Source of the DNA: Bacteroidales bacterium
GTDB taxonomy: Bacteria > Bacteroidota > Bacteroidia > Bacteroidales > WCHB1-69
Reading direction: 5' to 3'
DNA: 32,026 nt
NCBI GenBank assembly: GCA_024682995.1
Contig: JAIKYR010000162.1
Span: 1 to 32,026, forward strand
The notes beneath the pieces are model-generated. The model saw nothing but the letters and a program-made list of their open reading frames with translations, searched no databases and had not been told where the DNA came from. Below, piece after piece: positions 1-32,026 of the stretch. Within the stretch, counting starts at the first letter, position 1. The number at the start of each line of letters is the position of its first letter. The translations under genes were made by a program, and so were the position numbers.

Positions 1-158
1 TGCTGGCTTCGCCCCTCTCCTTCCTCATCATGCTGCTCTATATCCCCCTCATCGCCAAGCGCATCCGCAACGAAGAAACCGTTCTGGAACAAGGCCTGGA
101 GGGCTATAGTGAATATAAGCAACGGGTGAAATACAAAGTTATTCCATATATCTGGTAA
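1..158 (+). CDS. Isoprenylcysteine carboxyl methyltransferase-like membrane protein, C-terminal fragment
   Basis: Only the last 51 codons are inside the window, read in the frame ending at the TAA at 156-158. The visible residues are a hydrophobic segment (LSFLIMLLYIPLIAKRI) followed by RNEE and the tail GYSEYKQRVKYKVIPYIW. The pattern RI-x-NEE...L-x-GY-x-EY...RV-x-Y-x-x-IP-x-x-W is characteristic of the SAM-dependent ICMT/phospholipid methyltransferase (PEMT) family, in which this C-terminal region forms part of the active site at the membrane. The substrate cannot be told from the fragment. The stop lies 4 nt before the Vsr start at 163, so the two genes are probably co-transcribed. Confidence 0.7.
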   Translation, partial: LASPLSFLIMLLYIPLIAKRIRNEETVLEQGLEGYSEYKQRVKYKVIPYIW

Positions 159-162
159 CCCT

Positions 163-714
163 ATGACCGACATCATGACCCCCGCGCAACGCCACCGCTG
201 CATGTCGCACATCCGTAGTCGCAACACCAAGCTTGAGCTTAAGGTGCGGCAGTGGCTCTGGAATCACGGCTACCGCTACCGCCTCTGCGTGAAAGGCGTG
301 CCCGGCAAACCCGACATCGTGATGCGCAAATACCGCACCGCCATTTTCGTGAACGGGTGCTTCTGGCATGGACACGATATTCAGGTTATAGGGAATAGGG
401 AACAGGGTTCAGTTGAAAATTCAGCATGCTGCAAGATTCCAAAGACGAATAGAGAATTTTGGATCAACAAGATTCTACGCAATCAGGAACGGGATCAACA
501 GAATTATCAGATTCTCCAAGATAATGGGTGGCAGGTGATTGTGCTCTGGGAGTGCCAGCTGAAAGCCAACCTGCTCGAAGACACCATGCGCCAAGTGGAG
601 GTTGCGCTCCAGGACAATTACCTCCGCACTTTCAGCAATAAAGCCAAAACCTACATCCTGGTGGACGAGGAAAACCTGCCCATGGCCGCAGAAGACAACA
701 TTGAGTACAATTAG
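163..714 (+). CDS. vsr: Very short patch repair endonuclease (Vsr), copy 1
   Basis: The protein has 183 residues. Vsr family enzymes nick 5' of the T in T:G mismatches that arise by deamination of 5-methylcytosine. The family signature is clear: MTPAQRHRCMSHIRSRNTK at the N-terminus, GVPGKPDIVM with the metal-binding Asp51, the core FVNGCFWHGH (Cys66, His69, His71), then TNREFW, NQERDQQN and GWQVIVLWEC (Cys131). The Cys/His set fits the structural zinc site and active site known from E. coli Vsr. A Met at 175 is an alternative start; 163 is preferred because it lies 4 nt after the upstream stop and matches the second copy. The protein is longer than E. coli Vsr because of a C-terminal extension of about 40 residues. 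No cytosine methyltransferase gene is visible in the window. A diverged paralogue lies at 3838-4389. Confidence 0.93.
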   Translation: MTDIMTPAQRHRCMSHIRSRNTKLELKVRQWLWNHGYRYRLCVKGVPGKPDIVMRKYRTAIFVNGCFWHGHDIQVIGNREQGSVENSACCKIPKTNREFWINKILRNQERDQQNYQILQDNGWQVIVLWECQLKANLLEDTMRQVEVALQDNYLRTFSNKAKTYILVDEENLPMAAEDNIEYN

Positions 715-729
715 ACAATCCACACTACT

Positions 730-1128
730 ATGAACCACAAACACGTCGTAGCTGCTATCATTCACGATTCCGAAAATCGTATCTTTGCCACCCAAAGAGG
801 AAGCGGAGATTGGAAAGACTGGTGGGAGTTTCCCGGTGGAAAAATCGAACCCGGGGAAACACCCGAACAAGCCCTGAAGCGCGAAATTTGGGAAGAACTG
901 GAAACTCGCATCGTCATCGAAAATCTGGTGACAACTGTGGAATGGGATTATCCCAAATTTCACCTGACAATGCACTGCTACTGGTGCCACGTGGAGAGCG
1001 GCGAACTGGTTCTGAAGGAACATGAGGCCGCCCGCTGGCTGAACCACAATGAATTAGACAGTGTGCAATGGCTGCCGGCAGATGTAGAAGTTTTGGAGAA
1101 AATCAAGCAAGACAATAGGAAACATTGA
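730..1128 (+). CDS. Nudix hydrolase, MutT-like nucleoside triphosphate pyrophosphohydrolase
   Basis: The protein has 132 residues, the size of MutT. The Nudix box runs from Gly37 to Ile61: GGKIEPGETPEQALK followed by REIWEELETRI. It matches G-x5-E-x7-R-E-U-x-E-E-x-G-U except that the last glycine is Glu58. The metal-binding REIWEE core is intact. The family cleaves nucleoside diphosphates linked to other groups. MutT-like members remove oxidised or non-canonical dNTPs, and the GGKIE-x-GETPEQA string is strongly MutT/(d)CTP-diphosphatase-like. The gene starts 15 nt after the Vsr stop, so both probably belong to one transcript, which would group two nucleotide- and DNA-quality functions. The exact substrate (8-oxo-dGTP or a cytosine nucleotide) cannot be decided here. 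Confidence 0.9.
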   Translation: MNHKHVVAAIIHDSENRIFATQRGSGDWKDWWEFPGGKIEPGETPEQALKREIWEELETRIVIENLVTTVEWDYPKFHLTMHCYWCHVESGELVLKEHEAARWLNHNELDSVQWLPADVEVLEKIKQDNRKH

Positions 1129-1144
1129 AATATTTCCCTGAGCA

Positions 1145-1211
1145 GCCCCGTCAGGGGCAAGAGCTTGGTAGCCAGGGGTAAGGCGTGAGGAACGAGCGCC
1201 GCAACCCCTGG
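1145..1211. repeat. REP-like palindromic element, single copy
   Basis: This intergenic element holds a perfect GCCCC-GTCA-GGGGC hairpin at 1145-1158, then AAGAGCTTGGTAG, then an inverted repeat with arms CCAGGGGT (1172-1179) and ACCCCTGG (1204-1211). The first half is nearly the same as GGCCCCGACAGGGGCC plus AAAGCTCGGTAG at 7426-7452 in the array beside the RAYT transposase. The element is therefore probably a dispersed, non-autonomous copy of that REP family. It fills most of the 117-nt gap between the Nudix gene and the next gene. Confidence 0.7.
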
Positions 1212-1245
1212 AAACAGGATCGAAAAAGAACGAAAAAAAATAATT

Positions 1246-1620
1246 ATGGAAAAGAAACGCACAACACCAGAGTATATCACGGAATTGAAGCCGGACGAGA
1301 TTTTCGTCTTCGGCAGCAACCTGCAAGGAATGCATGGCGGCGGGGCGGCCCGCATTGCCTACCAAAAGTTCGGAGCCATCATGGGACAGGGTGTGGGATT
1401 GCAAGGTCATAGCTACGGCATCCCGACCATGCAAGGCGGTGTGGAAACCATCCGCCCGTATGTGGACGGGTTCATCGCATTTGCCAAAGAACATCCGGAG
1501 CTGACCTTTCTCGTGACTCGCATTGGATGCGGCATCGCGGGATTTACCGACGATGAAATTGCCCCACTGTTCGCACAGGCACACGAAGTGGAGAATATCG
1601 TGCTGCCAGAAGGATGGTAA
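1246..1620 (+). CDS. Small conserved protein, A1S_2505-like family
   Basis: The protein has 124 residues. It contains the conserved block FVFGSNLQGMHGGGAA (residues 21-36), then GQGVGLQGHSYGIPT, and later VTRIGCGIAGF with the C-terminal VLPEGW. The glycine-rich GSN-x-x-G-x-H-G-x-GAA loop followed by G-x-G-x-x-G-x-SYGIPT and a late T-x-IGCGIAG block resembles macro-domain-like (ADP-ribose-binding) folds. I recall this family being labelled 'A1S_2505 family phage non-structural protein' in databases, but no phage gene surrounds it here. The ligand is unknown. It stands alone between a REP-like element and a lipoprotein gene. Confidence 0.75.
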   Translation: MEKKRTTPEYITELKPDEIFVFGSNLQGMHGGGAARIAYQKFGAIMGQGVGLQGHSYGIPTMQGGVETIRPYVDGFIAFAKEHPELTFLVTRIGCGIAGFTDDEIAPLFAQAHEVENIVLPEGW

Positions 1621-1677
1621 CAATTGAAAAAACAGTGTTTTTTAGAAATGTTCTATAATCAAATAAAATAAAAAACA

Positions 1678-2595
1678 ATGAAAAAACTTATCATGATCAC
1701 CCTCGCCGCCCTGTTGCTTGCGGCATGTACTGATTCCCAAAAACAACTGCAGAAACGCGCTGCCGAATTGTGCCAATATATCCCTGACCACGAGCTGCTG
1801 GAGCAGTCCAAAGATTACATGACGGCCGATTTCTACGCAGTGCTGGATACTATGTTCAACCAGCTGCCCGAATTCGAGGCCATGGACCACGAATGGCTTT
1901 ACTATTTCGTGACCGGCAACGGAGGCACCATTGCCGATTATGATGTAACTGGTGTGGAGAAAACCGACAAAAACCATGCAGTCGCCACTATCAAAGTGCG
2001 CCAGAAATGGGAGGATGGCTCGTTCGATGAAAACTCTGACGTAGAGGAACATAAGCTCTATATGGAGAAGGTGGGCAACCAATGGCTGATATCCGACTTC
2101 GATGAGCACAAGGCCGACTGCATCCGCCATATCGCCATCAACAAAAAGGAACAGGTGGTGCGCAACGCCATCAGCGACTATCTGGTGAACGAAATTGGCG
2201 AGAACTACCAGAAAGGCGAACTCTGCATTCCTATGATGATCATGGTACATGAGGAGGACGAACTCTTCATGGGTGACTTCTGGGTGTACTGGTACGACAA
2301 ATCCGACGACACGCTGAAGTGCGTCTCCGGCGGCAACCACGCGGGCACGATGACATTGAAGAAGGAGGGCGACCAGTACAAGGTGGTCTCCTTCGAGCAG
2401 ACCGTTGACGGAGCCGGCAACGAGGCCAGCGCCCAACGCATCTTCGGCAGCTATTTCGACATCTACCAGAATATCCACTCCAACGACAAGGTCCGCGAAG
2501 CCGTCCGTCAGGAGCAGTTGCGCGAATATGTGAAAAAACACAACCTCAACGTCAAATACTACCAAGACTACGGCTGGCCTGCCGTGGAACTGTAA
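1678..2595 (+). CDS. Predicted lipoprotein of unknown function
   Basis: The protein has 305 residues. Residues 1-17 form a lipoprotein signal peptide ending in LLLAAC, with Cys17 as the lipidated residue, so the protein is probably anchored in the inner or outer membrane. The mature part appears to hold two similar alpha/beta modules: YYFVTGNGGTIADYDV...VEEHKLYMEKVGNQWLISDFDEH and FWVYWYDKSDDTLKCVSGGN...MTLKKEGDQYKVVSFEQTVDG. Each ends in a strand pair of the type GxQWLISDF, which suggests an NTF2-like or DUF3828-like fold. No catalytic motif is visible. It lies 18 nt upstream of the fucose-isomerase-like gene and may be co-transcribed with it. I do not recognise a named family with certainty. 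Confidence 0.8.
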   Translation: MKKLIMITLAALLLAACTDSQKQLQKRAAELCQYIPDHELLEQSKDYMTADFYAVLDTMFNQLPEFEAMDHEWLYYFVTGNGGTIADYDVTGVEKTDKNHAVATIKVRQKWEDGSFDENSDVEEHKLYMEKVGNQWLISDFDEHKADCIRHIAINKKEQVVRNAISDYLVNEIGENYQKGELCIPMMIMVHEEDELFMGDFWVYWYDKSDDTLKCVSGGNHAGTMTLKKEGDQYKVVSFEQTVDGAGNEASAQRIFGSYFDIYQNIHSNDKVREAVRQEQLREYVKKHNLNVKYYQDYGWPAVEL

Positions 2596-2613
2596 GGTTG
2601 CCATTTCATAACT

Positions 2614-3825
2614 ATGAACCCCATCGCGATTTATGCCTTGACCTCCGCGTTGCACGACCCGCAGTCCGTGGCGGCACTTACTGAAACGTTCCTTTCCAGT
2701 CTGCATATTTCCTACGACTGGAAAGGCGATGACTTCACTGATTATGGAAGTCACGATCTCAACCTGATTTACGTGCGTACGGGCGGCACCGAAGGCATCT
2801 TCCAACAGCTTTTGCCTCAGCTTGTTGCTAAGTCTGCAAAGCCGTTTTATATCTTGGCTTCCGACAAGAGCAACTCTTTGGCCGCCTCTATGGAGATTCT
2901 CTCCTTCCTGCAACAACAAGGACTCCAAGGCGAGATCCTGCACGGCAATGCAGACTACGTCTCCGAAAGAATTTCTTTGCTTTCCAAGGTGGAAGCGGCC
3001 TGGAAAAGTCTGCAACACTGCCGTCTCGGTATCATCGGAAACCCGTCCGACTGGTTGATTTCCAGCAATGTGGATGCCGAAATCGTCTGCCAGAAATTGG
3101 GCGTGGAACTGGTTTCCATCCCAATGAAGGAACTGTTTGGGACTTTGGAACAGATTCCAAATCAACCTGTGGAAGAGAAGAGTGATGTACCATCTATCCA
3201 AGAAGCCCTGCCGAAGGCTACCCGTATCTATGCAGCCTTGAAATCAATCGTACAAAAACATGATTTGCAAGGATTTACGCTTCGTTGTTTTGATTTATTG
3301 GATACCATCCATAACACTGGTTGCTGGGCTTTGGCGAAACTGAATGCCGAAGGGTATGTGGCAGGCTGCGAGGGCGATGTGCCCACGATGCTAACCATGA
3401 TGACGGCCCGTGCTTTGCTCGGCACCTCGGGGTTCCAATGCAACCCCGCCTCCATCAATCCGGAGACGGGCGAAATCCTCTTTGCCCACTGCACCATCCC
3501 ATTCGATATGGTGCAACACTACGAACTGGACACCCACTACGAATCCGGCATTGGCGTGGGCATCCGCGGACACGTGCAGGAGGGACCTGTCACCATCCTG
3601 AAACTGTCTGGGGATATGTCGCGCTACTTTGTCGCAGAAGGCGAACTGATTCAGAACCAAGCCAATCCAAACCTTTGCCGCACGCAATTGTTGGTGCGAT
3701 TGAAGGACCCTAAACAAACGGAATACTTTTTGACCCATCCTATTGGGAATCATCATGTTATCACAATTGGGCACCATGCTGATGTATTGAAAGCCTTGTG
3801 GCGGAGGTGTTCCATAAGTTGTTAA
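2614..3825 (+). CDS. L-fucose/L-arabinose isomerase-like protein
   Basis: The protein has 403 residues and no signal peptide, so it is cytoplasmic. The N-terminal part alternates strands and helices (LNLIYVRTGGTEGIFQQ, KPFYILASDKSNSLAASMEIL, LGIIGNPSDWLISSNVD), like the Rossmann-type domains of fucose and arabinose isomerases. The C-terminal part has NTGCWALAKLNAEG, AGCEGDVPTMLTMM, FQCNPASINPETGEILFAHC and GHVQEGPVTILKLSGD. In characterised members the Glu and Asp of the xCExD segment and a later His bind the metal and carry out ketol-aldol isomerisation; here Glu and Asp of GCEGD and His of AHC are candidates. Substrate specificity is not inferable. It sits between two vsr copies, 12 nt before the second. 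Confidence 0.75.
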   Translation: MNPIAIYALTSALHDPQSVAALTETFLSSLHISYDWKGDDFTDYGSHDLNLIYVRTGGTEGIFQQLLPQLVAKSAKPFYILASDKSNSLAASMEILSFLQQQGLQGEILHGNADYVSERISLLSKVEAAWKSLQHCRLGIIGNPSDWLISSNVDAEIVCQKLGVELVSIPMKELFGTLEQIPNQPVEEKSDVPSIQEALPKATRIYAALKSIVQKHDLQGFTLRCFDLLDTIHNTGCWALAKLNAEGYVAGCEGDVPTMLTMMTARALLGTSGFQCNPASINPETGEILFAHCTIPFDMVQHYELDTHYESGIGVGIRGHVQEGPVTILKLSGDMSRYFVAEGELIQNQANPNLCRTQLLVRLKDPKQTEYFLTHPIGNHHVITIGHHADVLKALWRRCSISC

Positions 3826-3837
3826 ATTGCGAAAGCT

Positions 3838-4389
3838 ATGACAGACCGCCTCACCCCCGCACAACGTCATCGTTGCATGTCGCACATCCGCAGCAAGAAC
3901 ACTAAGCCTGAACTGAAAGTCCGCCATTGGCTGTGGCGGCACGGCTACCGCTACCGTCTCAACGTGAAAGGTGTGCCTGGCAAACCCGACATTGTGATGC
4001 GGAAGTACCGCACGGCCATTTTCGTGAACGGGTGTTTTTGGCATGGACACAATGTAGAGGTGCGCCATAGCACATCTCTACAAATCGCAAATTCCGAATG
4101 TTGCAAAATCCCCAAAACCAACCGCGATTTTTGGGTGAACAAAATCCGGTGCAACCAGGAACGCGACCAGAGGAGCTATAAGGTGTTGCAAGAGAACGGT
4201 TGGCAGGTGCTGGTGATTTGGGAGTGCCAGCTGAAACCCGCTTTCATAGAGCAGACAATGTGCCAGGTGGAGGTCTTGCTCCAGGAATACTATCTCCAGA
4301 CATTCAGCCGCAAGGCAAAAGCCTATATTCATCTTGAGGAGGATATGCCGATGGCGGCAGAGGAGCTGGCAGAATATGGGGTGGAATAA
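3838..4389 (+). CDS. vsr: Very short patch repair endonuclease (Vsr), copy 2
   Basis: The protein has 183 residues, exactly the length of copy 1, with the same architecture: LTPAQRHRCMSHIRSKNTK, GVPGKPDIVM (Asp51), FVNGCFWHGH (Cys66, His69, His71), TNRDFW, NQERDQRS and GWQVLVIWEC. The segment between residues 72 and 90 differs completely from copy 1, while the flanks are well conserved, so this is an old duplication rather than a recent one. All catalytic and zinc positions are kept, so both copies look functional. The stop codon at 4387-4389 overlaps the A-run that forms the T-tract of the convergent tRNA-His terminator. Confidence 0.93.
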   Translation: MTDRLTPAQRHRCMSHIRSKNTKPELKVRHWLWRHGYRYRLNVKGVPGKPDIVMRKYRTAIFVNGCFWHGHNVEVRHSTSLQIANSECCKIPKTNRDFWVNKIRCNQERDQRSYKVLQENGWQVLVIWECQLKPAFIEQTMCQVEVLLQEYYLQTFSRKAKAYIHLEEDMPMAAEELAEYGVE

Positions 4390-4423
4390 AAAAATCAGCG
4401 GATACTCATCGTAATCCGCTGAT
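4388..4423 (-). terminator. Rho-independent terminator of tRNA-His
   Basis: A 10-bp perfect stem, ATCAGCGGAT (4394-4403) and ATCCGCTGAT (4414-4423), encloses a 10-nt loop. Read on the minus strand the stem is followed by seven T residues (4394-4388). It lies 14 nt past the 3' end of the tRNA. The T-tract overlaps the vsr copy 2 stop codon. The hairpin could also act on the plus-strand transcript, but there is no good T-run on that side. Confidence 0.85.
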
Positions 4424-4437
4424 CCTTGTTTACTTCG

Positions 4438-4512
4438 GGCGGCAGGTCGGATTCGAACCGACGACCCACGGAACCACAATCCGGTACTCTAACCAACTGA
4501 GCTACAACCGCC
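4438..4512 (-). tRNA. tRNA-His (anticodon GTG)
   Basis: Read on the minus strand, the gene shows the D arm GCTC-AGTTGGTTA-GAGT, the anticodon loop TTGTGGT with GTG, and a T arm GTCGG-TTCGAAT-CCGAC. The acceptor is GCGGTTG paired with CTGCCGC. An extra 5' G (position -1, base 4512) pairs with discriminator C73 (4438), the diagnostic identity element of tRNA-His. The CCA end is not encoded. Minor irregularities are a T-T mismatch in the acceptor stem (positions 6-67) and a C-T pair at the base of the anticodon stem. Confidence 0.95.
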
Positions 4513-4537
4513 ATTTGGGTGTCTCAAAAAGACGGCG

Positions 4538-4545
4538 CAAAAATA
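4538..4545 (-). promoter_or_regulatory. -7 promoter box for tRNA-His
   Basis: Minus-strand TATTTTTG matches the Bacteroidota -7 consensus TAnnTTTG, 26 nt upstream of the mature tRNA 5' end. No convincing -33 TTTG was seen. Confidence 0.7.
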
Positions 4546-4681
4546 CATTTTTTTTGAATATGTTCCAACAACTTCGTTTATTTTTTGTTATTCGTTTGGC
4601 ACAAAGCACTATGGAAGAGTTTTGGCATCGTGGTTTTTAATAAAAAACGGTGTTGTTTCTATCTGTTTCCGGATTTTTGTG

Positions 4682-4689
4682 TACATTTG
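4682..4689 (+). promoter_or_regulatory. -7 promoter box for nth
   Basis: TACATTTG matches TAnnTTTG and ends 21 nt before the ATG at 4711. It places the transcript start downstream of the in-frame ATG at 4585, and so supports 4711 as the start of nth. Confidence 0.65.
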
Positions 4690-4710
4690 CCGCCATATAT
4701 ATTATGTGGT

Positions 4711-5340
4711 ATGACTCGAAAAGAACGCTATTCGTATATCCTTGACTATTTTTCCCACTGTCAGCCCGATGTGGAGTCTGAACTTCATTTTGGCAATGCT
4801 TATCAGCTTTTGGTGGCCACCATTTTAGCGGCGCAATGTACCGATAAGCGTGTGAACATGGTGACGCCAGCGCTTTTTGAGCGTTATCCGGATGCACGGG
4901 CTTTGTCGGAAGCTCCTGAAGAAGATATTCTCGCGTTCGTGAAGTCGGTTTCTTATCCCAACAGCAAGGCCCATCATCTGTCGGAGATGTCCAAGATGCT
5001 GGTTCGTGATTTTCAGGGCGAGGTGCCCGCTACGATGGAGGATCTCATAAAGTTGCCTGGAGTGGGGCGCAAGACTGCCAATGTGGTGCTTGCCTTCGCG
5101 TTCGGGCAGGCGGCCATGCCCGTGGATACGCATGTGTTCCGTGTGGCTCACCGTCTCGGACTGGTGTCCGACGCCCCCACGCCGGAGGCTGTGGAACGCC
5201 AGTTGGTGCGGAATATTCCTCAAAAGTTTGTTTCCCGTGCACACCATTGGTTGCTGCTTCACGGGCGCTATGTCTGCGTGGCCCGCAAACCCAAGTGCCA
5301 AGAGTGCCCGTTTAACACGATCTGCCCGTCTGAAGAGTAA
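4711..5340 (+). CDS. nth: Endonuclease III, DNA glycosylase/AP lyase
   Basis: The protein has 209 residues, close to E. coli Nth (211). It removes oxidised pyrimidines in base excision repair and cleaves the abasic site. The helix-hairpin-helix is LPGVGRKTA (residues 115-123), with the catalytic Lys121 in it, and the catalytic Asp139 is in VDTHVFR. The [4Fe-4S] cluster motif C-x6-C-x2-C-x5-C is complete (Cys189, 196, 199, 205). An in-frame ATG at 4585 would add 42 residues (LFVWHKALWK...) with no family match, and it lies upstream of the promoter box at 4682-4689, so 4711 is chosen. The gene is monocistronic, between the divergent tRNA-His and a 270-nt gap before comM. Confidence 0.96.
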   Translation: MTRKERYSYILDYFSHCQPDVESELHFGNAYQLLVATILAAQCTDKRVNMVTPALFERYPDARALSEAPEEDILAFVKSVSYPNSKAHHLSEMSKMLVRDFQGEVPATMEDLIKLPGVGRKTANVVLAFAFGQAAMPVDTHVFRVAHRLGLVSDAPTPEAVERQLVRNIPQKFVSRAHHWLLLHGRYVCVARKPKCQECPFNTICPSEE

Positions 5341-5610
5341 TCGTTGCTCGTCTCTTTTTCCGAAATTTTTCTGAAATTTCCATTTTCTTTGTTTGTGCTC
5401 GTTTTCGAGTTCTGCGGAATTGTCGATTTTCTCCAGATTCTTGTGAAATTATAGACTCATTCTATTATTCTGGAAGAAAAGACCTTATAATACGATAAGT
5501 CCTTTGTTTTTTCAAAATTAACAATTGTTTCTTAAAAATAAAATTAAATACAAATTATATTGAAATATTTAAAATAAATTTTATTTTTGCTGCTGTAAAA
5601 ATGAACGGTT
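5341..5610. other. AT-rich intergenic region between nth and comM
   Basis: This 270-nt stretch becomes strongly AT-rich towards comM. I see no open frame, RNA gene or strong terminator in it; the only hairpin noted is a short CTCG-TTTT-CGAG around 5399-5410. The comM -7 box lies at its end. Confidence 0.6.
5582..5589 (+). promoter_or_regulatory. -7 promoter box for comM/yifB
   Basis: TATTTTTG matches TAnnTTTG and ends 21 nt before the ATG at 5611, the same spacing as the nth box. Confidence 0.65.
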
Positions 5611-7155
5611 ATGTTAGTGAGAACTTACAGTTGTGCCCTGATGGGCGTTGCGGCCATTCAGATTGCGGTGGAGGTCAGCGTGGATGTCGGAATCGGTTTC
5701 CATCTGGTGGGGTTGCCCGACAGTGCGGTCAAAGAGAGTCAGCAGCGGATTGAGACGGCCTTGAAATTGTACAAATACCATATTCCCGGGCGTAAGATTG
5801 TGGTTAATATGGCTCCGGCCGATATTCGGAAGGAGGGTTCGGCCTTTGACCTGACGTTGGCGATTGCCATTTTGGCCGCCTCCGAGCAGATTAAGGGGGC
5901 GGACCGCTTGGGGGATTATTACATCATGGGCGAGTTGTCGTTAGATGGAAGCATGCAGCCGATACGGGGCGCACTGCCCATCGCCATTGAGGCGCGCAAA
6001 AAGGGCAAGAAGGCGTTGATCCTGCCGGCGCAGAACGCGCGGGAAGCCGCTATTGTGGACGGTCTGGAGATTCTCGGGGTGGAGAACATCAAGCAGGTAA
6101 TCGACTATTTTGACAAGGATGTGCCCATCATCCCGACGAAAATCGACATTGAACAGGAGTTCCGCAAGAGTCTGAATGACTACGAATATGATTTTTCAGA
6201 TGTGAAGGGGCAGGAGAACATCAAGCGTGCGTTGGAGATTGCGGCAGCCGGCGGTCATAACGTCATCCTTATCGGGCCGCCCGGTTCGGGCAAGACGATG
6301 CTGGCCAAGCGACTGCCCTCCATTCTGCCTCCTCTGACGTTGCATGAGGCATTGGAAACCACCAAGATACACTCGGTGGCGGGCAAGATGAGCCGATATG
6401 CCTCGCTGATTTGCGTGCGGCCCTTCCGTGCGCCGCATCATACCATCAGCGATGTGGCGTTGGTGGGCGGCGGCACGCATCCGCAGCCCGGCGAGATCTC
6501 GCTGGCCCACAACGGCGTGCTCTTTCTAGACGAATTGCCCGAATTCAAGCGCCAAGTGCTGGAGGTGATGCGACAGCCGCTGGAGGACCGTTTTGTGACC
6601 ATCTCAAGGTCGCAGTATTCGGTGGAGTTTCCGGCCTCCTTCATGTTCGTGGCGGCCATGAATCCCTGTCCCTGTGGCAATTACAATCATCCGACCATTG
6701 CTTGCACGTGCAAGCCCGGGGAGGTGCAGAACTATCTGGGGCGGGTGTCGGGTCCGCTGATGGATCGCATCGACCTCCACGTGGAGGTGGTGCCGGTGAG
6801 TCATGAAGAACTGGCCAGCAACAAACCGTCGGAGAAGAGTGCGGCCATCCGCAAACGCGTGGTGACGGCCCGAGACATCCAGAAAGAGCGCTTCACCAAC
6901 CAATTCAATGTTTTCTGTAACGCGCAGATGACCAGCCGGATGGTGCGGCAGTATTGTACGATTGACGAGGCGGGGCAAGCCATACTGAAGCAGGCGATGG
7001 ACCGTCTGGGCCTCTCCGCCCGCGCCTACGACCGCATCCTGAAAGTGGCTCGCACCATCGCCGACCTCGACGGCAGCCCGAACATCGAAATCGGGCACCT
7101 TAGCGAGGCCATCAATTTCCGCAGCTTGGATCGGGACAATTGGGGGAAACGATGA
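5611..7155 (+). CDS. comM: YifB/ComM family Mg-chelatase-like AAA+ ATPase
   Basis: The protein has 514 residues, full length for the family. The N-terminal ChlI-like domain contains GIGFHLVGLPDSAVKES (residues 28-44) and the conserved VNMAPADIRKEGSAFDL (65-81). The AAA+ core has Walker A GPPGSGKT (222-229), Walker B VLFLDE (303-308) and the PFRAPHHT loop (271-278). The C-terminal Mg-chelatase domain has [18 protein letters not shown]. Proteobacterial ComM is a hexameric helicase that drives branch migration during natural transformation; the role in Bacteroidota is not established. The last 156 bp (7000-7155) are repeated at 14066-14221, downstream of the TIR/RyR operon, so the present 3' end may be original or may have been swapped in during insertion of the island. 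Confidence 0.95.
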   Translation: MLVRTYSCALMGVAAIQIAVEVSVDVGIGFHLVGLPDSAVKESQQRIETALKLYKYHIPGRKIVVNMAPADIRKEGSAFDLTLAIAILAASEQIKGADRLGDYYIMGELSLDGSMQPIRGALPIAIEARKKGKKALILPAQNAREAAIVDGLEILGVENIKQVIDYFDKDVPIIPTKIDIEQEFRKSLNDYEYDFSDVKGQENIKRALEIAAAGGHNVILIGPPGSGKTMLAKRLPSILPPLTLHEALETTKIHSVAGKMSRYASLICVRPFRAPHHTISDVALVGGGTHPQPGEISLAHNGVLFLDELPEFKRQVLEVMRQPLEDRFVTISRSQYSVEFPASFMFVAAMNPCPCGNYNHPTIACTCKPGEVQNYLGRVSGPLMDRIDLHVEVVPVSHEELASNKPSEKSAAIRKRVVTARDIQKERFTNQFNVFCNAQMTSRMVRQYCTIDEAGQAILKQAMDRLGLSARAYDRILKVARTIADLDGSPNIEIGHLSEAINFRSLDRDNWGKR

Positions 7156-7175
7156 TGTTCCGCCCCTGAAGGGGC
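7000..7175 (+). repeat. Direct repeat, left copy: comM 3' end plus first REP hairpin
   Basis: This segment aligns without gaps to 14066-14241 at a constant offset of 7066 bp. The blocks 7019-7076 and 7102-7159 are perfect (58 bp each). They are separated by a 25-bp stretch with 11 mismatches. Homology crosses the stop codon and reaches into the first GCCCC-TGAA-GGGGC hairpin. The two copies bracket the TIR/RyR operon like the left and right ends of an integrated element. Confidence 0.9.
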
Positions 7176-7550
7176 TTTTGGAACCGTCTGGAAATGCCGT
7201 TTCTACCGGGCTTGTGTCCCTGTCGGGACATGTTTCACCCCTGAAGGGGCGTTTGGGGATTCATCGGGAATGCCGTTTCTACCGGGCTTGTGTCCCTATC
7301 GGGACATGTTTCACCGCTGAAGGAGCTTGTGGAACCGACAGAGAGCGTCCTTTCTACGGGGCCGTCGTCCTTGTGGGGCATTTTCCGTGCTGCATCGGAT
7401 ACGGAGAGCTGCGACAGTCACGAATGGCCCCGACAGGGGCCAAAGCTCGGTAGAATGTGCGCCACCGTTCTCCCCTCGTCCCGCAGGGACGGAAGCTCGG
7501 TAGAATGAGGGACATCACGATTCCCCCGTAAATGTCCCTTTAGGGACGAA
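7156..7550. repeat. REP-like palindrome array
   Basis: This gene-free stretch is packed with GC hairpins: GCCCC-TGAA-GGGGC (7162-7175), TGTCCC-TGTC-GGGACA (7215-7230), GGCCCC-GACA-GGGGCC (7426-7441), CGTCCC-GCA-GGGACG (7477-7491) and GTCCC-TTTA-GGGAC (7534-7547). Two clear tandem copies of a 76-bp unit (ATGCCGTTTCTACCGGGCTT starting near 7194 and again near 7270) are followed by a degraded third near 7345. The motif AAGCTCGGTAGAATG follows two of the hairpins. The array sits directly upstream of the RAYT transposase pseudogene, as expected for REP elements beside the transposase that mobilises them. Open frames across it are by-products of the GC-rich repeats. Confidence 0.85.
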
Positions 7551-7598
7551 ACAAAAGACGAAACAAAAATAATTATCAAACAAAAAAATCAAACCATT

Positions 7599-8070
7599 AT
7601 GAAATCAATGAGAAATAGTACCTACACGCAAATCCATATCCAAATAGTTTTTGCCGTTCAAAACAGAGGCTCCTTGATTTTCGACACATGGAGAGAACGT
7701 CTGTACAAATACATGATTGCCATAATCCAAAACAAACGTCATGGTTCTGGCCTTAGGCGGGACAGCAGACCATGTTCACATTCTAATTGGAATGCGCCCA
7801 TCGCAATCATTGTCCGATTTGATGCAGTATGTCAAAGGGTGTTCATCGAAATGGATAAACGAGAACAGGCTTGCCAGCGGCTGGTTCTCCTGGCAGGAAG
7901 GGTACGGAGCCTTTTCATATTCGAAAGATGAAATCCCTGCCGTCATTCGATACATCGAAAACCAGGCGGAGCATCACAAACAGCAAGACATGGTGGATGA
8001 ATACAAACAGATGTTGAAGGAAAATGAGGTTGAATACGATGAACAAAAAATCTTCAAACAGATAGAATGA
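7599..8070 (+). pseudogene. REP-associated tyrosine transposase (RAYT, IS200-like), frameshifted
   Basis: The 5' part encodes YTQIHIQIVFAVQNRGSLI and reads to QNKRH. The 3' part, one frame over from 7741, encodes LALGGTADHVHILIGMRPSQSLSDLMQ and runs to FKQIE at 8067. Together they make a normal-length Y1/HUH transposase of about 150 residues. The HUH motif is HVH, and the candidate nucleophile Tyr is in IRYIENQAEHH. The frames join at 7740-7743 (CATG). Restoring two bases there (CAT-ATG) gives the family spacing between the QN-x-x-H segment and DHxH, so a 2-bp deletion is the simplest cause. The enzyme is probably dead. It lies directly downstream of the REP array, its presumed substrate. Confidence 0.85.
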
Positions 8071-8201
8071 TTTGTTGAAAAGTGAAGATTATTATCCATA
8101 AATTCCCCATTCAACACATATTCCCTTTGTTTCAATCAATTTCATGAATTGTTCTCGATTTTGTCTTGGTGACGGCATCGGAATACCAATAGGTCTCTTT
8201 T

Positions 8202-10253
8202 TTAATTATCCTGCATTTTGCCTTGGGTGATCTCCACACACTCTTTCAGGAATTGTGTGTCGGGATGATCTTCTCCTAAGGCTGCCTTCAGAATAGCGAA
8301 CGCTTTCTGGAAACACTCCAGAGCCTGGGCATACTGGCCTTGTCGATAGCAGATATTCCCGATATTGTTATAGCTGACAGCCACATCGGGATGATTCTCG
8401 CCATAGACGGACTGGTAGATAGCCAATGCCTTCCGATAGTATTCCAAAGCTTGGGCATAATCCCCTTGAACCTTGTACAATCCTCCCATGTTATTGTAGT
8501 TGGTCGCCACCTGCGGGTGATTGTCGCCATAGACCGACCGGATGATAGACAATGCTTTATGGAAAGACTCCAGAGCTTGGGCATAATCTTTCTGGAGACA
8601 GCACACCAACCCGATATTGTTGTAACCTACTGCCACATCGGGATGTTTCTCGCCATAGACTGATTTGCTGATCGTGAGAGATTTCAAATAATATTCCTTT
8701 GCCTGGTCGTATTCTTTCTGGGAATAGTACACGACGCCCATATTGTTGTAGCTGGTCGCCACGTCGGGGTGGTTCTCCCCATAGACGGACCTCCGGATAT
8801 CCAATGATCTCTGATAACAATCCATCGCCTGGACATGATCTCCCTGGGCATAGAAGGTAAGTCCGATGTTGTTATAGCCAGTGGCCACGTCAGGGTGGCT
8901 CTCCCCATAGATCGACTTGTTGATTGTCAGCGCTTTCCGGAAGTGCTCCATCGCCTGGGCATATTCGCCCTGACTATAGTACACCCCACCGATATTGTTG
9001 TAGCTGGTCGCCACGTCGGGGTGTTGCTCGCCATAGAAGTTCTTTCTGATCTCCAAGGATTTCTGATAGCACTCCATAGCTTGTGCAAATTCCCCTTGTT
9101 TTTTATACACATAGCCGATATTGTTGTAGAAGGTGGCTATGTCGGGATGGTTCTCTCCATAGTTCTCCTTCAGGATATCCATGGATTCCTGGTAGTGCTC
9201 CAAGGCCCGGGGATATTCGCCTTGGCCCATATAGATGCTTCCGATGTCGTTATAGCAGGTGGCCACGGAAGGATGGCGAGGACCGTTTTGGGCTGTTGCC
9301 TGACGCAGGGCGCGCTCGTAATAGTGGGTAGCCTTATGGTAGTCAGCCAGATAGTCATCGACGAAGTTGCCGGCTGCCAGCTGCCACTCCACCTTCGTCG
9401 TGTCGAGCTCCGCCCTCAATTCGAGGTAGTAGGCGGCGGAGTCGTTCTGGAACTGGGCGGAGAACCGCTCAAAATAGCCATAGCAGCGGCGGGCGATCTC
9501 CTCATTGTCGGCGGCGAACACGGCCTCGGCACGACGAAGCTGTTTTTTGCGCTCCTGCAGGGCTTGTCCTTTCTGCTGCTGTTCGAGCACCGCCTGACGC
9601 ACATCACCACGGGAAGCCAGGAGCGAGTCGGCCTTCAGCAGATCGCCATTCTCGATGCAGAACGACACCTGACGGTAGAACTCGTCCAGCAGGTCATAGT
9701 CGAGTTCGGCATAGCGTCTGGCCATGTCGGAGATGAGCTTCTCGTTGTTCTCCTGCTCGGCATAGAGTTGCTGCAGGGCCTGGCGATACTCCTCCTCCGT
9801 CAACTTGTTATGCTCTTTGAGGGAGTCTATCTCCAGTTCCCGCTGTTGCAGCTTCGCCTGCAGCTGACGACGTAGTTTCCGCTCGGCGGCCAGCTGGTCG
9901 TCGGCCTGTTTGTCGGGCGTCTCCATCGTGATCACCATCGGGTTGGAGGAGCAGGCATACTGTTTCTTCAGCACGTCGGGGTCGGAGAGCACATAGCCCT
10001 GCTTCCGCACGTCGCTCAGGAAGAATTTCTTGTCGGGCACCGTCAGGGTGAAATTGCCATTGGCATCGCCTACGGTGGAATGGCCGCCCATCAACTGGAT
10101 GGCCGCACCGGCGATGCGCTGGCCCGGGATCAGCTGCCCTTTGCTGTCCAGCCGTCCTTTGGTCTTCACATAGCCCTTCTGGGCGGTCTGCGCGGAGACC
10201 ATCGTGACAACAGCTATGCTTACTATGACGGTGAGTATAAATCGTTTCATCAT
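8202..10253 (-). CDS. Secreted tetratricopeptide-repeat protein of the TIR/RyR operon
   Basis: From the ATG at 10253 the protein has 683 residues (the open frame continues only to a TTG at 10265). Residues 1-21 are a signal peptide ending VSA before QTAQKG, so it is exported. A carboxypeptidase-regulatory-like beta domain follows (about residues 25-110; AGAAIQLMGGHSTVGDANGNFTL). Next comes a charged coiled coil (about 115-180) and then eight 42-residue kinesin-light-chain-type TPR units of the pattern GENHPDVATSYNNIG...YAQALEYYRKAL, ending with a partial ninth. It is the last gene of a four-gene minus-strand operon, 27 nt after the TIR stop. TPR arrays bind proteins, so a sensing or scaffolding role in the periplasm is inferred. 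I see no enzymatic motif. Confidence 0.88.
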   Translation of the reverse strand: MMKRFILTVIVSIAVVTMVSAQTAQKGYVKTKGRLDSKGQLIPGQRIAGAAIQLMGGHSTVGDANGNFTLTVPDKKFFLSDVRKQGYVLSDPDVLKKQYACSSNPMVITMETPDKQADDQLAAERKLRRQLQAKLQQRELEIDSLKEHNKLTEEEYRQALQQLYAEQENNEKLISDMARRYAELDYDLLDEFYRQVSFCIENGDLLKADSLLASRGDVRQAVLEQQQKGQALQERKKQLRRAEAVFAADNEEIARRCYGYFERFSAQFQNDSAAYYLELRAELDTTKVEWQLAAGNFVDDYLADYHKATHYYERALRQATAQNGPRHPSVATCYNDIGSIYMGQGEYPRALEHYQESMDILKENYGENHPDIATFYNNIGYVYKKQGEFAQAMECYQKSLEIRKNFYGEQHPDVATSYNNIGGVYYSQGEYAQAMEHFRKALTINKSIYGESHPDVATGYNNIGLTFYAQGDHVQAMDCYQRSLDIRRSVYGENHPDVATSYNNMGVVYYSQKEYDQAKEYYLKSLTISKSVYGEKHPDVAVGYNNIGLVCCLQKDYAQALESFHKALSIIRSVYGDNHPQVATNYNNMGGLYKVQGDYAQALEYYRKALAIYQSVYGENHPDVAVSYNNIGNICYRQGQYAQALECFQKAFAILKAALGEDHPDTQFLKECVEITQGKMQDN
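8277..9284 (-). repeat. Eight tandem 126-bp TPR-coding repeats
   Basis: The stretch codes for eight consecutive 42-residue units, each opening with G-x-x-HP and containing YN(N/D)(I/M)G. The DNA repeats are imperfect but similar enough to allow unit gain or loss by recombination, so repeat number may differ between strains. Confidence 0.85.
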
Positions 10254-10280
10254 AATCGAAACCAATGATATGAAGATAAA

Positions 10281-11411
10281 TTATTGTTTGAAAATACAAT
10301 AGTTGTCGCCGCAGGGCAGATAGAGACTGTCTTCATGCAGCGGGATAGATGCCATGATGGGATAGATCTTCTTTTGTGCCGCCAGCGGGATGGTCAGCGT
10401 GACAAGCCCTGTCTCGTCCGACCAGACAGTCTGGCCGTCTATCAAGACCTCCACGCCCGACAGGTATTGTTCCGTCTGTGGGTCGTAAAGGCGGAAACGG
10501 ATGTCGCCATAGACTGCCGGGTCGCGGGCCACATCCACCGTCACTGTCTCGGTCAGCACTACCGTCGTGTCGGTGGTCAGAAAGTCGAGGCAGGAGACGG
10601 TCACATGGACCGGCTTGTTCAGATACTTGTGGGGGATGTTACGGAAGACCACTCTCCCGTCCATTGTCCGGAGGGTGTCCGTCTCGGTCTTGTTGGGGAG
10701 GGCCAGCGTCACCACAGCATCCTGCATCTCCGGCAAGTTGGCATTGTATTCCGAGACCTCGTTCACCCGCAGGGCCACGTCCACGGGCAGGCCTTGGCGC
10801 CATACGCCGACCAGTGCTGCAAGCACGACGAGTATTCCAAGCACCCAGGCGATGGCCTTACGGATGAGCTGTCGGCGGTGGCGTTTCCATATCGCGTCGA
10901 ACTCCACATCCAACAACTTGGAGACAAGCTGCACGTAGGCCCGCTCACGGTTCAGATAGGAGATACGGTGTACATCCTCATGTATATTGGCGGCGAGGAT
11001 CTCCGGCAGTCCCAGCGTCTCCACCATGGGGTTGAAGCATTCTGTGTCGGGGTCGCCGCTGTGAGGTTCTCCCTCCACGATGAAGAAGTGGATATCCCGG
11101 GTCCTGCCCAGCTGGTGGAAGAAGGCTATCTCGCGGCCCACCCACTCCGACTTGGCCGAATGGGGCGAGCAGATCACCACTAGATGGCGGGAAGCCTTCA
11201 GCCGTTCCTGCAACTCCTGCGAGAGACCACCCGGCTGGATGTCCGTAGGCGCGAAGAAGACCGGCTGGATGGGCGTCCGCTTCCAGCCGCGCTCGCTGCA
11301 CAAGGTGGCCGGCATACGATAGTGCTCCAGCTTCTTCTGCAGGCGCATCCCCCACTTCAAGTCATGGGAGTTGTAGCTGATAAAGGCAAAATATTTATAC
11401 TGCTGCTCCAT
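10281..11411 (-). CDS. Membrane-anchored TIR-domain protein
   Basis: From the ATG at 11411 the protein has 376 residues; 11426 is a TTG and is not preferred. The TIR domain (about residues 1-165) begins YKYFAFISYNSHD. It carries the helix ICSPHSAKSEWVGREIAFF, where Glu94 of WVGRE lies at the position of the catalytic glutamate of TIR NADases such as SARM1 (WVHKE). A basic stretch (KRHRRQLIRK) precedes one transmembrane helix (about 186-204, AWVLGILVVLAALVGVW), which places the TIR domain in the cytoplasm. The remaining ~170 residues are beta-rich modules (DAVVTLALPNKTETDTL, GDIRFRLYDPQTEQYLSGVE) on the outer face. It is third in the operon, 19 nt after the RyR stop. NAD-hydrolysing or cyclising activity is inferred from the family. 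Confidence 0.9.
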   Translation of the reverse strand: MEQQYKYFAFISYNSHDLKWGMRLQKKLEHYRMPATLCSERGWKRTPIQPVFFAPTDIQPGGLSQELQERLKASRHLVVICSPHSAKSEWVGREIAFFHQLGRTRDIHFFIVEGEPHSGDPDTECFNPMVETLGLPEILAANIHEDVHRISYLNRERAYVQLVSKLLDVEFDAIWKRHRRQLIRKAIAWVLGILVVLAALVGVWRQGLPVDVALRVNEVSEYNANLPEMQDAVVTLALPNKTETDTLRTMDGRVVFRNIPHKYLNKPVHVTVSCLDFLTTDTTVVLTETVTVDVARDPAVYGDIRFRLYDPQTEQYLSGVEVLIDGQTVWSDETGLVTLTIPLAAQKKIYPIMASIPLHEDSLYLPCGDNYCIFKQ

Positions 11412-11430
11412 AAAAAAGGGCTCCAAGTGA

Positions 11431-11730
11431 TTATTTGTGTTTAGGGACTATCTCAAAGCCGCTGACCATCAAGAACTTCAACGTCTCGGTACTGGTCTCT
11501 CGGTCATAGGCTTTCTCCTCCTCTGACAGCTGGTCGTAAGGGACGAGGCACGGATGCTTCTTGTCGGCATCATTGCGCTCCGGACCATAGGTCCAGCCTT
11601 GGGCGACACGCGCGGCCGCCCACACCTCGTGGACATGCTCGGCCATCTGCTCGGCGACAGCCTGCAACCCTTCGGGAAGCTCCACATGGGAGGTGTCAAC
11701 AGTAATCGGAATATCTGGGTTTTGATTCAT
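11431..11730 (-). CDS. Stand-alone RyR-domain protein
   Basis: This small protein (99 residues) is almost wholly one RyR (ryanodine-receptor repeat) domain. The signature is AEHVHEVWAAARVAQGWTYG, followed by ADKKHPCLVPYDQLSEEEKAYDRET and a final helix TLKFLMVSGF. The HEVW-x-x-x-R-x-x-x-GW-x-YG and HP-x-L-x-PY-x-x-L...YDR positions are the hallmarks of the family. It has no signal peptide, so it is cytoplasmic. It is second in the operon, 13 nt after the channel stop. A second, more divergent RyR domain forms the C-terminus of that channel. A role in binding a small ligand or tuning the channel is inference; prokaryotic RyR domains have no settled function that I know of. Confidence 0.92.
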   Translation of the reverse strand: MNQNPDIPITVDTSHVELPEGLQAVAEQMAEHVHEVWAAARVAQGWTYGPERNDADKKHPCLVPYDQLSEEEKAYDRETSTETLKFLMVSGFEIVPKHK

Positions 11731-11743
11731 CGTGGTTAGGGTT

Positions 11744-13885
11744 TTAGAGTGTCGTCATGCGTAAGAGCCACGGGATATATTGCGAGATCTCATAGTCCAG
11801 CTGTTGCACGTTTTGTGGCAGTTGTTCAAACGGACGAATATCATAATGGACATACAACTCCTTGTTGTTTTGCAGTTCTCGGTCGTAAGATGGGTTCTCG
11901 TACTTGTCTTCCGCCTTCTTGGGCTTGCGAAACCCCATCAGCAGCTTCTCGGTATTCCAACGGTTGTGCTCCACACGGGCAAGCATCTCGACCTCCTCGG
12001 CGCTGAGGTCTTGAAGGTCTTGAGACTGGTCATCGGGCTCCAGTCCCCGCATGGTCCTCAGCGTGGCCAGTTTGCAGGAGATGCTGTATGCGCAATAGAG
12101 ATTCGACCACTTCTTGGCCACGGTCAGAGCGCGCCAATAGCGGTCGGCCTCGGCCCACAGCGCGGTGGCGGGCACGGCGTCCAGATCTGCAAGACTGGTA
12201 AAATGGGAGGTGCTGTAGTCGGCGGTCTCATAGAGATAGTTCAACAGTTTGGCTTGCTTCAGTGGGGTCTCATCAGACCAATAGGCCATGTCGTTCATGC
12301 CGAAAGGATAGATGTTGGCATAGCGATGTTGGCGCCTCTCCTGCACCAGCGTTCCGTCCTCCACCTTGCCATAAGCATACACCTTGTCGTCAGCCGCCTG
12401 CAGGTTGGTGACGAAGTCGTCGGCACGATCCTGACGGATGAAGACCGGCACCGCATTGTCGTACACCTCGTCGGGCATGTTCATCCCCGTCATGAAATTA
12501 TGGCGCTGGTCGGATCTTGTGACGAAGATGGAGAGGTATTCGTGATCCTTATCCTGCGCCCAACTCTTGATCAGATGCTGGATTCCATCAGCATAGACAT
12601 CCCCTTTGACAAATTCAAACTCGGTGTCCAGGAAGTCCGTGTCCGGCAGCTCCCGGGAGACACGCTGATCGATTTTCACAGGGAGATACGCCGCATCATC
12701 CTTCGACATATCGCAATAGAAGAAGGGCTGGACTTCAAAATAATGCCGGTTGCGGGTGACGAACAAGCGCATCTCCTCGTCGGCATTCTTCTCGATGAAT
12801 GTGATGCGTGTCCGCAGGGCTTTATCGCGGATGACATTAGGGAAATGGAGCAGATGGGCCGCTTCTATAGCCAAAGAAATGGAGAAGTTTGTGATTCCCA
12901 CAAAGACCAAATGCACCCGTTTCGTGTCCTCATAGCATATGCCCTTGCCATAGACAGAGGGATACGGGATCTCTACAGCCACATTGTTCTTCTCCTTATA
13001 GGAACGGCGCACAAAGACTTGGGTGGCCCAGTCATCGTAAAAGTTATACGGCACAAATTCAATCCCCAAGTCGCCGATCTGCGAGAATATCTCGGTAGTC
13101 TTGAAAGCCGAGTAGGTGTCAAAGTCTTCGAAGACGCAGACAACCCGCTTCGGAATTTGGTTGAAGTGGTTTTCTGTCAGATACATGTAGATGTTATCCA
13201 CGCACTCCACGTTGATGGCGTCATGTTCCGGTCTGGTTCGGTTGCCGACGATATAGATAGCCTCTGATGATTCCAGATGGATATCCTGGTAGGCATCTTT
13301 CACCATCCGGTGACCGTAGGCGATGAATATCTGGTCCATCTTGTCTCGGGCCACGGAGCGGAGGAGTTTCTCATGCACCTGTTTGGCATCCAGAGCCGAC
13401 AGCAGCACCACATCTGCTTTAGGCGTCTTGGCAAATATCTCGGTGATGATAGACGGAACCATGTCATCATAGCCCATGATGATGTAGTGGCCGCTCTTGA
13501 CATAGTGCAGCAAGCCGTTGCGGTGCGCATCCACGCGGTTGTCGATGGCGTTGGTGATAAGACCGATCATGATGCCGTTGAAGATGATAAGACCGAAGAG
13601 GTAGGAGATCCCGCTGGCCACCAGCAGCCATCCATGGGTCCCCTCGCCAAAATAGACATAGCTATACGCGCTGGTATCTATCAACAGAAACAACGGCAAC
13701 GACCACACCGGGATGCCTTTGTATGCACAATAGGCTCTCCAGTCAGAACCGGAGAAGGAGAGTAGCAGGTAGGATATCAGCAACAGGACGACAAACAAGA
13801 CCAGCAGGATGAGGATCTGCCGACTGAAGCTGCGCGACATCGCCCTGTCGAGGAATAGTTTGACATTATTTCTCTTTTTAGACAT
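11744..13885 (-). CDS. CASTOR/POLLUX-like ion channel with RCK-type domains and C-terminal RyR domain
   Basis: The protein has 713 residues. A hydrophobic helix (about 24-45, ILILLVLFVVLLLISYLLL), a re-entrant pore-like segment (about 62-80, WSLPLFLLIDTSAYSYVYFG) and a second helix (about 85-112) make a two-TM channel unit. No TVGYG-type potassium filter is present. LLHYVKSGHYIIMGYDDMVPSII then opens a Rossmann-type RCK/TrkA-N-like domain, as in the plant nuclear channels CASTOR/POLLUX (SYM8). A second such half starts near VHLVFVGITNFSISLA. The C-terminal ~80 residues are a divergent RyR domain (LARVEHNRWNTEKLLMGF...HYDIRPFEQLPQNVQQLDYE). It is the first gene of the operon. Ligand gating through the RCK or RyR parts is inferred; ion selectivity is unknown. 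Confidence 0.85.
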   Translation of the reverse strand: MSKKRNNVKLFLDRAMSRSFSRQILILLVLFVVLLLISYLLLSFSGSDWRAYCAYKGIPVWSLPLFLLIDTSAYSYVYFGEGTHGWLLVASGISYLFGLIIFNGIMIGLITNAIDNRVDAHRNGLLHYVKSGHYIIMGYDDMVPSIITEIFAKTPKADVVLLSALDAKQVHEKLLRSVARDKMDQIFIAYGHRMVKDAYQDIHLESSEAIYIVGNRTRPEHDAINVECVDNIYMYLTENHFNQIPKRVVCVFEDFDTYSAFKTTEIFSQIGDLGIEFVPYNFYDDWATQVFVRRSYKEKNNVAVEIPYPSVYGKGICYEDTKRVHLVFVGITNFSISLAIEAAHLLHFPNVIRDKALRTRITFIEKNADEEMRLFVTRNRHYFEVQPFFYCDMSKDDAAYLPVKIDQRVSRELPDTDFLDTEFEFVKGDVYADGIQHLIKSWAQDKDHEYLSIFVTRSDQRHNFMTGMNMPDEVYDNAVPVFIRQDRADDFVTNLQAADDKVYAYGKVEDGTLVQERRQHRYANIYPFGMNDMAYWSDETPLKQAKLLNYLYETADYSTSHFTSLADLDAVPATALWAEADRYWRALTVAKKWSNLYCAYSISCKLATLRTMRGLEPDDQSQDLQDLSAEEVEMLARVEHNRWNTEKLLMGFRKPKKAEDKYENPSYDRELQNNKELYVHYDIRPFEQLPQNVQQLDYEISQYIPWLLRMTTL

Positions 13886-13926
13886 AACCTATATTTAAAA
13901 TTATACAATTATACGCATGCCAGCCG

Positions 13927-13934
13927 CAAAAGTA
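13927..13934 (-). promoter_or_regulatory. -7 promoter box for the channel/RyR/TIR/TPR operon
   Basis: Minus-strand TACTTTTG matches TAnnTTTG, 41 nt upstream of the channel ATG. It is the only such box found on this strand near the operon, and gene spacings of 13, 19 and 27 nt suggest one transcript for all four genes. No clear -33 element was seen. Confidence 0.6.
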
Positions 13935-14026
13935 ACATTTTTTTTTGCATATTTGCACCATTGTTTTTCACAGGCAGAATAATCGCCTTCTGCACATAGG
14001 ACTATCATTTTCAAACAGCCGAAAGT

Positions 14027-14221
14027 ATGAAGCGCATCCTTTTCCTCCTGTCCACGGACAATATGGACAGTTTGGGATTGTCGTCCCGCGCCTACGACCG
14101 CATCCTGAAAGTGGCTCGCACCATCGCCGACCTCGACGGCAGTCTCAGAATCGAGACGGGACATCTCAGCGAGGCCATCAATTTCCGCAGCTTGGATCGG
14201 GACAATTGGGGGAAACGATGA
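14027..14221 (+). pseudogene. Truncated second copy of the comM 3' end (right direct repeat)
   Basis: Codons from 14063 ([20 protein letters not shown]) to the stop at 14219-14221 reproduce the last 52 residues of ComM, ending [13 protein letters not shown]. The 5' side is a foreign 12-codon lead-in ([12 protein letters not shown]) with its own ATG at 14027, so a 64-residue chimeric open frame exists. It lacks the ATPase core and cannot be a working ComM. DNA matches 7000-7159 gaplessly, with two perfect 58-bp blocks. Several differences between the copies are synonymous (GAA/GAG, GGG/GGA, CAC/CAT, CTT/CTC), which suggests the copies came from two once-functional comM alleles. Confidence 0.88.
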
Positions 14222-14329
14222 TGTTTCGCCCCTTCAGGGACAAGGGAAAAACATTTGTCAAGCAAATCCAATTATGATGAAATTCTGATAGGAATTCGTT
14301 CATCTCAATCATGGTCTGATTTGTTGAAA
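14222..14329 (+). pseudogene. REP fragment and RAYT transposase remnant after the second comM end
   Basis: Directly after the truncated comM, CGCCCCTTCAGGGAC (14227-14241) is a decayed version of the hairpin that follows intact comM. At 14282-14329 the frame ATT-CTG-ATA-GGA reads ILIGIRSSQSWSDLLK, which matches ILIGMRPSQSLSDLMQ of the RAYT at 7599-8070. The DNA over about 45 bases agrees at roughly four positions in five. The rest of the transposase is missing. The order comM end, REP, RAYT is therefore present on both sides of the TIR/RyR operon. Confidence 0.65.
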
Positions 14330-14335
14330 AAAATG

Positions 14336-14343
14336 TAATTTTG
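14336..14343 (+). promoter_or_regulatory. -7 promoter box for the gene at 14360
   Basis: TAATTTTG matches TAnnTTTG and ends 16 nt before the ATG at 14360, so the leader would be very short. Confidence 0.6.
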
Positions 14344-14359
14344 CCTGTCAAAAAAAAAT

Positions 14360-15160
14360 ATGGGACTCCACAACAAAAAATATTACCAAAAGCGGCGACA
14401 GTACATCAAACAGCCATTCGAGATGCAGGAAAAAGGGGTGCGATCTCTCGATCTTGCCTTTTATGCCGTGCTATCCATAGCTGTACTCGTAGCAATGGGG
14501 TATTCGGTTTTCAAAGATTCTCACTATAGTAGAGCAGTCTTCTTTGCATTGTTCCTGATTTGGTGGACCGGTTATTGTTTCAAATCGGAAATTCACCGGA
14601 TCGCCAAGAAAAAAGGATGGGAAACCGTCGCAAAATTGACCTATGATAAAAAAACAGAGAAATGGCGTGAGGAGGCTGTTCTACGTGAGGAACGACTAAA
14701 AAGCCCAATTGATAATGATACACTCATTCTCATCGAAAGGGCAACTGATTTTGATTTATTGGAAATGATTCTCTTCGACTATGTGGAATTACAATGCAAA
14801 AGTCTTTGCGAGAATTTACCCCTTTTGTGGAAAGTCGGTGAGAACCGCTATGCCATAACTTTCCCTTGCGGCGTTTCCCGCCAACATCTGTATGGTCTTG
14901 CAGACGACCTCGTGAGCTTTTTGCCACCCGAAACCATCCACGCTTGGTGTCGTCCGGAGCTCTTCAAAAAGAATCAGGGCGAGTGGCTCTACCTTTGCAA
15001 CGGCATTGATGATTTTGTCCATGCCTTTTCGGATGATGGGACGGCCTGGGATATCGACTACGACGATGCAGTGCTCCGTAACTCGCATTCTGCCAACGCT
15101 TACAAGGAGTACCCAAGCATCGATTGGGATGCAGTTGAACGACTCGGGTTGTATTACTAA
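14360..15160 (+). CDS. Hypothetical protein with two N-terminal transmembrane helices
   Basis: The protein has 266 residues and I do not recognise a family. A basic N-terminus (HNKKYYQKRRQYIKQ) is followed by two close hydrophobic segments, about residues 30-48 (LDLAFYAVLSIAVLVAMGY) and 57-72 (AVFFALFLIWWTGYCF). The rest (about 190 residues) is soluble and mixed alpha/beta, with an acidic C-terminal part (GIDDFVHAFSDDGTAWDIDYDD). Both ends of the membrane part probably face the cytoplasm. No catalytic motif is evident. It lies just outside the right comM repeat, so it is more likely the original downstream neighbour of comM than part of the island. Confidence 0.75.
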   Translation: MGLHNKKYYQKRRQYIKQPFEMQEKGVRSLDLAFYAVLSIAVLVAMGYSVFKDSHYSRAVFFALFLIWWTGYCFKSEIHRIAKKKGWETVAKLTYDKKTEKWREEAVLREERLKSPIDNDTLILIERATDFDLLEMILFDYVELQCKSLCENLPLLWKVGENRYAITFPCGVSRQHLYGLADDLVSFLPPETIHAWCRPELFKKNQGEWLYLCNGIDDFVHAFSDDGTAWDIDYDDAVLRNSHSANAYKEYPSIDWDAVERLGLYY

Positions 15161-15186
15161 ACCATTAATTGCTTTTACTGGGCTTT

Positions 15187-15201
15187 CGTTCCTGCGGGAC
15201 G
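15187..15201. repeat. Degenerate REP-like hairpin
   Basis: CGTTCC-TGC-GGGACG forms a 6-bp stem with one G-T pair and closely resembles CGTCCC-GCA-GGGACG at 7477-7491. It lies in the 78-nt gap between two convergent genes and may contribute to transcription termination. Confidence 0.4.
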
Positions 15202-15238
15202 TCGGACTTCGGAGGTGTGCGCGTTCCGTTTGGACGGA

Positions 15239-16009
15239 TTAAAAGGCCAGGAACCCGACTCCGACCTTGAGGCCGAACCAGTAGGCGTTCAATATCCGAT
15301 TGTGTACAAAACTGTTGACGGAGGTGGTACTCGCATCGTGACGGGAAAAGTCGTCAAAAAAGCCTTTTATCGCTTTGTATCCGCCAAAGGTGCTGCCGAA
15401 GGAAATTCCGAACGAAAGTCGTAACCGATTGAAAAAGAGGTAGTCGTATCCGAATTCTGCTTTTGCGCCGAATAGCATGCTGTTGCCCTCTTTGAGGTCG
15501 GGATAATAGGATGCCATCAGTTGCGGCGGCTCCTCATTGTTTAGATAATGGTAGAAAAAACCGTCAAAAATGAATTTTGCGTAAAAGCCCAGCGGGGCCT
15601 TTGTGTCACCCAAATACTGCTTGTAAAACACGTTGAACCCATGTGCTACGACCTGTCCAGTAAAGGAGTAGTCCTCATAATAGTAAGAGTATGAGTTTGG
15701 GATTTCCTGGTACAGAGTGCCTTTATAGGGCGAGTTGTAATAGTTGTAGCCGGCACCCACGCTACCTTTGTTCCAAATAATACACTCTATATTAGGGGAT
15801 AGAATATAGTTCAGGCCAAAATAGCGGCGATAATGCTCGCTGGTGAAGTGCTCATTTAGGGTGTGTGACAGCGGATTTGGGTTTTTCCAGGACGGCGATA
15901 GAGAGCCCTCCGCATTGAAGATGACGTGCATGCCCATGTAACCGGTGTTCTGTCCCAGACAGTATCCTGATAGCAGGATGGCGATGATGAAAAGATATAT
16001 TTTTCTCAT
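15239..16009 (-). CDS. Predicted outer-membrane beta-barrel protein
   Basis: The protein has 256 residues. Residues 1-19 are a signal peptide (IYLFIIAILLSGYCLG before QNTGY). The mature part alternates aromatic and polar residues in short strands (IIWNKGSVGAGYNYYN, GFYAKFIFDGFFYHYL, FGAKAEFGYDYLFFNRLRLSFGISFGSTFGGY) and ends in Phe (KVGVGFLAF). This is the pattern of small outer-membrane barrels, which carry a C-terminal aromatic residue recognised by the BAM machinery. No specific ligand can be proposed. Its ATG lies 2 nt after the stop of the M48 peptidase gene, so the two are co-transcribed and probably translationally coupled. Confidence 0.78.
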   Translation of the reverse strand: MRKIYLFIIAILLSGYCLGQNTGYMGMHVIFNAEGSLSPSWKNPNPLSHTLNEHFTSEHYRRYFGLNYILSPNIECIIWNKGSVGAGYNYYNSPYKGTLYQEIPNSYSYYYEDYSFTGQVVAHGFNVFYKQYLGDTKAPLGFYAKFIFDGFFYHYLNNEEPPQLMASYYPDLKEGNSMLFGAKAEFGYDYLFFNRLRLSFGISFGSTFGGYKAIKGFFDDFSRHDASTTSVNSFVHNRILNAYWFGLKVGVGFLAF

Positions 16010-16011
16010 TG

Positions 16012-18123
16012 TTATTTTCCTTTAACAAAATGATATAACTGGTCGTAAATAAATGCGTTCGTGTAAGCCCTGTTGATGCTGCTGGTCTGGCTGTCACGGG
16101 CGGTCACATCGTTTTTTCCGTTCCCGAAATCGGTGATGATAAAGTACATCTCGGTGGTGTTGCGCGGCAGGACGAAAGTGGTCAGGGTGACGGGTAGGAC
16201 GTAGGGGCAGAGCAGGGTCAGGAAGAGACTCTTGCTCTTCTCAAGTCCGAAGAAACGCCCCGAGGTGGTGTTGTTGCCCACAAAGCATATCTTGCTGGTG
16301 CCGGTCAGCTCGTAAGCGGCAGCCATATTTTGGGCGGTGTGGTGCACCATCTCGATGCCGCCGCCCTTCGTATAGTCGCGCAACCACTGCTGCAACTGCA
16401 CGTAACCGTTGTACTCGTCCGTGGAGAAGTCGCACACCTGTTTGGGTGCATAATGCAATGTCTGGAGTTTGAGACGTCTGGCACTGGTGGTGGTGGCGCG
16501 CAGAAGCTGCTTCTTGCCTCGTTCCACCTGCTTGGAGGAGGCACTTTTGTTGTAAAACGAATATTCCGGACTGGCAATCAGTAACGTTTTGACATCGGCG
16601 GGTGTCTTTTGGGTCACGAGGTCCAGCACCTTTTCATCTTCGGCTATGCGTATTACGTTATTCATCGCACTCACAAAGTCGGAATCCTGATGGATATCCA
16701 CCAGCATGTAGTTGGCTGTCTTGAACTTGGCGGTGGGTATCACTTTGTTGGGCTGGTTTTGGCGGCGTATGCGCGCGTATTTGCCGATGGTGCTGTCTGG
16801 TGTCGCCGCCTCTTCCACGACGATGGAGTCAGGGTTGGTGCCCATGGGATAGTCGGAGAAATCGGTGTATTTCATCTTGTTTTTGACGAATACATCCCGC
16901 AGGAGGTCGTTGGCCATTTCCGCAATCTGTGTGTTTTCAGGGAAACGTTGTCGTGCGGCCCATGCATACCGTAGCGCTAATAAAGAGGCCTCCACACGGT
17001 TCAGTTTTGACAGTATGTAGCTTACCTGTTGCATTTCACCTTCCACTTTCTTGTAAGACAGTATGACGTCTGACACTTGTCCGTTGTTGCGGTGTTTGGA
17101 ATAGCCGTACCAGGCTTCCGCCAAGGCCTTTTGGAGGAAAGCGTTGTCAGGAAAGCTTTGCTGCAGAACGTGGATGTTGTAGATGGCCTGGTCGTATTGA
17201 TGGTCGGTGAGCAGAATGTTGATGCACTCTAACCGGGCCAGATTGCGTATCTGTTGGAATTTTTCTTCCGGTTGCAGATAGACAGAGCGTCCTGATTTTG
17301 CCAGTCCGGCGATGATGCTTTGCGCTGCCGTTCGGCGTTTCTCGATGTTGGGATGGGTGAACAGCGTGTCAATCATGTCGGCACGGTTCTGGATAGGCGC
17401 GATGTTTGTAAGATAATAATTTTCAGGAAAATGATAAAAATCCGTTTCTGTGTATTTCTTGGTGAATGGAACTTCGTCAAAGGGTAAATCCGCATACTGC
17501 AGCACATCGAAAATCCCGTTGATGACATCGTAGCTGTATTTGGATGACTGGAAATAACGCTCCAAGGCGATGCGGTCGGCGGCCAGCTCCTGTTCGCGGG
17601 AACGGTTCTGCGACTTGACGTAGTAGCTGATCATGTCCCGTTCCTTGAGCTTGTCCTTGTACTCGTTGATTTCCGTGATGTGGTTCTCCGCCACATGCGC
17701 GATCTCATGGGCGAGGATGAAGGCCAGCTCGCTCTCGTTGGAAACTTGGGCAATCAAACCCATATTCACGAGGATGAGTCCGTTGGTGGTGGAACTGGCG
17801 TTGACAATGGGGGTCTTGAGGATGTATATGTGGATTTTGGAGCGCAGAACCGGATTGTCCTTCAGCAGGTTGTCGGCTATCGCGTCCAAATAATCGTTTA
17901 GAGGTGTGCCATAAAGTAGGCGACCATCCATGATGAGTTTCTTGAGGTAAACGGAATAGTCGGAGGGAGCCTTGTCGTTTTGGAGTGCCTTTTTGAAATC
18001 GGCGGGCATTGGGCCTTCCGATTTAAGGGGTGCGGAATAGTCTTGGACGGTCTGCGCCTGTCCGACGAAAGCGGCCAGCTGGATTAGAATCAGCAGGAAC
18101 GGCAATATCTTTTTGGGTTTCAT
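16012..18123 (-). CDS. M48 family metalloprotease with long C-terminal extension
   Basis: The protein has 703 residues. Residues 1-23 are a signal peptide (FLLILIQLAAFVGQAQ). The peptidase domain has the zinc motif HEIAH at 139-143 within AFILAHEIAHVAENH and the third ligand Glu179 in QELAADRIA (E-x3-D), as in the M48/BepA-type proteases. Helical repeats follow (about 290-420; AIYNIHVLQQSFPDNAFLQKALAEAWYGYSKH), similar to the TPR part of BepA. A further ~280-residue region includes TLLIASPEYSFYNKSASSKQ and a late GTSKICFVGNNTTSGRFFG. BepA-like proteins degrade or assist outer-membrane proteins; the coupled outer-membrane barrel gene downstream fits such a role. The acid C-terminal part is not assigned. 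Confidence 0.88.
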   Translation of the reverse strand: MKPKKILPFLLILIQLAAFVGQAQTVQDYSAPLKSEGPMPADFKKALQNDKAPSDYSVYLKKLIMDGRLLYGTPLNDYLDAIADNLLKDNPVLRSKIHIYILKTPIVNASSTTNGLILVNMGLIAQVSNESELAFILAHEIAHVAENHITEINEYKDKLKERDMISYYVKSQNRSREQELAADRIALERYFQSSKYSYDVINGIFDVLQYADLPFDEVPFTKKYTETDFYHFPENYYLTNIAPIQNRADMIDTLFTHPNIEKRRTAAQSIIAGLAKSGRSVYLQPEEKFQQIRNLARLECINILLTDHQYDQAIYNIHVLQQSFPDNAFLQKALAEAWYGYSKHRNNGQVSDVILSYKKVEGEMQQVSYILSKLNRVEASLLALRYAWAARQRFPENTQIAEMANDLLRDVFVKNKMKYTDFSDYPMGTNPDSIVVEEAATPDSTIGKYARIRRQNQPNKVIPTAKFKTANYMLVDIHQDSDFVSAMNNVIRIAEDEKVLDLVTQKTPADVKTLLIASPEYSFYNKSASSKQVERGKKQLLRATTTSARRLKLQTLHYAPKQVCDFSTDEYNGYVQLQQWLRDYTKGGGIEMVHHTAQNMAAAYELTGTSKICFVGNNTTSGRFFGLEKSKSLFLTLLCPYVLPVTLTTFVLPRNTTEMYFIITDFGNGKNDVTARDSQTSSINRAYTNAFIYDQLYHFVKGK

Positions 18124-18157
18124 ACGGCTTTAAGTTGTGATGAAAAACTTTGAGCCG

Positions 18158-18165
18158 CAAAGATA
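18158..18165 (-). promoter_or_regulatory. -7 promoter box for the M48 peptidase and barrel genes
   Basis: Minus-strand TATCTTTG matches TAnnTTTG, 34 nt upstream of the ATG at 18123 and downstream of the argS stop. Confidence 0.65.
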
Positions 18166-18193
18166 GCATAAAATTCGTTTCTAAAACATTTTT

Positions 18194-19984
18194 TTACATC
18201 CGTTCCGGCACCTGGATGCCGAGCAGCTCCATGCCGTTGCGGATGGTGATGGCGACAAAACAGCACATCTTCAGGCGCAACAGCCGAAGGGCAGCATCCT
18301 GCTCCCGCATGACGGGCGTGTCCTGGTAGAAGTGGTTGAACTCTTTCGCCAAGGCGTATATGTAATTGGCTATCAGGGCGGGACTGAAACTTTCGCCGGC
18401 GGCCAGCACGGTCTGCGGGTATTGGTAAAGCGTCTTGATAAGGTTCCGCTCCAAATCCGTCATGATGGTCTGGTTGGGAAGGGGAGCGTTCACGTCTACG
18501 CCCTGCTCGGCGGCCTTGCGCAGCAGCGAGCGGATACGGGCATGCGTGTACTGGATAAAGGGTGCCGTATTGCCGTTGAAGTCAATGGATTCGGCGGGAT
18601 TGAAAAGCATGTTCTTGGTCGGGTCCACCTTCAGGATGAAATATTTCAGCGCACCCAATCCGATCATCTCATAGAGCGTGTCGGCCTCTTCGGGCGAGAA
18701 GTCGAACTTGCCGAGGGATTCAGTGCTCTGACGGGCCTCCTCATGCATGGAGTCCATCAGGTCGTCAGCATCCACCACAGTGCCCTCGCGGGATTTCATT
18801 TTCCCGCTGGGCAGCTCCACCATACCGTAGGAGAGATGATGGATACTGTCGCCGAACGCTTTGCCCAATTTTTTGCCCAAGACCAGTTTCAGCACGTCGA
18901 AATGGTAGTTTTGCTCGTTGCCCACCACATAGATCATCTTTTGCGGGTGGAACTCTTCATTGCGGAGTTGGGCGGTACCCAGGTCCTGCGTCATATAGAC
19001 GGAGGTGCCGTCTTTGCGAAGCAGCACTTTCTCGTCCAGCCCCTCATCCGTCAGGTTGACGCGGACGGAGCCGTCGTCATGCTGGTAGAAGGCACCTTTG
19101 TCCAGACCTTCCTGCACGAGGGCTTTGCCCAACAGGTAGGTTTCGGATTCGTAGTATGTCTTGTCGAAATGGATGCCAAGGCGGTTGTAGGTGATGTCAA
19201 AGCCGGCATACACCCATTGGTTCATCTGTTGCCACAGTTTGCGCACATCCGGGTCGTTGGCTTCCCATTTTCGGAGCATCTCTCTGGCTTCCTGTAAGAT
19301 GGGGGCCTGTTCGGCAGCTTCTGCCTCGCTAAGGCCTTGCTCCAGCAGCTGCTTCTGTTCTGCTTTGTAGTGCTGGTCGAAAACCACATAGTATTTTCCT
19401 ACAAGATGGTCGCCCTTCATGCCGGACGATTCCGGTGTCTCCCCGTTGCCGTAGCGCAGCCAGGCCACCATGGACTTGCAGATGTGGATGCCGCGGTCGT
19501 TCACCAGATTTACCTGTACGACGGGATAACCGCAAGCCATGAGGATTTGGGAGACGGAATGGCCCAGCAGGTTGTTGCGCACATGGCCCAGATGAAGAGG
19601 CTTGTTGGTGTTGGGTGAGGAGTATTCAATCAAAATGGGGCTCTCTTCCCGCACGGGGAAGAGCCCGTAAGCATCCTCTTGGAAGTGCTCACCCAAGTAT
19701 CCAGACCAGAAATCGTTGGAAATGGAGAGGTTGAGGTAGCCTTTCACCACGTTGTAGCCGGTGATGAATCCCACTTCTTCGCAGAGCTTGTCCCCGATTT
19801 CGCGTGCCACCATGTCGGGGGCTTTGCGGGCGGCTTTCACATACGGGAAGACCACGATGGTGAAATCGCCGTCAAACTCCTTGCGGGTGGGTTGGATCAG
19901 GTTGCGTGCCGCTGGAATCTCCAGCTGGTAAAGGTCTTGTAAGGTGCGTTGCAGGGCTTCTGCCAGAGTCTGTTCTAATATCAT
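18194..19984 (-). CDS. argS: Arginyl-tRNA synthetase
   Basis: The protein has 596 residues, normal for bacterial ArgRS. It attaches arginine to tRNA-Arg in the cytoplasm. The class I signatures are present: HLGH (131-134) in SSPNTNKPLHLGHVRNN, and the KMSKS-equivalent KMKSR (395-399) in LPSGKMKSREGTVVDADDL. The N-terminal Arg_S domain (residues 1-90) and the C-terminal DALR anticodon-binding domain (FIQYTHARIRSLLRKA to the final PERM) are complete. The gene has its own promoter box and follows the pepD terminator, so it is probably transcribed alone. Confidence 0.97.
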   Translation of the reverse strand: MILEQTLAEALQRTLQDLYQLEIPAARNLIQPTRKEFDGDFTIVVFPYVKAARKAPDMVAREIGDKLCEEVGFITGYNVVKGYLNLSISNDFWSGYLGEHFQEDAYGLFPVREESPILIEYSSPNTNKPLHLGHVRNNLLGHSVSQILMACGYPVVQVNLVNDRGIHICKSMVAWLRYGNGETPESSGMKGDHLVGKYYVVFDQHYKAEQKQLLEQGLSEAEAAEQAPILQEAREMLRKWEANDPDVRKLWQQMNQWVYAGFDITYNRLGIHFDKTYYESETYLLGKALVQEGLDKGAFYQHDDGSVRVNLTDEGLDEKVLLRKDGTSVYMTQDLGTAQLRNEEFHPQKMIYVVGNEQNYHFDVLKLVLGKKLGKAFGDSIHHLSYGMVELPSGKMKSREGTVVDADDLMDSMHEEARQSTESLGKFDFSPEEADTLYEMIGLGALKYFILKVDPTKNMLFNPAESIDFNGNTAPFIQYTHARIRSLLRKAAEQGVDVNAPLPNQTIMTDLERNLIKTLYQYPQTVLAAGESFSPALIANYIYALAKEFNHFYQDTPVMREQDAALRLLRLKMCCFVAITIRNGMELLGIQVPERM

Positions 19985-20007
19985 GGGATCTTGATTTTTT
20001 CCGACGG

Positions 20008-20015
20008 CAAAAATA
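20008..20015 (-). promoter_or_regulatory. -7 promoter box for argS
   Basis: Minus-strand TATTTTTG matches TAnnTTTG, 23 nt upstream of the argS ATG and downstream of the pepD terminator. Confidence 0.7.
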
Positions 20016-20045
20016 CGATATTTTCGGGTAGGTAGTGAATGATAT

Positions 20046-20081
20046 TATAAAACGGTGCCTGACATTTACTGACAGGCACCG
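20046..20081 (-). terminator. Rho-independent terminator of pepD
   Basis: A perfect 9-bp stem, CGGTGCCTG (20053-20061) and CAGGCACCG (20073-20081), encloses an 11-nt loop. On the minus strand it is followed by TTTTATAATA. It lies 39 nt after the pepD stop and before the argS promoter. Confidence 0.88.
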
Positions 20082-20120
20082 ATAAAGAAGTATGAATAGT
20101 ATGTGTAAATGCGTTAGGGT

Positions 20121-21587
20121 TTACTTCAGCAGTCTGAAAAATTCGACGAGAAGGTCCCAGCACATCTGCACTGTCTTGATTTCGAGCTTTTCGTCCGGGG
20201 AGTGAACGCCGCGCAGGGTGGGTCCGATGGAGACCATGTCCAGGCCGGGGTACTTCTCGGAGAAGAGACCGCATTCAAGGCCGGCATGGATGGCCAGCAC
20301 CTGCGGCTCTTTGTGGAACAGGTTATGGTAGGCATCCACCAGCACGCGCAGCACTTCAGAATCGGGGTTGGGGTTCCAGCCCGGATAGCCGTCGCCGGAC
20401 ACCACGTCGGCACCGATCATCCAGAAGGTGGTGGACACCTTGTCCACGATGGCCTGCTTGCGTGATTCCACCGAACTTCTCTGGCTGGTGGTGATGATGA
20501 TTTCGTCTCCATTTTTCTTCACAGAGGCTAGATTGGTGGAGGTCTCCACGAAGCCCGGGATGTCCTGCGACATGGCCTGCACACCGTGCGGGCATACCAG
20601 CAGGGCATTAAGGAGGTCGATTTGGAAGGTCTCTTCCAGCACATCTTTTGCAGCTTCGGCGGGTTCGAGGATGACGGTCACGCCGGCATCAGTGGTGTGG
20701 AACTCGCTTTTGTAGGTGGCGTCCATCTCGCGGATGTAAGCCTCGAAGGATTCTGCGTTCACGGCGGGGATAGCCACGTGTGCGAATCCCTCGCGGGCAA
20801 TAGCGTTGCGAAGGTTACCCGCTTGGATGTCGATTATGCGCAGATCATAGTCGCAATAGCCGTTCCAGAGCAGCCGGGTGAGCAGCTTGACGGCATTGCC
20901 GCGACCTTTGTTGATGTCGTCGCCGGAATGGCCGCCCTGCAGACCCTTCACCGTCACCTTGTAGAATTTGTGTTCTTTCTCCTCCAGGTCGGCAATGGCC
21001 TCATAGTCGCACGTCAGCGTAGCCACCGTGTCCTTGCCGCCGGCACAGCCGATAAAGAACTGGCCTTCGTCTTCGGAGTCGAGGTTGATGAGCATCTTGC
21101 CGCTCATGAAACCGGCTTCCAAGGCCTTGGCGCCGCTCAATCCGGTCTCTTCGTCAATGGTGAACAGGCATTCGATGGGGCCGTGTTGCAGGTCGGGATC
21201 GTCCAGGAGGGCCAGCGCCAGCGCCATGCCGATGCCGTCGTCCGCACCTAAGGTCGTGCCCTTGGCCTTCAGCCATTCGCCGTCGATGTAGGTTTGGATA
21301 CCGTCTTTTTCAAAATCGAAGTCGGTGTCGTTGTTCTTCTCGCACACCATGTCCATGTGCGCCTGGAAGATGACGGGCGTGACGTTCTCCTTGCCAGGGG
21401 TGGCGGGCTTGGAAATCAGCACGTTGCCCACCTTGTCACGTTTGGTGGGAAGGCCCAGCGCCTTGCCGGTCTTTTCCAGCCATTCCGAGATCAGCGTCTC
21501 CTTTTTGGACGGACGCGGGATTTTGGTGATTTCGTTGAAATAATAGAATACTTTTGCGGGTTTCAGATTGAGCATTTCTTCATTCAT
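20121..21587 (-). CDS. pepD: Aminoacyl-histidine dipeptidase (M20C, PepD)
   Basis: The protein has 488 residues, close to E. coli PepD (485). It is a zinc dipeptidase of the cytoplasm that hydrolyses dipeptides such as carnosine-like Xaa-His. The M20 motifs are present in order: FQAHMDMVCEK (first metal His and catalytic Asp), LGADDGIGMA (bridging Asp) and TIDEETGLSGA (general base Glu and metal Glu). LQGGHSGDDINKGRGNA is the dimerisation or substrate region, and the last metal His is in IHAGLECGLF. The open frame continues to 21665, but that stretch overlaps the promoter box at 21665-21672 and has no family match, so MNEEMLNLKPAKVFYYF at 21587 is chosen. Confidence 0.95.
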   Translation of the reverse strand: MNEEMLNLKPAKVFYYFNEITKIPRPSKKETLISEWLEKTGKALGLPTKRDKVGNVLISKPATPGKENVTPVIFQAHMDMVCEKNNDTDFDFEKDGIQTYIDGEWLKAKGTTLGADDGIGMALALALLDDPDLQHGPIECLFTIDEETGLSGAKALEAGFMSGKMLINLDSEDEGQFFIGCAGGKDTVATLTCDYEAIADLEEKEHKFYKVTVKGLQGGHSGDDINKGRGNAVKLLTRLLWNGYCDYDLRIIDIQAGNLRNAIAREGFAHVAIPAVNAESFEAYIREMDATYKSEFHTTDAGVTVILEPAEAAKDVLEETFQIDLLNALLVCPHGVQAMSQDIPGFVETSTNLASVKKNGDEIIITTSQRSSVESRKQAIVDKVSTTFWMIGADVVSGDGYPGWNPNPDSEVLRVLVDAYHNLFHKEPQVLAIHAGLECGLFSEKYPGLDMVSIGPTLRGVHSPDEKLEIKTVQMCWDLLVEFFRLLK

Positions 21588-21664
21588 GGGGGTGTTATTT
21601 TTATATGAAACAATACATTCGATGGTGCTTGCCGGTGTTCCAGGCTTCTTTTTTTCACCAGCCA

Positions 21665-21672
21665 CAAAGATA
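21665..21672 (-). promoter_or_regulatory. -7 promoter box for pepD
   Basis: Minus-strand TATCTTTG matches TAnnTTTG, with a leader of about 70 nt to the ATG at 21587. It rules out the longer start at 21665. Confidence 0.65.
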
Positions 21673-21746
21673 CAAAAATTTTCCCAACAAGTAGGGTAGG
21701 GGCATTTGTTTGCATTCTTTATATGATGCCGAAAAAAATAGTGGGC

Positions 21747-24700
21747 CTATTCAGTCACCCGCACACAAATGCCACTGCTCTGGGCTCTGTATTCTGGCGC
21801 ATACATGCACTCAACTGTGGCTGCACCGTTGGAGAAAACGCCTTTCTGTGTTGCCAATAGCTCATATTCCAGCACATAGGTTCCCGCTGGCAGACGCTTG
21901 AAGAAGAAGTCGGTGGCCGCGTCACGAGGACTGACCACGTAGGAGACGTTGTTCACTCGCTCGTTTCGTTCATGCACATTGACAGGCTCAAACGCTGCCG
22001 CGCGAAGGTCTTTCACATGCACATATTCCAGGTCCCTGTCGGTGGAAATGACCATACGTACCATTATTTTCTCCCCAATGTGGATGGGTTTTTCCGTTGT
22101 TACCTCTTCTATATGCCGGCCGTTCTCGTCTTCCTGGATATGACACACTTTCCGGTCAATCCTCAGGCCGGTGGAGGCGGCGGTTATCTTGTCCATATCT
22201 TCAAAATACTGCCAGTAGCAGGCTCCGTAGGCGGGGCGCAGGCTGTCGGTCTTCACCTTGATTTCCGCCAAGTCAGGGATGATTTCGTCTCTTTTCCAAG
22301 TATGCTGGAGATAAACATTCTCCGTGTCCGAATCTTTGCTGTTTTGTGCTCCGAACACGTTTTCACCAACCGAAATCTGTGTCCCGGAAGGACTTAACAA
22401 GCCAGTTGTTTCTCCAAGCAGGATGGCATATACGGCGTTGGTCGTGGCCAGGGTGTTGGACCAGTGTGTTTGGTTTTTCTGCATCAGCAGCCATTGTTTC
22501 ATGGCTGCCAGTTCTTCGGGATTTGGGGATATTTCGAGGAAAGCCTCCATTAGCAGGGCGTGCCGTTCGATGGGCGCCTCATACCAAGGGTAGTAGTGGG
22601 CGAACGCGGATTTCTTCGGTTCCCAGTACATGCCCAGGTCTTCGCTCCGTGTAGCCTGCTGACGAAGTGTTTCCATTATATCTTCTGCTTCAGCCTTGCG
22701 ACCGACACGGAACAGAAATAACGCCATTTCTGCACGCCGGGTGTAATGGGCGCTGTTGATGTCTTTAAGCGACATTTTGATAAGGTTTTGCACGTATGGC
22801 TGCGCCAACCATTGCGTGTCGCATCCGAAGAATGACCGGGCATAAAGATATTGCAGATCCGTTTCTGTGATTGGGAAAAATGCAGTCTTAAGTTTTGCTT
22901 TTTCCTCGCAATAACGTTCGTATGATTTCAACTGCGCTTTGTCCATCGCTGCAATCGCACGCTTCATGGCATAGCGCATTTCCGGTATCGTTATGCCCAA
23001 ACGTTCTAATTTGCCGCAACCGGCCACGATATGGTTGGTTACAAACGATGAGAAGTTCAGATTCCCGTACCAGTCCCAGCCTCCTTGTGTCAATTGCCGG
23101 TTCAGCAATTTTCTTAACTGGACGGCAATCTGTCGTTCCAATTTTTCTTCTTCATACAAGGATGCGATGTTCTTTCTCCGATTGCGTTCGTCCTGCGCAT
23201 CCAACCACCATGGGCTCTCTTCCAATAGTATGTCCTTGAATTGCTGGTTGTTGTCGAGTTTGGAAAGGAAGACATGGCTTGACGTGTCTTCTCGCCACAG
23301 CTTGCACAGTTTCCCGATGGACGGATTTTGGCGGATGATATGCGCTGCGATGGCGTTGGCGTAAACACGCGAGAATATCTGTTCGTTGCACTCATAGCGG
23401 TAACGGATCAGGTAGGGCAGGCTGAGCATAACATTCCATAGCGGGTTGGTGCAAGCCTCCACGCTGTAGGAATAATGCTCCAAAGTGGGAGAGTCTGCCT
23501 GCTTGAACCGTTGGAAAGTGAAGGCCTGTTTCTGCTGGGCGGGTACGAAAAAGTGCATGGTTTCTGTCATCAGCGCGCGATTGGGCAACACAGGAAGTGC
23601 ATTTTCCTCCCCATCTCCATAATGCGCGGCTTGGGCCAGCACACGATACCCCACGGCCTCCACTCCTTTCGGGACGACGAGTCGCCACCCAATAGACTGT
23701 GTGCCATGAGCTTGGCATTGGAATTCCTGCAGGCTGTCTTGCCGCCGCACCAGGATATCCAGCGGGCTGTCATCCGCCATGTTGAAGAATCGTACAGTCG
23801 CCTTCCCCGTCAGGTCCGTGTCGCAGAGACTGGTGATTTTAATCTGGAAAAGCATGGTGTCGGCCTCGCGAAGGAAACGCGGGGCATTGCTTTGGATCAT
23901 CAGGATTCGGTTGGACTGTATCTGTCGGGTGAGCCATCCGTTACGTCCGTCTTCCGCGTGGGCAAGCGCATAAAAATGCCAGCGGGTGTATTGTTCCGGT
24001 AGCGTGAAATCAAAACGGACTTTCCCCAATGAGTCGGTTTCCAATTGTGGGTAAAAGAAGGCGGTTTCCTTGAAATCTTTGCGGAAACGGATGTTCTTGT
24101 CGAAGGTGAATTTCGCGCGCTCGATGGAGGAATTGCGAGCACTTTCAGATGCGATTTCTTCGTTTTTAGCCTTGTCTGAACCAAAAACCGGACTATGGTA
24201 GGACATGGTGGGGGAACTCTCCCGAATCCGAATGCCATCGATAATCGTTTGTGCTCCGTCGCTGCGATTGCCACGTACAGAGGTTATAGATGCATCAGAA
24301 GACGACGGACCGTCCAGATTGGCCAAAGCGGTAGTTACAGAACGGCCCGGAGTGGTGCGGACAGCGCTGGAGGTGTGATCTGTTTTAAAAGGAGTTGAGG
24401 AAAAACTTTGGATAAAAGAATCCGGAATCTTCACCATCGGATGCGTGCTTCTGTAAGGACGATCTTTGCAGGACTCTTTTGGGTCAAGGCTCACAGCAGA
24501 GAGTCTTCCGCTGATTGGTCTTTGCTTTTTGGTAAGCGAAAACTTCGGGAACATCACAGGCAATCCCTGGAAATTCGGTGCCGAACTGATCTCATATATA
24601 CTGCCGTCCACCATCCATGTCAGCAATTCCGCACTTGTGGCACCCGTACGGTTGGAATCCGTTATTTGCACTTCCCAATGTTCCTGGGCACCCGGCTCCA

Positions 24701-27700
24701 GTTTGCTGTTCCAGTGTGTCAGCTGGATGTCCAGTACTTGGGGCTCTATTTCAGGGATGGGCGGGTGCGTCAGAACCGTTTGACTTTCATCAAAATAGAA
24801 AAAACCGTTTTTCACGACTTGGACGGATACGTTCATTTGGTAATGACCGTTCTTTCGGCTGGGAACCTTGATGGTCTTATACTCATTGTCAAGACGTACC
24901 TGTATGGTGGATGTTTTTTTTAGTCCTTGATAAACATTGCATAATACTACGGCATCAGGAATGCTTGTGCCGATGGTCACGGGCAGGGAGTCGCCCAGAG
25001 CCACGGTGTCCGGCAGCTCCACCCAAACGGGTTCAAAACGGCCACTAACCCGATGGTCGGTGCGGAAAATGTCGAAATGCTTCACCACCGTTTCCGCCCT
25101 GTGATGACGGTCAAAAGCTGTCACCTTCGCCTGATATGATCCTTTGGGCCAATCGGCAATAGGGATATGCAAAAAGGATTCTTCGTTAAAATATCGGCAG
25201 TCCTGATAAACCGTGTCCAAAACAGGCCAAGAAGCCCGGTCGTTCACCTTGGGATTGAAACTGTATTCCGGAAAATATCGGGTATAGTCCTCAGGTGAGT
25301 ACAAGGGATCGGTGGGTGGTATGTAATAGGTGGGAAAGGCACATTCTCGATACTCGTCGGGCTGCTGAAGACGTGTCACCGTGATGTGGACGGGAGTGGG
25401 AATCGCTTCCTGCTGGACGTTTTTCACTTGTATCTGCCATTGCAAGGCGGAATGGACACACTGGTCAAGGGACTGGCATCCTTCTAGTTCAATGTTCAGT
25501 GCACGTTCGGGGATCGTATATTTTTTCTCAGCGCGTTGCGTCTCGCCATTCACGTCGGTGGCCAAGGCTTCCACATTCAGCACATAATCATTCGGATTCT
25601 GGTTGTTTGACCAGCGGTTTCGGTGAGGTATATCCGCATCTTTCCGTTTTAAGGTGACAAACGGATAGTCAAACGAACCATCCCCGTCGCAGAATACAGT
25701 GGCTGTGCGGTATTGTTCGTTATACGAAAGCGTGAGGTTTACCGTGGCCTCGGGCAGGGGTGCTCCGGCCAAGGAAGAAACCTGACCGCGTATGTGCAGC
25801 GTGTCGCCCTGACAAATCTCATCGGAACAATCTTCCAGCGTGACGGTGAAAGTTGGCAACTTGTATTCGGCCACCTCAAACCACTGAAGAATTACATACC
25901 TTCCTTCTTCATAAATTTTTATGTAAAAATTACCGGTTTGGTTTGCCGGCAACTTGAACGAGCCCGCCACACTTCCGAATTTATTGCTCACCAGTCGCAG
26001 TGTGTCTTCATGATTCTTGATAACCAATATCGCCATGATGTGGCGGTCAGGGACGGTTCTCCCTTCCTCGATGTGGATGTACTTGAATTGGATCGATTGC
26101 CCTGGACGATACACCTCGCGGTCAAAAACAAGTTCACGTATGTTGCTCGACCTATGATACAAAAGCGATAAGGGTGTATATTCCAAGCAAGGATAGTTAC
26201 TATTATAATGAAAACTAGTTGAATATCGGTCCGATTTGTGATTGCGGATAGTAATGTTATAAGGATAATGGGTGTTGAACTGGCCGTTTTTATCCGTTGA
26301 TTTGATGTTGGAATCGTTGTATTTGGCAAGTATGTGAGGCAACGGTTCACCGGTTCGGCGGTCGGTGGCCGTGAAAACATATTGGTCATAATTGGTCTTG
26401 CTGTAAGCCAGATGCACATTCGTTACCTTGATGCTTTTCGCCAGAAATACATTGGCGGTGTTCCACTCCGGCTCTGTGTGAAACAACAGCACATAATTTC
26501 CTGTAGGCAATGAGTCCAGAAATAGGTCGGTGATATGATATATGTTTGGTGTGGAGTGGCTCAGGTCGAAATGCTCTTTACGGATTTGCTTGCAACCTTT
26601 TCCGGTCAGGTTGTAGGTGTTAAGGTAATACGTGCCATTTTTGTAGTTAAAAAAAGCATGACGAAATGTTTTGGTTTGGATGGTTGTAATATACAGAGTG
26701 TCAATGTTTTTGTGATAAATTGGCAAAAGCAGCCGGGCGGATGGATAATAGTCTTTCTGCCATTGGAATGCATCCGCATCCGGGCGCATAATCTGTTCCC
26801 TGTAATACTGCGAATTTTGTCTATAGTATTTGTTTGATGTTTTTTTCAGGGTTTCTTCAAAAAAGCCCAAGGCTTTCGGGTACAAGGCGGAGGTTTGGCG
26901 CGGCACCGCCGTGGCTATACTGTAACAGATCCTGCCTTTTGTGTACGACAGCGCAGGGTGCTCGCCATATTTCGCCTCCAAAGCCATCAGCTGCCGCCAG
27001 TGCCGGTTGGAATCTAACGGCTCGGTGCAGTCGTCAATTTTATAAAAGGCATTCAGCAGCTCATATTCGATGGTAATATCCAGATCTTCGGGTTTGTTGT
27101 GCAGTTCAAGCGCCTGCTTGACGAGCTTTGCCTTGGTTTCCGGAGGACAGTTGCCTTGGTGTAAACAGTTCATCAGCATGATATCGTACATGTGCATTTT
27201 CCCCCTGGGCAGAATGGCATAGAAACTCGTGTCTTGATACATGAAATCAAAATTGGAATGTTCCAACAGGGTGTCTTGGCTCATCAGGGAAAACGCCTCT
27301 TCATAATAACGGCTGGCGGCACTGTCCACCTCCTTTTGTGACCATTGGTCAAGGGTGTGCAAATCGGTCAAGCCCAAATCCGCATATTTCGGTGACGTAT
27401 AGATTCGGAAACAGCTGAGAAGATCCGCCATCATATAATTAATCAACCCGTTATATACGGGATTGGAAAAATGGAGATGGCTTTTCATGGAGTCCAGGTA
27501 CAGCAGCGCGTGGGAATAATTCCAGGAATTGTTGTGATAATGGTTGAGGAAGGTTCGATGATACACCACCTTGAATAATTGAAGTTCGTTGCTGTCTTTC
27601 AGGGCTTTTCGCTGCAGCACATTCAGTCTTCCGTTGGCGTTCGCTATTTGTTCATGGTTGCAACGCTCATATTTCTTCCACAACCGCTCGTAGGTGAAGA

Positions 27701-27800
27701 TGTCGGAAGTGTCCGACTGGGCGGCAACCGTTGCGGGAAGCAGCAAAAGCAGCAGGAGGAATGGCAATATGTTTTTCAATACTTTCATGTTATTATCCAT
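21747..27800 (-). CDS. Alpha-2-macroglobulin family protein with thioester motif and plug-like insert
   Basis: The protein has 2017 residues; Met5 at 27788 is an equally good start and gives a cleaner signal peptide (ILPFLLLLLLLPATVAAQ). Residues ~30-430 are helical. An MG2-type domain follows (FDREVYRPGQSIQFKYIHIEE around residue 560), then further MG domains. The A2M domain is around 1240-1310 (DFTLPEQYTRWHFYALAHAE). The thioester motif CNEQ is at Cys1471 in RYRYECNEQIFSRVYANA, followed by the alpha/alpha thioester domain. Residues 1174-1192 (SVRGNRSDGAQTIIDGIRI) resemble the plug of SusC-like TonB receptors. Bacterial A2Ms trap proteases covalently in the periplasm or at the surface. It is last in a likely four-gene operon, 12-24 nt after the radical SAM gene. 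Confidence 0.9.
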   Translation of the reverse strand: MDNNMKVLKNILPFLLLLLLLPATVAAQSDTSDIFTYERLWKKYERCNHEQIANANGRLNVLQRKALKDSNELQLFKVVYHRTFLNHYHNNSWNYSHALLYLDSMKSHLHFSNPVYNGLINYMMADLLSCFRIYTSPKYADLGLTDLHTLDQWSQKEVDSAASRYYEEAFSLMSQDTLLEHSNFDFMYQDTSFYAILPRGKMHMYDIMLMNCLHQGNCPPETKAKLVKQALELHNKPEDLDITIEYELLNAFYKIDDCTEPLDSNRHWRQLMALEAKYGEHPALSYTKGRICYSIATAVPRQTSALYPKALGFFEETLKKTSNKYYRQNSQYYREQIMRPDADAFQWQKDYYPSARLLLPIYHKNIDTLYITTIQTKTFRHAFFNYKNGTYYLNTYNLTGKGCKQIRKEHFDLSHSTPNIYHITDLFLDSLPTGNYVLLFHTEPEWNTANVFLAKSIKVTNVHLAYSKTNYDQYVFTATDRRTGEPLPHILAKYNDSNIKSTDKNGQFNTHYPYNITIRNHKSDRYSTSFHYNSNYPCLEYTPLSLLYHRSSNIRELVFDREVYRPGQSIQFKYIHIEEGRTVPDRHIMAILVIKNHEDTLRLVSNKFGSVAGSFKLPANQTGNFYIKIYEEGRYVILQWFEVAEYKLPTFTVTLEDCSDEICQGDTLHIRGQVSSLAGAPLPEATVNLTLSYNEQYRTATVFCDGDGSFDYPFVTLKRKDADIPHRNRWSNNQNPNDYVLNVEALATDVNGETQRAEKKYTIPERALNIELEGCQSLDQCVHSALQWQIQVKNVQQEAIPTPVHITVTRLQQPDEYRECAFPTYYIPPTDPLYSPEDYTRYFPEYSFNPKVNDRASWPVLDTVYQDCRYFNEESFLHIPIADWPKGSYQAKVTAFDRHHRAETVVKHFDIFRTDHRVSGRFEPVWVELPDTVALGDSLPVTIGTSIPDAVVLCNVYQGLKKTSTIQVRLDNEYKTIKVPSRKNGHYQMNVSVQVVKNGFFYFDESQTVLTHPPIPEIEPQVLDIQLTHWNSKLEPGAQEHWEVQITDSNRTGATSAELLTWMVDGSIYEISSAPNFQGLPVMFPKFSLTKKQRPISGRLSAVSLDPKESCKDRPYRSTHPMVKIPDSFIQSFSSTPFKTDHTSSAVRTTPGRSVTTALANLDGPSSSDASITSVRGNRSDGAQTIIDGIRIRESSPTMSYHSPVFGSDKAKNEEIASESARNSSIERAKFTFDKNIRFRKDFKETAFFYPQLETDSLGKVRFDFTLPEQYTRWHFYALAHAEDGRNGWLTRQIQSNRILMIQSNAPRFLREADTMLFQIKITSLCDTDLTGKATVRFFNMADDSPLDILVRRQDSLQEFQCQAHGTQSIGWRLVVPKGVEAVGYRVLAQAAHYGDGEENALPVLPNRALMTETMHFFVPAQQKQAFTFQRFKQADSPTLEHYSYSVEACTNPLWNVMLSLPYLIRYRYECNEQIFSRVYANAIAAHIIRQNPSIGKLCKLWREDTSSHVFLSKLDNNQQFKDILLEESPWWLDAQDERNRRKNIASLYEEEKLERQIAVQLRKLLNRQLTQGGWDWYGNLNFSSFVTNHIVAGCGKLERLGITIPEMRYAMKRAIAAMDKAQLKSYERYCEEKAKLKTAFFPITETDLQYLYARSFFGCDTQWLAQPYVQNLIKMSLKDINSAHYTRRAEMALFLFRVGRKAEAEDIMETLRQQATRSEDLGMYWEPKKSAFAHYYPWYEAPIERHALLMEAFLEISPNPEELAAMKQWLLMQKNQTHWSNTLATTNAVYAILLGETTGLLSPSGTQISVGENVFGAQNSKDSDTENVYLQHTWKRDEIIPDLAEIKVKTDSLRPAYGACYWQYFEDMDKITAASTGLRIDRKVCHIQEDENGRHIEEVTTEKPIHIGEKIMVRMVISTDRDLEYVHVKDLRAAAFEPVNVHERNERVNNVSYVVSPRDAATDFFFKRLPAGTYVLEYELLATQKGVFSNGAATVECMYAPEYRAQSSGICVRVTE

Positions 27801-27812
27801 AATATATAATTG

Positions 27813-28757
27813 TCATTGTTGGTTGCACTTGTGTCCCTGCCAACTCTCGCGACTCTCCAGTTCGGCCTCAATGGCGTGTACCACCTGGTCGTAACGGATG
27901 CCGCCCCAACCGGTCTTGGCTAAAAAGCGCGGCGGCACCTCGGCAGCGAAACGCTCAATGACGATGTCCGGCGAAAGCCGCTCCACGTAGTCGGCGATGA
28001 AAGACACGTATGTGTCAACCGGCAGGGCGAAAAACTCGTCCGGATGCTGGCGGTACTCTTCTTCCATAGCGGTGCCCCGGATGATTTGCAGCTGGTGGAA
28101 CTTGATGCTGTGCAGCGGAAGGCGGTTGATGAGTAACAAGTCCTCCAACCACTGTTCGGGCCGCTCGCCGGGCAGCCCGAAGATGAGGTGCGTGCCTACG
28201 GGGATGTGGTGTTCCGCTGCCATCTCGATTGCGCGTACCGCACATGCTACGTCGTGTCCGCGGTTGATCCGCTGTAAAGTCGCGTCGCGGCAGCTCTCCA
28301 TGCCGATTTCCAACGTCAAATAAGTGCGCTCTTGAAGCTCGTGCAGGTAGTCCAGAAGAGGCGCATCCAGACAGTCGGGACGTGTGGCGATGATGAGACC
28401 GCACACGCTGGGGTGCGACAAAGCCTCCTCGTATAGACTTTTTAGGCGGGAAATCGGGGCGTATGTGTTGGAAAATGCTTGGAAATAGGCGAAATAGCCC
28501 GCAGGTTCAGTGCCGGGCCGATGGTGGAACCGTATGCCTTCGTCCAGCTGCTGCCGGATGCTTTTGTCGGGAACACAATAGGCCGGGTTGAAGGCGTCGT
28601 TACAGCAAAAGGTGCAGCCACCGTGGCCTATGGTGCCGTCACGGTTGGGACATGTGAATCCCGCATCCAGAGTGAGCTTTTGGATGCGTCCGCCGAACCG
28701 TTGCTTCAGGAAACGGTTGTAACTGTTGAACCGCCGCTCGTCACCCCAGGGATACAT
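27813..28757 (-). CDS. Radical SAM protein, TIGR01212/YhcC family
   Basis: The protein has 314 residues and is cytoplasmic. The opening RFNSYNRFLKQRFGGRIQKL is diagnostic of the TIGR01212 family. The iron-sulphur cysteines are in CPNRDGTIGHGGCTFC (Cys36, Cys48, Cys51), the atypical spacing of this family rather than the classic C-x3-C-x2-C. Later blocks include GYFAYFQAFSNTYAP, GLIIATRPDCL, LTLEIGMESC and GTHLIFGLPGE. The family resembles the Elp3-type radical SAM core; its substrate is not established to my knowledge. The ATG overlaps the upstream lipoprotein stop by one base (TAATG), so translation is coupled. Confidence 0.9.
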   Translation of the reverse strand: MYPWGDERRFNSYNRFLKQRFGGRIQKLTLDAGFTCPNRDGTIGHGGCTFCCNDAFNPAYCVPDKSIRQQLDEGIRFHHRPGTEPAGYFAYFQAFSNTYAPISRLKSLYEEALSHPSVCGLIIATRPDCLDAPLLDYLHELQERTYLTLEIGMESCRDATLQRINRGHDVACAVRAIEMAAEHHIPVGTHLIFGLPGERPEQWLEDLLLINRLPLHSIKFHQLQIIRGTAMEEEYRQHPDEFFALPVDTYVSFIADYVERLSPDIVIERFAAEVPPRFLAKTGWGGIRYDQVVHAIEAELESRESWQGHKCNQQ

Positions 28758-29272
28758 TAGGAGTCCTCCCGGTACAGCAGATTGTCACCGAATGGATCCA
28801 GCGTGTGCAGCGTCTTTTTGTCCGGTTGCACTAGGAACATCAGTTCTTCTGCCTGACCGCCATGGTAATAAGCCCCTGTCACCATGAACAGGAGGATGCC
28901 GTCAGACTTGAGGTCGCCGGACTCCATGAGGTCGTCAAAGTCAGCTTTTGTACGGTTTGTCTCATTGAGATACCGGGAGATGGCATCCACTTTGGCTATA
29001 TCGTCATCGTTGACGGCCTCCTCGTACATGGCTAAGTATGCCTCAGCCATCTGAGCCAGCAGCTCGGAATTGAGCTTGGCGTAGCCCATCTCGGTGACTG
29101 TATCCACGCAATCTACCCGTAGTGAATCGTATGCTGTGATGCCGTCGTTTTTGAGATATTCGGTGGCACACTGCTTCATAGCATCTTTGAGTTTTTCCTC
29201 TTCGCTTTTCTTATGACAGCCTGCCAATAGTAAAATGCTCGCGGCCAGTATGATGGGAAGGATTTTTTGCAT
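28757..29272 (-). CDS. Predicted lipoprotein
   Basis: The protein has 171 residues. The signal peptide (ILPIILAASILLLAGC) ends in the lipobox LAGC with Cys19. The mature part is mostly helical and acidic, with SEEEKLKDAMKQCATEYLKNDG and AEAYLAMYEEAVNDDDIAKVD, followed by a short C-terminal beta part (GAYYHGGQAEELMFLV). I do not recognise a named family. It lies 12 nt after the DUF4831 gene and overlaps the radical SAM start by one base, so it is an internal operon member. Confidence 0.82.
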   Translation of the reverse strand: MQKILPIILAASILLLAGCHKKSEEEKLKDAMKQCATEYLKNDGITAYDSLRVDCVDTVTEMGYAKLNSELLAQMAEAYLAMYEEAVNDDDIAKVDAISRYLNETNRTKADFDDLMESGDLKSDGILLFMVTGAYYHGGQAEELMFLVQPDKKTLHTLDPFGDNLLYREDS

Positions 29273-29284
29273 GGTGTTTATCTG

Positions 29285-30415
29285 TTAGAAAATGAATCCG
29301 AATTGTTGGATGCCTTCCTTGTTCTGGCCCGTAGGGAGCGTTTGTATGCGTCCGAACTGGCGCATGTTGAAGACGCCGAAGTCGTGGAGGTTTTTCTGTC
29401 CCTGATGCAGGGAAACGGCCACCGGCATGGCTTTGCGGAAGCGGTAGCCGCTCTTTTTCGTTTTTTTCTCCGGTTGGCTGTCAGTTAATGCCTGCTCAAT
29501 CCCATCGGAAGGGAAGGTGGGCTTCAGGTTTAGGACGTATGCGTTGGGATTGTTGGCGATGTTTTCCGTGGAGAAGCCTTCCGTCTGACTGCAGGCGAAC
29601 AATGGCACAGCGACAGCTCCCTCCTCCGGGATGACATAAAATGTGTAGGTGATAATGTCTTCCAGCACCAGGCCCGTGAATAGGGAGAGGTAGTTCTCCT
29701 CCCATTGGCGGAGCTCCTGCAGCATGGCCTCGATGGTCTCGGCAGAGTAGGGCGTCTCCTGCTCGCCGGAGGCCAGACTGTACTGGTCTTTCCGGCTCTT
29801 GCTGATGGCGTCGGCAGCCTCCTGGGCTTTCTGGCTGTTGGTCTTGGTGACGATCTTGGTCCGGTTGGCCGGCACCTGCGTCACGATGCCGTCAATGATT
29901 TTGGTTTCTACAAAAGAGTCCTCCATTTCGGAATAGGAAAGGTCGGAGTAGTTCTTGAAAAAGTTGGGGATAGGTTCGGAGTAGGTGAGGTAGGGCTGCA
30001 CCTCCTTCGACAAAGCGCACGTCATCGTCTTGCTCTTGGCGGTTTTGGTGATTACAGCATCCTTGACCTGCTGGTTGGAAAGTTGCACCAGATAGGCGTG
30101 GTTAAAGTCCGGCACCTCCACAGGCTCAATGTGCACATCATTGACTTTGAAGAAGGTTTTATTCTCGGAGATGACGTTTGTGAGGCCCAGCAGGCTTTGG
30201 GCGTATTCGGCGTAATAGCCTTTGAGCTCGCGCACCTTGGTGATATCGACGGTCACCTTGAGGGCAGTGGTGGGCAGCATGTAGCAGAGCGTGTTGCCTT
30301 TGAGGGTAGTGCCGCTGTCGAGGGGCAGTGGCATCACGTTCTTCTGGCTGTGGGCGGTCATGCAGCCCCATACGGTCAGCAAAACGATAAATGAAATCTG
30401 TCGGATATTTGTCAT
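29285..30415 (-). CDS. DUF4831 family exported protein
   Basis: The protein has 376 residues. Residues 1-23 form a signal peptide (FIVLLTVWGCMTAHS before QKN). The mature protein contains YMLPTTALKVTVDITKVREL and GYYAEYAQSLLGLTNVI, typical of DUF4831, a Bacteroidota-specific family. A repeated feature is a central helix with YSAETIEAMLQELRQWEENYLSLFTG. The C-terminal part is beta-rich and ends in GIQQFGFIF, a possible outer-membrane signature. The function is unknown. It is the first gene of a likely operon with the lipoprotein, radical SAM and A2M genes. No -7 box of the usual form is visible upstream; instead a tandem 9-bp repeat occupies the region. Confidence 0.85.
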   Translation of the reverse strand: MTNIRQISFIVLLTVWGCMTAHSQKNVMPLPLDSGTTLKGNTLCYMLPTTALKVTVDITKVRELKGYYAEYAQSLLGLTNVISENKTFFKVNDVHIEPVEVPDFNHAYLVQLSNQQVKDAVITKTAKSKTMTCALSKEVQPYLTYSEPIPNFFKNYSDLSYSEMEDSFVETKIIDGIVTQVPANRTKIVTKTNSQKAQEAADAISKSRKDQYSLASGEQETPYSAETIEAMLQELRQWEENYLSLFTGLVLEDIITYTFYVIPEEGAVAVPLFACSQTEGFSTENIANNPNAYVLNLKPTFPSDGIEQALTDSQPEKKTKKSGYRFRKAMPVAVSLHQGQKNLHDFGVFNMRQFGRIQTLPTGQNKEGIQQFGFIF

Positions 30416-30427
30416 GAGTGAATGAGT

Positions 30428-30487
30428 GTTTGTAAGGTTGATGTTTATAATGTTCGTAATGTACGTAAGGTTTGTAAAGCTTATAAA
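30428..30487. repeat. Tandem 9-bp repeats, consensus GTTYGTAAK
   Basis: Consecutive units are GTTTGTAAG, a short GTTGAT (with one extra G before it), GTTTATAAT, GTTCGTAAT, GTACGTAAG, GTTTGTAAA and GCTTATAAA. They fill the space 13-72 nt upstream of the DUF4831 start, where the promoter of the operon should be. Either regulator binding sites or a neutral simple repeat is possible. Confidence 0.7.
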
Positions 30488-30542
30488 TTGAAAAGAATAA
30501 AAGTAAAAAACATTAATTACTAATTGTTAATTGTAATTGTTT

Positions 30543-31235
30543 TCAGTCTCTTCTTCCCATAAAAATAGCAATATAGTAGAGCAGGGTGGCGAGGGAGGAG
30601 AGGGCGGCGATGAGGTAGGTGCGGGCGGCCCATTTGAGGGCGTCTTTGGCCTTCGTCGTCTCCTCGCCGGTGGTGATGCCTGTCTCGTCCAGCCAGGCGA
30701 TGGCCCGTTCGGAGGCGTTGTATTCCACAGGAAGGGTGATGATGGAGAAGATGGTGGTGAGGGCGAACAGCACGATGCCGATAAAGAGGATGGGTGTTCC
30801 GATGACGGTGGAGATGCTGATCAGCACGATGCCGGCCAGCAGGATCCATTGCGACCATTTGGAGCCGAACTGGACCATGGGTACCATCTTGGAGCGCATG
30901 TTGAGCCATTGGTAGGCGGTGGCGTGCTGCACCGCGTGCCCGCACTCGTGGGCGGCCACGGCGGCAGCGGCGATATCGTGCCCGCTATATACGTTCTCGC
31001 TCAGGTTGACGGTCTTGTCCGCCGGATTGTAGTGGTCGGTGAGGCGACCCGGCGTGCTAATGACCTGCACGTCGTAGATGCCGTGGTCGTGCAGCATCTT
31101 CTCCGCCACTTCACGGCCTGTGAGACCGCTGCTGAGGCCGATTTTGGAGTAGGTTTCAATACGCTTGTTGAGTGTTCTGCTTACAATCAAGCTGAAAAAC
31201 ATTAATACGATAAAAATAATCACGTATAGTGGCAT
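30543..31235 (-). CDS. Membrane zinc metallopeptidase, YugP-like (Zn_peptidase_2)
   Basis: The protein has 230 residues. The N-terminal helix (YVIIFIVLMFFSLIVSRTL) is followed by SSGLTGREVAEKMLHDHGI and the conserved DHYNPADKTVNLSENVY. The zinc motif HECGH is at residues 96-100 in AAHECGHAVQHA. Two more hydrophobic helices follow (around 126-170), then LPVEYNASERAIAWL and a final hydrophobic segment. This is the full pattern of the neutral zinc metallopeptidase family that includes B. subtilis YugP; substrates are unknown. The open frame extends to 31439, but the promoter box at 31265-31272 and homology place the start at 31235. Confidence 0.93.
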   Translation of the reverse strand: MPLYVIIFIVLMFFSLIVSRTLNKRIETYSKIGLSSGLTGREVAEKMLHDHGIYDVQVISTPGRLTDHYNPADKTVNLSENVYSGHDIAAAAVAAHECGHAVQHATAYQWLNMRSKMVPMVQFGSKWSQWILLAGIVLISISTVIGTPILFIGIVLFALTTIFSIITLPVEYNASERAIAWLDETGITTGEETTKAKDALKWAARTYLIAALSSLATLLYYIAIFMGRRD

Positions 31236-31264
31236 GGCATTGTGTTTTGTTATGTTTTGGGGTG

Positions 31265-31272
31265 CAAAAATA
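31265..31272 (-). promoter_or_regulatory. -7 promoter box for the YugP-like gene
   Basis: Minus-strand TATTTTTG matches TAnnTTTG, 29 nt upstream of the ATG at 31235. Confidence 0.7.
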
Positions 31273-31378
31273 CGAAAAATAATGATAATTTGCACCATTC
31301 CTTTACAGGATTGTTTTTGGAAATTCCAGAAGACTGAACAGGTCGGCTTTTGCGGATGGGAAAATTGTATTTTTTTTG

Positions 31379-31386
31379 TACTTTTG
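31379..31386 (+). promoter_or_regulatory. -7 promoter box for the sigma-54 activator gene
   Basis: TACTTTTG matches TAnnTTTG and ends 30 nt before the ATG at 31417; it is divergent from the YugP-like gene. Confidence 0.65.
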
Positions 31387-31416
31387 CACGCTTTTATTGT
31401 AGTATTGTCCTCCGAC

Positions 31417-32026
31417 ATGAATATAGACGTGAATTCCATAAAGCAGCGTTACGGCATCATCGGATTTGATGCGGCGTTGGATCATGCCATCAACATAGCC
31501 GTCCAGGTGGCGGCCACGGACCTGTCGGTGCTGATTACCGGTGAGAGTGGGGTGGGGAAGGAGAACTTCCCGCGCATCATCCACGACAACAGCACCCACA
31601 AGCATGGCAAGTACATCGCCGTAAACTGTGGGGCCATCCCAGAGGGTACCATTGACTCTGAGCTGTTCGGCCATGAGAAGGGCGCCTTCACCGGTGCCGA
31701 TAGGATGCGCAAGGGCTATTTCGAGGAGGCCGATGGCGGCACCATCTTCCTGGACGAGGTTGCGGACCTGCCCCTCGGGACGCAAATACGCCTGTTGCGC
31801 GTGCTTGAGAACGGCGAGTTTATCCGCGTGGGCGCCTCCGAGGTGCTGCGCACCAATGTGCGCGTGGTGGCTGCCACCAACGTTGATATCGCCGACCGTA
31901 TCGCCAAGGGCAAGTTCCGAGAGGATCTCTTCTACCGCCTCAATTCGGTGCCCATCCATGTGCCTGCCCTGCGTGAACGCAAAGGTGACATCTATCCGTT
32001 GTTCATGAAATTCGCCGCCGACTTTT
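31417..32026 (+). CDS. Sigma-54-dependent transcriptional activator, N-terminal part
   Basis: 203 codons are visible before the window ends. The protein begins directly with the AAA+ sigma-54 interaction domain: Walker A GESGVGKE (residues 43-50), the sigma-54 contact loop GAFTGA, Walker B GGTIFLDE, and RLLRVLENGEFIRVG. The arginine-finger region FREDLFYRLNSVPIHVPALRER follows. These proteins use ATP to open promoters bound by sigma-54 RNA polymerase. There is no N-terminal receiver or GAF domain, so control must come from elsewhere, for example level of expression or a partner protein. A C-terminal helix-turn-helix is expected past the window edge. Confidence 0.92.
   Translation, partial: MNIDVNSIKQRYGIIGFDAALDHAINIAVQVAATDLSVLITGESGVGKENFPRIIHDNSTHKHGKYIAVNCGAIPEGTIDSELFGHEKGAFTGADRMRKGYFEEADGGTIFLDEVADLPLGTQIRLLRVLENGEFIRVGASEVLRTNVRVVAATNVDIADRIAKGKFREDLFYRLNSVPIHVPALRERKGDIYPLFMKFAADF

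Follow-up and report, generated by a model that had tools for sequence, protein, structure and literature searches.

Direct binding of cyclic ADP-ribose by ryanodine receptor (RyR) domains is a long-standing open question. It is flagged for future study in the available text of a preprint of May 2026 that describes RyDEP, a phage RyR-domain glycosidase whose ligands and substrates are the Thoeris signals 2'/3'cADPR (PMC13232231). According to the same text, the ligand and catalytic residues of RyDEP are H75, W78, H100 and D117, the protein is a homodimer and its domain a homologue of the R12 domain in animal ryanodine receptors; of eight homologues tested from phages, six bind 2'/3'cADPR, two sponge-type ones with nanomolar affinity, and cleavage was found for none (PMC13232231). 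The human R12 domain is pseudosymmetric and binds adenine nucleotides together with dantrolene, and Trp881 of RyR3 is required for nucleotide-dependent dantrolene binding, as stated in the accessible part of PMC12627627. Among the matches listed for literature searches on RyR with TIR, Thoeris or channels, only PMC13232231 connects TIR signalling with RyR domains of bacteria or phages; its available text mentions bacterial RyR sequences and does not describe a TIR-RyR operon, nor do the available portions of PMC13142454, PMC13174449 and PMC12948488, a 2025 survey of TIR systems lying outside the scope of this statement.

The window, the whole stretch of 32,026 nucleotides of a Bacteroidales bacterium that was analysed, contains a minus-strand operon of four genes in the order channel-RyR-TIR-TPR with intergenic gaps of 13, 19 and 27 nt, as the original prediction had stated. 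The border of the surrounding island is formed by an intact ORF which we take, from its sequence, to be a comM/YifB-like gene. The features are:

11744..13885, minus strand: tandem-RCK channel protein (predicted), 713 aa, two TM segments (aa 16-48 and 87-107) and a C-terminal RyR domain
11753..11998, minus strand: RyR domain at the channel C-terminus, aa about 630-711, with H640, W643, H680 and D697
11431..11730, minus strand: free RyR-domain protein, 99 aa, PF02026, with H34, W37, H59 and D76
10281..11411, minus strand: membrane TIR protein, 376 aa, with Glu94, one TM segment and two Ig/CnaB-like domains predicted to be extracytoplasmic
10788..10871, minus strand: TM segment of the TIR protein, aa 181-208, with a basic stretch before it
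8202..10253, minus strand: TPR_12 repeat protein, 683 aa, with an N-terminal signal-peptide-like segment and seven 126-nt repeats
5611..7155, plus strand: intact comM/YifB-like gene (ORF), island border
6997..7173, plus strand: left copy of a 177-nt direct repeat, at the 3' end of the comM-like gene
14063..14239, plus strand: right copy of the 177-nt direct repeat, 88% identical, upstream of the operon
7599..8070, plus strand: IS200/Y1-type transposase (7741-8070 matches Y1_Tnp; the start apparently lies in another frame, 7599-7931 by eye)

The lengths of the TIR protein (a TTG lies 15 nt upstream) and of the TPR protein are counted from ATG. A sequence scan found 12 promoter-like sites against 6.8 (sd 2.7) expected, and terminator-like sites at chance level. 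PADLOC offers no model for the RyR and channel proteins at E up to 0.1 and matches the TIR protein weakly to its ThsB models (1.2e-4), and in NCBIfam the RyR, TIR and channel proteins are all without a match over the cut-off.

As judged from sequence, the operon resembles Thoeris in setting a TIR protein with the catalytic glutamate beside an effector gene whose type of domain can bind ADP-ribose-type signals (types I, II and VI in the available text of PMC13232231 and PMC12948488), and its TIR protein falls into the Pfam families TIR_2 (1.1e-9) and ThsB_TIR (1.4e-6). It differs from these Thoeris types, whose ThsA effectors are described there as SIR2-SLOG or macrodomain proteins, in that the effector candidate is an RCK channel with a RyR domain; searches of the operon proteins against Pfam, PADLOC and NCBIfam showed neither of the ThsA domains. 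It further differs by an extra free RyR protein and by a TIR predicted to be membrane-anchored, with a putatively exported TPR partner. We consider it fairly probable that the operon is a mobile Thoeris-like alarm, in which the signal of the membrane TIR protein opens the RyR channel and the free RyR protein removes or buffers this signal.

How firmly can the two RyR domains be tied to such a signal? The free RyR protein matches PF02026 at 1.2e-35, with 122 bits against a curated cut-off of 27.4, which bears out its original assignment. Among the R12 repeats of animal ryanodine receptors (RyR1-3), sequence comparison matches it to the RyR2 repeats (8.8e-69 in four stretches), and it also matches 3NRT (3.6e-31); unlike in animal ryanodine receptors, however, the bacterial RyR domain is fused to or stands beside an RCK channel and not a RyR pore. 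The entry 3NRT is presumably the 'putative ryanodine receptor' of about 100 aa of B. thetaiotaomicron. It is presented as such also in the available text of PMC13232231. The RyDEP sequence (NC_053511.1) contains H75, W78, H100 and D117, and an ungapped alignment pairs them with H34, W37, H59 and D76 in the free RyR protein (43% identity over 46 aa), which thus shares with RyDEP a PF02026 domain with four residues at identical spacing, but is encoded by a bacterium, in an operon with a putative signal-making TIR, and not by a phage. Moreover, we infer from the accessible part of PMC12627627 that W37 is probably the counterpart of Trp881 of RyR3. The H, W, H and D positions are retained in 73, 73, 65 and 69 of 74 distinct free or fused bacterial RyR domains, the H59 position being replaced in nine of them, and in 93, 94, 93 and 80 of 95 distinct channel RyR domains. 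Since in the alignments both RyR domains of the window keep the four residues described for RyDEP, the idea that a TIR-made signal is read by RyR is better founded than before, as far as the available text of PMC13232231 reaches. This part of the original prediction gains from the co-occurrence of the genes and from the conserved RyDEP residues, but its assumption that the free RyR protein is a second reader does not have to hold, because the tested phage relatives degrade or sequester the signal (PMC13232231, available text). The four residues cannot tell enzyme from sponge, as a Ruegeria phage RyR protein has all four, with two residues inserted, and a Pectobacterium phage RyR protein has three, with Arg at the W position (the genera are those of two tested sponges, the proteins being matched by genus alone).

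The C-terminus of the channel is, by sequence, a RyR domain too, as the original prediction had claimed, although Pfam misses it: the only Pfam match of the window channel is Slo-like_RCK below threshold (0.022), and RyR is not matched. The connection to PF02026 runs through L231, a distant channel in which PF02026 (2.7e-15) and TrkA_N (2.7e-12) share one ORF. In pairwise BLASTP the L231 channel matches the free RyR protein of the window at 7e-15 and the C-terminus of the window channel at 2e-7, aligned on H..W..H..D, and a second BLASTP segment (E 0.004) reveals a further, degenerate RyR-like stretch inside the same protein. An iterated RyR profile reaches channel C-termini with a best value of 4e-19; because a profile restricted to free RyR detects them weakly, with 4 of 169 at E<1e-3 and the window channel at 0.42, the assignment relies on the L231 bridge and not on iterated profiles alone. 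Another group (g76), tandem-RyR proteins some 900 aa long, was set aside; TIR was not found in the three stretches examined around them (L229, L233 and L234, two of which are under 8 kb).

Two RyR domains in one operon could also mean that the free protein is a gating subunit that pairs with the RyR domain of the channel into a two-lobed ligand pocket, like the one built in animal R12 from two tandem repeats and in RyDEP by dimerisation. The pseudosymmetry of human R12 and the homodimeric state of RyDEP (accessible parts of PMC12627627 and PMC13232231) fit this, and a free RyR lies within 3 kb at 19 of the 24 channel loci found in 104 genomes of the family. Yet there are loci with two genes in which RyR is found solely within the channel ORF, the L231 channel brings its second RyR-like stretch along itself, and almost every free RyR retains the catalytic His and Asp, and we regard a gating subunit as possible but unlikely.

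Regarding the channel itself, an AlphaFold2 model (alignment of 13 sequences) reached a pLDDT of 81.7 and a pTM of 0.77, and Foldseek returned human and Aplysia Slo1, the gating rings of LjCASTOR and MtDMI1 and bacterial GsuK at E about 1e-7 to 1e-5, with TM-scores of just 0.23-0.47. In the model the channel has two predicted RCK domains behind a TM pore, and hydropathy indicates two TM segments. The earlier label 'CASTOR/POLLUX-like' is therefore right at the level of the fold, which matches Slo1, LjCASTOR, GsuK and MtDMI1, but not at the level of families, as Pfam gave no CASTOR/POLLUX family. While the predicted tandem-RCK fold is shared with CASTOR/POLLUX/DMI1, Slo1 and GsuK, the operon channel differs from them by an identity of about 10%, by its C-terminal RyR domain and by the canonical K+ filter TVGYG, which was not found in its 713 aa. 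This filter is not universal among tandem-RCK channels of the CASTOR/POLLUX/Slo/GsuK type.

The GsuK structures matched by the model include NAD- and ADP-bound forms, which fits another explanation, namely that the TIR protein depletes NAD+ and that the channel and the RyR domains sense the fall of NAD+ or the rise of ADPR or ADP instead of a cyclic signal. The binding of adenine nucleotides to R12 together with dantrolene points in the same direction (PMC12627627, accessible part), whereas the binding of 2'/3'cADPR by RyDEP-type domains, with the nanomolar affinity of the two sponge-type ones, speaks for a cyclic ligand (PMC13232231, available text). Sensing of NAD+ depletion therefore appears rather unlikely to us.

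The signal-making side of the operon is formed by the TIR protein, in which Glu94 of the motif SEWVGREI is invariant across 12 aligned homologues; of 84 distinct TIR domains, 79 have the glutamate, four have a gap at its position and one has Asp. The Glu of this motif is the catalytic residue in the TIR family. With the one TM segment seen by hydropathy, the original description as a membrane TIR protein keeping the Glu of WVGRE is confirmed. The model of the TIR protein has a pLDDT of 82.4 but a pTM of 0.50, with about 53-84 in the TIR half. Its N-terminal half matches the TIRs of SARM1, L7, SPARTA and RPS4 and chicken TLR15 at E about 1e-3, and its C-terminal half has pilin Ig/CnaB domains as best fold matches. 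The Toll-like receptor TIR among these matches is not known as an NADase. Since the TM segment (aa 181-208) follows a basic stretch, the TIR domain would lie inside and the Ig domains outside the cell membrane. A TM segment is predicted after TIR in 39 of 74 distinct TIR ORFs of at least 250 aa, and neighbouring TIR proteins bear FGE, WD40, LRR or Fib_succ domains, which can be read as interchangeable sensors. The TPR protein matches TPR_12 at 1.2e-155 and shows one N-terminal TM segment by hydropathy, in line with the export proposed originally, where 'secreted' may mean merely periplasmic.

That the Ig-like and TPR parts are predicted to be extracytoplasmic would equally suit an operon for envelope- or osmotic-stress signalling without an antiphage role. 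At the loci L051-L053 the order is zf-HC2/C39-like-RyR-TIR-TPR without a channel (the zf-HC2 and C39 matches being below the Pfam cut-offs); in L051 the channel is replaced, beside TIR and TPR, by RyR in fusion with these parts, and similar RyR proteins adjoin PrsW protease genes in L162 and L169; the fusion and the PrsW neighbours together suggest gene regulation. A stress circuit fits less well with the horizontal mobility and patchy presence of the operon, with RyR homologues carried by phages and with the variable recognition domains of the neighbouring TIR proteins, and we find this reading doubtful.

The original prediction had proposed a search for conserved co-occurrence of these genes, and the operon core does recur across Bacteroidota. 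Of the 104 genomes of the family, 23 have RyR, 19 have the channel and 23 have the TIR protein. The full channel-RyR-TIR-TPR order is found at ten further family loci, one of them with two TPR genes, and L029 and L031 show the same order as far as their contigs extend. In raw counts, which ignore shared ancestry, a TIR_2 match lies within 2 kb at 15 of 27 RyR loci and within 13 kb at 20 of 27, leaving seven RyR loci without one at this distance; for the channel, such a match exists inside the 13-kb range at 17 of 24 loci. Seen from the TIR side, 15 of 54 TIR_2 matches over the cut-off lie at most 2 kb from a RyR locus as compared to 0.07 expected, and 19 of 54 at most 5 kb from RyR or channel as compared to 0.34. 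A TIR_2 match closer than 13 kb is lacking at all 30 generic TrkA_N genes examined, of which 28 come from genomes with a TIR_2 match over the cut-off. The assembly of the window has two TIR_2 matches, each adjoining a member of this channel family; the second match is at a contig end. There are also loci with RyR only (L041, L047, L048) and channels without a nearby free RyR (L065, L067, L081). For Bacteroidales, the best 80 of 163 channel relatives were taken as named loci, some of which end at contig ends; 49 of these 80 have RyR within 3 kb, 44 have TIR within 8 kb, 31 have both and 62 either, and the remaining 18 lack both free RyR and TIR at these distances. Together with the seven RyR loci without a TIR_2 match, these 18 loci count against the proposed circuit.

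Gene order varies considerably among these loci: TIR-TPR-channel-RyR in L044 and, with several TPR genes, L040; channel-TPR-TIR in L123; channel-TIR-RyR in L132; channel-RyR-x-TIR-TPR-TPR in L134 and L142; channel-TPR-..-TIR-RyR in L135; and RyR-channel-TIR in L180, L182 and L186. In a phylum sample of 395 genomes, full-length fused channel-RyR genes occur in four genomes (L230, L231, L232 and L239), and all four adjoin a TIR frame, which in L239 has just 123 aa; at a fifth, divergent fused gene (L238) TIR is about 3.6 kb off. In distant Bacteroidota the core consists of two genes, TIR and fused channel-RyR, with RyR within the channel ORF alone. The existence of this two-gene form argues that TIR and channel-RyR are the core and that the free RyR and TPR are additions. 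It could be imagined that the genes only share mobile islands and have no joint function, as the operon sits on a mobile island at a comM site that takes mixed cargo. However, the partners are kept together through at least nine orders and fusions, down to about 25% channel identity, and the intergenic gaps are tight, which renders mere co-residence highly improbable and disfavoured.

The operon and the IS200-type transposase lie between duplicated 3' ends of the comM-like gene. Similar 3' remnants lie downstream of the intact comM-like gene in other genomes of the genus (among them G012, G016, G022, G039 and G040), and in G033 about 80 bp separate the comM-like gene from a downstream homologue of the 266-aa gene found beyond the repeat of the window. 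Five loci (L029, L030, L032, L033 and L034) have channel DNA with 97.6-98.5% identity to that of the window, while the comM of the window is 75.6-77.0% identical to those of G009, G021 and G034, the three of the five corresponding genomes that the comM comparison covered, G017 and G029 being left out. Since the channel DNA is thus about 98% identical and comM, where compared, 76-77%, the operon is mobile. The two genomes nearest by comM among those compared (92.4% and 90.8%) are without the operon. About 165 bp just upstream of the operon are common to the window and L031; otherwise comparison with 16 other operon loci gave no match to the flanks of the window, and no copy of the comM repeat turned up at these loci. 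Two of ten cargo proteins scanned from comM sites match the PADLOC candidates PDC-S27 and PDC-S01, and the other eight have no PADLOC match at E up to 0.001; as the cargo in relatives is mixed and not chiefly defence, a role of the comM site as dedicated defence hotspot was rejected. Among 72,556 plasmid records neither the window channel (E 1e-6) nor the fused L231 channel (E 1e-8) was found.

Free RyR proteins are also carried by phages, with matches in 257 of 50,697 phage records. An alignment scan found RyR in 53 viral-contig loci; a single-sequence scan of viral contigs did not find it. Nine viral-contig matches (L312-L320, 48-60% identity) span most of the RyR protein, including two pairs with identical gene maps, and neither TIR nor channel lies within the stretches examined. 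Their scanned neighbours include an NAD-dependent DNA ligase in L314, an RNA ligase in L317 and an adenylosuccinate-synthetase-like gene in L314, L316 and L320. The neighbours in L312 and L318 are of transposase type, and these two loci might stem from bacterial DNA or from a prophage border. As a FastTree of 114 RyR domains places the same two closest to the free RyR of bacteria, recent exchange between phages and operon is weakly supported. MT836850 and MT837259, unverified 'Bacteriophage sp.' records with RyR, of which MT836850 encodes a channel as well, were given no weight as phages.

How, then, would the proposed alarm work? The membrane TIR protein would receive a cue from the envelope, with its extracytoplasmic Ig-like domains and the exported TPR protein as the probable route. 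Its cytosolic TIR domain would convert NAD+ to an ADP-ribose-type signal, most likely 2'cADPR or 3'cADPR, which would be bound by the C-terminal RyR domain of the channel and open the pore, and the ion leak through the channel would halt the cell or the infecting phage. The free RyR protein would cleave or sequester the signal, providing a threshold or an off-switch. The link of RyR to 2'/3'cADPR is based on the available text of PMC13232231 and on residue conservation. More tentatively, the TIR protein may make 2'/3'cADPR, the channel RyR domain sense it and the RyR protein of the operon clear it as a glycosidase, phages having taken up RyR as anti-defence; for this specific version we have limited confidence.

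A predicted cADPR-type enzyme and two RyR domains, of which one belongs to a channel, are thus united in one small and genetically simple operon. With the two-gene version in distant relatives, the link from TIR through signal and RyR to the channel is directly testable with purified proteins. If true, an ion-channel effector class would be added to TIR immunity and a bacterial precedent would exist for cADPR acting directly on RyR domains. The findings also suggest that bacteria may themselves encode the degrader or sponge that phages use.

Loci with further or degraded copies of the operon's genes include L235 and L050. On contig C133 of the window's own genome (locus L235), a second TIR gene, whose product also carries an FGE-sulfatase domain, adjoins a channel fragment at the contig end, and at L050 (G008:C126, 7173-7995) RyR, the channel C-terminus and TIR survive next to one another as degraded remnants.

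Stretches of the window that flank or lie beyond the operon:
6997-7173, 3' end of a comM/YifB-like gene
14063-14239, second copy of this 3' end
15239-18123, M48-family protease gene (Pfam), then a 256-aa gene

The comM/YifB-like 3' end is a repeated insertion point in the genus of the window genome, where its 3' remnants measure about 45-55 codons and enclose mixed cargo. The 256-aa gene has no Pfam match and, as far as seen, the pair it forms with the protease gene has no relation to the operon.

The RyR domain itself occurs in several other settings:
L314-L316, L319, L320 (viral contigs), around 6000-9000, RyR gene, then three genes
L179:7289-7951, L181:7046-7687, L187:7074-7943, RyR, then two apparent TM segments (by eye)
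L229:5217-7898 and related genomes of group g76, proteins of about 900 aa
L051:8957-9898, L162:10685-11629, L169:10676-11647, L173:3927-4859, proteins of 310-330 aa ending in RyR

The three viral genes encode about 205, 290 and 400 aa, the last being adenylosuccinate-synthetase-like in all three cases scanned. In Bacteroides and relatives, the channel gene adjoins the RyR-plus-two-TM genes. The L229 protein combines weak AAA/STAND matches with two tandem RyR domains, a layout that recalls R12 of animal ryanodine receptors; TIR was not seen in the locus stretch examined.

Among the RyR-ended proteins, that of L051 weakly matches zf-HC2 and C39-peptidase, those of L162, L169 and L173 resemble it by eye, and a PrsW protease gene is the neighbour in L162 and L169. 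Together, these matches and the PrsW neighbour suggest proteolysis under RyR control, or anti-sigma regulation.
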